Assembly (NCBI GenBank): GCA_017539645.1
Contig: JAFYCM010000032.1
Span: forward strand, 1 to 52,169
Direction of reading: 5' to 3'
Source of the DNA: Bacteroidales bacterium
GTDB taxonomy: Bacteria > Bacteroidota > Bacteroidia > Bacteroidales > Marinilabiliaceae
Length of the DNA: 52,169 nt
In this document: in pieces, positions 1 to 52,169 of the stretch
Numbering within the stretch: the stretch's first letter is position 1
How the letters are laid out: each line of letters starts with the position of its first letter
Notes under the pieces: model-generated
Database searches by the model: none
What the model was told of the DNA's origin: nothing
The model's input: only the letters and a program-made list of their open reading frames with translations
Position numbers and translations under genes: made by a program

Positions 1-1019
1 CCCCAGCCCCACATACCATCGGGATTTTTGTCCTCGTTTTTCACCGTGCTATCGCCAGTGATGAATACCACCGGACGACCTTTTTTGCGTGCCACCTCAA
101 CCTTTGGCAGAGCAGCGCCGTTTATGAGGCAACTTTGTAGATATTCAAGACCACTCTTATCGTAGGCAGCAATGCCATCGGCAGCCGAACGCGCGTTGAG
201 CTCAGCACCGAAGCGGCTTGTGTGGATATTATCAATGAAGAAATGGTAGTCGTATTTCCATTGCGTGAACTTGTCGAGTTTTGCCGACGAGATACCCTCT
301 TGGTCGATGAACGGAACATTCATCTGCTCAGCCACTTGACGCGCCCAAAGCGTGAAAGTCTCCGTCTTGCGCTGATTTTTGCCATCTGCCTCACGTGCAT
401 GGCGCGGCGTAAGCGACATAAGCACCGGATTTCCACCACGTTCGCGCGTCTCACGTATGTAGCGGCGTAGATATTCGCCATAGCTATAAACTACCTCGTG
501 AACGCCAGTCTCTTTTATCGTAACTTCCATAGAATCAGTGCCGATGCCTTTTATCGAAGCACGCGCACGACCGCTATCGAACGGACCATTATCGTTGTGA
601 CCAATACTTATGATTACCCAATCGCCAGGCTTGATGGCTTTGCGAATGTCTGGCCAAAGACGGCGATAGAAAGTGCGGCTACTTGTTCCGCCAAGCGCCT
701 GATTTTCAACAGAAATCTTCTCTTTATCGAAGTAATCTTCGGCATAATATCCCCAGCCCCATTGACCGTTGTTGCCATTGCCGAGCGTGCCATTGCGCAT
801 GGTGGAGTTTCCAATAAGGAAAAGCACTGGACGGCCCTCCTTGCGGCTTGTTCCAGGTTCAATGCGCGCCTGACGCACCTTGTCGAGGCTATCGAGAGTG
901 AGGTCGGTGACTTTATTTACGTCCTCAACGCCCTCAAATTTGGATTTCTTCGGCTCTTGCGCTGCAACACTCACAGCCACAGCAAACAGCGCCGAAATAG
1001 TTAGTAGGTTGATTTTCAT
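1..1019 (-). CDS. Tandem SGNH-domain acetylesterase (rhamnogalacturonan acetylesterase-like), 3' end outside window
   Basis: This frame reads open from the ATG at 1019 to the window edge (339 codons). A signal peptide (about residues 1-20, ending AVSVAAQ) implies export. The first domain (about 60-300) has the SGNH blocks: GNSTMRN with presumed nucleophile S72, the WGWG stretch near 87-90, GHND at 140-143, and DNIH with D263 and H266. A second domain starts at about residue 313 with GRPVVF then GDSTVKN and another WGWG, so the protein is a two-domain fusion. The family (CE12-type rhamnogalacturonan acetylesterases) removes acetyl groups from pectic polysaccharides in the periplasm. In domain 1 the usual GDS is GNS, while domain 2 keeps GDS. 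The next gene is a toxin-antitoxin pair on the same strand, which suggests no functional link. The family is clear; the substrate is inferred. Confidence 0.85.
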   Translation of the reverse strand, partial: MKINLLTISALFAVAVSVAAQEPKKSKFEGVEDVNKVTDLTLDSLDKVRQARIEPGTSRKEGRPVLFLIGNSTMRNGTLGNGNNGQWGWGYYAEDYFDKEKISVENQALGGTSSRTFYRRLWPDIRKAIKPGDWVIISIGHNDNGPFDSGRARASIKGIGTDSMEVTIKETGVHEVVYSYGEYLRRYIRETRERGGNPVLMSLTPRHAREADGKNQRKTETFTLWARQVAEQMNVPFIDQEGISSAKLDKFTQWKYDYHFFIDNIHTSRFGAELNARSAADGIAAYDKSGLEYLQSCLINGAALPKVEVARKKGRPVVFITGDSTVKNEDKNPDGMWGW

Positions 1020-1060
1020 CGTTATATGTTATATTGATTATTTTATGATAGAAGACACGA

Positions 1061-1399
1061 TTAACCGAATATGTCGTTCTTGATTTTTTCTAACAATTCA
1101 TCAAAAAATGCCTTTTTCATTTGCCCGCATTTCCTAATAAATGGCGTATCATACTCGCAATTACTCAGTATATGACAAACTATTTGACTCGTGTGGTCGA
1201 GTTCCATATTCAGCAACATATCATTGGTAAGTTCATAACAATATTCATCGTGATAGCGCTTAGATGATATTAATACATAGTAATATGTATCGGTTTGTTC
1301 ATGTAGCTCGTCGCGCGAAACTATCACGGCCATGTGCGGTTTGAATTCTCCACTGGGCAACTGAAAATTCGTCCAAACAATATCACGTTGTCTGTACAT
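1061..1399 (-). CDS. MazF/PemK-like type II toxin
   Basis: A 112-residue protein of the usual MazF/PemK length. The N-terminus (RQRDIVWTNFQLPSGEFKP) fits the MazF start pattern (R/G-DIVW, a loop, then a strand MAVIVSRDE), and a LISSK segment follows where the family has its second core strand. Family members are ribosome-independent mRNA endonucleases. The gene lies 3 nt after the stop of a small upstream gene, the usual antitoxin-then-toxin order, which implies translational coupling and autoregulation by the pair. I recognise the fold from the N-terminal pattern and context; the specific cleavage site cannot be read from the sequence. Confidence 0.7.
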   Translation of the reverse strand: MYRQRDIVWTNFQLPSGEFKPHMAVIVSRDELHEQTDTYYYVLISSKRYHDEYCYELTNDMLLNMELDHTSQIVCHILSNCEYDTPFIRKCGQMKKAFFDELLEKIKNDIFG

Positions 1400-1402
1400 G
1401 TT

Positions 1403-1624
1403 CTACAAATATTTACTCAACAACTTAGCTTGACTCTCACGCGATTGCTTGTTGAGTGCTTCTATATCTTCACGCGTAACCTCGTTGGGATACTCTATAT
1501 TTGTAGTATTTATTGCTTGCCGTGCGCGAGTGCGAACAACTACAGCACCATTCGACTTCAAGAAGCGAGCGATAGCTTTTCCTTGTGCGCTGCGCTGGTC
1601 GACCGTTATTTGATATGTACACAT
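1403..1624 (-). CDS. Putative antitoxin of the MazF-like toxin
   Basis: The open frame extends further upstream to 1687, but I place the start at the ATG at 1624. This gives a compact 73-residue protein beginning MCTYQITVDQ, and the region upstream of it reads like leader sequence. The protein has a short beta-like N-terminus followed by a basic segment and a charged helical C-terminus (REDIEALNKQSRESQAKLL), the layout of an antitoxin with an N-terminal DNA-binding part and a toxin-neutralising tail. I do not recognise a named antitoxin family. Position immediately before the toxin gene is the main evidence for the role. Confidence 0.55.
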   Translation of the reverse strand: MCTYQITVDQRSAQGKAIARFLKSNGAVVVRTRARQAINTTNIEYPNEVTREDIEALNKQSRESQAKLLSKYL

Positions 1625-1908
1625 GGCAAATACGTTTTGTGAGCAAAAATACATATTAGAACGAAAACAAACACTATTACCACCCAATTATCGCCCTTTA
1701 GAATTAAACCTTGTTAACTGAATTATTATTTTCTATTTACATCAATCACAATCCTCTACAAGCCGTAGCAGCAGTGCTCTCAACGCATGTTACGTAATGA
1801 TTTTCACAATGTTAAATCTCCACTCAACTGAACATCAAATGTGAATTTTTGTATAAATTGCGCATTAACACACTAAAAAGGGGTAATACACATAAATTAT
1901 TAAGTGGT
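1625..1908. other. Divergent intergenic region between toxin-antitoxin pair and lipoprotein gene
   Basis: AT-rich spacer. On the minus strand a TATTTTTG element (plus 1644-1651) fits the Bacteroidota -7 box just upstream of the antitoxin start, but the best upstream TTTG is only 16 nt away, shorter than normal. I see no gene or strong hairpin here. Confidence 0.4.
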
Positions 1909-2832
1909 ATGAAAAATTTCTTGCTTTTAGCTGCATTTGCCATTGGTGCAACAGCGTTCATACTCTCTTGCGATATGGACGAAGAGGAAACTTCGGCAAG
2001 AGAATCGACGGCAACCTCCGAAATTGGTCAGTTCGGCGGGCATGCCAAAGGGAAACGTGTGTCCAATATCGACGAGTATACTTTTGTTTACGCCGACAAT
2101 GGAAAACTCGCCAAAGTGATTTCGTACAATTCGAACCAATTATACAAAATAAGCTACAATCCTTTCATCATAGAGAAGACGAAACTTTCGCCAGAATCGT
2201 ACTACGTAAAATTGTTCGATTTCGCGTTTACTCCCGAAGGCTACGTAAAAAGCTATTGCGTTGAGGGTAAAGCTAATTACGACGAAGAAAACTTCTCCTA
2301 CGACTACACCGAGAGACGCGATATTACATACGATCTTGACGGACGTATTTCTCGCGTGGTATACTCTGAATACTACTGCGACCGCGAGACGCACACTGGC
2401 AAGGTGGATATATACAACACCACCGGAACTCGCACCGTGTCGTGGGAAAATGGCAACCTTGTGAAGGTGGAAAAGGACGAAATATGCGATGTAGAAAAGA
2501 CCAAAGACGATGGCACCACTAAGAGCTACAGACGTTTCGACACGTGGACAAAGAAATGTCAAACGGGCAACGAGCTAAATATATATGGTCAAAACACCAT
2601 AGAGAGCGGTACAATAATCAACGTTGGCGAGGGCGATGGCTTGTTGGCAGTATTGGGAATGCTGGGCAAAGGCAGCACTCACTACATCACCAAATGCGCC
2701 GAGGAATACGCCGAAGGCAAGGTTGACGGCGAAAAATACTCTGGTTCTTACGTATATACATATACTTACGAAACCGACGAAGACGGATACGTAGTCTACG
2801 ATTCGTACAACGGTAAATATGTATACGAATAA
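1909..2832 (+). CDS. Lipoprotein of unknown function (DUF4595-like pattern)
   Basis: The frame is open from 1849, but the ATG at 1909 starts a textbook lipoprotein signal (MKNFLLLAAFAIGATAFILSC, lipid-modified Cys at residue 21, followed by acidic DMDEEE), so I use it; 307 residues result. The mature part repeats short tyrosine-rich strands such as YTFVYADNGKLAKVISY and DITYDLDGRISRVVYSEYY, resembling the beta-rich repeats of Bacteroidota DUF4595-type lipoproteins. It is probably anchored in the outer membrane or facing the surface. The next secreted protein starts 35 nt downstream on the same strand, so they are probably co-transcribed. The function is unknown. Confidence 0.65.
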   Translation: MKNFLLLAAFAIGATAFILSCDMDEEETSARESTATSEIGQFGGHAKGKRVSNIDEYTFVYADNGKLAKVISYNSNQLYKISYNPFIIEKTKLSPESYYVKLFDFAFTPEGYVKSYCVEGKANYDEENFSYDYTERRDITYDLDGRISRVVYSEYYCDRETHTGKVDIYNTTGTRTVSWENGNLVKVEKDEICDVEKTKDDGTTKSYRRFDTWTKKCQTGNELNIYGQNTIESGTIINVGEGDGLLAVLGMLGKGSTHYITKCAEEYAEGKVDGEKYSGSYVYTYTYETDEDGYVVYDSYNGKYVYE

Positions 2833-2867
2833 TCGCCCAAACACACCCAAAACAAAGACATCACGCC

Positions 2868-3983
2868 ATGAAGACAACAACAATTCTAATATTATTACTT
2901 CTGCTTTCTGTCGCCATTTTTGCGCAAAAACAGACACTCAACGAGTATGTAGAACAGACACAGAATTATCTGCCGCGAAAATTCAATAATCAAGCAACAC
3001 TCACAAAAGTTAGCCTCGATGAACAATGCCTCAACGAGAGGCTAGAATTGTCAGATGCATCTCTGCTCAACGATTTGTACACCATAATTAGAGACAACTA
3101 CACGCGCCCGACTAAGCTCGAGATTCCTATAATGCAAATGTGCGCGGCTGCCAAACATCACTTGGCATTTCTCGTTTACGACAAAAGCGGCAAATACCTC
3201 GGCAGCCTATTTTTCAGCCATCAGCGAATGCTCGACGCGCTAACAACCACCATAAATGCTTCGAAATTTATCGATGCATACGTAGAACGAATGAGCAAAG
3301 ACTTGCCGCACAACGTAGGCGATGGTCGCACTTTGACCAAAAGGTTTATATACGACAATAGCAACGACGTGGTGTGCTGTTTCAATGTTAGCCGTGCGTA
3401 TTTCGACAAACTGAACGAGAGCGACATACATGCACTCATATATAAAGACATTGCCAGATACGTAAACGACGCCAAGACGAGTAAAATCAACGAAACGCTT
3501 TTGCTTCAAATGGCGCTAAGCGGTCGTAATCTTTACTATTTATTCACAACCGACGGCACCGAAGATGTAAAAATGGGAAAACTGCCCAGTTTCAACATAG
3601 CATCGGCCATCGGCATAGATATGGAGTACGACGATGGTTGGACCATTAAGCGCACGCTCCACGAACTCGACAAAGGCAGCGAAAAGGCTTGCGACCCTAA
3701 GAAAATGACTACTTACAAAGGTGTAGCAAGTTTCGACAATGAACGAAATCTTGTAAATATTGAGATTTGGGTGAACGAAGGTTTCGACAATTGTCCCGAA
3801 GTAGATGACGACATAATTCTCAGTTCCATACGCAACACCATCGTCACGCCCGAAAGCGACTGCTATCGTGCTCTGGCCTACACTGGCGCTGGCCTCAACA
3901 TTCGCCTGATAGGTGTAAAATCGGGCAAGAAAGTCGACGTCGTAATTACAAACGATGAATTGGCGCAAATGTGCGATTATTAG
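2868..3983 (+). CDS. Exported protein of unknown function
   Basis: A 371-residue protein with a clear Sec signal peptide (MKTTTILILLLLLSVAIFAQ, cleavage after about residue 19). The mature region is mixed alpha/beta with no motif I recognise. Two segments resemble each other loosely: one near residues 75-115 (…TIIRDNYT…, …YDKSGKYLGSLFFS) and one near the C-terminus (…IRNTIVTPESDCYRALAYTG…GVKSGKK), which may reflect an internal duplication. It follows the lipoprotein gene by 35 nt and precedes a small membrane-protein gene by 21 nt, consistent with an operon. I assign no function. Confidence 0.6.
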   Translation: MKTTTILILLLLLSVAIFAQKQTLNEYVEQTQNYLPRKFNNQATLTKVSLDEQCLNERLELSDASLLNDLYTIIRDNYTRPTKLEIPIMQMCAAAKHHLAFLVYDKSGKYLGSLFFSHQRMLDALTTTINASKFIDAYVERMSKDLPHNVGDGRTLTKRFIYDNSNDVVCCFNVSRAYFDKLNESDIHALIYKDIARYVNDAKTSKINETLLLQMALSGRNLYYLFTTDGTEDVKMGKLPSFNIASAIGIDMEYDDGWTIKRTLHELDKGSEKACDPKKMTTYKGVASFDNERNLVNIEIWVNEGFDNCPEVDDDIILSSIRNTIVTPESDCYRALAYTGAGLNIRLIGVKSGKKVDVVITNDELAQMCDY

Positions 3984-4004
3984 TCACGCGAGAAATGCAT
4001 AATT

Positions 4005-4205
4005 ATGAACAGAGCCACCAAAATAGTCACATTCGCCACCTTGTCCATCATTATAGCGGTGTCGCTCTACATGCTGTACGCCGATCACAACAGCATGTTT
4101 CTAAGCACAATAGTGATTGTAACTATCTTATGCACAACAGCATTTATGTACCTGACGCAAGCCGGCAAGATGCTCAGAGCGTTGGGCATCAAAGCAAGCC
4201 AATGA
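4005..4205 (+). CDS. Small membrane protein, two predicted TM helices; possibly the 5' half of a split gene
   Basis: A 66-residue frame with two hydrophobic segments (about residues 8-25 and 32-50) and a basic C-terminal end. Its stop is a TGA at 4203-4205, and the reading frame continues in phase without another stop into the next membrane protein (to 4682). The pair may therefore be one four-helix protein interrupted by a nonsense codon, or two separate small genes. The start ATG is preceded by TGCATAATT, and the same nine bases also precede the ATG at 4245. Confidence 0.5.
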   Translation: MNRATKIVTFATLSIIIAVSLYMLYADHNSMFLSTIVIVTILCTTAFMYLTQAGKMLRALGIKASQ

Positions 4206-4217
4206 TATAGTTCCGAT

Positions 4218-4682
4218 TTGGGATTCTCGCTATTGTGCATAATTATGCTCGCTGGTGGCATCATAATTATGTGCATAGATACAATACCAACAAAACTTGC
4301 ACCTCACGACCAAGCCGTGCGCGACACCTACATCAGCAATGGCATTGAGGTAGATATAATCATCATTGGCAAGCACGATGTGGTAACAGAGTCGGGCGAT
4401 GTAACACACAACCTTGTAGCTCAATATCTCGACCACGAAGGCAATGTTATTGATGCTGTGGTGATTATGGCATCTTCATCCACTATTCCCGACGATTACG
4501 AACAAGGCTCAGCATACGTATTGCCCGACCATCCTAACTATGTATACTTGATGCCCGAAGACACGCGTCTCGATGTGATGGGCTACGGCTTGTGCTATTC
4601 TGCAATGCTCATTTTGATTTGTATACTCATTCGTCGTCACCGACAAGTGAACCGAACCGAGATGCAGATAGAGCCCGCGTGA
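4218..4682 (+). CDS. Membrane protein with extracytoplasmic domain (DUF3592-like pattern)
   Basis: The frame can start at TTG 4218 or, more conventionally, at ATG 4245 (MLAGGIIIMC). It has an N-terminal helix, a roughly 90-residue non-membrane domain, and a C-terminal helix (about 120-138) ending in a basic tail (IRRHRQ). The central domain has the strand pattern and the GSAYVLPDHPNYVYL stretch expected of DUF3592-type proteins (G-x-x-V-x-V-Y-x-P-x-N-P). It lies in the same phase as the upstream 66-residue frame, separated by one TGA and four sense codons. The function is unknown. Confidence 0.5.
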   Translation: MGFSLLCIIMLAGGIIIMCIDTIPTKLAPHDQAVRDTYISNGIEVDIIIIGKHDVVTESGDVTHNLVAQYLDHEGNVIDAVVIMASSSTIPDDYEQGSAYVLPDHPNYVYLMPEDTRLDVMGYGLCYSAMLILICILIRRHRQVNRTEMQIEPA

Positions 4683-4837
4683 GCGCGCGCGAAACATCTC
4701 GACAAAGTAGCCCCAATTATCTTGCGCATTTATCGATTCTGTTTACTTTTACAGCGCGTAACGAACGTCAGTGCATAGCTATTATCGCCTCTGAATTTGT
4801 GCAAGTTGAAGAGTAATTACTAACAATATTCATAAAT

Positions 4838-5614
4838 ATGAAACCAAACTCAAACCTCTGGAAATCAATAATTATCATTGCTGCATTTGCGTTGTCTTAT
4901 GCTATTGCGAAAGCTCCACTAATTAATGATGGCGAATATGTTCATTCGGTTATCGGTGCATTCACAGATCTTATATTTCCCAACAATCGTATAATGTATA
5001 AGTTACTCAAAGAACTTCTTTCACTTGTCGTTCCGGCTATCGCTATTGGCATTGTGGCAGGTTGGCGAAAAATATTCGAAGCTTGGGGTGTCGCTCGTGA
5101 TATTCTGTTTGGCTGCGGCATGGGTCTGCTGTTTTGTGTGCCAATGTTCGTATGTCATCTCATATTCGGTCACTTCGAGTTCAGTTGGGACAGCCTTTTA
5201 CTAAAAGCAGTCTTCCCAGGATTTTTCGAGGAGATGTTTTACCGCGGATTCCTATTTGGCATGCTATATCGCTATTGCAAATGGAACTTCTTCTGTGCGG
5301 CATTAGTAGCTGCAGTAGTCTTTATGTATGGACACGCTTATCAGTCCAATGATATTATTTCACTGCTGCTCGTGTTTGCAGTTACGGCGCTTGGCAGCAT
5401 ACTCTTTAGTTGGCTATACAAAGAGTGGCAATTCAACCTTTGGGTGCCTATCGCGCTCCACGTAGGTATGGACTTCGTGTGGTCGCTTATGCCAATCGAT
5501 GGCGTAGAAAATTCGGTTGGCAACATTGCAGCTAACGTTGGTCGCGCGCTCACTATAATTGCTGCCATAGTAATTACTATTATTTACACTAAACGTCAGA
5601 GTAGCAAGGCATAA
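4838..5614 (+). CDS. CPBP family intramembrane glutamic endopeptidase (Rce1/Abi-like)
   Basis: A 258-residue polytopic membrane protein with the CPBP signature: E131-E132-x3-R136 (FEEMFYRGFLFG), H166 in the next helix (FMYGHAY), and H208-x3-D212 (LHVGMDF). These residues line the intramembrane active site of Rce1-like proteases, which cleave prenylated proteins in eukaryotes and have been tied to bacteriocin self-immunity or peptide processing in bacteria. About seven hydrophobic segments are visible. It stands alone, with a strong terminator after it. No bacteriocin-like gene is visible nearby, so its substrate cannot be guessed. Confidence 0.85.
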   Translation: MKPNSNLWKSIIIIAAFALSYAIAKAPLINDGEYVHSVIGAFTDLIFPNNRIMYKLLKELLSLVVPAIAIGIVAGWRKIFEAWGVARDILFGCGMGLLFCVPMFVCHLIFGHFEFSWDSLLLKAVFPGFFEEMFYRGFLFGMLYRYCKWNFFCAALVAAVVFMYGHAYQSNDIISLLLVFAVTALGSILFSWLYKEWQFNLWVPIALHVGMDFVWSLMPIDGVENSVGNIAANVGRALTIIAAIVITIIYTKRQSSKA

Positions 5615-5673
5615 AGGAATGCATTTGCTGCTATAATTACAAAAATCCGAGCCAACACTCGATATTACGATAA

Positions 5674-5707
5674 GATCACCATGCGTCTGCCATGGTGGTC
5701 TTTTTTT
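5674..5707 (+). terminator. Rho-independent terminator after the CPBP protease gene
   Basis: Ten-base arms 5674-5683 and 5691-5700 (GATCACCATG / CATGGTGGTC, one G-U pair) with a 7-nt loop, followed by seven T residues at 5701-5707. Confidence 0.85.
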
Positions 5708-5780
5708 ATGTATATATATGTCATACGCACTTATATTTTATAAGTAAAAACATTTTTATGCTTATTTTCTCGTAGTTGTA

Positions 5781-5810
5781 TTGTATATATAATTACAATC
5801 TGTAATTTTA
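5781..5810 (+). promoter_or_regulatory. Bacteroidota-type promoter of asnB with overlapping palindrome
   Basis: TTG at 5781-5783, a 19-nt spacer and TAATTTTA at 5803-5810 match the -33/-7 pattern of the primary Bacteroidota sigma factor. An inverted repeat AATTACA-ATC-TGTAATT (5791-5807) lies across the spacer and -7 box, where a bound repressor would block RNA polymerase. The promoter fit is good; the operator is an inference. Confidence 0.5.
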
Positions 5811-5851
5811 CGCCATCATTTTCTTAGAATATAAAACTAAAACATAAAAAT

Positions 5852-7435
5852 ATGTGCGGATTTACAGTTTACACAGGTTCAGACGAAGCCATAAAGCTTC
5901 AAATAGCTCACGAATCGTATAAAATAAAACACCGCGGCCCCGATAATAGCCATGCTTTAGACCTCCCGCGCGGTTGGATGATGTTCCACCGATTAAGTAT
6001 TATGGACACAAGCGCCGCTGGCAATCAGCCGTTTGTCTACGACCATGTGCACCTCACTTGCAATGGTGAGATATTCAACAACGTGGCTCTGCGCTGCCAC
6101 TACGCCCATTTCCCATTCAAATCGGCAAGCGACTGCGAACCAATCCTGCCGCTCTATTTGGACAAAGGCATCGAAAAAATGGCACAATCGCTCGACGGTG
6201 AATTTGCTTTGGTAATCTACGATTCGAAGCTCGATAAATTTCTTGCAGCCCGCGACCCTATTGGCATTCGCGGCATGTTCTATGGCTACACCGAGGCTGG
6301 CGACATCTGTTTTGCTTCTGAGATGAAAGCTCTTCACAAAGTCTGCAAAACGGTAATGCCATTCCCTCCCGGGCACTATTACGACGGCGAGACGTTCCAC
6401 CCATACACCGACATTGCTGCCGTAGATAAATATTCCGACGACACCGATGAAGAGATATTCTGCAAGATAAACACTCTGCTAACCAAAGGCGTAGAGAAGC
6501 GTTTGCAAAGCGACGTGCCCGTAGGATTCCTACTTAGTGGCGGCCTCGACTCGAGCCTCGTATGCGCCATTGCCGCAAGAATGACCAAGCACCCTATTAA
6601 GACCTTCGCCATAGGCATAGAAGATGGTCCGATAGATACCAAATATGCACGCCGCGTAGCCGATTATCTCGGCTCAGACCACACGGAGGTGCTCTTCACC
6701 AAAGACGACATATTCAACTCGCTGAGTCATCTTATATATCTCACCGAAACATACGACATCACAACCATTCGAGCTTCCATAGGTATGTATCTGATATGTA
6801 AATACATAAGCGAAAAAACCGACATAAAAGTGCTTATGACTGGTGAAATTTCCGACGAGCTCTTTGGTTATAAATATACCGATTATGCACCATCGGCTGA
6901 AGATTTTCAAAAAGAGGCAGCCAAACGCGTTAGAGAGTTATATATGTATGACGTACTACGTGCCGATCGCTGTATATCGTCGAACGGTCTTGAAGCTCGT
7001 GTGCCTTTTGGCGATATTGATTTCGTGAAGTATGTCATGTCTATTCGCCCAGAACTGAAAACGAAGCGTCAGGGCAAAATGGGTAAATATTTACTACGCA
7101 AAGCCTTCGAAGGCAACTATTTACCCGACGATATTCTTTGGCGCGAGAAGGCCGCCTTTAGCGATGCCGTGGGACATAGTTCGGTGGAGTATCTGAAGGC
7201 CTTCGCCGAACGATACTATACCGATGCCGAGTTTGAGCAGAAACGAGCTAAGTATACCTACGCTCAGCCATTCACCAAAGAGAGTCTGCTCTACCGCGAG
7301 ATATTTGAGCAGCATTTCCCCGGACGCGCATCAACCATAAAAGATTTTTGGATGCCTAACAAAGAGTGGGCTCACTGCAATGTGAATGACCCAAGTGCTC
7401 GTGTGCTTCCAAACTATGGCGCAAGTGGAATTTGA
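5852..7435 (+). CDS. asnB: Asparagine synthetase B (glutamine-hydrolysing)
   Basis: It makes asparagine from aspartate, ATP and glutamine. Cys2 directly after the initiator Met is the nucleophile of the N-terminal class II glutaminase domain (about 2-190, with HRGPDN and CNGEIFN substrate-binding motifs). The C-terminal synthetase domain carries the PP-loop SGGLDSS at 229-235. At 527 residues it is slightly shorter than E. coli AsnB. The Cys2 requirement fixes the start at 5852. It is monocistronic, with a promoter upstream and a shared terminator downstream against the convergent AraC-type gene. A palindrome over the promoter suggests repression by an unidentified regulator. Confidence 0.95.
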   Translation: MCGFTVYTGSDEAIKLQIAHESYKIKHRGPDNSHALDLPRGWMMFHRLSIMDTSAAGNQPFVYDHVHLTCNGEIFNNVALRCHYAHFPFKSASDCEPILPLYLDKGIEKMAQSLDGEFALVIYDSKLDKFLAARDPIGIRGMFYGYTEAGDICFASEMKALHKVCKTVMPFPPGHYYDGETFHPYTDIAAVDKYSDDTDEEIFCKINTLLTKGVEKRLQSDVPVGFLLSGGLDSSLVCAIAARMTKHPIKTFAIGIEDGPIDTKYARRVADYLGSDHTEVLFTKDDIFNSLSHLIYLTETYDITTIRASIGMYLICKYISEKTDIKVLMTGEISDELFGYKYTDYAPSAEDFQKEAAKRVRELYMYDVLRADRCISSNGLEARVPFGDIDFVKYVMSIRPELKTKRQGKMGKYLLRKAFEGNYLPDDILWREKAAFSDAVGHSSVEYLKAFAERYYTDAEFEQKRAKYTYAQPFTKESLLYREIFEQHFPGRASTIKDFWMPNKEWAHCNVNDPSARVLPNYGASGI

Positions 7436-7486
7436 AATTGATAGATTGATAAATAATAAAATACACACCTAACCCAGTAAATAGCC

Positions 7487-7517
7487 AAAGCCCCGCGTAG
7501 AAATGCGTGAGGGCTTT
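7487..7517. terminator. Bidirectional terminator between asnB and the AraC-type gene
   Basis: Arms AAAGCCC (7487-7493) and GGGCTTT (7511-7517), extended inside by CGCGT/ATGCG, with T-rich sequence after the hairpin on the plus strand and an A-rich stretch on the other side that can serve the convergent gene less well. Confidence 0.7.
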
Positions 7518-7537
7518 TTACTTTTCACTCTACCCTT

Positions 7538-8410
7538 TCACACTCCGCGTGCTTGATACTCTTTAGGTCCTATTCCTACGTACTTTTTGAAATATTTACC
7601 GAATGCGCTCTGCGTAGGAAAGTTCAGGCGGAAGGCCACCTCGCGGATATTTAGTTCAGAATAGCGCAGAAGCGTTTTGGCTTCGAGAATCACATATTCG
7701 TTTATCCACTCGAGGGCTGTCTTCCCAGTAAATTTGCGCACTTCGCCACTGAGATAGTTGGGCGTGAGGCACATCTTATCGGCATAGAAAGCCACACTGC
7801 GCTCTGTGCTGTGATATTGGTTGAGTAGCTCCATAAAACGCTCGTGAATGGTTTCGCCACGCGTGGTCTTGGTTTCGTAAATAATATCGTTACGCTTGTC
7901 GAGTACCGAAATGAGCGTGTGCGCAAAAGCACTGACAAGGTTTTCGACAATCTTCTCAGCCTCGCGCAAATCCGATGTCATATTGGTGCGCAACATACCA
8001 TAATACGACTCAAGCATCTGCATATCGGCGGTAGGAATGTCGGTAAATATGTTGCGATTAGATTTTATGATGGCGTTGCTCTGCCAATAGTTGATGCGCA
8101 TACGGTCGAGCAGACGCGTGGAGATGAGACCCGCATATACACAGGCGTTTGGCGAGGTTTCTATTTGAACGATGTCACTATTTGTACATATAATTATGGT
8201 ATTAGCCTCTATATGATAGCTTTTCAAGTTTATAGTACAATCGATAGCACCGCTTTTGCACAACAAGACACTAACAGCATTGAGTCGACACGGATAGCGG
8301 AATATATCAATATCCAAACTATCGGTAATGACAATATAATCTGCAAATGAAACAGCGTGTCTGAACGGTTTCATTTTGATTATCTGAGCTATGTCGATGG
8401 TAGAAAGCAT
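7538..8410 (-). CDS. AraC family transcriptional regulator
   Basis: A 290-residue protein. The C-terminal 100 residues carry the double helix-turn-helix of the AraC/XylS family (FYADKMCLTPNYLSGEVRKF for the first HTH; IREVAFRLNFPTQSAFGKYF for the second, ending in the typical GIGPKEYQ). The N-terminal 180 residues have a beta-rich start consistent with a cupin-like sensor domain. It acts in the cytoplasm as a ligand-responsive regulator. It is convergent to asnB and downstream of rny on the same strand, but the rny terminator separates them, so it is likely transcribed alone. Its target is not evident. Confidence 0.9.
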   Translation of the reverse strand: MLSTIDIAQIIKMKPFRHAVSFADYIVITDSLDIDIFRYPCRLNAVSVLLCKSGAIDCTINLKSYHIEANTIIICTNSDIVQIETSPNACVYAGLISTRLLDRMRINYWQSNAIIKSNRNIFTDIPTADMQMLESYYGMLRTNMTSDLREAEKIVENLVSAFAHTLISVLDKRNDIIYETKTTRGETIHERFMELLNQYHSTERSVAFYADKMCLTPNYLSGEVRKFTGKTALEWINEYVILEAKTLLRYSELNIREVAFRLNFPTQSAFGKYFKKYVGIGPKEYQARGV

Positions 8411-8450
8411 CTTTAGCGAATTGTAAGTTTTGAAGTTATAAGTTTACAAT

Positions 8451-8478
8451 AAAAAAGGACCACCCCGAAGAGCAGTCC
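8451..8478 (-). terminator. rny terminator with UUCG tetraloop
   Basis: On the minus strand nine-base arms GGACTGCTC (8478-8470) and GGGTGGTCC (8465-8457) close a TTCG loop, followed by six T residues. The plus-strand version would have C-A mismatches where the minus strand has G-U pairs, confirming orientation. The same loop and stem core recur at 23906-23925. Confidence 0.8.
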
Positions 8479-8566
8479 TCTTATTTAGTGTTGAGAGTTT
8501 ATGGCGTAGAGATTAGTGTAAATAGTAACGACACTTCGCTTTACACTTTACGCTCTCCTCTTTTAC

Positions 8567-10108
8567 TTACTTCGCGTAGCTTACAGCACGAGTCTCGCGA
8601 ATTACCGTAATCTTCACTTGACCAGGATAAGTCATCTCGGTTTGGATTTTCTTAGCGAGGTCGGTTGAGATTGTCTCGGCTTCTTGGTCGGTAATCTTTT
8701 CACTACCAACTATCACGCGGAGTTCGCGACCAGCTTGAATTGCGTAAGTCTTTATAACGCCCGGATACGAGAGTGCCATATTCTCAAGATCGTTCAAACG
8801 CTTGATGTATGCTTCTACAACTTCGCGGCGAGCACCAGGACGAGCACCCGAAATGGCGTCGCACACTTGTACGATAGGCGCAATCATTGTCTCCATCTCC
8901 ACTTCGTCGTGGTGAGCACCAATGGCGTTGCAGATGTCGGGTTTCTCCTTGAACTTCTCTGCCAATTTCATACCGAGCAATGCGTGTGGGAGTTCTGGCT
9001 CCTCATCGCTCACTTTACCTATATCGTGTAGCAAACCAGCGCGCTTAGCTTTCTTCGAGTTAAGACCAAGTTCCGACGCCATCACTGCACAGAGGTTTGC
9101 GGTCTCGCGTGCGTGCTGGAGAAGGTTCTGTCCGTAAGACGAACGATATTTCATCTTACCTATGAGTTTGATGAGCTCTGGGTGCAAACCGTGAATACCA
9201 AGGTCAATAGTGGTACGCTTACCTGTTTCTATAACCTCCTCCTCTACTTGCTTGCGAACTTTGCTTACGACTTCCTCGATACGTGCCGGGTGAATACGAC
9301 CGTCGGAAACGAGTTGGTGGAGCGAAAGGCGTGCAATCTCGCGGCGCATTGGGTCGAAGCCCGAAATGACAATTGCTTCTGGCGTATCATCTACAACAAG
9401 TTCAACGCCCGTGGCTGCTTCGATAGCGCGTATGTTGCGACCTTCACGACCAATGATGCGACCTTTTATCTCGTCGGAATCAATATGGAAAATCGTAACT
9501 GAATTCTCAATTGAAGTCTCCGTTGCAACGCGCTGAATGGTCTGAAGCACAATCTTTTTAGCCTCTTTGTTGGCGTTAATTTTGGCTTCGTCCATAATAT
9601 CGTTTATATACGACATTGCATCTGTACGAGCCTCAGCCTTCATGCTCTCAATAAGTGTCTCCTTAGCTTGCTCGCCAGACATGCCCGAGATGGCTTCAAG
9701 CTTCTCAACTTGCTGCTTGTGCACCTTTTCAATCTCCTCTTGGCGACGTTCAATCACCTCAAGTTGTTTGTCGAGGTTTTCCTTTTGGATAGTTATGTCT
9801 TTAGTCTTGCGCTGGAGTTCTTCAAACTTCTGATTTAGAGACGTCTCTTTTTGCTTGATTCGGTTCTCGGCAGCAGCCACTTTTTGGTTGCGTGCGTTAA
9901 CCTCTTTCTCGTGTTCCGACTTTAGTTGAAGGAACTTCTCTTTAGCCTCAAGAGTGCGCTCTCTCTTCAAATTCTCACCTTCGGCTTTAGCCTCATCGAT
10001 GATTCGCTGCGAACGCTTACGTAGTGCTGTATTGGTTAATATCCAGGTGACTATGCCACCGGCTATTAGTCCACAACCTACGCCGATGCTTAATTCTACT
10101 ATGCTCAT
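8567..10108 (-). CDS. rny: Ribonuclease Y
   Basis: A membrane-anchored endoribonuclease that initiates mRNA decay. The 513 residues show the full family layout: an N-terminal transmembrane helix (about 4-26), a long charged coiled coil (about 30-190), a KH RNA-binding domain with [10 protein letters not shown], and an HD phosphohydrolase domain with the metal-binding H361-D362 (AGLLHDIGK) and later GAHHDE. The C-terminal RnaseY-specific region is present. It lies downstream of zapA on the same strand with a 150-nt spacer containing a conserved-looking hairpin. The assignment is firm. Confidence 0.97.
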
Positions 10109-10146
10109 TTATTGTTTCGGTATTAAGTTGAATATATATAAATAAA

Positions 10147-10194
10147 CGCACTACTTGCATCTGCGAGCTTTCACTCGAGAACACAAATAGTGCG
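10147..10194 (-). ncRNA. Structured RNA hairpin between zapA and rny
   Basis: On the minus strand CGCACTATTTG (10194-10184) pairs over 11 bases with CAAGTAGTGCG (10157-10147) through one U-G pair that would be C-A on the plus strand, so the minus strand is functional. A smaller hairpin CGAG/CTCG sits inside, and T-rich sequence follows. It could be a terminator/attenuator, a processing site between zapA and rny, or part of a small RNA (6S RNA often lies next to zapA in other bacteria). I cannot assign a family. Confidence 0.4.
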
Positions 10195-10260
10195 GGGTTC
10201 TCTTTACTTTATTTTTATTGTCTCTATCCGTTACCAGAAGAGCGCATTATTTATAATAAA

Positions 10261-10563
10261 CTACAGCGACAATGCTTCGTCAAGGTCTTGTTCCATTCTC
10301 AGCAGTCCATCTGTCGACGTTCCTGCCTTCGAATTGCGTTCTGCCTTTATCTTTTTTACGTTACTATCAAGAGCCGCCATCAGGTATGCCATCACACCCT
10401 TTTGGTCGGGATAATGAGATTCATATGTCTCAATTGACTCGTTCAACTCTTTTGCAGCCTGTCGGATAATGCTCTCATCTTCAGTAGATTTAACTCTCAG
10501 GTTATTTATCTTATAACCAGCCAAATCTAAGTTAACTCTAACTATACCGCTTCCGTCCGACAT
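10261..10563 (-). CDS. zapA: Cell division protein ZapA
   Basis: A 100-residue protein with the ZapA pattern: an N-terminal beta segment (VRVNLDLAGYKINNLRV), an acidic/hydrophobic middle (ESIIRQAAKELNESIETY) and a C-terminal coiled coil (YLMAALDSNVKKIKAE…). ZapA stabilises FtsZ filaments at the division ring. It starts 10 nt after the upstream coiled-coil gene, in the same order seen in other Bacteroidota, and is followed by rny. The fold is convincing although the sequence is divergent. Confidence 0.8.
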   Translation of the reverse strand: MSDGSGIVRVNLDLAGYKINNLRVKSTEDESIIRQAAKELNESIETYESHYPDQKGVMAYLMAALDSNVKKIKAERNSKAGTSTDGLLRMEQDLDEALSL

Positions 10564-10573
10564 TCTATCTTAT

Positions 10574-10867
10574 TTATTGATTAAGTAGCGCTAAGCACTT
10601 GTCTATCTCCCGCACTATTCCGTTTATATTTTCTATCGCATTTGCCTTGCTTTCGCTCTCGCCCGTCAACGATAACGACAACTGTAAATTCTTGCGCTCT
10701 TGCTTCAACTCCGCAATCTCTTGAGCCGAAGCATCTAAACGCTCTTTGAGTGTCGATACCTCTTGTTTCAAAAGCTCTATCTGCTCTTTTTGCTGCGAAT
10801 AGCGGTTGATTAGTTGCTTGAGCTTATGCTCAATTCTTGCTGTTAATTCCGTCTCTTCGTAAGGCAT
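10574..10867 (-). CDS. Small coiled-coil protein upstream of zapA (ZapB-like in character)
   Basis: 97 residues, almost entirely heptad-rich helix (IEHKLKQLINRYSQQKEQI, VSTLKERLDASAQEIAELKQ). No enzyme motif is visible. Its tight linkage to zapA (10 nt) and its short coiled-coil nature suggest a partner in division, functionally like ZapB, but this is inferred from context alone. Confidence 0.6.
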   Translation of the reverse strand: MPYEETELTARIEHKLKQLINRYSQQKEQIELLKQEVSTLKERLDASAQEIAELKQERKNLQLSLSLTGESESKANAIENINGIVREIDKCLALLNQ

Positions 10868-10897
10868 CTGCTGAACTTATAAACATTATATGCGCTC

Positions 10898-10928
10898 CAA
10901 AGTTACTATTTAGAACGAAAATTAACAA
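10898..10928 (-). promoter_or_regulatory. Promoter of the coiled-coil/zapA/rny operon
   Basis: Minus-strand TTG (plus 10926-10928), 20-nt spacer, TAACTTTG (plus 10898-10905), an exact TAnnTTTG -7 box at normal spacing, about 30-60 nt before the first start codon. Confidence 0.6.
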
Positions 10929-11131
10929 TCGAAATAGTTTATAATTTTTCAAACTGTTATTATTCAGACAATTATTTCTGTAGAATTCCTTTTCTGCGCT
11001 TCATATATATGTATATACGTAGAACTAAAAACTGCATAAATGCTCGATTTTGCTAAAAAACATCGATGCATATCTATGTTTTGTGTATTTTTCGCGTTCA
11101 TAACATATAGCAACAATTAATTATTAACAAT

Positions 11132-12010
11132 ATGGAAAAGAAACCTATAGAAGCTTCTGAACTCATCATCAATCCCGATGGTTCAGCATTTCATATTCAT
11201 TTGAAGCCCGACCAAGTGGCAGACAAAGTGATTTTGGTAGGCGACCCCGGCCGTGTAGATATGATAAGTAAATATTTCGATAAGGTTGAATGCCGCGTGG
11301 CAAACCGCGAATTTGTTAGTTGCACTGGCGAATTTTCGGGCAAACGCATTTCGGTTGTAGGCACTGGCATTGGTACCGATAATATAGATATTGTACTTAC
11401 AGAGCTCGATGCTCTCGTAAATATCGATTTCAATACGCGCACGGTTAACGACAAACTCAAGAGCCTCGAACTTGTGCGCATCGGCACGAGCGGTTCGCTC
11501 CAGAAAGATTTGGACATCGATACGTGGTTGCTTAGCGAATATGCTATCGGCTTCGATGGCGTACTTAACTATTATGCAAACCGCAACAAGGTGGCTAATC
11601 TCGAGATGGAGGCTGCTTTCTGCGACCATGTTCGTTGGTCACGTTTGCTTACCGCGCCTTATTTCGTACCAGCCGACCCAGCTCTCATCAGCCGTTTGAG
11701 CAATAATAAGCTTATAAATAAGGGCATCACCATTTCAGCACCGGGCTTCTACGGTCCGCAAGGTCGTGTGGTTCGCCTCGATGTAGCTGACCCCGATTTG
11801 AACGAGAAACTTTCGTCGTTCAACTACGAAGGTCATCGCATCACCAACTACGAGATGGAGTGCTCGGCTATTTATGGCTTGTCGCGCTTGATGGGTCACC
11901 GCGCAGCTACGGTGTGCGCTATCATTGCCAACCGCAAGGCTGGTCGATTCACCAAAGATTATACGCCTGTTATAAAGGGTCTAATCGAGCATGTATTGAC
12001 TAATATTTGA
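11132..12010 (+). CDS. Nucleoside phosphorylase (uridine phosphorylase-like)
   Basis: A 292-residue cytoplasmic enzyme of the PNP/UDP family. Landmarks are the phosphate-binding GDPGRVD near residues 37-43, GTGIGTDNIDIVLTEL (conserved G-x-G-x-x and base region), a second phosphate-loop region with RIGTSGSLQ, and the nucleoside-binding NYEMECSAIYGL where the Glu of MEC contacts the ribose. Such enzymes split uridine or purine nucleosides to base and ribose-1-phosphate for salvage. pepD follows after 22 nt on the same strand, so they form a likely two-gene operon. Whether it prefers uridine is inferred from overall similarity. Confidence 0.85.
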   Translation: MEKKPIEASELIINPDGSAFHIHLKPDQVADKVILVGDPGRVDMISKYFDKVECRVANREFVSCTGEFSGKRISVVGTGIGTDNIDIVLTELDALVNIDFNTRTVNDKLKSLELVRIGTSGSLQKDLDIDTWLLSEYAIGFDGVLNYYANRNKVANLEMEAAFCDHVRWSRLLTAPYFVPADPALISRLSNNKLINKGITISAPGFYGPQGRVVRLDVADPDLNEKLSSFNYEGHRITNYEMECSAIYGLSRLMGHRAATVCAIIANRKAGRFTKDYTPVIKGLIEHVLTNI

Positions 12011-12032
12011 TACGTTAATTGTACATATAAAT

Positions 12033-13448
12033 ATGAATCCTGTTCTTTCAATATTCGAAGAAATAACAAAGATTCCTCGTCCATCGAAACACGAGGAGAA
12101 GATGACAGCCTTTCTGCTTTCGTTTGCCAAAGAGCGCAATTTGGAATCGAAAAGCGATGAATTTGGAAACGTTTTGATAAAAGCCCCCGCTACGGCAGGT
12201 TATGAAAATCGCGAGACTATTGTTCTGCAAGCCCACATGGATATGGTGTGCGAAAAGAATTCCGACGTTGAGCACGATTTTCTCACTCAGGGCATACGCA
12301 CCATTGTGAAAGATGGTTGGATGTGTGCCGATGGTACTACTCTTGGCGCCGATGATGGCATTGGCGTTGCGGCTGCTTTGGCAATAGTTTCCGACAAAAA
12401 TATTCCGCACGCTCCCATCGAGTGCCTTTTCACTGTTGACGAAGAGACTGGTCTCACTGGAGCACAGAACCTTCACCCAGGATTTTTCGAAGGTCGCACG
12501 CTGCTGAACCTCGATTCGGAAGACGAAGGCGAAATATTCATCGGTTGCGCTGGCGGTTTGGGCACCTACGCTACGTATACCGTAGATAATGAACCTATTA
12601 GCAACAACATTACGCTCGAACTGGAAATTAGCGGTTTACAAGGTGGTCACTCGGGTGGCGACATTCACCTCGGTCGTGCGAACGCCATCAAGGTATTAGC
12701 TCATTTCTTGGATACGGCTATTGCGAAGTTCGGCGCTCGTTTGGTAAATATCGATGGTGGCAATCTACACAATGCTATTCCGCGCGAGGCTTCGGCCATT
12801 TTCACTGTCGACTTCAAGTATCGCGAAGAGGTTCGCGTAGAACTCAATCACTACATAGCTGAGATTGAAGATTATTACTCAGACATTGAGCCGTCTATAA
12901 ATATAAGTATGCAGTCGGTCGACAATGTTGCGGCTGCTATGAGCGCTAAACTCTCTAAGAACGTTGTGGAAGCACTTGTTGCTTGCCCAAACGGCGTCAT
13001 AGATATGAGCCGCGTTGTGGAAGGCTTGGTTGAGACTTCGACAAACTTGGCATCTATACATACTAAAGATGGCAAGATTGATATTGTAACTAGCCAGCGC
13101 AGTTCGGTTGAGAGCCGCAAGAAGATGGTTGCGCAGATGGTTGCAGCATCGTTTGCACTTTCGGGCGCAGAGGTCACTCTTGGCGATGGCTATCCAGGTT
13201 GGCAACCAAAGAGCGATTCACCTATTTTGAAGCGTGCCGTTGATGCATATCAGAAGTTGTTCAACGAGAGTGCTCGCGTGAAGGCTATTCATGCTGGTTT
13301 GGAATGCGGCTTGTTCCTCGATAAATATCCTGGTTTGGATATGATTTCGTTCGGTCCTACGCTTCGCGATGTTCACTCGCCAGCCGAACGCCTCGATTTG
13401 GCTTCGCTCGACAAGTTCTGGCTCTTGCTCTGCGAATTGGTAAAATAG
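12033..13448 (+). CDS. pepD: Cytosol non-specific dipeptidase / aminoacyl-histidine dipeptidase
   Basis: A 471-residue M20C metallopeptidase. Two-zinc site residues are in QAHMDMV, TLGADDGIG (bridging Asp), DEETGLTGA (catalytic and ligand Glu pair), and LDSEDEGE; a C-terminal HAGLECGLF supplies the last His/Glu region. A lid/dimerisation domain with GGHSGGDIH lies in the middle. PepD hydrolyses Xaa-His and other dipeptides in the cytoplasm. It is co-oriented with and 22 nt after the nucleoside phosphorylase gene. The length and motifs match the family throughout. Confidence 0.95.
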   Translation: MNPVLSIFEEITKIPRPSKHEEKMTAFLLSFAKERNLESKSDEFGNVLIKAPATAGYENRETIVLQAHMDMVCEKNSDVEHDFLTQGIRTIVKDGWMCADGTTLGADDGIGVAAALAIVSDKNIPHAPIECLFTVDEETGLTGAQNLHPGFFEGRTLLNLDSEDEGEIFIGCAGGLGTYATYTVDNEPISNNITLELEISGLQGGHSGGDIHLGRANAIKVLAHFLDTAIAKFGARLVNIDGGNLHNAIPREASAIFTVDFKYREEVRVELNHYIAEIEDYYSDIEPSINISMQSVDNVAAAMSAKLSKNVVEALVACPNGVIDMSRVVEGLVETSTNLASIHTKDGKIDIVTSQRSSVESRKKMVAQMVAASFALSGAEVTLGDGYPGWQPKSDSPILKRAVDAYQKLFNESARVKAIHAGLECGLFLDKYPGLDMISFGPTLRDVHSPAERLDLASLDKFWLLLCELVK

Positions 13449-13460
13449 ACATATTGTCCT

Positions 13461-13500
13461 CTTGAGCGAAGCGAAGTCTACAATCTTCGCTTTGCTCAGA
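13461..13500. repeat. Interrupted palindrome downstream of pepD
   Basis: TTGAGCGAAGCGAAG and CTTCGCTTTGCTCAG face each other across about 8 nt. This type of GAGCGAAGCGAAG repeat occurs dispersed in many Bacteroidota genomes and could also act as a hairpin terminator for pepD. Confidence 0.5.
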
Positions 13501-13536
13501 ATGGCAATACATCTTGATAGTATACAATAAATTGAC

Positions 13537-13567
13537 AAGCGTAACTAAGGACTCCTCAGTTACGCTT
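13537..13567. terminator. Convergent-gene terminator hairpin
   Basis: Ten-base perfect arms AAGCGTAACT (13537-13546) and AGTTACGCTT (13558-13567) with an 11-nt loop, between pepD and the convergent lipoprotein gene. The T-run after it on either strand is short, so efficiency is uncertain. Confidence 0.6.
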
Positions 13568-13607
13568 GTTTACATAAAAAAGATAGGATAAACTAAGTAG
13601 GCTGGTA

Positions 13608-14525
13608 TTATTTAGTAAACTCAGCTCTAATCTCATTCACTTTCTCGCGCAAGAGCGAAAGAATTTCGGCAGAGATGCCATTTATCTTGCTTGCGTGGAT
13701 TATGGTAATATGATTCTCTGCATCGGTCTCGGTAGTTATCTGACCATTGGTTTCGAGGTGAACCTCATCGAGAACCATCTTTATTTCATTCATCTTGCCC
13801 TTTAGGTAGATAAGATCTTGGTCGCTTTCGGCATTCGGTGTCGACTCGATAATATCAATCACCGTATTCAATGCCATCTTCTGACCAATGATGCGCTCGG
13901 CCAACATGCGATTTTTGTCGGCATTCACATCGGCAATGTTGAGGGCTACATACAAACCTTCGGTCCAACCACCTACGAGCACCATAGTAGCCACATTCTT
14001 GCGGTTATTCTCGGTGAGGTAGTTGTTTATCTTCATATACACTTCCGAAATTATGTCGAGCATCTCGTCTTTCGTAGTGCCTTTCGATTCCAATCGGCTT
14101 ATCGTTTCGTCGTCGATGAGTTGAGCAATGCCAAGGCGGCTACTGAGCGATTTGAGCGAGTTGAGGTATTCAACGGTCTTCTGCGATTGGTTGAACATGC
14201 TCGCCAAGCTCATATCCGATGAGTAAATACCCAAGTTGAGCGCCATTTTCAACCCCGACGTATAGCGTTCGGAATTGCTAATGCTGTTCAGAAGGTCTTC
14301 ATCGTACTTAACGTCCGACTCTTTTATTATCGACGCGATTTCTATTGGCGACGGCAGTGTGTAAAGTATCGCCTTCGATTTATTCAAGTCATCTTCGGCC
14401 TGCATTTCAATCTGGGCGTTTGTTTGTGTGTCGTCAAACTCACCAGTGGTTTGATTCCTATTGAATTGGCACGAAGTCAGTGCAATAATAGATGTTGCTG
14501 GTATAATCAGGTATCTAAGTTTCAT
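13608..14525 (-). CDS. Lipoprotein of unknown function
   Basis: A 305-residue protein with a lipobox at LTSC (lipidated Cys at residue 19) preceded by a hydrophobic signal. The mature protein is predominantly helical and acidic (SKAILYTLPSPIEIASIIKE, NSISNSERYTSGLKMALNLG), with no catalytic motif I recognise. It is probably anchored on the periplasmic side or surface. The next upstream gene on the same strand (another exported protein) lies about 60 nt away, so they may share a transcript. Role unknown. Confidence 0.65.
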   Translation of the reverse strand: MKLRYLIIPATSIIALTSCQFNRNQTTGEFDDTQTNAQIEMQAEDDLNKSKAILYTLPSPIEIASIIKESDVKYDEDLLNSISNSERYTSGLKMALNLGIYSSDMSLASMFNQSQKTVEYLNSLKSLSSRLGIAQLIDDETISRLESKGTTKDEMLDIISEVYMKINNYLTENNRKNVATMVLVGGWTEGLYVALNIADVNADKNRMLAERIIGQKMALNTVIDIIESTPNAESDQDLIYLKGKMNEIKMVLDEVHLETNGQITTETDAENHITIIHASKINGISAEILSLLREKVNEIRAEFTK

Positions 14526-14584
14526 AATGTTTTGTTTGAACTAAAACTTTGCTAAATTAATGTTAAATATGATACAAAGCAATA

Positions 14585-15040
14585 TTATTTGTTGTCTTCT
14601 GGCATTATTGGAGGCCAATCGAGAATCCATCTTTTATTTGAGCGTGTTAGCGGTATTCCAATTCTATCGCCAATGCCCGCCGGCTCAGTAAATACAAAGT
14701 GTACCCACACTATGGCAGAGTCGCCAATTACCTCCTCGCCTTTTATTTCGTAAGACGTAAATATTTCCGAAGCCATCTCGAGTGCAGCGCGTATAACTGC
14801 GGCGGGAACGTCGTTGGAGCTGCTGCCGCTTATCTCGTTGAGCATTTTGTCGATGTCGGTGGATATGGGTATGCCATAATATGATAGGTATGTTGCGAAT
14901 TGGCGTCCTTTTAGGCAGTCCAACGCGGCACTGACTATTGCTGTTGGAGTGCGACGGCGTAGAAAGTCTGCCAAGCGCCCGCCTTGCAATGCGGTGGACG
15001 TTGTTATACATATAAATATTATTAGCAGCGCTCGCTTCAT
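14585..15040 (-). CDS. Exported NTF2-like protein (DUF4878-like)
   Basis: 151 residues with a short signal peptide (about 1-18, hydrophobic IIFICITTSTAL). The mature part starts with a helix (PTAIVSAALDCLKGRQF) and ends in beta strands with IVWVHFVFTE…RWILDWPP, the pattern of small NTF2-like export domains such as DUF4878. No catalytic residue set is evident. It precedes the lipoprotein gene on the minus strand and is divergent from clpB. Confidence 0.55.
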   Translation of the reverse strand: MKRALLIIFICITTSTALQGGRLADFLRRRTPTAIVSAALDCLKGRQFATYLSYYGIPISTDIDKMLNEISGSSSNDVPAAVIRAALEMASEIFTSYEIKGEEVIGDSAIVWVHFVFTEPAGIGDRIGIPLTRSNKRWILDWPPIMPEDNK

Positions 15041-15231
15041 TGGCTCTAACGCGTGTATCTGACGTCTAATATAGTTATCTGCGGTATTTATGCATGCATA
15101 TCGACAAAAATGTCGTAAAATTTGAAGTTTTTCGGACGATTTTTTCCGAAGATTAAGATTGGCACATGCATTGAAAATACCCTGCTCGATTGCAAAAAAT
15201 CGAACCTAAGCATTGGAAAGGAGACAACGAT

Positions 15232-17817
15232 ATGGATTTCAACAATTTTACTATTAAGACTCAAGAAGCGGTCAAGAAGGCTGTCGAGCGAGTCAAGGCA
15301 AATGGCCAGCAGGCGGTGGAGCCAATTCACCTTTTGGCTGGTATTTTGGAGTCGGATCCAAACGTTTCGAGATATATTTTTTCGCATTGTGGCATGACGG
15401 ACATCACCTCTGTTGTGAATCGTCAAACCGAATCGTATCCGAAAGTTTCGGGGGCTGACCCATATTTCTCTCGCGCTACGTCGGATGTACTGCAAAAGGC
15501 TTCCGACCTCAGCCGCGAACATTCCGACCAATATGTAGCTATAGAGATGTTGCTCTTGGCTATACTGAAGTCGGGCGATGTGGCCGCTAAGATTATGAAG
15601 GATGCCGGCGCAACCGAAAAGGGCTTCCTTGAGGCTATTGAGGAGCTTCGCCACGGCTCGCACGTCACTTCGCAAACGGCGGACGATAATTATGAGGCGC
15701 TCTCTAAGTATGCCGTAAACCTCAACGAACGCGCACAATCGGGCAAACTCGACCCTGTGATTGGCCGCGATGATGAGATTCGTCGTGTGCTGCAGATTTT
15801 GTCGCGCCGTACGAAGAATAATCCTATACTTATTGGTGAACCTGGTGTAGGTAAAACCGCTATTGCCGAAGGTCTTGCACAACGTATTGTAAGTGGCGAT
15901 GTACCTGAAAATCTGCGCGATAAGCAAATATATTCACTCGATATGGGTGCGTTGATTGCTGGCGCTAAGTATCAAGGCGAATTTGAAGAGCGCTTGAAGG
16001 CTGTTGTCAATGAGGTCGTTGCAGCAAATGGCCGCATCGTACTATTTATAGATGAGATACATACGCTCGTTGGTGCGGGCAAGTCGAACGGCGCTATGGA
16101 TGCGGCGAACATCTTGAAGCCAGCCCTCGCGCGTGGCGATTTGCGTGCCATTGGTGCTACAACCCTCGACGAATATCGAGAATATTTCGAGAAGGATAAG
16201 GCGCTCGAACGTCGTTTCCAGATGGTTATGGTAGACGAACCGCAAGCGCCAGAAGCCATATCTATTCTGCGTGGTTTGAAGGAGCGCTACGAGAATCACC
16301 ATAAAGTACGTATAAAAGACGACGCCATAATAGCCGCCGTAGAGCTCTCGCAGCGCTACATTTCGCAGCGTTTCTTGCCCGATAAAGCCATCGACCTTAT
16401 AGATGAGGCAGCCGCTCACCTACGTATCGAGATGGATTCTGTGCCAGAAGATATTGATGATGTTGAGCGCCGTATGCATCAACTTGAGATTGAGCGCGAG
16501 GCCATCAAGCGTGAAGGCGATAAGGAAAAACTCGACGACCTTAGCCGCCAGATTGCCGAACTACGTAGCGAAACTGCCGACAAACGTGCCGCGTGGAAGG
16601 CTCAAAAAGATGTTATCGATGCTATTCAGAAGCATAAGTCGGACATTGAACAACTCAAGTTCGAGGCCGATAAATATGAGCGCGATGGCATGTTCGACAA
16701 GGTGGCAGAAATCCGTTACGGTCGTATTCCTGATGCGCAGCGTGGCATTGCCGAACTCAACGAGAAGTTGCAGAAGATGCAAGCCGACAACGTGATGATA
16801 AAAGAGGAGGTCGATGCCGACGACATTGCCGAGATTGTCAGCAAATGGACCGGCATACCAGTGTCGAAGATGCAGCAATCGGAGCGTCAAAAATTGCTCA
16901 CGCTCGAAACGGAGTTGCATAAGCGTGTGGTAGGTCAAGATGAAGCCATTGCAGCCGTTGCCGATGCGGTTCGTCGTTCGCGTGCTGGTTTGCAAGATCG
17001 CCGTCGTCCAATAGGTTCGTTCATATTCATAGGTACGACGGGTGTAGGTAAAACAGAGCTTGCCAAGGCTTTGGCAGAATTCCTCTTCGACGATGAGACG
17101 CAGATGACTCGTATTGATATGAGTGAATATCAAGAGCGACATTCCGTTTCGCGCCTTATAGGAGCGCCTCCGGGATATGTAGGTTACGAAGAGGGCGGTC
17201 AGCTTACCGAAGCAGTTCGCCGCAAACCATACAGCGTTGTTTTGCTCGACGAGATCGAGAAGGCTCACCCCGACGTGTTCAACATACTCTTGCAAGTGCG
17301 CGACGATGGCCGCTTGACCGACAACAAAGGCCGCACAGTGGACTTCAAGAACTCTATCATAATAATGACCTCAAACCTTGGTTCAAACCTTATTCAAGAG
17401 GAGTTCGAGAAGACGGGTGGGGTAGTTACGCCAGAACTTATCGAGCGCAGCAAAAACGAGGTTATGGGCATGTTGCGTAAGACGATACGCCCTGAGTTCT
17501 TGAACCGAATTGATGAGATAGTTACGTTCACTCCACTCGACCGCGAGCAGATAAACGAGATTGTGAAACTGCAATTTGCCAACATTCAGCGCACTTTGGC
17601 AGAGAGCGACATACATATAGATATTACGCCTGCCGCCATCAACTGGATTGGCAACGCTGGTTTCGATGCTATGTATGGCGCGCGCCCTATCAAACGTGCA
17701 TTGCAGACTTACGTTCTCAACGACCTCTCCAAGAAGATTCTTGCCGACGAAGTCAGCAAAGAGCGCCCGTTGCTTGTAGATGCTGCTGCAAGCGGATTGG
17801 TGTTCCGAAACGAGTAG
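15232..17817 (+). CDS. clpB: ATP-dependent chaperone ClpB (Hsp100 disaggregase)
   Basis: The frame opens at 15190 but the ATG at 15232 starts the family's usual N-terminus ([17 protein letters not shown]), and AAAGGAG 9 nt upstream is a clear ribosome-binding site, rare in this phylum. The 861 residues comprise an N-domain, AAA1 with Walker A GEPGVGKT and Walker B FIDEIHT, the coiled-coil middle domain (about 400-525) that separates ClpB from ClpA/C, and AAA2 with Walker A GTTGVGKT and [14 protein letters not shown]. ClpB extracts proteins from aggregates together with DnaK, DnaJ and GrpE; the last two are encoded at the other end of this window. Inverted repeats CGACA-N4-TGTCG (15102-15115) and TTCGGA/TCCGAA lie upstream and may be regulatory. 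Confidence 0.97.
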
Positions 17818-17849
17818 CAGATATTGCGTAAATATCAAATAAAAAAAGA

Positions 17850-17885
17850 AGTTCTGCCCACTTTTTCAGCGAGCAGAACTTTTTT
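17850..17885. terminator. Bidirectional terminator after clpB and the OMP gene
   Basis: Arms AGTTCTGC (17850-17857) and GCAGAACT (17873-17880) with T-run 17881-17885 on the plus strand and an A-run 17841-17847 that gives the T-run on the minus strand. Confidence 0.8.
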
Positions 17886-17906
17886 ATTGCGTTTATTTCT
17901 AAATAC

Positions 17907-18584
17907 TTACAAGGTATATTTGAAGCCCAAGCCTACAGCAGAAATGGTATTGTCGATACCCCAACTGAAGCTATTTGTAGAGTTGTCGTCGTACTTACCA
18001 GTGGTTTCTACGTTATCAACTTCCTTGCCCCACTTGGTAGCTTTTGAGTGACGGAAGCTAATCCAGCCCAAACCAAGACTTGCGCTAACATAAAGGCGGT
18101 CGGTAGCACGATACTCAAAGTTTGCAATGTTGACGCCGAAGCCAAAACCAACACTCTTGTTCCAATTGTTGTTGTTATCGTCTTGTATATTAGTAGACTT
18201 ATTGAAGCTAAGAGTTACATTGGCCTTAGGTGCCCAATAGAGTTTCTCGGACAAACCTACATAGTAGTTAGCTACAGGACCGAAAGAGAACGTTCTGTTT
18301 CTGTGTTTTGCATTGCCATAAGTGCTTTCGGGAGCAGTATCTTTGCTGACATTCAAGCTTGCAGTAGCCTGAAAACCAAGGCTAAACTTGTCGCTGAGGA
18401 AATAGCCAAATTCAGGGTTGAGAGAGAAAGAGAAGTTGCCACTTTTTTCTTTGTCGTCGGTGCCAGAAGAGGTGCGGCTACCACCAAATTCAAAAGTATT
18501 TCCTAAATAAAGAGAACCAGCTCTCTGAGCCATCATGCTGCCAGCGCACATAGCACAAGCAGCGATAAGAATAAGTTTTTTCAT
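17907..18584 (-). CDS. Outer-membrane beta-barrel protein
   Basis: A 225-residue protein with a signal peptide (MKKLILIAACAMCAGSMMAQ). The mature part is a series of amphipathic strands ending in aromatic/hydrophobic residues (FSFSLNPEFGYFL, FGPVANYYVGL, YVSASLGLGWISF), with C-terminal VGLGFKYTL typical of barrel proteins recognised by the BAM complex. It fits the small OMP_b-brl group. A TATATTTG box (plus 18617-18624) sits 30-40 nt upstream, though no -33 element is at normal spacing. The specific function is unknown. Confidence 0.75.
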   Translation of the reverse strand: MKKLILIAACAMCAGSMMAQRAGSLYLGNTFEFGGSRTSSGTDDKEKSGNFSFSLNPEFGYFLSDKFSLGFQATASLNVSKDTAPESTYGNAKHRNRTFSFGPVANYYVGLSEKLYWAPKANVTLSFNKSTNIQDDNNNNWNKSVGFGFGVNIANFEYRATDRLYVSASLGLGWISFRHSKATKWGKEVDNVETTGKYDDNSTNSFSWGIDNTISAVGLGFKYTL

Positions 18585-18681
18585 TCCGTTGTTTATAATG
18601 TATTAATAAATATTTGCAAATATAATAATTTTCTATGTATAGCACGTTTCAACGGTTGCGATTGCCACGGTTGTAAAATTT

Positions 18682-21147
18682 TTACCTCAGAAATCCATAC
18701 TCATACACTTTGGGTTTTATCTGTTCGCCTAAGGCTTTGAGCGCGGATTTTAGGTTGTCCAAGAGTTCGGTGTAGTGCGCATCTTCCGACGATGGGTTCA
18801 TCTTGCCTTTGTCGTTGCGACCTTGAAAATACTCCTTTATGTCGTAGAGCGAGGCGTTTGGATTGGCATCGTGCATGGTGTGGTAGTAGCGCCATAGTTC
18901 GCGACCAGCACCGAGGACAGCATTCGATTCTGCGGTGAATTGTAGCTGCGGCGCGCTCGTTGTGTCGGGCGTGGCCGATTCGAACAGATTGCCTTCGTTG
19001 TTCTGCGTTGGTTTTATTTTTCCAGCCAAAAAATCGCTCATGAAATGGCTCTCGAATCTGTCTTTGGCGTCTACCTCCGTTTCGGTGAATGGAATCCAAT
19101 GGTTGGTGCCTTGCGATGCTGATATTCTGTTTTGCCCGTGGAATAATGTGTATATCAAACAATTCGTTTGGAATTCTGCATCCGTTTTCCAACCATCATT
19201 AGGATAAAGAAATTGGTCGCGGTCGTTGAGCCAAGTGGCAGGAATACATTGACGAACAGCTAAATACACACCAATTTCAAGTACGTTTTTATCTGTAACA
19301 ATAGTTCCTCTAGGGTGAGGTAATTGTGTCTTGTCATTAATAATAAAATTGAAGTTCTGATTTTGAAAGTCTGCCCCTTTGGCAGACATATAACCGATAT
19401 TTTTCTCGTTAGAACGTTTGCGAGTTGTTATAATCCAATCATTTATAGATTTACACTCCTTTTCTGTTTCTATAAATTTAGTATTGATAAAACACCCATC
19501 TTTATCGAAGACATCTGCAACAGTATTTTCAAATATTGCTTTCTTGCTACAATCCCAAATGAAAAATCCAATAGGGAATGCTCCTTTTACATTATCAAAT
19601 GTATTTGCTGGAACTAAAAATGAGGCTTTTAGTTCAGCTTGAAACACGTTGCGAAATTCTTCAAAATTCGGTGCTTGCGCAATTTTCAAAGTTGAAAATT
19701 GCGCAAGCACTACATCAGGAATTTCATAATAGATTCTGATAAAAAATTGGGCAAAAAGTTCTCTTCCCGCGATACCAATCTTATCGAGATATTTTGAATA
19801 TGTTTTCTTGGTTACTGCTACATCAACCTTATTTTCTCCTATACCTACAACTGTTTCTCTGCTTGCCGCTTCCGCATACGGCGGATTAATATAAATAACC
19901 AACTTGCGGCGCTTGGCTGGGTTGTTTATAATATCCTGCAAACCTTGCGGACAACGGCTGAAATCGTCGTTGAGAAAATCGAACTGAAAAACGTGATTCT
20001 CCAATAGGTTAGCGCCGTTGCGAATGCGGTCTTTCATCACGTCTACATCTTGCTGGTCGAGCGTCGAAGCCCATACGTTGTATTTGTTGGTGAGGCCGTT
20101 GAGCAAATTGCCAGTGCCAGCGCAGCAATCCCATACGTAGTACTCGTCCTGCCAATTGTCGCCAAGCACATCGGCTATGTATTGTTGGCTCTTCTCAACC
20201 CAAATTTGCGGCGTGAAATATGCGCCCTTGCGTTCGCGAACGTCCTGAGGCACAAGCAAATCGGCACGCTCAACTATGTAGTTCCAATAGTCGTTATGTG
20301 GCGGACGGTGGTAGCGCTTCCAGAAATCGGTATAGTGCTGAAGTCCAACGCTTTTGAAGCCAAATGGAATTATAAACTCGGTGCCCAGATTGTCGGTTCG
20401 TTTCAGTTGGTAGGGCTTATCGGCGCTGGCGTCGAAGGTGATGTAGAAATTGGAGTTCACCGTTTTGTCGTCGCTCACGTCGGGCGTTCCGTTGTCGTCT
20501 ACGTTGAGTTCGGCAAGGAAGAAATCGCGGTCGTAGATACTATAATTCTTCTTCAGCTTCTCCCAATCGGCTGCAATGTAGGGCATTACCATCTTTTGCC
20601 ACTTCTGATATACGAAAATGAAGTTGTTTTTGTCGATGAGCGTGGCGAGCATAGAGCCGCCGTCGATGGCAAAATTGGCTTTGATGAAGTTTTTCAGCTC
20701 AAGGCTGTCGGAGTCGAAATAGAATGTGAAGACGCGGTTTGGGTCGATGGCGTTGCGCACCGTCTCAACGGTTTTGTCGTCGACAGCCGATGGCGTTTGC
20801 GTCCAGTTGAAGTCGTTTATTTGGTAAATATGCAGCGCGTAGTGATACTCGATGAAGGCAATCTTCTCGTTGTCGAAGCAGCCGATGAACTTGGGCGGCA
20901 CGCGGTCGAAAGCATCGGCTTTTATGGTGATGATGAGCTGCGCGAGCATTCGGTATATGTCGGTAGGCTGCTGCTTTGCCTCTGCCCAAAGTATGTATTC
21001 GGTGTCGGTGGAGACGTGGCGCGCTGCCTCTTTACATTTCACCGCGAAATCTATGCGTCCGATAAGGTCGGTGCAGTCGAATTTGGGGAACCAGTCGGCT
21101 GCCACTTTGAGTTTTAGCGACTCCTCGCGTATGTTTTCGTAGAGCAT
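18682..21147 (-). CDS. Single-chain restriction-modification-like enzyme: N6-adenine DNA methyltransferase with candidate N-terminal PD-(D/E)xK nuclease
   Basis: The open frame extends to 21180, but I start at ATG 21147 (MLYENIREES) as the first plausible codon, 821 residues. The N-terminal region has D33 (GRIDFAVK) followed by E56-A-K58 (LWAEAKQQ), the spacing of a PD-(D/E)xK nuclease core. The methyltransferase core has motif X (KGAYFTPQIWVEKS, about 308-320), motif I (D340 CCAGTG) and motif IV NPPY (421-424), which marks adenine-N6 activity. The C-terminal 350 residues are probably target recognition and helical linker. This layout is that of type IIG enzymes, which cut and modify with one polypeptide. 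No separate nuclease or specificity gene flanks it. Upstream on the same strand is an unusual structured leader. Nuclease activity is inferred, and the methyltransferase is firm. Confidence 0.8.
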   Translation of the reverse strand: MLYENIREESLKLKVAADWFPKFDCTDLIGRIDFAVKCKEAARHVSTDTEYILWAEAKQQPTDIYRMLAQLIITIKADAFDRVPPKFIGCFDNEKIAFIEYHYALHIYQINDFNWTQTPSAVDDKTVETVRNAIDPNRVFTFYFDSDSLELKNFIKANFAIDGGSMLATLIDKNNFIFVYQKWQKMVMPYIAADWEKLKKNYSIYDRDFFLAELNVDDNGTPDVSDDKTVNSNFYITFDASADKPYQLKRTDNLGTEFIIPFGFKSVGLQHYTDFWKRYHRPPHNDYWNYIVERADLLVPQDVRERKGAYFTPQIWVEKSQQYIADVLGDNWQDEYYVWDCCAGTGNLLNGLTNKYNVWASTLDQQDVDVMKDRIRNGANLLENHVFQFDFLNDDFSRCPQGLQDIINNPAKRRKLVIYINPPYAEAASRETVVGIGENKVDVAVTKKTYSKYLDKIGIAGRELFAQFFIRIYYEIPDVVLAQFSTLKIAQAPNFEEFRNVFQAELKASFLVPANTFDNVKGAFPIGFFIWDCSKKAIFENTVADVFDKDGCFINTKFIETEKECKSINDWIITTRKRSNEKNIGYMSAKGADFQNQNFNFIINDKTQLPHPRGTIVTDKNVLEIGVYLAVRQCIPATWLNDRDQFLYPNDGWKTDAEFQTNCLIYTLFHGQNRISASQGTNHWIPFTETEVDAKDRFESHFMSDFLAGKIKPTQNNEGNLFESATPDTTSAPQLQFTAESNAVLGAGRELWRYYHTMHDANPNASLYDIKEYFQGRNDKGKMNPSSEDAHYTELLDNLKSALKALGEQIKPKVYEYGFLR

Positions 21148-21185
21148 GACGTGATTGATAGATTGGGCATTTACTATCAATCACT

Positions 21186-21385
21186 TGCGATAGAGGTAAA
21201 AAAGAAAGGTGCAGGCCTTTCTATCGCATTCACGAGGAGCGTCGGATGAACCCCGTTTGTACCCAAGAATAGCCCACACCAAGCGGTGCGAGCATCAACA
21301 TTTATGGGTACAAACAGAGCGCAATAAACGCTCAGCGCGAATAGCTAATTACTCTATCGACTTCAAAATCAAGAGTTTCCGACGC
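21186..21385 (-). ncRNA. Structured RNA leader or small RNA with terminal attenuator, upstream of the restriction-modification-like gene
   Basis: Read on the minus strand 5' to 3': closing stem GCGTCGGA (21385-21378) with TCCGACGC (21246-21239); hairpin ACTCT (21376-21372)/AGAGT (21355-21351); hairpin GAGCG/CGCTC (21333-21317); ten-base stem GTTTGTACCC (21315-21306)/GGGTACAAAC (21264-21255) capped by GCTCGCACC-GCTT-GGTGTGGGC (21293-21272). In the cap, two pairs are G-U on the minus strand but C-A on the plus strand, so the minus strand is the functional one. After the closed multibranch domain comes a terminator AGAAAGG-N6-CCTTTCT plus T5 (21222-21198). An alternative nine-base stem TGCGATAGA/TCTATCGCA (21228-21220 with 21194-21186) overlaps it. 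The start codon of the next gene is 39 nt further. It is laid out like a riboswitch or a terminated sRNA. I recognise no family. Confidence 0.6.
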
Positions 21386-21523
21386 TTTTATTTTGAATGC
21401 GAATAATAGCTAATGCTTAGTTTATGTTAAGGTTTTGTTGTTTCTGTTTTTGTATGAATAATTTTTGCGGTCGTAAAATTAGCATCATTAGTAGATTATA
21501 AAAAGAGTGCCGATGGCTATTGT
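21386..21523. other. AT-rich spacer upstream of the structured RNA
   Basis: It contains a near-duplicate of ATTAGCTATT-CGC found inside the RNA (plus 21338-21349 region versus 21395-21415), but no clear promoter with normal -33/-7 spacing on the minus strand. No gene seen. Confidence 0.3.
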
Positions 21524-21602
21524 AGAGACGTTTCATGAAACGTCTCTTTGTTTGAGGGGATTTGAAATCCCCGATTCACGAACGGCGGATTTCAAATCCG
21601 CC
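21524..21602. repeat. Cluster of three perfect palindromes (REP-like)
   Basis: AGAGACGTTTCA-TGAAACGTCTCT (21524-21547, no spacer), GGGGATTT-G-AAATCCCC (21556-21572), and GGCGGATTT-C-AAATCCGCC (21584-21602). The last two share the GGATTT/AAATCC core. Three adjacent palindromes indicate a dispersed repeat array rather than gene-specific signals; the first could also act as a terminator. Confidence 0.7.
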
Positions 21603-21780
21603 TAAACCGTTTCTGCCTTGTCATTCAATTTTCGTGTTTTTTTGCACTTTCTGTGGTTAATAATTTCGTAAATCCTTAGGAATCTGCGTTATCTGTGTTC
21701 TCAGTGCGATAAAAATCCGTGTTCTGTTTTTCCAAAAAGTCGTATGTTCATAATCACAATCCAACCACACTAACATCATG
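21603..21780. repeat. Degenerate interspersed repeat
   Basis: Low-complexity text with recurring phrases such as TTCGTGTTTTTTTGCAC, TCTGTGGTTAATAATT, ATCTGCGTTATCTGTGTTCT and GCGATAAAAATCCGTGT. I recognise this style as a common dispersed non-coding repeat in Bacteroidota genomes, here apparently decayed. Confidence 0.35.
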
Positions 21781-21791
21781 TGGCCGCAGTA

Positions 21792-21825
21792 TTTGTCGGC
21801 TATCCGAGAGTATTTACTAAGTTTG
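21792..21825 (+). promoter_or_regulatory. Promoter of the cation channel gene
   Basis: TTTG (21792-21795), 22-nt spacer, TAAGTTTG (21818-21825), an exact -7 box; spacing is one base above the usual range. The start codon is at 21856. Confidence 0.45.
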
Positions 21826-21855
21826 TAACGCTTTGCGGCAAATAATCATAAGCAC

Positions 21856-22617
21856 ATGAGATCTATAATAGAAAAAACCTTTCTGAACGAAACCTTTGTA
21901 TTAGTCGTTATCATAGTCAATGCGTTGATAATATTCGCGCAAGAGGGTGACGTCAATTGCCTATTGTTGGATGGATTAGACATTGCCTGCACAATCTTCT
22001 TCGTCGTTGAGATAATAATAAAAATGGTTCACTATGGCCCACGTAACTATCTGAAAGATTACTGGAACATATTTGACGTCGTAGTAGTTGCGGTGTCGTT
22101 GCCTTCGCTTGTACCAGCGTGGAACAATATAGACTCGTTTCAAGCGCTACGAACACTGCGCATTCTGAAATTTTCTCGCACACTTCGGTTCTTCCCCGAT
22201 TTCAGCGTCATAGCGCAACATTTTGGCGTGGCAATGAAAAAGACCTTTGGCATATTATGCTCGCTGCTACTGTTTATATTCATTACTGCTCTTATTTGTT
22301 GCAGCTTGCTAAAAACCACTGTACCACAATACTTTGGCTCTGTTTGGGATTCTATATACACCATATTTCGCATGTTCACCATTGAGGGTTGGTACGAGAT
22401 ACCTGACGCCATAGCCGCAGCAACTACATATATGTGGGGCATGGCGGCAAAAGTGGTGTTCAGTTTGCTATTGATATTTGGCGGCATAATAGGTATGTCG
22501 CTCATCAACTCGATATTTGTAGACGAGATGGTGTCGGACAACAACGACGATGTTAAGCAACAGCTCCGTGCCATAGAAGAGAAGCTCGACAAGCTCAGCG
22601 AGAAACTAAAAGAGTAG
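21856..22617 (+). CDS. Voltage-gated cation channel (bacterial Nav/Cav-type, single 6-TM subunit)
   Basis: A 253-residue protein with six hydrophobic helices. The S4 voltage sensor has basic residues every third position (R99, R102, K105, R108, R111; ALRTLRILKFSRTLR). The pore loop carries FTIEGWYE (T175 I176 E177 G178 W179 Y180 E181), the place of TLESW in NaChBac-type sodium channels. A C-terminal coiled coil (QQLRAIEEKLDKLSEKLKE) is the usual tetramerisation segment of this family. It sits in the inner membrane as a homotetramer. The filter with Gly at position 4 resembles calcium-selective channels more than sodium channels. It stands alone with its own promoter. Confidence 0.9.
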   Translation: MRSIIEKTFLNETFVLVVIIVNALIIFAQEGDVNCLLLDGLDIACTIFFVVEIIIKMVHYGPRNYLKDYWNIFDVVVVAVSLPSLVPAWNNIDSFQALRTLRILKFSRTLRFFPDFSVIAQHFGVAMKKTFGILCSLLLFIFITALICCSLLKTTVPQYFGSVWDSIYTIFRMFTIEGWYEIPDAIAAATTYMWGMAAKVVFSLLLIFGGIIGMSLINSIFVDEMVSDNNDDVKQQLRAIEEKLDKLSEKLKE

Positions 22618-22718
22618 CTTTTTCCCTATCCCTTATCATGAGTCTGACGAGTTTGTTCGTTTTTGCACGACTTTTGCAAAACGCTCATCGTCGTAAATAA
22701 AAAAAAGAGAGTATAGCT

Positions 22719-23615
22719 ATGAACAGAATAGTTTTTCTACTTATTGCCGTCAATATCACCTTAGCTGCGGCAATGGCGCAAGAACCCGATGCCATAACTA
22801 CCGATACTATAGATACCACTGCTGCACAACCAGATACCGTTGCACCCAAAAAGCCAGTGAAATACACTAATAAAAAAGATATTGTAGAGAAACGCTACAA
22901 GGTCAACACGGCATTTGCGCCAGGCGAACGCCTTGTGTATAATCTGAAATATGGCTTTGCAAAGGGCGGCGAACTCGATGTGCGCCTCGGCCTCGACCCA
23001 GTTGGCTACGACTACCTGTTTCACGCTGTGGCACATTGCTATACCACTGGCGTAATAAAAAAAGCCGTATACGTAGATGATATTTACGAGAGCCTTTTCG
23101 ACATCAGTACGGGCGAGCCAATGAAGAGCATCCGCAACGTGACGGAGAACAATTACCGACGCTACAACGAGGTGCTTTTTTGCAAGGATAGCACCGTGAT
23201 ATATAGCCTAAAAAGTGGTCGACACATTGTGCCACCGCAGGTTTTCGACATTGTGTCGGCGTTCTACTATGCGCGCCGCTTCGTGTTCGACCGTAAGTTT
23301 GAGAAAAACGAGTCGATGAACCTATACACATGGTTCAATGAAGATCTCTATTTGATAAAACTGCGCTACAAAAAGACTGAGCGCATACGCACTAAATTCG
23401 GCAAGATAGAGTGCCTCAAATTTGTTCCCGTCATCGACAACGACTCGCCATTCAAAGACGAAGAGGGCATGGAGGCTTGGTTCACCAACGACGGCAACTT
23501 TGTACCAGTAAAGATTGTAATCGACCTACCTATATCGCACGTCAAAGTAGAGCTCAAATCGTACGAGAATCTGAAGAATAAAGATGGCTTTTTGAGGGAA
23601 GAGGAGAAAGAGTAG
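22719..23615 (+). CDS. Exported DUF3108 family protein
   Basis: 298 residues with a signal peptide (about 1-20, ending AAAMAQ) and a Thr/Pro-rich linker (TTDTIDTTAAQPDTVAPK). The body starts with FAPGERLVYNLKYG, the diagnostic opening of DUF3108, and continues with LYTWFNEDLYLIKLRY and FGKIECLKFVPV, then MEAWFTNDGNFVPVKI near the end, all conserved strands of that family. Its role is unknown; it is predicted to be a periplasmic beta-rich protein. It follows the channel gene by 100 nt and may be co-transcribed. Confidence 0.8.
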   Translation: MNRIVFLLIAVNITLAAAMAQEPDAITTDTIDTTAAQPDTVAPKKPVKYTNKKDIVEKRYKVNTAFAPGERLVYNLKYGFAKGGELDVRLGLDPVGYDYLFHAVAHCYTTGVIKKAVYVDDIYESLFDISTGEPMKSIRNVTENNYRRYNEVLFCKDSTVIYSLKSGRHIVPPQVFDIVSAFYYARRFVFDRKFEKNESMNLYTWFNEDLYLIKLRYKKTERIRTKFGKIECLKFVPVIDNDSPFKDEEGMEAWFTNDGNFVPVKIVIDLPISHVKVELKSYENLKNKDGFLREEEKE

Positions 23616-23648
23616 AGGGTAGCGTGGAGTGTAGAATGTAAAAGGAGA

Positions 23649-23677
23649 TTGTAGGACGCACTGCGTGCGTCCTACAA
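23649..23677. repeat. Perfect palindrome downstream of the DUF3108 gene
   Basis: Thirteen-base arms TTGTAGGACGCAC and GTGCGTCCTACAA around TGC. It is similar in style to the TGTAGAGACG palindrome at 21524, and a half copy (TGTAGGGACGCGATTCATCG) follows at about 23700-23719 just before the MITE-like element. It may terminate the DUF3108 transcript. Confidence 0.6.
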
Positions 23678-23721
23678 ATAGAATTGATTATCACCCAAAT
23701 GTAGGGACGCGATTCATCGAA

Positions 23722-23908
23722 GCCACTGAAAAAGTGGCTCATTTTTGGACGGTCAGTAAAAATTATCTTACAAATTGAAACTTGATGCGCCCCAAACAGG
23801 CAAATTAATGGGTACTAATCATATTTTTATACCTCGAAATGCTAAAAAGCACCTGTTTTATATGACATAAGGTTACAATTTGAAAGTGCTAAATACTTTT
23901 TCAGTGGC
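23722..23908. mobile_element. MITE-like element, 187 bp
   Basis: Perfect 14-bp terminal inverted repeats GCCACTGAAAAAGT (23722-23735) and ACTTTTTCAGTGGC (23895-23908) enclose 159 bp of AT-rich non-coding DNA. No transposase frame is present. I see no convincing target-site duplication. It could be a MITE or a deletion remnant of an insertion sequence with ends of this type. Confidence 0.5.
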
Positions 23909-23925
23909 CTCCCCGAAGAGCAGCC
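23906..23925 (-). terminator. UUCG hairpin after the exporter operon, its T-run displaced by the MITE end
   Basis: On the minus strand GGCTGCTC-TTCG-GGGAGGCC, nearly the same core as the rny terminator, but the expected T-run is replaced by the terminal repeat of the MITE-like element (which itself has a TTTTT only on the other strand). Confidence 0.5.
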
Positions 23926-23973
23926 CTAACTCATAAACTTCAATACTTATAACTAATCACACAAAATTCTCTG

Positions 23974-25155
23974 TTAGAAACCCAATACACCATTGGCTTT
24001 TTTGTGGCGTTTCAGTCGCAACTTGTTGTAGTAGAGCAAGCAAGCCGCCACGAAGTATACCACAGATTGCACCACAATGCCGTTCATCTCTCTATTTACA
24101 TCGGCTATTGATGCACCCATACTGCTGATGCGTACGTATGCGTTAAGACCAAATGTCGATGGAAATAGATACGAAATCCATTTGATGGTCTCGGGCATGT
24201 TGTTGGCAGGCCACGACACACCACTCATAAAGAGTAGCGGTAGCGACATAAATACGAACAATAGCATGCAGTCTTCGCGGTGATAGATGAGAAACGACAA
24301 CGTTACTCCCATAGCAGTGCATGCCGCGAGATATGGCACAATGAACAAAATGAAGTCGGAATAGTGACCCAATTGTGGTAGACCGAAGAGTTTTGTTACG
24401 AAGATGTGCGCATAGACACCCCAAAGCAGATATAGCAAGAGGTAGAAGAGTGATTTGCCAGTAACTATCTCGAATGCATTGCGATAGTGTCTTGAAGATG
24501 GTAATGCGTAGCCGCCTGTTAGTTCGCGAGTGCGACCCATGCTCATACCTATGCCAAGCAGAAGCGTCTGTTGCAAGATGAGCATCAACACGGGCGGCAT
24601 CAGAAACGAGCCGTAGCCTTGCGCCGTGTTGTAGAGCGGCGTGTGCTTGTAGTCGATGGGGGCTTGCACTATCTGGGCTTCGTGTTCGGTGTTTGCATGT
24701 ATGTAGTTTTCCACCTTAATCTCACGGTTCATAGCTATAGAGACGTTACTGCAGGCGAGCATCGAGTTTTTATAGTAAATCATCGAACACATGTTGCAAT
24801 AGAGTCCCACCACCGATTGCTTTCCTTTGTGTAGGTTGTTTTCGAATCCGTCGCTTATCACCACAACCGAATAGACCTCTTCGCGCTCCATAAGTTGCTG
24901 CGCTTCGGCTACGCTGGTGCAATGTGCAGCCACTTTTACTTCGGGCGTAGCATCGAGGTTGCGCACAAACTGACGGCTCGTTGGCGAATTGTCGGCATCG
25001 ACAATGGCAATGGGGACATCGCGTTGCGTTTCGAGTGTGTATACACTCACATAGAGCAGCGGATAGAATAATGGCATTGCCACCACAAACAGCAGTATGC
25101 CAATGTCTTTGCGCACTGTGAGTAGTTCATCGGTCCATATCTTTATTATATTCAT
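23974..25155 (-). CDS. ABC-2 type permease (second of pair)
   Basis: 393 residues. The layout is that of the ABC-2 membrane group (YbhR/YhhJ type): one N-terminal helix (about 18-38), a large extracytoplasmic domain (about 45-190, starting RDVPIAIVDADNSPTSRQ), then five helices clustered at the C-terminal half, and a basic C-terminus. It is the last gene of a four-gene minus-strand operon after TolC, HlyD and another permease, 11 nt after the preceding gene. With its partner it would form the membrane part of a tripartite exporter. No ATP-binding subunit is encoded beside it. Confidence 0.85.
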   Translation of the reverse strand: MNIIKIWTDELLTVRKDIGILLFVVAMPLFYPLLYVSVYTLETQRDVPIAIVDADNSPTSRQFVRNLDATPEVKVAAHCTSVAEAQQLMEREEVYSVVVISDGFENNLHKGKQSVVGLYCNMCSMIYYKNSMLACSNVSIAMNREIKVENYIHANTEHEAQIVQAPIDYKHTPLYNTAQGYGSFLMPPVLMLILQQTLLLGIGMSMGRTRELTGGYALPSSRHYRNAFEIVTGKSLFYLLLYLLWGVYAHIFVTKLFGLPQLGHYSDFILFIVPYLAACTAMGVTLSFLIYHREDCMLLFVFMSLPLLFMSGVSWPANNMPETIKWISYLFPSTFGLNAYVRISSMGASIADVNREMNGIVVQSVVYFVAACLLYYNKLRLKRHKKANGVLGF

Positions 25156-25166
25156 GAAGAATGCTT

Positions 25167-26339
25167 TTATGGTTTGTACTTAACCTTGCGGAATGCATAT
25201 CCAAAACGCCAAAGCACGGTTAGCGGAAGTAGGCACATGACGAGCAATATTGCTATCGAAGGCCACACGTGCGAAAGAGGAAATCCGTTGAGTGCTTGGT
25301 TGCAATAGATGATATAGTAATGGCGCAAAGGAATAAGTACGCACAATTTCTGGAATATCACTGGCATTGCCGTTACTGGGAATGTGAATCCGCTAAGCGA
25401 TATTTGCAGCACGCCCAAAAGCGCGCACGCACTCATTGCAAGACGCATCTGTATAAATATGCCATATATAAATACGGCAATGGCTTCGGATGTCAGCACC
25501 GACAATACGCCCAGAACAATCATTCTGCTTATGCCCGCCTGACATGGGAATCCTAAATACTTATACAAACAGACGTCGATAAGCACAAAGAGCAACGAGA
25601 AAAGCAGCGTTTGCGGCCATAGTTTTCCGATGAGAGCAATGGTTGACGATTGCCCAGAATGGAAGAAAAGGTCTATTTGCGTATTGTTTTTCCACTCTAT
25701 ACCTATTTTGTAGGCCGTAAATACCATAATTATAATCATAAGTATGCTCGGCACCACAATATTGTTGAGGTATATGGAGTAGTTGAGCGTAGGGTTGTTG
25801 AGCGGATGCGTCTCTATGACGATAGGTTGCAAAATGCCCATCATCAGGCTTGGCGGCACACCTTTGGCTTGCAGCGATGCGCGCGTAACAGCCAATCCTG
25901 CCAATTCCGACGTCACCTTCATATCCTTCATAAGCAGGCTACCCATAATGTAGTAGCAGTCGTTGGTATAGAAGGTTATCTCGGGTCGGCGGCTCGAAAG
26001 TGCGGCATCGGTGGTACCATCGGGAATGTAGAAGAACGCCATTATCTCGCCACGTTGCATGGCTTTGCGAGCGTCGGAGAAGTTGGCGTAGTGAGCGCGT
26101 ACGTCGGTGTACTCCATGGCACTAAGTATGCGCACAATGGAGCGCGTTGTTGTTGTGTTGTCTTCGTCGACAACGCCACATGGCAATTTTGTTGGCACGC
26201 CTTCGTTCATCAACCTATTGAAGAAGATGAGCGTGGCTATAGGTGCCAGCAACATGCAGAACACAAACATAGGACGACGGAGAAAATTCTCTATCTCGCG
26301 CAATCCGATGTATAATATTCGTTTGAGTACGTCAATCAT
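25167..26339 (-). CDS. ABC-2 type permease (first of pair)
   Basis: 390 residues with the same architecture as its downstream neighbour: helix at about 22-42, periplasmic domain starting KLPCGVVDEDNTTTTRS, then C-terminal helices including the SGFTFPVTAMP segment typical of this family (compare MSGVSWPANNMP in the partner). The two are clearly paralogues. It begins 8 nt after the HlyD gene. Substrate unknown. Confidence 0.85.
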   Translation of the reverse strand: MIDVLKRILYIGLREIENFLRRPMFVFCMLLAPIATLIFFNRLMNEGVPTKLPCGVVDEDNTTTTRSIVRILSAMEYTDVRAHYANFSDARKAMQRGEIMAFFYIPDGTTDAALSSRRPEITFYTNDCYYIMGSLLMKDMKVTSELAGLAVTRASLQAKGVPPSLMMGILQPIVIETHPLNNPTLNYSIYLNNIVVPSILMIIIMVFTAYKIGIEWKNNTQIDLFFHSGQSSTIALIGKLWPQTLLFSLLFVLIDVCLYKYLGFPCQAGISRMIVLGVLSVLTSEAIAVFIYGIFIQMRLAMSACALLGVLQISLSGFTFPVTAMPVIFQKLCVLIPLRHYYIIYCNQALNGFPLSHVWPSIAILLVMCLLPLTVLWRFGYAFRKVKYKP

Positions 26340-26347
26340 TGCTTACG

Positions 26348-27334
26348 TTATTCAGGCTTAACCATAATGGCCGACATACCTATGCATACGCCTTCGATAT
26401 TAGCATCGATAGGTGTAGCGCGAACTTCGAAAGTCTTGAGGTCGTATTTATCTAGCGCTTTAGTAGCCTTCCAAGCAGCGAAGTTGCCCACGTTTTTGAT
26501 GCGTGTGATACGTACGTCTACTGTCTTGTCGAGAGCTGGCAAATAGACTTGTTTTTGGTCGTTCACTTTGATGCCAGGCAAGTAATCTTCGCGTATGTTG
26601 AATACAAACCAATAGTCGTTGGTCTTAGAAATATTCATGATAGGCGAGCCCGTGCCAACCAACTCGCCAAGTTGCGGATAAATCTCGGTTATTTCGCCAT
26701 CGGCTGAAGCAGTAAGAACCATTTCGCTTATATACGACGACACTTCGCTCACAGCGCCTTGTGCACGTTCCACCTGAGCTCGGGCTGCGGCTTTGTCTTC
26801 TTGCTGAGCACCATTCATTGCCATGTCGTATTGTGCTTTAGCAGCCTTTTCGGTGGCTGTCATAGCATCGAAATTGGCTTTGGCTTCATCGCGTTTTTGC
26901 TCGGCTACAACGCCCTCTTCGTAGAGCTTTGCCACACGGTCGTAGGTTTTTGTTGCTACGTCGAGACCTGCTTTAGCCTTTTGCCAAACCTCATAGGCGG
27001 CTTGTATCTGTTCTGAGCGAGCACCGTTTTGTGCCTTTTGTTCAATAGCTTTTGCAGCAGAATAAGCAGCATTGGCTTGTGCAAGTTTTGCTTCAATGTC
27101 TGGAGCTTCGAGAATGGCAAGCGTATCGCCTTTCTTCACACGATCGCCCTCTTCAAAACGTATCTCTGCTATGCGGCCTGGCACTTTGCTCGATACTCGA
27201 TATGCCGATGCGTCTACTTCGCCTTGTATTACTTCTGCAGGCGATGACTGTGCGAGACCAACTATTATAACTATTGCGATGATGATTATTACCACCGATG
27301 CAAACATGAGGTTTGCCTTAAATCTTCTGTTCAT
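26348..27334 (-). CDS. HlyD/EmrA-type membrane fusion protein
   Basis: 328 residues: one N-terminal transmembrane helix (about 10-28), a lipoyl-like half motif (GEVDASAYRVSSKVPGRIAE, then VKKGDTLAILEAPD), a long helical hairpin rich in Ala/Lys/Gln (about 85-200), the second lipoyl half (ASADGEITEIYPQLGELVGTG) and a beta-barrel domain. It bridges an inner-membrane transporter to a TolC channel across the periplasm. It is located between tolC and the two permease genes, the expected exporter order. Confidence 0.92.
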   Translation of the reverse strand: MNRRFKANLMFASVVIIIIAIVIIVGLAQSSPAEVIQGEVDASAYRVSSKVPGRIAEIRFEEGDRVKKGDTLAILEAPDIEAKLAQANAAYSAAKAIEQKAQNGARSEQIQAAYEVWQKAKAGLDVATKTYDRVAKLYEEGVVAEQKRDEAKANFDAMTATEKAAKAQYDMAMNGAQQEDKAAARAQVERAQGAVSEVSSYISEMVLTASADGEITEIYPQLGELVGTGSPIMNISKTNDYWFVFNIREDYLPGIKVNDQKQVYLPALDKTVDVRITRIKNVGNFAAWKATKALDKYDLKTFEVRATPIDANIEGVCIGMSAIMVKPE

Positions 27335-27358
27335 GGCTGTTATATATATATGCTATGA

Positions 27359-28876
27359 TTAATATACTAATGTTCCTTTAGCTTTGTCGAGATTGAGCTT
27401 AGCAAGGCGTACGTCTATTTGCGCCTCAATCATTGTTGAGCGAGCTTTGAGCCAAGCAGTTTGTGCTTCGAGCACGTTGCTTACGGGTATTACGCCCTCG
27501 CGCATACCTACGTTAGCAAAACGTAAATTTTCGTCGGCACTATCGAGACTCTTCTTGGCAGTGGCAAGACGCTTACAACTCTCTTCGAGGCGTTGTGCAC
27601 ATTGGTTCACTTGCAGTTCGATCTTCTCGCGTGTTTCATCAAGTTTATACTCTGCTTTTTGAGCTTCGAGTCGTGCAGCTTTCATCTTGAAACAACGTTC
27701 ACCAGATGTCACTATAGGAATTTTTACGCCCACTCCTACAGTCCACATGCCTTTGAAGCTGTTGTCGAAACCATTTTGGCTATTTGGGTTCGTAATTACA
27801 TATCCACCAGTCAATGCTACATTGGGTAGATATTCGCTACGAGTAATCTTAACCTTTTCTTTGTAGATTTTTTGAGCCAGTTCGAGCGAGTTGAGTTCGG
27901 CGCGATCACTTATTGTGCGGTCGGTCACAATGCTATCAGCCGATTCAACTTCAACATTTATGATATGTTCAAGTTCGTTTTCTTCGTCGGCAAGCGAGAA
28001 TTGCGTATCGAGAGGTAACCCGCAAATTTGGCAGAGTAGCATTTTCGACAAAGCAAGTCCGTTGTCTATTTGTATTATAGTTACTTCGGCTTCGTTTTGC
28101 TTAACCTTAACGGTGAGCATGTCGGCACGAGTGGCGAAACCATTATCAACCATTTTGCTAACGTTGCCATCGAGCGTATTTATGAGTTCGAGATAGCTTT
28201 GAGCAAGTTTTTTCTTGTTTTGCAAGTTTACAATCTGCCAATAAGCCTGATCCACTTGCACAATGAGTTCTTGCTCTTTGAGATTATGCTTGTTCTCTTC
28301 TACTTGTCGCAGATAATCGGTTATGCGATTATAAGCAACAATTTTTCCTCCCATATACAATGGTTGTGTGAGCGTTATGGCACCAGCAAACACGTTTCGA
28401 GTGTCGAGCAGGAGCGCATCGGCAAGAGAGTTTCCCGCGACGCCCAGTTTTGTAGCCATATCACCAATATTTTGAGTGAGAGTAGGCGAAAATTGCTGAA
28501 AAGCTTGTGCAAGTTGCGGATTGGCTTGCAGCATTTGCAAAAACGTTGGATCGCTTTGCAATTGTTGCATCGACGCGCCCATCTGCGTAGCAAAGGTGTT
28601 GCCTACATCGCGAAGTTTGTCTTCCTGTTCGTCGGAGATAAGGTGAACATCTTTACTCATGTGGGTGTATGCACCTATAGCGTTGATGCGAGGAAAATAC
28701 TTAGTGAATGCGGCCTTCTTTTCGAGTTCGGCTATTTGCTTGTCTATCGACGAGATGCGCACGTCTTTGTTGTTGCTTAACGCCATTGCGCGACAACTAT
28801 CAAGGCTAAATACAGCGTTTTGTCCATACACAGTAGTCGCCCATGCGCAAGCGACTAACACAAATATTCTCTTCAT
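27359..28876 (-). CDS. TolC family outer-membrane efflux protein
   Basis: 505 residues with a signal peptide (MKRIFVLVACAWATTVYGQ) and the duplicated OEP fold: two long helical regions each preceding a pair of outer-membrane strands (SLDSCRAMALSNNKDVRIS as the classic N-terminal start; LTQPLYMGGKIVAYNRITDY as the first barrel strand pair; a second half beginning ELNSLELAQKIYKEK, with GVGVKIPIVTSGERCFK). It forms the outer-membrane exit of the exporter. First gene of the operon, promoter upstream. Confidence 0.93.
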   Translation of the reverse strand: MKRIFVLVACAWATTVYGQNAVFSLDSCRAMALSNNKDVRISSIDKQIAELEKKAAFTKYFPRINAIGAYTHMSKDVHLISDEQEDKLRDVGNTFATQMGASMQQLQSDPTFLQMLQANPQLAQAFQQFSPTLTQNIGDMATKLGVAGNSLADALLLDTRNVFAGAITLTQPLYMGGKIVAYNRITDYLRQVEENKHNLKEQELIVQVDQAYWQIVNLQNKKKLAQSYLELINTLDGNVSKMVDNGFATRADMLTVKVKQNEAEVTIIQIDNGLALSKMLLCQICGLPLDTQFSLADEENELEHIINVEVESADSIVTDRTISDRAELNSLELAQKIYKEKVKITRSEYLPNVALTGGYVITNPNSQNGFDNSFKGMWTVGVGVKIPIVTSGERCFKMKAARLEAQKAEYKLDETREKIELQVNQCAQRLEESCKRLATAKKSLDSADENLRFANVGMREGVIPVSNVLEAQTAWLKARSTMIEAQIDVRLAKLNLDKAKGTLVY

Positions 28877-28902
28877 CTGTATGCTTAATAAATTTCAGAG
28901 TG

Positions 28903-28933
28903 CAAAGGAATTTATAATTGTTCTTATTAACAA
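28903..28933 (-). promoter_or_regulatory. Promoter of the TolC-HlyD-permease operon
   Basis: Minus-strand TTG (plus 28931-28933), 20-nt spacer, TTCCTTTG (plus 28903-28910), one mismatch to TAnnTTTG. It lies 27 nt upstream of the tolC start. Confidence 0.4.
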
Positions 28934-29064
28934 GATACAAATAAAGGAAAAATTGGAGCAGATAACGTATTTATACACTTTTGTCGCGTATTGGTTCTCC
29001 AATTATGTGCATATTGACGGAAATTTTCAGTATTCTGTATAATTCCATCATTATTAATATGAAA

Positions 29065-29095
29065 AGAGGCAACCGCAGCAATTGTGGTCACCTCT
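29065..29095 (-). terminator. Terminator after the Xaa-Pro aminopeptidase gene
   Basis: Minus strand AGAGGTGACC (29095-29086) pairs with GGTTGCCTCT (29074-29065) through ten positions including two G-U pairs, followed by TTTTCAT. Confidence 0.75.
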
Positions 29096-29123
29096 TCTTA
29101 TAATTTTCTTATAAATCCCCTCT

Positions 29124-30908
29124 CTACACTTCGCATGTAGCTCTTTGCAGCCAATCGAGGTCGTCGCCATCGAGTTTAGGAGCAAGGCGTGCGTAGACGG
29201 TCTTATGGTAGTCGTTGAGCCATGCGCGCTCATCAGCGGTGAGCAAATTTACGTCGACAGGGCGTGTGTCGATAGGACAAAGAGTGATGGTCTCGAACTT
29301 GATGAATTTGCCAAATGGCGTTTCTGGCATCGGTTGCGAGAAAATCAAGTTCTCTATACGTATGCCGAATTTACCTTCGATATATACACCAGGCTCGTCG
29401 GACACGAGAATGCCTTCGTCGAATTTGCTGTCGGTGAAGGTTGAGCGTATGCCGTAAGGCGCTTCGTGTACGTTGAGGCAGTAGCCAACGCCGTGACCTG
29501 TGCCGTGACCAAAGTTAAGCCCAGCCTTCCATAGCGGCTGACGTGCAACGGCATCGAGCTGAATGCCATACGCACCTCGTGGGAAAACTGCCGAAGCAAG
29601 TGCGATGTGCGATTTCAATACGTATGTATATGCACGTTTGAACTCGTCGCTTATCTCGCCGAGCGCAATGGTGCGAGTGATGTCGGTAGTGCCATCGGCG
29701 TAATGTCCACCGCTATCGATAAGCAGAATGCTGTCGGGCGAAACCACGGTGTTTGTCTCGATAGATGGCGTATAGTGTACAATGGCGGCATTGGCATCTA
29801 CAGCAACAATTGGCGCAAATGATTCGCACATAGAACGTGGTTGCGCCATACGTAGCGAATGCGATTTCTCGGCAATATCGAGTTCGGTGATGCGATTGCC
29901 GGCAGCAACCTCTTTCTCTATCCAGTTGAGCAACTGCACCATAGCTACGCCGTCGCGAATATGTACGGAACGTATGTTGGCAATCTCGGCTTCGGTCTTG
30001 TGCGATTTTATCTCGCCCACCAAACTGCGTCCCTCAACGCGAACCACAGAATTGGGCAGTTGTGCCACCGCGAGCGCCGATACTTTTGATGGATCGTAGT
30101 AGGCCGTCGACTCTTTGGGCAGATTGCGCAGATTGTTTATAAAATGGTCGTAGAGCGACATCTTTATACCATCTTCAGCAAGTCGGTTGCTCACCACGCG
30201 CGATAGTTTGTGTGGGTCGATATATAGATGTTCCTCCTCGGGCGAGATAACCATATACGCGTAGAAAACAGGGTTATACTCAACGTCGGAGCCGCGCAAG
30301 TTGATGAGCCAAGCTATGTCGTCGAGAGCCGAAATGATGTAGTGCGACACTTTTTTTTCGTTCATCATGCGGCGCACGATGTCAATTTTCTCGCGGCGAG
30401 TGGTGCACGCCACAATGGGATTAACCTCTGTAAGTTCATCGGTGGGCAGTGGCGGACGCTGATAGAAAACCTTGTCGATGAAATCCACGTGGTGAATCTC
30501 AAGGCGAATGTCGTACTTATCGAGAATTTCGCTAATACGCTGATACTCAGTTTGCGAAATTGTGCGACCATCTACACCAACGTGCGCACCCGACGGCAAT
30601 ATGTATGTCATATACGATATGTAGTCGGGCACATTGGGCAAACCTTCGCGGAAAAGTTCAATGGCAGTGCCGCGAAGTTGTTTTTCGGCTTGTAAATAGT
30701 AGCGCGAATCGGTCCACAAGCCAACGTATTGCTGCATTATGAGCAATGTGCCTGCCGAGCCGTTGAAACCACTTAGATATTCACGAAACTTCCAATGATC
30801 GGCGGTGTATTCGCTGCCATGTGGGTCGGACGTCAATACTATAAAGGCATCTAAGTTGCGTTTAGCCATCTCTTCACGGGCACGTATCAATCGAGCATTT
30901 ATATCCAT
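29124..30908 (-). CDS. Xaa-Pro aminopeptidase (M24B, long aminopeptidase P type)
   Basis: Starting at the ATG at 30908 (MDINARLIRAREEM; a slightly earlier ATG at 30920 is possible) gives 594 residues. Two creatinase-like N-domains precede the pita-bread catalytic domain with metal ligands in DSGGHYADGTTDITRTI (two Asp), HGTGHGVGYCLNVHE (His), and EPGVYIEGKFGIRIEN (two Glu). The C-terminal M24_C extension marks the long, eukaryote-like form. It removes N-terminal residues before proline, probably in the cytoplasm since no signal is seen. It is the last gene of the minus-strand series behind menA. Confidence 0.93.
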   Translation of the reverse strand: MDINARLIRAREEMAKRNLDAFIVLTSDPHGSEYTADHWKFREYLSGFNGSAGTLLIMQQYVGLWTDSRYYLQAEKQLRGTAIELFREGLPNVPDYISYMTYILPSGAHVGVDGRTISQTEYQRISEILDKYDIRLEIHHVDFIDKVFYQRPPLPTDELTEVNPIVACTTRREKIDIVRRMMNEKKVSHYIISALDDIAWLINLRGSDVEYNPVFYAYMVISPEEEHLYIDPHKLSRVVSNRLAEDGIKMSLYDHFINNLRNLPKESTAYYDPSKVSALAVAQLPNSVVRVEGRSLVGEIKSHKTEAEIANIRSVHIRDGVAMVQLLNWIEKEVAAGNRITELDIAEKSHSLRMAQPRSMCESFAPIVAVDANAAIVHYTPSIETNTVVSPDSILLIDSGGHYADGTTDITRTIALGEISDEFKRAYTYVLKSHIALASAVFPRGAYGIQLDAVARQPLWKAGLNFGHGTGHGVGYCLNVHEAPYGIRSTFTDSKFDEGILVSDEPGVYIEGKFGIRIENLIFSQPMPETPFGKFIKFETITLCPIDTRPVDVNLLTADERAWLNDYHKTVYARLAPKLDGDDLDWLQRATCEV

Positions 30909-30967
30909 AACAGTAATCATTCAGAGTGTTGCTAATATAACTAAATGTTTTCAGTGTGTTGCAAATT

Positions 30968-31864
30968 TTACATGATGGTTCCCAATGTAAAAGCAACAAC
31001 AGCGAGTAGTGTAAGCATAGAAACGCGCTTCAGTTGTCCATCTATTTGCGATGGTTCGGTAGCCTTCATCACTATACTTATATTATTAATAATTAGCGGA
31101 ATAGATATTACGAATAGCCATTGCCAAGGCGTTCCAAATAGCCATACGTATGTAGCCAAACAGACAACAGCCATAAGCATAACTATGGCGTGATAAATTT
31201 TTGCGCGACGCATACCCATACGTACAATAAGCGTACGTTTGCCCGCAGCAGCATCGGCGTGAATGTCGCGGATGTTGTTCATATTAAGTACACCGATGGA
31301 CAGAAAACCGATAGCTGACGCAGGCAGCAACGATGCCCACGATGGCGCACCGGCATAGAGTGTATATGAGCCAGCCACGCCTACGATGCCGAAAAAGAGG
31401 AACACGCCCAAATCGCCAAAACCGTGATAACCATAAGGATAGCGTCCCACAGTGTAAGTAATGGCTGCCGCAATGGCAAGTATGCCTACGATGAGCATAA
31501 AGATGAAGCCGCCCATATTGAGCCGAGGATACGCCACGCAAAGCAACCCGATGCCGCTCGCGAACGCCAACACTGCGCATAGCACAATGGCTCTCTTGAG
31601 AGCCGCCATAGTTATGCTGCCACTCTGCACACCGCGCGCCGGCCCTACCCTACCAGCAAAATCGACCCCCGATGCGGCATCGCCATAGTCGTTGGCAAGG
31701 TTGGAGGTGATTTGTAGAAACAGCGTTGTGGTGAGCGCCAAAATGAATATGGGCAAGCAGAAAATGCCATTTTGCCATGCCAAGGCAGAACCCATAATTA
31801 TCAATGCGAAGGAGAGCGGCAGAGTGCGAAGTCGCAACTCGACAATCCACTGTTTTATATTCAT
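30968..31864 (-). CDS. menA: 1,4-dihydroxy-2-naphthoate polyprenyltransferase
   Basis: A 298-residue UbiA-family membrane protein with about eight helices. The first Asp-rich motif NDYGDAASGVD (near residues 58-68) binds the prenyl diphosphate via Mg2+; the second is NNIRDIHADAAAGKRT (near 195-210). MenA attaches the polyprenyl chain to DHNA in menaquinone synthesis, the quinone used for anaerobic respiration in this phylum. It starts 6 nt after the serine protease gene and precedes the aminopeptidase, so is probably expressed from an upstream promoter. Confidence 0.93.
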   Translation of the reverse strand: MNIKQWIVELRLRTLPLSFALIIMGSALAWQNGIFCLPIFILALTTTLFLQITSNLANDYGDAASGVDFAGRVGPARGVQSGSITMAALKRAIVLCAVLAFASGIGLLCVAYPRLNMGGFIFMLIVGILAIAAAITYTVGRYPYGYHGFGDLGVFLFFGIVGVAGSYTLYAGAPSWASLLPASAIGFLSIGVLNMNNIRDIHADAAAGKRTLIVRMGMRRAKIYHAIVMLMAVVCLATYVWLFGTPWQWLFVISIPLIINNISIVMKATEPSQIDGQLKRVSMLTLLAVVAFTLGTIM

Positions 31865-31870
31865 AAATAT

Positions 31871-34024
31871 CTAATTTATAAGAACTTTAGTTGTGCTGTC
31901 GGGAGCGTTTCGGAAGCGAATATTTACGAGAACCACGCCTCGCACAACGCCATTGAGATTAATATTAATATGCTCGCCATCAGCCTTTTGCGTAGCTATG
32001 AGGCGACCTTGCAAATCGTAAATATCGATACTTTGAAGGGCGCTCGAATGAACGTCGATAACACCATCGGAAACAGCATAAGTATATGTAGAAACGCTGT
32101 TGGTATCCGCATCGGTAACGCTCGAAGAGACAAAACCGTTGAAACCGAAGAACAAATCGGCACCGGCTGCGGCATTGGTGAAGTGGCTGTAGATATACCA
32201 CTCATTGCCAACGAGGAAATGCGCTTGGTTGTTGTTTGCATTCAACTCCTTGTTGCTCAGCTCGCTATGGTAGAAGGCGAGTGTGTCGGTAGCCGAGTTG
32301 CCGTAAGTAAGTTCTACGCCTATATGGAAAGGTCCGCTGATAGCAAGCGGTTCGGCGAGGTTGATAGCCGCTGAACGGTTGTTTTTGAGTTTGCTATTAG
32401 AGATGTTGGAAACCGTATGCAGCACATTGCCAGGCTTACCATTATCATCGGCATAAAAAACGAGGTTAAACGTCTGCTTATTAGACGTTTGCACGAGCGA
32501 CGACGTAATATATACGGACGAAATTGTCGTCTTGCTCAAATTTTCTGGAAAGCCTTCAGCCACAACGGCAGTTTTGTAGGCATTATGTCCGCATATATAG
32601 CCCAATCCGTCACTCGGACGTTCGCAAAGCATAGTAGACTGATAATCTGCACCATAGACAACTTCGTGCTGCGATTCTCCATTGGCAACTATATATGCAC
32701 CATCGTACTTATTTACGCCCAAAGACATTGGGTCTAAATATGCAGCAAGTGACTGTGTACCAATATCATCGGGAATTGCGTCCCACGATTGCGACATGGC
32801 AAAGAAGAAATCGTAGCAGCCGCTCGACGTACAATTGCAACTTGCTGCGCCGCCCGTCAGTCCGCCAAGCACACGACCGTGGCTGTCGAAGAGCGGAGCA
32901 CCCGAAGAACCAGCCTCGGTAGTTCCAGTGAGCCAGCGACTTACGCGCCAATGCGAGTTTTTATCGAAGGAAAGGTTGCTATTAGTTCGGTCGGATGTGT
33001 AAGATTTTAGGGCAACTGTGGCAGCGCTCGATACTTTACGCACATCGCCTACTGGGTGATGAATGGTGTAGAACTGGCTACCCGATTCAATATTGGAGGC
33101 ATCGACATTCCAGCCAGCATAATACGGACGAGCCGAAGCGGGCGGAGTATCCGAAAGCAGCAAAAGCGCCAAATCGCGCGTTTCATCGAGCAAAAGCAAC
33201 TTAGCGCCACTGATGACGGTGTAGTCTGTAGCATACGCAACACCCTCACAAGCAGTGTTTTCGAAGTTGAACATTGTCATATTCGACTTCATTCTATTGC
33301 CCTTGAAACAGTGCGCCGCTGTAAGCACGTATGGCTTACCATCGTTGGCAGTATTGTTTATAAGTACGCCGGTGCAAAGGTCGCTACCATTGACAATCAA
33401 GCGGCAAACAGATTGCTTAATGTCAGCAATATCGGAATTACAGCGAACGTCAATCTCGCACGAAGCCGCATCGCCAAATTCGCCCGATTTATTTGCCGAA
33501 CTCGACTGCACTTTCGGAAGCGACATGAAACCACAATTGACCTGAACTAAGCTAAAACTGGGAAATTCGCGCGGACCAACATACTCCACAATCAACGAAT
33601 CGCCATCAACAGGGAACGTCTGTAAATATCCTTCAGGGAACTTCGACTGCGACGTAAATTGCTGATATGCAGTATCATTCAGCGCATATACATATATATA
33701 CTCATCGTCGGCGAGCGCAACATTTGCAAGCAGAATACTAAGATTTTCAGCCCATTCAGAATACACACCTAGCGTCCATACGTACATGTCATCGTCGACT
33801 TGAGTCACCGTACCAGCCGAAGTCGCTGGCACATCTACCTCGATGGGTGTTGCAAACGACAGCGGTTGCCCTTTCTCAGACGAAACGAAATGTGCTGCTG
33901 GCATCTGAATCCAATCAACATCACCTACAAAACGGTATGGTTCAGCACTTTGCGCATAGGTAGCAATAGCAAACGCCACCAACGTCGAAGTAAGTATAAA
34001 TCTGAAATATGTATGCTTCATCAT
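31871..34024 (-). CDS. Secreted trypsin-like serine protease with T9SS C-terminal sorting domain
   Basis: 717 residues: signal peptide (about 1-24, ending ATYAQ), a roughly 160-residue N-terminal pro-region, then a chymotrypsin-fold catalytic domain with H238 (LTAAHCF), D284 (TRDLALLLL) and S374 (AGSSGAPLF), similar to lysyl endopeptidase-type enzymes. A beta-rich domain follows, and the last 75 residues (VHSSALQSIDIYDLQGRLI … VLVNIRFRNAPDSTTKVLIN) match a type A T9SS sorting domain. It is predicted to cross the outer membrane through the PorQ-containing type IX system and be surface-attached or released. The gene ends 6 nt before menA and begins 13 nt after the barrel gene. Confidence 0.88.
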   Translation of the reverse strand: MMKHTYFRFILTSTLVAFAIATYAQSAEPYRFVGDVDWIQMPAAHFVSSEKGQPLSFATPIEVDVPATSAGTVTQVDDDMYVWTLGVYSEWAENLSILLANVALADDEYIYVYALNDTAYQQFTSQSKFPEGYLQTFPVDGDSLIVEYVGPREFPSFSLVQVNCGFMSLPKVQSSSANKSGEFGDAASCEIDVRCNSDIADIKQSVCRLIVNGSDLCTGVLINNTANDGKPYVLTAAHCFKGNRMKSNMTMFNFENTACEGVAYATDYTVISGAKLLLLDETRDLALLLLSDTPPASARPYYAGWNVDASNIESGSQFYTIHHPVGDVRKVSSAATVALKSYTSDRTNSNLSFDKNSHWRVSRWLTGTTEAGSSGAPLFDSHGRVLGGLTGGAASCNCTSSGCYDFFFAMSQSWDAIPDDIGTQSLAAYLDPMSLGVNKYDGAYIVANGESQHEVVYGADYQSTMLCERPSDGLGYICGHNAYKTAVVAEGFPENLSKTTISSVYITSSLVQTSNKQTFNLVFYADDNGKPGNVLHTVSNISNSKLKNNRSAAINLAEPLAISGPFHIGVELTYGNSATDTLAFYHSELSNKELNANNNQAHFLVGNEWYIYSHFTNAAAGADLFFGFNGFVSSSVTDADTNSVSTYTYAVSDGVIDVHSSALQSIDIYDLQGRLIATQKADGEHININLNGVVRGVVLVNIRFRNAPDSTTKVLIN

Positions 34025-34037
34025 AGACTACACTGTT

Positions 34038-35789
34038 TTACAAATCGAGTTGCGCTCCCAATCGAAGGCTATAGGAATCGTACATATCGCCGGCATCGCC
34101 AGAGACATCTAACAATAGGCTAAGCGGATATTTCTCAAACTTGTACGCCATATTCAAGTTAAGGTGCAACTCTTTACGCGGATTTTCAAAATAATACGGC
34201 TCGAGTTTATTCCAACTGAACGAATTTCCGCCATATTTTTCAATCAAATTGCCATAATATTTGGCGAAACCGCATCTGAAACGGTAGTCGACCTTAGAAG
34301 AGAGGCTACCTTTTACGCCAAAATTCAGCACTCGGTAGCACACAATAGAGAAGCCCGTGTGGAACGCAAGTTGCTGTTCGTCAGCATACTTACGCACAGT
34401 ATAATTTGTCTGCGCAAAAGCAGAACCCATAGACAAATATGCAGTAGACCAGCCTTGCGGATAGAATGCATTGCTGAGATAGTTTGTGCGGCCACCATAC
34501 TTCAATCCGCGATTGTAGAAATGTTCAAAAAGTTCAAACAAATCGTCGTAATCTTCCATTTCGCGACCTATATATGCTTCATATTCAGCCACAACATCAT
34601 CGGCAATATGGGACTGCATCCACTCGCGCCATTTATTTTTATCGATGTCGCCTGGATAGATGACGCAGAGCACGCCATTTTTATCGTAAAATATCGGGTC
34701 GGGCGTTCCTTCGCCGCCTTGCCAATCGGTCTTGACAAATTCAAAATTAGCCATCTTCAAATATCGCCAGGGCAGATTAACATTCAAACCAATGGTGAAA
34801 TCTTTATTATTATAAAACCGCTTGAAGAGTTTTTTCGCTTTGTTATCTGCGAATGGGCGCTGATAGTAGAGCATAGCACTATAATCGCCCAAATCGAGAT
34901 TCAGACCGAGGTCCCACATGCCCTGATGAGCGCCAGCAGCATTGGTTGTTTCGCCTCGTTCAAAATCGGTGGTAAACTTGGAAGCATCGCCATTTCGTGC
35001 AAGAAACGAATTCCAAAAGTCGAGCGGAATTTTTTTGCCATTGGGCAGCGTTCCACCCATCATAGCACTATGCACCAAGCCTACGTATGGTTTAACATGC
35101 TGCGTACCAAGGCGCGCATAGATAAACTTCTCATGAAAAAGAATATTATCAGAAAATTCCGCCACACCTTCGTTTGTCTTCAAGCCAAAGAAAACTCCGC
35201 CACGCAATTGCACCAAATTTCGAGTGTAAGGCACTGACCAATAGTTAAATATGCCCACACCTACACGCGGTATTGGTCGTGCATTATTCGACATCAAAAA
35301 TGAACCCGACGACAATTCGTTATTAGTAACTATAGGTGTAAAAGCTTGCAGACCAATCGTATAGTCGATAATCCAGAAATTACCAGCTACGTATGCTTCG
35401 TGAATCATCGTTCGCAAGCTCTCAGTCGAAAATTGTCCAGAAACACAAGCCGTGGCAGAAAAAAGCTGACGAACAGTCTGATTTTGAGGCAATGTAGTAC
35501 TCCACAACGAACTGTGTTTCAACTCAAAAGCATGAAACGAATTATATCGAACGGCATATTTACCATAAATATTCGCACCCAATTGGTCATAGACATTTTC
35601 CAATCCCCACTGATTGGAATATGACCACAATGGGCGAATATCTTCGTTCGTTGCCGCCGATGCCGACACTCGCACTTGCACCGACGTGTTGATGCGGCTA
35701 TACAACGAAACCAACAACTGCGCATTTGCTGTTATACTCGATATAAATAGAATTATAAATATTATTCTTCGCATTGCGAACTTGTTCAT
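34038..35789 (-). CDS. Outer-membrane beta-barrel protein, Wzi capsule assembly-like
   Basis: 583 residues with a signal peptide (start may be M6, MRRIIFIILFISSITANAQ). The mature protein is built of alternating strands across its length (NLVQLRGGVFFG, FTIGLNVNLPWRYLKMANFEF, LHLNLNMAYKFEKYPLSLLLDV), ending GAQLDL like an outer-membrane barrel. The overall layout and size recall the Bacteroidota proteins annotated as Wzi-like capsule assembly barrels. In this family the barrel anchors surface polysaccharide. Assignment to Wzi rests on general resemblance, not on a motif. Confidence 0.5.
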   Translation of the reverse strand: MNKFAMRRIIFIILFISSITANAQLLVSLYSRINTSVQVRVSASAATNEDIRPLWSYSNQWGLENVYDQLGANIYGKYAVRYNSFHAFELKHSSLWSTTLPQNQTVRQLFSATACVSGQFSTESLRTMIHEAYVAGNFWIIDYTIGLQAFTPIVTNNELSSGSFLMSNNARPIPRVGVGIFNYWSVPYTRNLVQLRGGVFFGLKTNEGVAEFSDNILFHEKFIYARLGTQHVKPYVGLVHSAMMGGTLPNGKKIPLDFWNSFLARNGDASKFTTDFERGETTNAAGAHQGMWDLGLNLDLGDYSAMLYYQRPFADNKAKKLFKRFYNNKDFTIGLNVNLPWRYLKMANFEFVKTDWQGGEGTPDPIFYDKNGVLCVIYPGDIDKNKWREWMQSHIADDVVAEYEAYIGREMEDYDDLFELFEHFYNRGLKYGGRTNYLSNAFYPQGWSTAYLSMGSAFAQTNYTVRKYADEQQLAFHTGFSIVCYRVLNFGVKGSLSSKVDYRFRCGFAKYYGNLIEKYGGNSFSWNKLEPYYFENPRKELHLNLNMAYKFEKYPLSLLLDVSGDAGDMYDSYSLRLGAQLDL

Positions 35790-35799
35790 TATCTGATAT

Positions 35800-36501
35800 T
35801 TACTTTATATAATCGTATATCAATTGAAACATCTTGTAATGTCCCGCAGGCGTAGGATGAACACCATCCCAAATCCAATAATTGTTGCTGCCATCGGCAC
35901 ATAGTTTTTCAAACATCTGTGCATAAGGCACAAATGACGCCCCATTTTTCTCCGCCAAACGTTTCACAGCTAAAGCTAATGTCTTACAATTGCGCGCGTT
36001 GACGCCTATAGTATCCACTCTGCTACCCAATGTGCAAAATGGTTCTCCAAGCACAATTTTCACATTAGCATTCTTCGCTTTCAATCTATCTATGAGCGAC
36101 TGATACGTATCTTCAAACTTCTGGACATCAACGTTTTGAACGCCTGCATTTATAACATCATTTATACCTATAAGGATGGATACAACATCGGCATTTACAT
36201 CCACAGCGTCAACTTGCCAACGTGCGGCAAGATCTTGCACTGTGTTGCCACTTATGCCTCTATTGAGACATTGATATTGGCCCGGATGCTCAGCCATAAG
36301 TTTTGATGCACATAAATACATATATCCATGACCAAATATGTGATTCATGTCGTTCAAGTCGCGGTCTGAACATGGCTGATTCCAATATTTGCTATTTCCC
36401 CAATTGCCGTCGGTTATAGAATCGCCAATAAAAAGGACTCGTTTCTGCGCAACAGCAGTTGCCACAACCACAAAAACAACAATAAGTGCAAATATTCTCA
36501 T
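35800..36501 (-). CDS. Exported SGNH/GDSL hydrolase
   Basis: The frame opens at 36558 but the ATG at 36501 starts a clean signal peptide (MRIFALIVVFVVVATAVAQK), giving 233 residues. The four SGNH blocks are present: GDSITDG (Ser nucleophile), NRGISGNTVQDL (Gly), GINDV (Asn), and DGVHPTPAGHYKM (Asp-x-x-His). It is likely an esterase or lipase acting on carbohydrate esters in the periplasm. It sits between the SUMF1-like gene (22 nt) and the barrel gene (10 nt). This is a second, single-domain SGNH protein, unrelated in architecture to the tandem one at position 1. Confidence 0.88.
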   Translation of the reverse strand: MRIFALIVVFVVVATAVAQKRVLFIGDSITDGNWGNSKYWNQPCSDRDLNDMNHIFGHGYMYLCASKLMAEHPGQYQCLNRGISGNTVQDLAARWQVDAVDVNADVVSILIGINDVINAGVQNVDVQKFEDTYQSLIDRLKAKNANVKIVLGEPFCTLGSRVDTIGVNARNCKTLALAVKRLAEKNGASFVPYAQMFEKLCADGSNNYWIWDGVHPTPAGHYKMFQLIYDYIK

Positions 36502-36523
36502 AGTAATCGCAAATAGCTTATAA

Positions 36524-37624
36524 TCAATACACTGCAACGCGCAACCCAACCGCAGCACTCTTCTGACGGAAGTCGCACGAAGAGCGGTAAGTTACACGAT
36601 TTTGGCGGGTTTCGGAAAGCCACGAGCCACCGCGCACCACCACATATTGCCCCTTGCTCGGACCTTTGGGATTGGTGAGCATCTCGCCAGACTTCACACG
36701 GTAATTATCGAAGAAATCGGAACAGAATTCGAACACATTGCCCGTCATATCGTAAATACCAAGTTCGTTAGGCTGTTTTTGTCCAATGTCGTGAGGGCGA
36801 TTCTTGTTGGTGGTAAGCAGCACTGGCCGCCAAGCCTCATCGTGCTGTCGTTTTTCGCCAGAATTTCCAAAATACCACGCCACTTTGTCCAGATCGTTAC
36901 CGCCGCTAAACGTAGTAGGCTTGCTCTTTCGACCGCCCTTGGCAGCATATTCCCATTGAGCCTCGGTTGGCAACATAAAACTCAGCTCGGTAAACTTACG
37001 AAGCGAATCTACAAATGCCTGGCATTCAATAGAATTGATATTAGTTTTAGGTGTATTATCATTTTCATAGAGACGCGCCACCGAGTCGTTGGCCATCACA
37101 GCAAACCACTGACGATTGGTAATCTCGTATCTACCAATGAAAAATGGCGAAAGTCTCACCTTGTGTGCTGGTCGTTCATCGCGGTCTGCGTCACAGTGGT
37201 TAGAGCCCATCATATATGTGCCCTCCTCCACATATACCATATTGCTGACTATTTCGGAAATTACGCTCTTTGCGTAGCTCGTAACACTCTGATTCCACGT
37301 GGGTTGGAGTCCAAAATAGAGTTCAAACTGCAAAGTATCAGTCACCTCTTCAACTTCCTCAATTCTAATACGTTGGCGCACAGTATTGCCATTGCGTTGC
37401 ACCGAAATAGTATGACGACCGAATGTCACCTCGGTTACTACGGGCGACATATCTACATACGAGCCATCAATGTATACTTCGTCGCCACGCGTATGGAGGA
37501 AATCGCTAATGATACGTATAGGACGCGTCATTATCGATGCCGAATCGAGAATCTCAGTCTCCTCCTCTTGTGCACTGACAATCAATGTATTTATTAGAAA
37601 CAAAAACAGAAGAACCTTTTTCAT
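36524..37624 (-). CDS. Exported SUMF1/FGE-sulfatase-modifying-like protein with PEGA domain
   Basis: 366 residues: signal peptide (MKKVLLFLFLINTLIVSAQ), a PEGA-like domain (about 50-85, DEVYIDGSYVDMSP … GRHTISVQRNG), then a SUMF1-type domain from about 130 (MVYVEEGTYMMGSNHCDADR, LPTEAQWEYAAKGG, LGIYDMTGNVFEFCSDFF, VVRGGSWLS). In true formylglycine-generating enzymes the segment after GGSW carries catalytic cysteines; here it is LSETRQNRVTYRSSC, lacking the first, so the enzyme activity is doubtful. Such domains often act as scaffolds. It lies in the long operon before the SGNH gene. Confidence 0.85.
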   Translation of the reverse strand: MKKVLLFLFLINTLIVSAQEEETEILDSASIMTRPIRIISDFLHTRGDEVYIDGSYVDMSPVVTEVTFGRHTISVQRNGNTVRQRIRIEEVEEVTDTLQFELYFGLQPTWNQSVTSYAKSVISEIVSNMVYVEEGTYMMGSNHCDADRDERPAHKVRLSPFFIGRYEITNRQWFAVMANDSVARLYENDNTPKTNINSIECQAFVDSLRKFTELSFMLPTEAQWEYAAKGGRKSKPTTFSGGNDLDKVAWYFGNSGEKRQHDEAWRPVLLTTNKNRPHDIGQKQPNELGIYDMTGNVFEFCSDFFDNYRVKSGEMLTNPKGPSKGQYVVVRGGSWLSETRQNRVTYRSSCDFRQKSAAVGLRVAVY

Positions 37625-37690
37625 CGGTGTTGTCTACAAACGAGGCGAAGTTAGCGTGTTTTTCCATTTGCAACTTTCAATTTCTAACTT

Positions 37691-38368
37691 TCAATTCCCG
37701 AAGTCACGCATAATGCGCGCAACTACCTCATTGCCATTGCGTATGCTGCCAACAACCCACTCGAGCAGTACGCGCTCTTCCTCTTCTGCCGTCATACCTA
37801 TGCCGATGTTACGCTCCACCATGCGTTCGCGCAGACGGCTAACAACCATCCCCACCGACACAGAGAGGTTGAGGCTTTCAGTAAAACCAACCATCGGTAG
37901 GCGTATGTACGAGTCGGCATGGCTGAGCGCATAGTCGTTGAGGCCGCGCTTCTCGCTACCAAACACCACGGCGAATGGTCCTGCCTCAATATCAAACTCA
38001 GCAGGCGACACGGCATCGCGATGTGGAGTGGTGGCAACAATACGGTAGCCACGTCTGCGCAAATCGTCAATAGCGGCTGGAGTATTGTCTTTTTCGCCCG
38101 CATAAGTATGTATAGAGAGCCATTTAGATGCACCACGGGCAATGTCGTTGCTAAGCAAAAAATGGTGGAAATTGGATATTATTCCAACGTTCTGCACACC
38201 CATGCACTCGCACGTTCTGATGATGGCGCTGGCGTTGTGGGCATGATACGTATCTTGCGCAACTACAGTCATATAGCTCGTGCGCAGTTTGATTTTTTGC
38301 AGCAGCAATTCCCAACGCTCGTCGGTGAGTATAGGGCGAAGATGTTCTATCAACTCGCGGTTTGTCAT
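37691..38368 (-). CDS. TrmH family RNA 2'-O-methyltransferase
   Basis: 225 residues. SpoU/TrmH-type motifs are clear: NASAIIRTCECMGVQ (motif 1), FAVVFGSEKRGLND (motif 2, SAM-binding knot) and IRLPMVGFTESLNLSVSVGMV (motif 3, forming the trefoil knot). These enzymes methylate guanosine 18 in tRNA or a 23S site. It starts the long minus-strand gene series, 66 nt ahead of the SUMF1-like gene, with a well-placed promoter upstream. Confidence 0.9.
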   Translation of the reverse strand: MTNRELIEHLRPILTDERWELLLQKIKLRTSYMTVVAQDTYHAHNASAIIRTCECMGVQNVGIISNFHHFLLSNDIARGASKWLSIHTYAGEKDNTPAAIDDLRRRGYRIVATTPHRDAVSPAEFDIEAGPFAVVFGSEKRGLNDYALSHADSYIRLPMVGFTESLNLSVSVGMVVSRLRERMVERNIGIGMTAEEEERVLLEWVVGSIRNGNEVVARIMRDFGN

Positions 38369-38410
38369 TGTGGAGTTATAAGTATAAGAGTTGTATGCTA
38401 TAAGTATTTA

Positions 38411-38442
38411 CAAACGTACATACATAAAAAAAGACCGTCAAA
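38411..38442 (-). promoter_or_regulatory. Promoter of the trmH-like gene, overlapping the hup terminator
   Basis: Minus-strand TTTG (plus 38439-38442), 20-nt spacer, TACGTTTG (plus 38411-38418), an exact match to the consensus. Its -33 element lies in the loop side of the hup terminator hairpin. Confidence 0.5.
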
Positions 38443-38459
38443 CCTAAGTTGACGGTCTT
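38426..38459 (-). terminator. hup terminator
   Basis: Eleven-base arms AAGACCGTCAA (38431-38441) and TTGACGGTCTT (38449-38459), with the A-run at 38426-38432 giving a T-run on the minus strand. Confidence 0.85.
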
Positions 38460-38480
38460 AATCATTTCGAAATGAACAAA

Positions 38481-38753
38481 TCACTCGTTAATCTTATCAT
38501 TCAACTCGTTACCAGCCTTGAATTTTACAATCTTCTTAGCTGCTATGTTGATAGTTTTGCCAGTCTGAGGGTTGCGACCTGTACGAGCACCGCGCTCAGA
38601 AACACTGAAAGAACCAAAACCAACCAATGCAATTTTATCGTTTTTCAAGGTTTCACCAGTTACTTCGATAAAAGCATCAAGAGCTTTCTTAGAATCTACC
38701 TTCGTCAATCCTGATTTTTCAGCGATGGCGTCAATTAATTGTGTCTTATTCAT
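38481..38753 (-). CDS. HU family DNA-binding protein
   Basis: 90 residues, the full length of HU. Landmarks are the N-terminal MNKTQLIDAIAEKSGLTK, the saddle motif VGFGSFSVSERGARTGRNPQTG with the DNA-intercalating arm Pro (RNPQTG), and the C-terminal AAKKIVKFKAGNELNDKIN. HU bends and compacts DNA and binds the nucleoid. It has its own promoter and terminator. Which HU paralogue this is cannot be told. Confidence 0.97.
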   Translation of the reverse strand: MNKTQLIDAIAEKSGLTKVDSKKALDAFIEVTGETLKNDKIALVGFGSFSVSERGARTGRNPQTGKTINIAAKKIVKFKAGNELNDKINE

Positions 38754-38801
38754 GATTCAGAAAAAATTAAATGGTTAACATTTTTTTGTTTTCAACGATT
38801 A

Positions 38802-38831
38802 CAAAAGTAGTTGCTTTTCAATACAGAGCAA
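38802..38831 (-). promoter_or_regulatory. hup promoter
   Basis: Minus-strand TTG (plus 38829-38831), 19-nt spacer, TACTTTTG (plus 38802-38809), an exact -7 box at ideal spacing, about 50 nt before the ATG. Confidence 0.6.
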
Positions 38832-38911
38832 GCGAGAAAGCAAAAAAATTGAGGGTTTTGCGCATTTTATTTCAAAAGAAGCTACCTTAGGTCTCACAAT
38901 AAATATTAACC

Positions 38912-39697
38912 ATGCTAAACAATATTTCAATTTGTCGCTACGATTTCATTCCGCTGCGCGCTGAAGCATCGGAACGTTCGGAGATGGTTTCTCAGATTCT
39001 TTTTGGCGAAACTTACGAAGTGCTTGAAACTCAGGAGCGCTGGATGCGAGTGCGTTGCGACTACGACGAATATGAAGGGTGGATGGACGCAAAACTACAC
39101 ACGAACATTTTCCCACAAGACGTTGAGAAATGGCGCAACGCCGAAAAATGGGTTGTTCCCGGACCATTCGTAAAAATTATTCGCGAGGGCGACCGCACAC
39201 CTATGATTATTCCTGGTGGCAGCTCTATTTGGTTCAATGGTAGCGAACTCGACAGCTTCACCATCAACGACGATATTTATCATCTGACGGGCGGCTACAG
39301 CGCTAACAAGAAAAAACCTTCTATTGACGAGATTGCGCTCTCGTTCTATAGTTCGCCATACTTATGGGGCGGTCGTAGTTTCTATGGCATCGACTGCTCG
39401 GGCTTCACGCAGATTGTATACAAGATAGCTGGTCAAAAGATTCCGCGCGACGCGTCGCAGCAAGTTAACATAGGTACGCTGGTCGACTTCGTAGAAGAGG
39501 CTACGGCTGGCGACTTGGCATTTTTTGACAATCCAGAGAGTGGCAATATAGTGCACGTGGGCATGTGTTTGGGGCATGGCGAAATAATACACGCTTCGGG
39601 CTCTGTACGCATAGACAAACTCGACCACAATGGCATTTTTGCGGTCGATAGAAATGCCTATACTCACCAACTACGCGCCATAAAACATATTGGTTAA
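38912..39697 (+). CDS. C40 (NlpC/P60) cell-wall peptidase with SH3 domain
   Basis: 261 residues. An SH3b-like domain (about 5-65) is followed by a linker domain and the NlpC/P60 domain with C162 (YGIDCSGFTQ), H215 (NIVHVGM) and H227 (EIIHASG) as the catalytic triad. Members such as Bacteroides gamma-D-glutamyl-L-diamino acid endopeptidase cleave murein peptides. No signal peptide is visible, so it may recycle murein fragments in the cytoplasm. nth follows 18 nt later on the same strand. Confidence 0.9.
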   Translation: MLNNISICRYDFIPLRAEASERSEMVSQILFGETYEVLETQERWMRVRCDYDEYEGWMDAKLHTNIFPQDVEKWRNAEKWVVPGPFVKIIREGDRTPMIIPGGSSIWFNGSELDSFTINDDIYHLTGGYSANKKKPSIDEIALSFYSSPYLWGGRSFYGIDCSGFTQIVYKIAGQKIPRDASQQVNIGTLVDFVEEATAGDLAFFDNPESGNIVHVGMCLGHGEIIHASGSVRIDKLDHNGIFAVDRNAYTHQLRAIKHIG

Positions 39698-39715
39698 GTA
39701 CATACATATATACTT

Positions 39716-40381
39716 ATGAATGCAAACGAGCGCTACACTCGCGTGCTCGATTACCTATCGGCACTGCTGCCCGAAGCAAAATCGGAGCTAAACTACGAGA
39801 GCGATTTTCAACTCCTTGTAGCCGTGGTGCTTTCGGCACAATGCACCGACAAACGTGTAAATATTATTACTAAAGAGCTCTTCGCGCACTACCCTACAGC
39901 ATTCGAGATGGCTCGGGCTACCGAAGAGGATATATATACACTCATCAGTTCGTGTAGTTATCCGCATAGCAAAGCGGCTCACATAGCGGCAATGTCGAAG
40001 AAATTGGTTGCCGACTTCAATGGCGTTGTGCCCGATAATATGGAGCAACTAACTACGCTCCCTGGCGTTGGTCGCAAAACGGCCAATGTGATGCTTGCCG
40101 TGGCGTTCGACAAGCCAGCAATGCCCGTAGATACGCACGTTTTTCGCGTAGCACATCGACTTGGATTGGTAAATAAGAATGCCAAAACTCCAGAAGAGAC
40201 TGAACGCCAACTGACGCGCCACATACCTACAGAAAAACTATCGAAGGCACACCATTGGTTCCTGCTTTTTGGCAGATATACATGCACGGCTCGCAATCCC
40301 AAATGCGACGGCTGCGGACTGTCTGATATTTGTACAGAGAAAATGAAGCCGCTACTTCAAAAATCTGTCGAACAAGCCTAA
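39716..40381 (+). CDS. nth: Endonuclease III (bifunctional DNA glycosylase/AP lyase)
   Basis: 221 residues. The helix-hairpin-helix LPGVGRKTANV carries the catalytic Lys, followed by the Gly/Pro-rich loop and catalytic Asp (VDTHVFRVA). A C-terminal 4Fe-4S site has the canonical C-x6-C-x2-C-x5-C spacing (CTARNPKC, CDGC, CGLSDIC). It removes oxidised pyrimidines in base excision repair. It is co-oriented with the C40 peptidase gene. Its last 30 bases overlap the end of the convergent porQ. Confidence 0.95.
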   Translation: MNANERYTRVLDYLSALLPEAKSELNYESDFQLLVAVVLSAQCTDKRVNIITKELFAHYPTAFEMARATEEDIYTLISSCSYPHSKAAHIAAMSKKLVADFNGVVPDNMEQLTTLPGVGRKTANVMLAVAFDKPAMPVDTHVFRVAHRLGLVNKNAKTPEETERQLTRHIPTEKLSKAHHWFLLFGRYTCTARNPKCDGCGLSDICTEKMKPLLQKSVEQA

Positions 40382-41353
40382 AGTGATAGAGATGCTATTG
40401 GATGCTCCTGCCAAATGGTAACGTCCATGACCATAATCGATATGAATACCCTTTATTAGCAAGCCTGCGCCCCACGAAATGCCAGCTGCACCGCCCGAAC
40501 TCGCCGTACGAGCCTCTTTGCGCTGACGATGATTGTAGCCCATACCAAACCAAAAGCCTTTGGCTGGCACAAACTCGACACCAAACAGCATGTGACGCAT
40601 AATATTATCTCCAGCAGAAATCTTTTCGCTATTGTCGGGCGACAAATTCCAGTGGCAAATATCTTTCAATGTAAACGACAGACGGAATGGTGCGTGCTCA
40701 GCAGTATAGTTACAGCCAAGCGACAAATCGGTTGAGAGCACTTCGTGCGAGCCATCTTCGTCGTAAGTAGTTATCTGTCCACCAAGGTTGCGCACTACCA
40801 ACGAGGCACTGAAGCGTTTTGTGCTACCTACGTAGCGAGCGCCCATATCCATAGCTATGCCAAACGACCGATATTCAGCCAAGTGGCTAATGATGGGCTT
40901 GAACGTAGCGCCCACAGTGAGTTGCGGCATAAGCGGACGCGAATAAATCAGGTAAATAGCAGTCTCGCGCGCTGTCACTTTGCCTTGCTCAACCTCATAC
41001 TCATCGTAGTTGGTGAATTCGCCATAATTGATTGCCTGAATGCCAACCCCCCAAGTGCCCAAAGGCAATTGTCCGCTCGAATATGCTGCAGAGAAATAGG
41101 CGACACCTTGCGGCATAGGGCAAACATTGAGACCAATGGTAGCGCCGGCACCCACAGAGTCGGTGAGTTGCGCAGGATTCATCAGCGTGAAACTAACGTC
41201 CTCTGTGCCAACGAGAGCATGATTGCCACCAATGGCTACAGCACGCGCCGACGAAGGCAAATCGAGAAATTCATACACGTTGCCACTTTGGCTTTGAGCC
41301 GATGCAGCAAGTGCAAGCGTTAGAGAGTATAGGGTGAATAAGAGTTTTTTCAT
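40352..41353 (-). CDS. porQ: Type IX secretion system protein PorQ
   Basis: 333 residues with a signal peptide (about 1-19, ending AASAQ). It begins with the typical PorQ pattern VYEFLDLPSSARAVAIGGNH, followed by alternating strands of an outer-membrane FadL/PorV-like barrel and ends SISITLGLFDRF. PorQ is a T9SS component (P. gingivalis Por genes); it is required for secretion of proteins with CTD signals like the serine protease encoded nearby. It is transcribed alone, convergent with nth. A TATATTTG box is upstream at plus 41374-41381, without a normal -33. Confidence 0.88.
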   Translation of the reverse strand: MKKLLFTLYSLTLALAASAQSQSGNVYEFLDLPSSARAVAIGGNHALVGTEDVSFTLMNPAQLTDSVGAGATIGLNVCPMPQGVAYFSAAYSSGQLPLGTWGVGIQAINYGEFTNYDEYEVEQGKVTARETAIYLIYSRPLMPQLTVGATFKPIISHLAEYRSFGIAMDMGARYVGSTKRFSASLVVRNLGGQITTYDEDGSHEVLSTDLSLGCNYTAEHAPFRLSFTLKDICHWNLSPDNSEKISAGDNIMRHMLFGVEFVPAKGFWFGMGYNHRQRKEARTASSGGAAGISWGAGLLIKGIHIDYGHGRYHLAGASNSISITLGLFDRFLK

Positions 41354-41475
41354 CTACTTTTTGTGAAGCAGCGCAAATATAATTACGAGTTGCGAATTAC
41401 GTACTTATGTTTCATAACCGTTTATGCTCATCGACAAGATAAAAGCGCGGCATGCTGCGTCGGTGGAAACAAACA

Positions 41476-41510
41476 AAGAGCACAGAAGTCACCAAAACTC
41501 CTGCGCTCTT
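41476..41510 (-). terminator. Terminator after cysK
   Basis: Minus strand AAGAGCGCAG (41510-41501) pairs with CTGTGCTCTT (41485-41476), one G-U pair, followed by TGTTTG. Confidence 0.7.
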
Positions 41511-41537
41511 AGTAATTATGATAAAATATTTATGGAC

Positions 41538-42476
41538 TTAATTATTTGAAAATAGGGCTGTTGACAAATATCTATCGCCGGAATCTGGAAGTAGTACAAC
41601 GATGTTTTTACCCTTATTTTCTGGACGATTAGCAAGAATCGTTGCGGCTTTCAAAGCAGCACCAGCAGAGATGCCCACCAAAATACCCTCGCTGACGGCA
41701 AAATTGCGTCCTTCGGCAAAAGCATCTTCGTTTTCAATAGTGATAATCTCGTCGTAGATTTTAGTATTCAACGTGTCGGGAACGAAGCCTGGGCCGATGC
41801 CTTGTATTTTGTGCGAGCCAGCCGTACCCTTCGACAATACTGGTGATGATGCTGGCTCAACAGCAACAACTTTCACATTAGGGTTCTTCGATTTCAAAAA
41901 TTCTCCCACACCTGTAATTGTGCCGCCCGTACCTACGCCTGCCACGAAAATATCTACTTTGCCATCTGTCTGATCCCAAATTTCTGGACCTGTCGTCTCG
42001 CGATGGATTTTCGGATTGGCAGGATTGACAAACTGACCGAGAATGATAGAACCGGAAATTTCTTTGTTGAGTTCTTCTGCTTTGGCAATAGCGCCTTTCA
42101 TGCCCTTAGCGCCTTCGGTCAGAACGAGTTCTGCGCCATAAGCCTTCAGCAAGTTGCGACGCTCAACACTCATAGAGTCGGGCAATACCAAAATGGCTTT
42201 GTAACCTTTAGCGGCAGCCACAGCAGCAATGCCAATACCAGTGTTGCCCGAAGTAGGCTCAATGATTGTTGCGCCGGGCTTCAACAGACCTTTACTTTCA
42301 GCATCAACAATCATAGCGAGTGCGATGCGGTCTTTCACCGAACCAGCGGGGTTGAAATATTCCAATTTAGCAAATATCGCAGCGTTGGCGACACCAACTT
42401 TCTTAGAATAGCTGTTGAGACGCAAAAGTGGCGTGTTGCCAATCAATTCCAATGAACTTTCAATAATCTTAGCCAT
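41538..42476 (-). CDS. cysK: Cysteine synthase A (O-acetylserine sulfhydrylase)
   Basis: 312 residues, fold type II PLP enzyme. K48 in [10 protein letters not shown] forms the Schiff base; TSGNTGIG (phosphate/substrate loop), [10 protein letters not shown] (phosphate-binding glycine loop) and GISAGAAL are conserved. It converts O-acetylserine and sulfide to cysteine. An unusually good ribosome-binding site, TAGGAGGA, lies 9 nt before the ATG, decisive for the start. A promoter and a palindrome lie upstream and are described separately. It is located after susD but separated by a terminator. Confidence 0.96.
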
Positions 42477-42509
42477 AATTGATTCCTCCTATTTTGTTTT
42501 TGTTTGATG

Positions 42510-42540
42510 CAAAATTGGGCCGATTCTGTTCGCTGTACAA
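42510..42540 (-). promoter_or_regulatory. cysK promoter
   Basis: Minus-strand TTG (plus 42538-42540), 20-nt spacer, CAATTTTG (plus 42510-42517), one mismatch to TAnnTTTG. Confidence 0.4.
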
Positions 42541-42562
42541 TCCCACATTTACGGCATTCTGT

Positions 42563-42580
42563 ATACCATATTTATGGTAT
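42563..42580. promoter_or_regulatory. Palindrome upstream of the cysK promoter (candidate operator)
   Basis: ATACCATA-TT-TATGGTAT, eight-base arms with a two-base spacer, about 60-75 nt upstream of the expected start of transcription, a typical activator position. No regulator is identified. Confidence 0.35.
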
Positions 42581-42582
42581 GA

Positions 42583-42621
42583 GGATAAAAATACCGCTGC
42601 ATGCATAACTGCACACAGCGG
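42583..42621 (-). terminator. susD terminator
   Basis: Arms CCGCTG (42594-42599) and CAGCGG (42616-42621) extended inside by TGCA/TGCA; a T-rich run follows on the minus strand (plus 42584-42593). Confidence 0.75.
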
Positions 42622-42652
42622 CAAAAAAGAATATTGAAAAGAGAAAATAGCA

Positions 42653-44779
42653 TTAATAACCAGGATTCTGCCAAGCAGCTTTCTGGGCGTCCGTCAGGTT
42701 AGTTCCATCTGGATTCTGAAGAGTTTCGAGGAATGCCATAGGAATAGGACGGAGTTCGTGCTTGTTAGCTGTGATGTTTGGCGCAGCTTCAGGATTGAAG
42801 AGTTTAGCACGCTTGATGAGCAAGCCAGCACGGCTAAGTTCCTCCCAACGGTTCCATTCGCCGAGCAACTCGCGAGTACGTTCGTTGAAGATGAAGTTGA
42901 TGAGACGATCTTTGGTATCGGTGCAACCAATCTTAGTCAAGATCTCTTCGTCTTCGGTTGGAAGGTTGTTGTAGCTTGAAATCAACAGATTACCAGCTTC
43001 GGTTGTCTCTGCAATACCAGTAGAGAGGTAGTAAGAGTTGGTACCGAGGTTAGAGTATTTATATGCCTCGATATTCGTAATCTGCTTGCCGCTCTTGTCT
43101 TTGTTCTTTTTAGGAGTGATGCTTGATTGCGTAGAGTTCTTGCCCAAATCGAAAGCTACAGAACCATCTACATAGCTATCGCGTTTCTCGCCCTCTTTCC
43201 ATTGAGCACGAGCGCGGAGAAGGTTTACAGCTTTTATAGCGTCGTCGTATTTACCAAGGCGAACAAGAGCCTCAGCACGAACGAGAACCGTTTCGCCCGT
43301 ACGAGCCATAATTACATCGCGGTGAGCATCGCCTTTTTCTGCAGTACGGCTACCATCGGCAGTCTTATTGATGCCACAGAATACGTTGGTCTTAGCTGGA
43401 TCGCCGTTGAAGGTATTCATAACATATTGACCACCTAAATAAACTGGGAATACATTAGGAACCCACTTGCCCGTAGCAGGATTGATGAAGGTGTGAGCAG
43501 AACCAGCTTTTCCGTATGAGCCATAAGTTGTTTCATCTTGGAAGCGTGGGTCGTTTTTCTTATTGAGAATGAACAAAATACCTACATCACCAAGGTCAGG
43601 ATATTGCTCGGGAGTAATCTTGTGGTCGACCAACATGGCGCTATCGTTAGGCGAAGTCCAGTTGTTGACACCAAACACTGTATGGAAAGTTTTCCACATG
43701 CGCGAGTCCTCTACATTATCGAAAACTTCGTATGCATACTCGGTAGGACGGCAACGCTGGAAGTCCATCTCGCCGATGTATTGACCACGCTGCACCCAAC
43801 CACCAGAGAAATTAGAGAATTGCGGAGTGAAGTAGTTATAAGTACGGTTACCATAGCGGCCAGAAGTGTTGTTATCACCATTGTGCTCAGCAGCCATAAG
43901 TATTTCGTCCAAACCTTCGTTAGCACAATCGACGCCAGTCCAATTGCAATACAAATCTTCGTAGTTAGGCGCAAGAGGACAAGCAGCCTCAACCTCTTCG
44001 CAAAGTGAAATGACACGATTCAAATCAGTATCGGCAGGATATTTACCATTCCAACTTGCACAACGTTCGCTCTGACGGAAAAGAAGAGCTTTAGCGAGGA
44101 AGTGAGCAGCGGTGTACTTAGTCCAAGTGCCATTGCCACGCCATTTGTTGGTAGGAAGGAGTTCGTATGCTTGCTCAAGATCGGCAATAACCTGAGCCAA
44201 GGTTTCATCTTCGTTTGAGCGAGAGAAGTTTCGTACTATACCAGAAGTAGGTTCTGTTTGAAGCACTACGCCACCATACTGAGCAAACAGACGATAGTAG
44301 TTGTAGCCTCGAAGGAAATAAGCTTCGCCAAGAACTTTCTTGCGAGTATCTTCATCGCCGATGTAATCTGCATGAACAATAAGGCTGTTGGCAGCAGATA
44401 TACCATAGTACATCTGAGTCCACAATGCCGACACACCAGGACAGTTTTTGTTAGCAGCACCAGTTGCAGGCGTACAATCGTATGGTTCGAGACGTTTATC
44501 GTACGTATTCCAAGGCTCAGCGGTAAGGTCGCCACCATTGGTGAACTCGTCGGTTCCATAGAGAGTGATGCCGTAAGCCCATTCGTAGCCAAAATGCCAA
44601 CGGATATTGGCGTAGAGACCTGCAGCAGCTGCCAAAGCACCAGCTTCGGTCTTCATAAGGTCGTCGGAGTAGAGATGGCTACCATCTTCTTCGAGGAAAC
44701 TGTCTTTGCAAGAAGTCGACATTGCAGCTACTATAGCCAAAGCCGACAGACTTGCACCTCTTAATATATTATGTTTCAT
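42653..44779 (-). CDS. SusD/RagB family nutrient-binding outer-membrane lipoprotein
   Basis: The start is placed at ATG 44779 (frame opens at 44821) because it gives a proper lipoprotein signal: MKHNILRGASLSALAIVAAM with lipobox STSC. The 708-residue protein has the SusD-like layout: N-terminal CKDSFLEEDGSHLYSD, TPR-like helices (LGEAYFLRGYNYYRLFAQYGG is highly characteristic), and the C-terminal RagB domain (FIFNERTRELLGEWNRWEEL). It caps the SusC transporter as a lid that binds the nutrient (glycan or peptide). It starts 31 nt after susC. There are no glycosidases beside it, so the ligand is unknown. Confidence 0.95.
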   Translation of the reverse strand: MKHNILRGASLSALAIVAAMSTSCKDSFLEEDGSHLYSDDLMKTEAGALAAAAGLYANIRWHFGYEWAYGITLYGTDEFTNGGDLTAEPWNTYDKRLEPYDCTPATGAANKNCPGVSALWTQMYYGISAANSLIVHADYIGDEDTRKKVLGEAYFLRGYNYYRLFAQYGGVVLQTEPTSGIVRNFSRSNEDETLAQVIADLEQAYELLPTNKWRGNGTWTKYTAAHFLAKALLFRQSERCASWNGKYPADTDLNRVISLCEEVEAACPLAPNYEDLYCNWTGVDCANEGLDEILMAAEHNGDNNTSGRYGNRTYNYFTPQFSNFSGGWVQRGQYIGEMDFQRCRPTEYAYEVFDNVEDSRMWKTFHTVFGVNNWTSPNDSAMLVDHKITPEQYPDLGDVGILFILNKKNDPRFQDETTYGSYGKAGSAHTFINPATGKWVPNVFPVYLGGQYVMNTFNGDPAKTNVFCGINKTADGSRTAEKGDAHRDVIMARTGETVLVRAEALVRLGKYDDAIKAVNLLRARAQWKEGEKRDSYVDGSVAFDLGKNSTQSSITPKKNKDKSGKQITNIEAYKYSNLGTNSYYLSTGIAETTEAGNLLISSYNNLPTEDEEILTKIGCTDTKDRLINFIFNERTRELLGEWNRWEELSRAGLLIKRAKLFNPEAAPNITANKHELRPIPMAFLETLQNPDGTNLTDAQKAAWQNPGY

Positions 44780-44810
44780 ATTGTTTATGTCGTTAGTAAT
44801 AATGGTGAGA

Positions 44811-47800
44811 TTAGAAGTCAACTTGAACGCCGAAGGTTACACCACGGTTGTAGTATGTAGTTTCCAGATCAAGATCCATGAAGTCGACTGAAGAGTAGAT
44901 ACGGCCGAGATTCTTGCCTTGAACGAATACTTTCAAACCTTCGATTTTCAGTTTGTCGGTAATCATCTTATCGAAACGATAGCCGAGCGATAGGTTACGC
45001 AACTTGATGAACGAAGCGTCCTTGAAGCCAAGTAGACTTGAGTATGGGTCGCCACCAGCGGTGCTGTAGACTGGTTTTTGATACTCAGCACCCGTATTGT
45101 CCGGACGCCAGTAATCTATCTCGCGCTGCTGATACATACCATATTGACCTTCGCCGCCGGTGTTAATCATATATTTGAAACGGCCCCACATATCTATGGT
45201 CAATTCCAAACCTTTCCAAGAGAAGGTGTTGGTCCAACCGAGAGTCCAACGAGGGTTCTTGTTGCCAAGAATTACGCGGTCGTTTTCTGCATCAATCTTG
45301 TAGTCGCCATTTTGGTCTACAGGGCGAACAGAACCAATGGTGAAGTTGTGACCATTCTCATTGAATTTTGCCATTTCATCGGCGTCTTCGGCCTGCCACA
45401 AACCAGCGTTGTCGATACCATAGAAAACGCCAATTGACTCTCCGATGAACCAGCTATTTGCAATATCGTCTTCTTTGCCATTAGCAAGTTCTACAATTTC
45501 GTCCTTCTGCCAAGCAGCATTGAGACTTGTGTTCCATTCGAAATCGCCAATCTTAACGGGAGTAGCATTAATAGTTATATCGATACCATTATTCTTTGTC
45601 TCACCAATGTTTGCCATGGTGTTAGGATAACCAGAAAGCGTAGGTATGTTCATTTTCATCAACAAATCGGTGGTATTTGAATGATAGTAATCGATAGTAC
45701 CACTCACACGACCTTTGAGTACGCTGAAATCTACACCAATATTGAACTGCGAAGTGCGTTCCCAACCAAGAGCACTATTAGGCATACTTATTTGGTCTTC
45801 CGATTTGGTGTAGTAAGGTTCATTGTATACAAGAATCTTCTCGTTACCATTAGAGAATGGCATCCAAGCTGAGCTAACAGTACCAAGAGTTCCGTATGCA
45901 CTGACAGAAGAGTTGCCTGTAACACCATAGCCAATGCGGAGTTTCAATTGGTCGAGACTTTCGATGCCCTTCATGAAGTCTTCCTGCTCCATGCGCCAAC
46001 CGAGAGCTGCCGATGGGAAGAAGTCCCACTTGTTACCTTCAGCAAGTACCGAAGCACCATCCCAACGACCAGATACGGTCAAAAGGTAGCGATCCATAAG
46101 CGAGTAATTCAAACGAGCCATATACGATGACATAGCATTTTGCGAAATGCCAGTGCTCATACCAGGTTTATAGGTCTCGTTATCGGCAATATCGATACTC
46201 TGCATGTTGTTCCACTTGAACGATGGCATGTATATATTTTGTGCGCTCTGCTTAGCATTCTCTTTGTTGTACTTACTTGCGCTTTGCAACAATGTCACGC
46301 CTACACTATGAATGTCGGCGATTTTTTTATTGTACATAAGCATATTATCCAAGGTCCAAGAGAAGTATTGCTCGTCGGTGCGTTCTGCTTTGTTTGCACC
46401 ACCGCCAAGACCAGCCGAAGTAGAATCGGTATACTTACCTTGACGATAGCTACGGAAGTCTGGACCGAATGATACTTTGTATGACAAGCCATCGAGAATG
46501 CTAGTGAAGCCACCGAAATCAATCTGAGCATAAATACTTGCCAACGTGCGGAATGTCTGACGATCGTCTATAGATTTTTTCCATTCATCAATGATAGAAT
46601 ATCTATTTACACTTGAGCCACCAGGCGTTGATATAACGTTGCCATCTTTATCGTATGGCACAGTGTAATTAGGAATATCCTTAGCTGCGCTATAAATATC
46701 TACAGGGCCGCTACCTGAGAAACTGTATGTGCCACGTGCCCAACCATACTTCTGAGTAGATTTAGAGAAGTTGGCTGTACCGCCCATGCGGAACCAATCT
46801 TTAGCCTGCAAGTCGAGAGAGAGTGCGCCGTTGAATCGCTCATACTCCTGACCTTTCTGAGTACCCTCGTTTTTCAAATAGCCGAACGAAGCGAAAGCTT
46901 GAATCTTGTCCGTACCGCCACTTGCGCTAAGTGTATGTTCTTGGGTGAGACCAGTTTGCGTCACAAAGTCGGTCCAGTCGGTGTTGGTAACCTTGCTGCC
47001 ATCCCATTGTCCGCCTTCCCAACCTTTCATCACGTTAGCCAAAGCATCGGCATCACCCTCGAAAAACTCTTGATCTTGCTCTTTAGTAGGCTGATCGCCA
47101 GGAGTATAAAGTTCGGGGCTGCTATTATACTTAGCCCAACGACGCCAAGTGATATAGTCGCTTGCCGAGAATGCTGGAGCCAAATCTTTGATTTTTTCAA
47201 TAGTCCAAGTGCCAGCGTAGTTAACCTTCATCTGACCTTCGTGACCATGTTTTGTAGTTATAAGTACAACACCATTAGCACCGCGCGAACCATAGATGGC
47301 AGTACTTGAAGCGTCCTTCAAAATGTCGACGCTCTCGATGTCGCGAGGGTTGATACTCTCGATACCACCAGCGCTCAAGGGCACACCATCTACAACGTAG
47401 AGAGGCTCGTTGCTGGCGTTAAGTGAGCGGTTACCACGAATGCGAATTTGACCTACGCTACCTGGGCGCTCGTTACTCGTAATATCCACACCTGCGGCTT
47501 TACCTTGCAATGCCTCGAATGCATTCGATACTGGGCGCTGATTCAACGTCTCAGCATCGACGCGAACAAGGGCACCAGTCACGTCGCTCTTCTTTTGCGT
47601 ACCGTAACCAACAACCACGAGTTCGTCGAGTTCAGTGAATTCAGATTGCATATTTATAGTGCCCAAATTGGAAGCACCATTAACGGCAATCGTTTGCGTT
47701 TCGTAGCCAATAAAAGAGATTTGCAATTCTGCATTAGCAGCAGCATTGATATTGAATTTACCTTCGTAATCGGTAGCCATACCATTGGTAGTACCTTTTA

Positions 47801-47972
47801 CGTATACAGCCACACCCGGCATAGGTTGGCCCTGTTCGTCGACTACCACGCCCGAAACGCTGATAGTCCTTTCTTGTTGTGTCTGCTGCGCCGTCTGTGC
47901 CATCGCCTCGCTCGGAGCCGAAAGTACTGTTGCACATAGCAACGCAGGCAAAACGAAATATGAATACTTCAT
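44811..47972 (-). CDS. SusC/RagA family TonB-linked outer-membrane transporter
   Basis: The start is placed at ATG 47972 (MKYSYFVLPALLCATVLSA), giving 1053 residues. After the signal: a CarboxypepD_reg-like domain (ISVSGVVVDEQGQPMPGVAV), a TonB box-like ELVVVGYGTQKK, a plug domain (VRVDAETLNQRPVSNAFEAL, RGNRSLNASNEPLYVVDGVP, SVDILKDASSTAIYGSRGAN), then a 22-strand barrel ending GVTFGVQVDF. TonB energy drives import of bulky ligands through the barrel, with SusD as lid. It leads a two-gene operon with susD. Confidence 0.97.
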   Translation of the reverse strand: MKYSYFVLPALLCATVLSAPSEAMAQTAQQTQQERTISVSGVVVDEQGQPMPGVAVYVKGTTNGMATDYEGKFNINAAANAELQISFIGYETQTIAVNGASNLGTINMQSEFTELDELVVVGYGTQKKSDVTGALVRVDAETLNQRPVSNAFEALQGKAAGVDITSNERPGSVGQIRIRGNRSLNASNEPLYVVDGVPLSAGGIESINPRDIESVDILKDASSTAIYGSRGANGVVLITTKHGHEGQMKVNYAGTWTIEKIKDLAPAFSASDYITWRRWAKYNSSPELYTPGDQPTKEQDQEFFEGDADALANVMKGWEGGQWDGSKVTNTDWTDFVTQTGLTQEHTLSASGGTDKIQAFASFGYLKNEGTQKGQEYERFNGALSLDLQAKDWFRMGGTANFSKSTQKYGWARGTYSFSGSGPVDIYSAAKDIPNYTVPYDKDGNVISTPGGSSVNRYSIIDEWKKSIDDRQTFRTLASIYAQIDFGGFTSILDGLSYKVSFGPDFRSYRQGKYTDSTSAGLGGGANKAERTDEQYFSWTLDNMLMYNKKIADIHSVGVTLLQSASKYNKENAKQSAQNIYMPSFKWNNMQSIDIADNETYKPGMSTGISQNAMSSYMARLNYSLMDRYLLTVSGRWDGASVLAEGNKWDFFPSAALGWRMEQEDFMKGIESLDQLKLRIGYGVTGNSSVSAYGTLGTVSSAWMPFSNGNEKILVYNEPYYTKSEDQISMPNSALGWERTSQFNIGVDFSVLKGRVSGTIDYYHSNTTDLLMKMNIPTLSGYPNTMANIGETKNNGIDITINATPVKIGDFEWNTSLNAAWQKDEIVELANGKEDDIANSWFIGESIGVFYGIDNAGLWQAEDADEMAKFNENGHNFTIGSVRPVDQNGDYKIDAENDRVILGNKNPRWTLGWTNTFSWKGLELTIDMWGRFKYMINTGGEGQYGMYQQREIDYWRPDNTGAEYQKPVYSTAGGDPYSSLLGFKDASFIKLRNLSLGYRFDKMITDKLKIEGLKVFVQGKNLGRIYSSVDFMDLDLETTYYNRGVTFGVQVDF

Positions 47973-48030
47973 TATTCTCCTAAGTTTATCTGTTTGTGAT
48001 TCTTTTTGTTTGTAATGCATACCATATTGT

Positions 48031-48174
48031 CTATGGATACAAATTATTAACTACTACGGGTAATACAATTCGGACTGGAGGACTAACCCCTTCATCTCTC
48101 CAATCCCAAGAGTTATGCATACCAATAGACTCAATGCCATAGGCGCATAACAGCGTTAGTTTGAGAAATTTCAT
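48031..48174 (-). CDS. Short ORF in the susC leader (47 residues)
   Basis: From ATG 48174 to TAG 48031, between the putative promoter and susC, 58 nt before the susC start codon. The product begins MKFLKLTLLCAYGIESIG, with a weakly hydrophobic start, no known motif, and several Val near the end. It could be a leader peptide or chance. Codons are not informative at this length. Confidence 0.25.
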   Translation of the reverse strand: MKFLKLTLLCAYGIESIGMHNSWDWRDEGVSPPVRIVLPVVVNNLYP

Positions 48175-48229
48175 AATCTACAGAGTAAAAAACACAGTTA
48201 GTTATAAAAGTTTGCTTTTGTTGCGGAGG

Positions 48230-48259
48230 CAAATGTAACAGATATTAACATTCAGACAA
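48230..48259 (-). promoter_or_regulatory. susC promoter
   Basis: Minus-strand TTG (plus 48257-48259), 19-nt spacer, TACATTTG (plus 48230-48237), an exact -7 box; about 260 nt upstream of susC, leaving a long leader. Confidence 0.5.
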
Positions 48260-48270
48260 TAGAAAACATT

Positions 48271-48282
48271 ACAAACGTTTGC
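48271..48282. promoter_or_regulatory. LacI-type palindrome upstream of the susC promoter
   Basis: CAAACGTTTG (48272-48281) is a perfect ten-base palindrome with central CG, the pattern used by LacI-family regulators. It lies about 12 nt upstream of the -33 element, suited to an activator or a looping repressor. No LacI gene is in the window. Confidence 0.4.
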
Positions 48283-48545
48283 ACATTTTTTCACTTTTTC
48301 ACGAAATCGCCCATTTAGCAGCTTCCCTACACTCTCACGCGAAGAGATAAATATCGACATATCAACAGATTACATAATCCGATTTTTTAGACAATCGTTT
48401 GAATCGGCTAGCAGTGTTTTCCTTTCTACAAGCATATAATTTATGGCACTTATCATTTTAGTGTATAATTATGCATAAATATGATTTATGAGTCAATTGT
48501 TGAGATTATAATGAAAAGAGACAGAGTAATGCCGTTTTATCAAAA
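48283..48545. other. AT-rich spacer upstream of the susC regulatory region
   Basis: Between the palindrome and the dnaJ terminator I see no reading frame, no long hairpin and no repeat. It separates the susC unit from the convergently read end of dnaJ on the same strand. Confidence 0.4.
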
Positions 48546-48579
48546 CAAAAAAAAGAGGCCATCATTTCTGATAGCCTCT
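48546..48579 (-). terminator. dnaJ terminator
   Basis: Arms AGAGGC (48554-48559) and GCCTCT (48574-48579), with inner ATCA/TGAT; an eight-base A-run (48546-48553) gives the T-run on the minus strand. Confidence 0.8.
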
Positions 48580-48601
48580 ATCTGTTAGAGCTTATAATAT
48601 A

Positions 48602-49756
48602 TTAACCTTCAAATACTTGCTTCATGCGCTGAAAGAATCCTTCTTTCTCTTTCGTCGTTGGACTAAAGGTTGACGACTTACGCATTTCTTCAACAAGCTT
48701 CTTGTCGTTGCTGTTGAGCGATTGAGGCACAAACAAATCTACGCGCACGAGCAAATCGCCTTTGCCATAGCCATTTACATCGGGCAAACCTTTGCCTTTC
48801 AAACGGAGAACTTTTCCTGGCTGCGTACCTGCTTCGATATTTAGGCGAACCTTGCCATCGATTGTTGGCACTTCCACCGCTGCACCGAGTAGCGCATCAG
48901 GTATTGGCAAATAGAGGTGATAGATAAGGTTCTTGCCATCGCGAACAAGCTCTTTATCAGGTGTTTCGTCGATAAGAATAAGCAAATCGCCATTTATGCC
49001 ACCTCGACGAGCAGCATTACCTTTGCCGCTAACCGAAAGTTGCATACCTGCTTCGATACCAGCCGGAATCTTCACTGTTATCACTTCGTCGCCAGCTATG
49101 ATGCCCTCGCCGTTGCAATGCGGACATTTGTCCTTTATTATCTTGCCCTGGCCGCCACACTGTGGACACGTCTGCTGCGACTGCATCTGTCCGAAGATAG
49201 AGTTCACAATGCTCGTCACATAGCCCTGACCTTTACATGTGCTACACGTGGTATAGCCCGACGAAGAACCATCTTTAGCGCCCGTACCTTGGCAGTGCGT
49301 ACATTTTATATACTTATGCACTTTGAGCTTCTTCTCAACACCCGTTGCCACCTCGGCAAGAGTTAGCGTAACCTTCACACGAAGATTCGTACCCTTGTTG
49401 ACCGAACGTCCGCCCGAACGAGCACGACCGCCGCCAAAACCGAAGCTACCAAAGATGTCGCCAAACTGGCTGAAGATGTCGTCCATTGACATACCGCCGC
49501 CATAAAAGCCGCCGCCGCCACCGCCGCCATTCTCGAATGCAGCGTGACCAAACTGGTCGTAGCGCGCACGCTTGTCTGGGTTCGATAGTACATCGTAGGC
49601 TTCAGCTGCCTCTTTGAATTTTTCCTCGGCTTCTTTGTCGCCTGGGTTCTTATCAGGGTGATATTGAATAGCCTTCTTGCGGTAAGCCTTTTTTATCTCG
49701 TCAGCAGATGCTGTTTTGCTTACACCTAAGACCTCGTAGTAATCTCGTTTTGCCAT
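48602..49756 (-). CDS. dnaJ: Chaperone DnaJ (Hsp40)
   Basis: 384 residues, type A Hsp40: J-domain with HPD (YHPDKNPGD), Gly/Phe-rich linker (about 75-110), and four CxxCxGxG zinc-binding repeats ([32 protein letters not shown]) at about 150-225, then the C-terminal substrate domain. It stimulates DnaK ATPase and delivers unfolded proteins. It follows grpE by 18 nt, so they form one operon. Together with the clpB gene in this window it belongs to the disaggregation system; dnaK itself lies elsewhere. Confidence 0.97.
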
Positions 49757-49774
49757 CTGTTTTTGCTTTTACAA

Positions 49775-50365
49775 TTATTCTCCAACAACTACTTTGGCAA
49801 ATCTCACAACCTTGTCGTTGAGTTTATAACCTTTTTGTACACAGTCAATTACCTTACCTTTCATCTCGGGCGTAGGCGCTGGAATCTTGGTTATGGCTTC
49901 GTGAATATCTGTATCGAAATCCTTACCTTCAGTTTCGATGACTGTCATGCCTCGCTTGCCAAGATATTCGTTGAACTTCTTGTAGATAAGTTCAACACCT
50001 TCGCGCAACGAATCAACGTTTTGTGCTTCCGTCATGTGAGCCAAAGCTCGTTCGAAATCGTCGACAACCGGCAAAATACCAACAAGGATGTCGGCGCCTG
50101 CACTCTTGATCATGTCCGATTTTTCTTTCAAAGTACGCTTGCGATAGTTGTCATATTCGGCGGAAAGACGGAGATATTTGTCGTTCAACTCGTCGATTTT
50201 CTTTTGAGCGAGCTCCAATTCCGATGGTTGCTGCGTCTCTTCGGCAGCAGGCGTCTCTTCTGTGTTGTCTGAAGCATTAGCGGCAGTCTCTTCAGCGGCT
50301 GCATTTTCGGCAGTCTGTTGCTCTTTCTGCTGCTCTTCTGCTTCGTTTTGTTGCTTTTCTGACAT
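49775..50365 (-). CDS. grpE: GrpE nucleotide exchange factor
   Basis: 196 residues: a low-complexity Glu/Gln/Ala N-terminus (about 1-50, EEQQKEQQTAENAAAEETAA), the coiled coil (LELAQKKIDELNDKYLRLSAEYDNYRKRT, of which the YDNYRKRT part is characteristic), and a C-terminal beta domain with VDDFERAL and GMTVIETEGKDFD. It releases ADP from DnaK. It precedes dnaJ in an operon. I see no CIRCE-like inverted repeat or standard -33/-7 box immediately upstream, which would fit an alternative heat-shock sigma factor. Confidence 0.95.
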   Translation of the reverse strand: MSEKQQNEAEEQQKEQQTAENAAAEETAANASDNTEETPAAEETQQPSELELAQKKIDELNDKYLRLSAEYDNYRKRTLKEKSDMIKSAGADILVGILPVVDDFERALAHMTEAQNVDSLREGVELIYKKFNEYLGKRGMTVIETEGKDFDTDIHEAITKIPAPTPEMKGKVIDCVQKGYKLNDKVVRFAKVVVGE

Positions 50366-50464
50366 TATATATGATATTTTTATTTGTTACTATTTACACG
50401 GCTTGCGCCATCGTCAATATCCTTGCCAAGACTACTTGCAATGACATTTGTGTCACATATCAAC

Positions 50465-50490
50465 AAAAAAGCAGCCATATTTAGCTGCTT
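50465..50490 (-). terminator. Terminator after the TlpA-like gene
   Basis: Arms AAGCAGC (50469-50475) and GCTGCTT (50484-50490) with an 8-nt loop, A-run 50465-50470 giving the T-run on the minus strand. Confidence 0.75.
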
Positions 50491-50525
50491 TCTTTCATTA
50501 TTGACATTTATGACCGAAATGTCGC

Positions 50526-51038
50526 TTATTTCTTCAATCGTTGGAGAGCCTCCAAAAGCATTTCACCTCGTAGATTAGTAGCTATAATTACGCCATTTTC
50601 ATCTATAAGAAAATTCGATGGAATGCTTCTAACACCGTATGTCTGAGCTGCTTTATTCTTCCATGCGCCGAAGTCGCACACGTGATATTTCCACACGAGC
50701 GAATCCGTCTCGATAGCTTTTTTCCATGCTTCGGCCTTCACGTCGAGCGACACGCTAAACACCTCGAAACCCTTGCCATTCTTGAAGTTGGCATTCTTGT
50801 AATTTTTATAAGCTACAACTACATTCGGATTTTCCCTACGACATGGTCCGCACCACGATGCCCAGAAATCCACAAGCACCAATTTTCCGCGCAGCGAACT
50901 CAATTTCAGTGCCTTGCCTTCTGGATTAGCTTGTTCTATTTCGGGAGCTACGTCACCTACGTTTGTGCCAACGGTTTGAGCTTCTATAGCCGTAGATATT
51001 ACTAATAAGGATATCAGAGATAGAATAAAACTTTTCAT
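50526..51038 (-). CDS. Exported TlpA/ResA-like thioredoxin
   Basis: 170 residues with a signal peptide (about 1-20, ending STAIEAQ). Thioredoxin fold with the active-site W62-C-G-P-C66 (FWASWCGPC), and the cis-proline before a strand as SIPSNFLID. AhpC/TSA-type features place it with the TlpA/ResA group, periplasmic reductases that keep cysteines reduced for cytochrome maturation or disulfide repair. A TACTTTTG box lies at plus 51064-51071, but without a -33 at normal spacing. Confidence 0.92.
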   Translation of the reverse strand: MKSFILSLISLLVISTAIEAQTVGTNVGDVAPEIEQANPEGKALKLSSLRGKLVLVDFWASWCGPCRRENPNVVVAYKNYKNANFKNGKGFEVFSVSLDVKAEAWKKAIETDSLVWKYHVCDFGAWKNKAAQTYGVRSIPSNFLIDENGVIIATNLRGEMLLEALQRLKK

Positions 51039-51089
51039 CTTCCGTTCATTTATATTGATGGCGCAAAAGTAAACAAAAGAGCCTCTTTT

Positions 51090-51329
51090 TTATAAATCAT
51101 CCGAGACGAAACTTGATTTAGCATTAGCTGTATTTAGTTTATCAGTATATGTTATGTAAAGATATTCCGTTGTATTACCGCTCTGTTCTTCTCTTTTATC
51201 TTTTTTATATAGAACAATATTACCACAATCTAATTTGAAATTAGTTTGTTTATTCCATGAATCGCCAGTATTCTGTATGAATGCTTGAGGATACTTTTGT
51301 TTCAGCTGTTTATTTAGGCTCTCATACAT
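51090..51329 (-). CDS. Small protein of unknown function
   Basis: 79 residues with no signal peptide and no recognised motif. It is polar, with mixed strands (FKLDCGNIVLYKKDK, TTEYLYITYTD). It lies 36 nt after the WG-repeat gene on the same strand, and may be co-transcribed with it. It is adjacent to a repeat protein that may have been recently rearranged, so it could also be a fragment. Confidence 0.45.
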   Translation of the reverse strand: MYESLNKQLKQKYPQAFIQNTGDSWNKQTNFKLDCGNIVLYKKDKREEQSGNTTEYLYITYTDKLNTANAKSSFVSDDL

Positions 51330-51365
51330 ATTATCACGGATTCCACATTCTCTATTTCATAAGAC

Positions 51366-52169
51366 TTATTTATTAACTCTTACACTATAAACTATTTTAC
51401 CTTTTTTGTTGATGTAGCCAGACATTGATTTGGTTAATTCGACTTTCGCAAGTCCATCTTTGAAGTCCAATGCAGATTCAAATTGCGGAGTTATGACGAT
51501 TGTTCCTTTTTTGTCTATAAAGCAACATTTTCCATCGACTTTCACAAGGGCGAGTCCTTCTGAAAAGCTTTCTGCATAATCAAATTGTGGAGTTATGACG
51601 ATTGTTCCTTTTTTGTCTATAAAGCCAGGTTTTCCATCGACTATCACAAGGGCGAGTCCTTCTGAAAAACTATCTGCATAATCAAATTGTGGAGTTATGA
51701 CGATTGTTCCTTTTTTGTCTATAAAGCCACGTTTTCCATCGACTCCTACAAGGGCGAGTCCTTCTGAAAAGCTTTCTGCATAATCAAATTGCGGAGTTAT
51801 GACAATTGTTCCTTTTTTGTCTATAAAGCCACGTTTTCCATCGACTTTCACAAGGGCGAGTCCTTCTGAAAAGCTTTCTGCATAATCAAATTGCGGAGTT
51901 ATGACGATTGTTCCTTTTTTGTCTATAAAGCCACATTTTCCATCGACTTTCACACAGGCGAGTCCTTCTGAAAAGCTTGCAGTCCCCCAATAATCAAATT
52001 GCGGAGTTATGACGATTGTTCCTTTTTTGTCTATAAAGCCACATTTTCCATCGACTGTCACACGGGCGAATCCTTCTGAAAAGCTTGCAGTCCCCCAATA
52101 ATCAAATTGCGGAGTTATGACGATTGTTCCTTTTTTGTCTATAAAGCCACATTTTCCATCGACTGTCAC
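51366..52169 (-). CDS. WG-repeat protein, N-terminus outside window
   Basis: The 267 visible residues are seven tandem WG-type repeats of 34-36 residues (pattern VDGKxGFIDKKGTIVITPQFDY, then xSFSEGLALV) and a degenerate eighth cap ending at the stop. The repeats have WGTAS in the first two units and AES or ADS in others. The gene starts upstream of 52169, so the first codons here are not the real start. WG repeats form beta structures of unknown ligand; such proteins are often cell-surface or cytoplasmic in Bacteroidota. At DNA level the units are almost identical. Confidence 0.85.
   Translation of the reverse strand: MTVDGKCGFIDKKGTIVITPQFDYWGTASFSEGFARVTVDGKCGFIDKKGTIVITPQFDYWGTASFSEGLACVKVDGKCGFIDKKGTIVITPQFDYAESFSEGLALVKVDGKRGFIDKKGTIVITPQFDYAESFSEGLALVGVDGKRGFIDKKGTIVITPQFDYADSFSEGLALVIVDGKPGFIDKKGTIVITPQFDYAESFSEGLALVKVDGKCCFIDKKGTIVITPQFESALDFKDGLAKVELTKSMSGYINKKGKIVYSVRVNK
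51486..52169 (-). repeat. Seven near-identical 102-108 bp DNA repeats within the WG gene
   Basis: A block of plus-strand sequence GGAGTTATGACGATTGTTCC…TTTTTTGTCTATAAAGCCA recurs at about 51487, 51589, 51691, 51795, 51898, 52002 and 52110, with only a few changes between copies, in steps of 102 bp and then about 108 bp. Confidence 0.8.

Follow-up and report, generated by a model that had tools for sequence, protein, structure and literature searches.

A conserved, pseudoknotted leader RNA with a candidate strand exchange precedes restriction-modification and other genes in Bacteroidota

The window, that is, the whole 52,169-nucleotide stretch of Bacteroidales DNA analysed here, carries on its minus strand a restriction-modification-like (R-M) gene preceded by a structured leader RNA of about 220 bases (21416–21198; Table 1). 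The leader was delimited by a covariance-model match over 215 model positions (1.8e-42), and the window copy, itself one of the 76 copies in the model, scores 200.4 bits. Conservation among the copies breaks off abruptly at the 5' edge, at 21416 (98 of 120 rows left after thinning), which is consistent with a transcript start at about this position. REP-like palindromes lie upstream of the leader, between 21520 and 21610, and were found at 35 places in the window's own genome, a count that includes the query and reverse matches.

The downstream gene encodes, by its motifs only, a putative type IIG R-M enzyme. The protein contains an N-terminal ID..EAK as well as DCCAGTGNLL and NPPY, a combination that we take to be type IIG-like. 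An earlier note on this DNA had called the gene R-M-like; the motifs are in line with this, and the protein has no sequence match in Pfam, NCBIfam, PADLOC or PDB. Alignment by hhalign to other methylases was weak both at motif I (probability 1.6%) and at the N-terminus (59.9%), and the predicted structure of the enzyme has a mean pLDDT of 34. In a close relative (L033, 4288–4725) the leader is kept, and the reading frame that corresponds to the window gene ends after 56 codons.

Table 1. Features of the leader RNA and the gene that follows it in the window.
Feature	Position	Strand	Sequence	Remarks
Downstream gene, 821 aa	18682..21147 (ATG 21147)	minus		type IIG-like by motif
P1, 5' strand	21395..21401	minus	CGCATTC	partner 21231–21225; 100% of cells paired; 4/7 pairs compensatory
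P1, 3' strand	21225..21231	minus	GAATGCG	pairing from the alignment
P2, 5' strand	21379..21386	minus	AGCGTCGG	100% paired; C-G/G-C flips
P2, 3' strand	21238..21245	minus	CCGACGCT	paired in the alignment
First pseudoknot, 5' strand	21336..21342	minus	ATTCGCG	87.4% paired
First pseudoknot, 3' strand	21228..21234	minus	CGTGAAT	from the alignment; co-change on the protein tree
Second pseudoknot	21251..21255	minus	CGGGG	partner 21237–21233, around the P2 3' strand; 98% paired
Apical hairpin, 5' strand	21285..21293	minus	GCTCGCACC	97.5% paired
Apical hairpin, 3' strand	21271..21280	minus	GGTGTGGGCT	two alternative partners
Mimic M	21208..21217	minus	GGCCTGCACC	imperfect copy of the apical 5' strand; partner 21280–21271; U-run directly after
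U-run	21198..21207	minus	TTTCTTTTTT	presumed termination site; similar T-rich runs in the alignment
Local 7-bp hairpin	21203..21222	minus	AGAAAGG/CCTTTCT	terminator of the earlier note; present
Second hairpin	21151..21184	minus	GTGATTGATAG...CTATCAATCAC	ends 3 nt before the ATG

The region 21395–21180 folds stably when read as the minus strand (−87.1 kcal/mol, z −7.5) and less so when read as the plus strand (z −5.8), none of 200 shuffles being equally stable in either case. G-U pairs are frequent in the minus-strand reading. The structured minus-strand RNA that the earlier note had described is real and conserved, and all the stems that it named are present, including the 8-bp stem 21385–21378/21246–21239, the long stem capped by 9 bp, the 7-bp hairpin with the T-run, and a 9-bp stem overlapping that hairpin. 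The 8-bp stem had been taken to close the domain; it corresponds to P2, displaced by one base, and the conserved RNA is longer, reaching from 21416 to 21198. The outer stem P1 (21401–21395/21231–21225) and the pseudoknot are additions to that list. P1 and the first pseudoknot overlap at 21231–21228, where the two pairings compete.

The fold was examined in an alignment of 76 copies, drawn from loci L018–L097 and the 14 first loci, without 16 pattern stretches (L098–L113). Ten exact core duplicates among 90 rows were removed, and copies near contig ends, the degenerate L062 and L067, and also L060 and L080 were left out, the last two being intact and counted when downstream genes were sorted. 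P1 (columns 17–23/228–234) and P2 (33–40/213–220) are paired in all cells, with two-sided changes in four of seven and four of eight pairs, respectively. P1, P2 and the apical hairpin together hold 200 cells with two-sided changes, against 71.1 in shuffled alignments, a number that none of 500 shuffles reaches, and sliding the partner strand by one to three columns lowers their pairing to 28–42%. The first pseudoknot (84–90/225–231) has 40 two-sided cells versus 16.4 shuffled (0/500). Two of its five measures do not rise above the shuffles, namely the number of pairs changed on both sides (115/500) and the number of pair types (499/500). A partner slid by −1 has an equal covariation score, yet just 45% pairing. 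The second pseudoknot, CGGGG/CCTCG, has 98% pairing and nine two-sided cells, compared with 47–78% and zero to two for slid partners.

Co-change was also followed on a protein tree, built without the RNA letters from 50 of the methyltransferases encoded downstream. The P1 pair 22/229 and the pseudoknot pair 86/229 change ten times each, both with co-change in eight of eight independent comparisons (p 0.0078), and the P1 pairs 18/233 and 20/231 co-change in ten of ten and eight of nine. Column 229 belongs to P1 as well as to the pseudoknot, and its changes are followed in each, so that selection seems to act on both of these mutually exclusive pairings. The one apex pair placed on this tree, 164/175, changes from A-U to G-U and shows no co-change (0/7). 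The leader has a conserved structured domain, as riboswitches do, with covariation behind it; covariation and conservation among related copies, which the earlier note had asked for, were both found.

Within this domain, the 3' strand of the apical hairpin (21280–21271) can pair with its own 5' strand or with M (21217–21208). Pairing between apex and M is found in 97.4% of cells (96.0% when shuffled), with 17 two-sided cells versus 2.0 in shuffles (0/500); for pair types the corresponding figure is 41 of 500 shuffles. The apex and M of one copy match each other better than apex and M taken from different copies, both in 77 long copies (20.64 versus 18.08) and in 84 short relatives described below (19.24 versus 17.38), with 0 of 5000 permutations reaching the matched value in either set and a few misplaced mimic windows (e.g., L254) kept in the test. 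The excess holds after thinning to less than 65% identity (15 long and 29 short copies; 0/10000 each), and in 11 short copies thinned to less than 55% identity 5 of 10000 permutations reached it. By eye, the helix is rebuilt with different letters in the distant copies L159, L150, L152, L161 and L163, and just a 5-bp core of it remains in the distant group L154–L158. Changes in single switch pairs were too rare for significance on the tree. In the window, the apex is calculated at −15.6 kcal/mol, apex with M at −16.4 kcal/mol and the local hairpin at −6.9 kcal/mol. Mutually exclusive pairings of the expression-platform kind are seen here in sequence comparison and calculated energy only. As in an intrinsic terminator, the M-apex helix is GC-rich, is followed at once by the U-run and lies ahead of the ORF.

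Ahead of the start codon, 108 of 123 loci have a second hairpin of at least 8 bp, compared with 19 of 123 when each locus was subjected to one mononucleotide shuffle. Pairing of this hairpin with an invariant 5' segment of the leader, GCATTAGCTATTATTC, was considered and set aside; both sides are nearly invariant, and L163 has the segment without the hairpin. A leader peptide appears unlikely, as the one frame examined in the window, which runs ATG...TGA across the apex, seems by eye to be broken by indels and start changes in other copies.

The earlier note had placed the switch elsewhere, between the local hairpin as terminator and the 9-bp stem 21228–21220/21194–21186, located 39 nt before ATG 21147. 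This stem is present in the window, and the pair does not constitute the conserved switch. At least seven contiguous pairs of the 9-bp stem occur in 5 of the 98 copies scored (window, L033, L152, L153 and L154); L152 and L153 qualify only by wobble-rich pairing and L154 pairs another segment, so that the stem proper is confined to the window and to L033, its close relative. The local hairpin is paired in 96.6% of cells versus 96.7% in shuffles, with one two-sided cell versus 1.5; it was therefore dropped as a covarying terminator and retained in a rival reading considered below.

A DNA search of 61 genomes returned related stretches in nine; the genome from which the window comes has three such places. 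A degenerate pattern of the 5' end retrieved 96 stretches in assemblies named Bacteroidales, Bacteroidia, Bacteroidetes or their families, one of them named 'uncultured bacterium' and many bearing gut or rumen isolate names. The 76-copy model matches all 96, including five truncated at contig ends and the degenerate copies L062 and L067. With stricter filters, the same model finds 43 loci, which belong to 24 of the 393 genomes searched from the order. No leader match was obtained in viral contigs with the degenerate pattern or in plasmid and phage collections with blastn, and a phage- or plasmid-borne element was discarded as an explanation on these grounds.

The ORF following each copy was defined as the longest one starting between −12 and +160 nt after the RNA, on the sense side only. 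It starts at a median of 42 nt (middle half 38.5–46), and between 5 and 65 nt in 115 of 123 loci. An EcoRI-type methyltransferase, recognised by its N-terminal motif, follows in 82 of the 123. Because the pattern search favours close relatives, the 43 model hits are a fairer sample. These were sorted by hand from a set of loci cleared of nine duplicates, seven through exact duplicates and three (two from genome G054 and one from G002) through a named contig with the same leader: 30 lie directly ahead of R-M genes of unrelated families, one ahead of a DISARM-type helicase and 12 ahead of other genes. Twenty of the R-M genes are EcoRI-type methyltransferases by motif, confirmed by Pfam in both proteins scanned, one of them from the 43. 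The other ten comprise three MmeI-type genes (one from a Pfam scan and two from likeness), two type IIG-like genes (the window gene and a relative), two N6/N4 methylases, a D12 methylase, a Tsp45I nuclease and a ResIII-HNH gene. The helicase belongs to the SNF2 type, with DrmD of DISARM as its best PADLOC match. The remaining 12 genes are neither R-M nor known defence: three sulfatase-fold genes, one GDSL hydrolase, four small HTH-like ORFs recognised by eye (two of the four were scanned and lacked a Pfam match) and four that are unassigned or secreted. The pattern set adds a C5 methylase (L053), further IIG-type enzymes at L058 (by PADLOC) and at L066 and L070 (from their resemblance to the window gene), glycosyltransferases at L100 (by Pfam) and L060 (by likeness), and an Mfd gene (L044).

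The EcoRI-type methyltransferase gene is usually followed by one for a GmrSD_N+HNH nuclease (by eye; Pfam in two of two tested), classed by PADLOC as REase_II in the one tested. Where the next gene was examined, one leader usually stands ahead of both methyltransferase and nuclease. Among 15 full-length EcoRI-type methyltransferase matches in 41 relatives, the leader lies directly upstream of ten, and none was found at five. The window's own genome has five N6_Mtase matches; a short form of the leader lies upstream of one (C38), and no leader was found at C37, C21, C17:27724 and C74, few candidates per genome having been scored. Two further observations concern individual loci. At L044 (4471–7999), where the Mfd (TRCF) gene follows, no clear hairpin lies at the start codon, and the leader is perhaps a relic. 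At L145, L148, L149, L163, L085 and L300, tiny, mutually similar HTH-like ORFs of 68–93 aa, possible regulators, follow the leader or its short form, with no Pfam match for the three scanned (L145, L163 and L085).

Short relatives of about 165 nt keep the apex, the mimic and the U-rich end, and by eye lack the local hairpin. A model built from 13 of them, which leans on sequence because its automatic structure is poor (16 pairs), also recovers the window element (7.6e-8). Among 395 Bacteroidota genomes it has hits in 56, and within the order in 119 of 295, frequently at more than one place; the copy counts are lower bounds and absences weak, because only 7–9 candidates were scored per genome. 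Such relatives, for instance L206, L193 and L301, are widespread in Bacteroidota. By the same rule as above, 35 of 40 short copies examined have a following ORF. Judged by eye, these ORFs are mostly of secreted or surface type, SusC-like receptors, sigma-factor-like, regulators or without assignment, and only one copy examined (L298) precedes an MmeI-type gene. As genes after the short relatives are mostly not R-M, the R-M link is a feature of the long branch. In short forms (e.g., L183, L271 and L241), the mimic can also pair with a site about 20–60 nt downstream (z 5.6), better when matched than when mismatched (0/5000), with many of the best sites at +20 to +35. In long forms, M has no preferred downstream partner (z −0.4).

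Taken together, the comparisons point to the leader as a probable cis-acting attenuator of the genes downstream, and the tight spacing to the sense ORF argues for control in cis over a stand-alone RNA. By sequence comparison, the RNA from about 21416 onwards folds into P1, P2, a long stem with the apical hairpin, and two pseudoknots. In the folded domain the apex would stay closed and RNA polymerase would read through. Invasion by M would capture the apical 3' strand, the resulting helix with the U-run would terminate transcription before the R-M gene, and the start-codon hairpin would further hold back the read-through mRNA. Competition between P1 and the pseudoknot for 21231–21228 probably couples folding of the domain to the choice between apex and M. 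The trigger could be a metabolite, a protein or an RNA, and the likely purpose would be to hold or time the expression of R-M genes that are toxic if unbalanced. The earlier note had offered either an attenuator of an R-M gene or a stand-alone RNA; a leader that is conserved and covaries is strongly supported upstream of R-M genes, and the switch proposed there has given way to the one described here.

Speaking against attenuation in this form, a terminator helix that encloses a 53-nt pseudoknotted loop is unusual, and pairing of the apex with M need not mean termination. The opposite sign, with the local hairpin (21222–21203) and U-run as terminator and the apical 3' strand paired with M as antiterminator, is rather unlikely, although a short terminator is the usual kind, the hairpin is almost always paired in the alignment, and it looks strong by eye in the distant copies L152, L153 and L154. 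The same hairpin shows no covariation, reaches only −6.9 kcal/mol in the window, and by eye is weak or absent in L161, L163, L157, L158 and short forms such as L206, where the long-range pairing persists at least partly. A riboswitch proper, in which the P1-P2-P3 domain would directly bind a metabolite or nucleotide signal and gate the switch, is a tentative reading to which we give less than an even chance. It would suit the large size, the pseudoknots and the many invariant bases of the domain, the similar energies of the two states and the diverse set of downstream genes; yet these genes share no common pathway, and no Rfam riboswitch matches. Methyltransferases use SAM, but the sulfatase-fold and HTH-like genes do not suggest it.

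A trans-acting small RNA ending at the U-run, with the gene served by its own promoter, appears improbable. The terminal U-run, the several copies in many genomes and the downstream site available to M in short forms would fit such an RNA, whereas the close ORF, together with the second hairpin in most loci, leaves little room for a promoter, and M of the long forms shows no preference for such a site. Very remote is the idea that the element acts as DNA, as a REP- or MITE-like repeat or as an invertible or recombination site. The element is dispersed, consists of nested inverted repeats, occurs in several copies per genome, and some short copies lie at contig ends; against this stand the frequent G-U pairs and greater stability of the minus-strand reading, the pseudoknots, the tight ORF spacing and the lack of matches in viral contigs (by pattern) and in plasmids or phages (by blastn). 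A mobile repeat would have no fixed orientation to the gene, and here a sense ORF follows within the narrow range given above, in a survey that covered the sense side only. A DNA-inversion switch likewise seems unlikely, the only sign noticed being one ambiguous weak hit; at this place (L009, 1031–1079), the apical hairpin lies on the strand opposite to the other leader-like letters.

The attenuator reading can be extended to an uncatalogued, Bacteroidota-wide class of pseudoknotted strand-exchange leaders, the long branch of which would sense a cellular or phage-related state and switch a regulon of R-M, DISARM-type and cell-surface-modifying genes. We regard this extension as unlikely on present comparisons. 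If true, the leader would be a riboswitch-like master switch for phage defence, and would bear on the long-standing question of how hosts time and balance restriction against modification. One leader common to EcoRI-type, MmeI-type, C5, N6/N4, D12 and DISARM-type genes would amount to general control of defence at the RNA level, and the wider family, with its 119 of 295 genomes of the order, would add a large class of regulatory RNA to a phylum central to the gut.

No known RNA family in Rfam accounts for the leader. The Rfam check suggested by the earlier note gave no family in the window at the gathering threshold (Rfam 15); at E<=10, the best match over the region was snR78 (16.5 bits, plus strand), and nothing sensible appeared. 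A scan of 20 loci with short or distant copies likewise gave no match over the RNA, the three tRNAs found in L163 lying elsewhere. The portions of the open-access PMC literature covered contain no description of such a leader; PMC8040213 places thousands of candidate RNAs in its supplements, which may list it. Motifs of the same taxon have been reported in Weinberg 2010 (Bacteroidales-1, Bacteroid-trp, Bacteroides-1, Flavo-1 and 6S-Flavo; PMC2864571), and those with an Rfam entry gave no match, while GUCCY-hairpin and Bacteroides-2 carry no Rfam number in its table and fall outside the Rfam comparison. We class the leader as a new family of a known kind of element, the structured attenuator leader, in which both the strand-exchange layout and the gene set are unusual.

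In transcription-attenuating riboswitches, such as the ZTP riboswitch, the terminator competes with a strand of the aptamer. The leader described here shares with this type its position in a 5' leader, a compact pseudoknotted domain, a strand with two partners and a U-run before the gene. It differs in that the contested strand lies within P1-P2 as part of an apical hairpin, at a distance of 53 nt upstream of M, in that R-M genes follow, and in that Rfam holds no match. The textbook answers to R-M control are C proteins or antisense RNA. Like these, the proposed control would limit a pair that is toxic if unbalanced; unlike these, it would need neither, and would use a structured sense leader common to unrelated R-M types. 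In the AbiF system (PMC12373285), a structured RNA (RCd22) lies next to an anti-phage gene and lowers its expression; this RNA contains abiF motifs and has a single protein family as its binding partner. The adjacency is shared here. Unlike this RNA, and unlike AbiF-type or type III toxin-antitoxin RNAs with one dedicated protein family downstream, the present leader stands ahead of many unrelated enzyme families.
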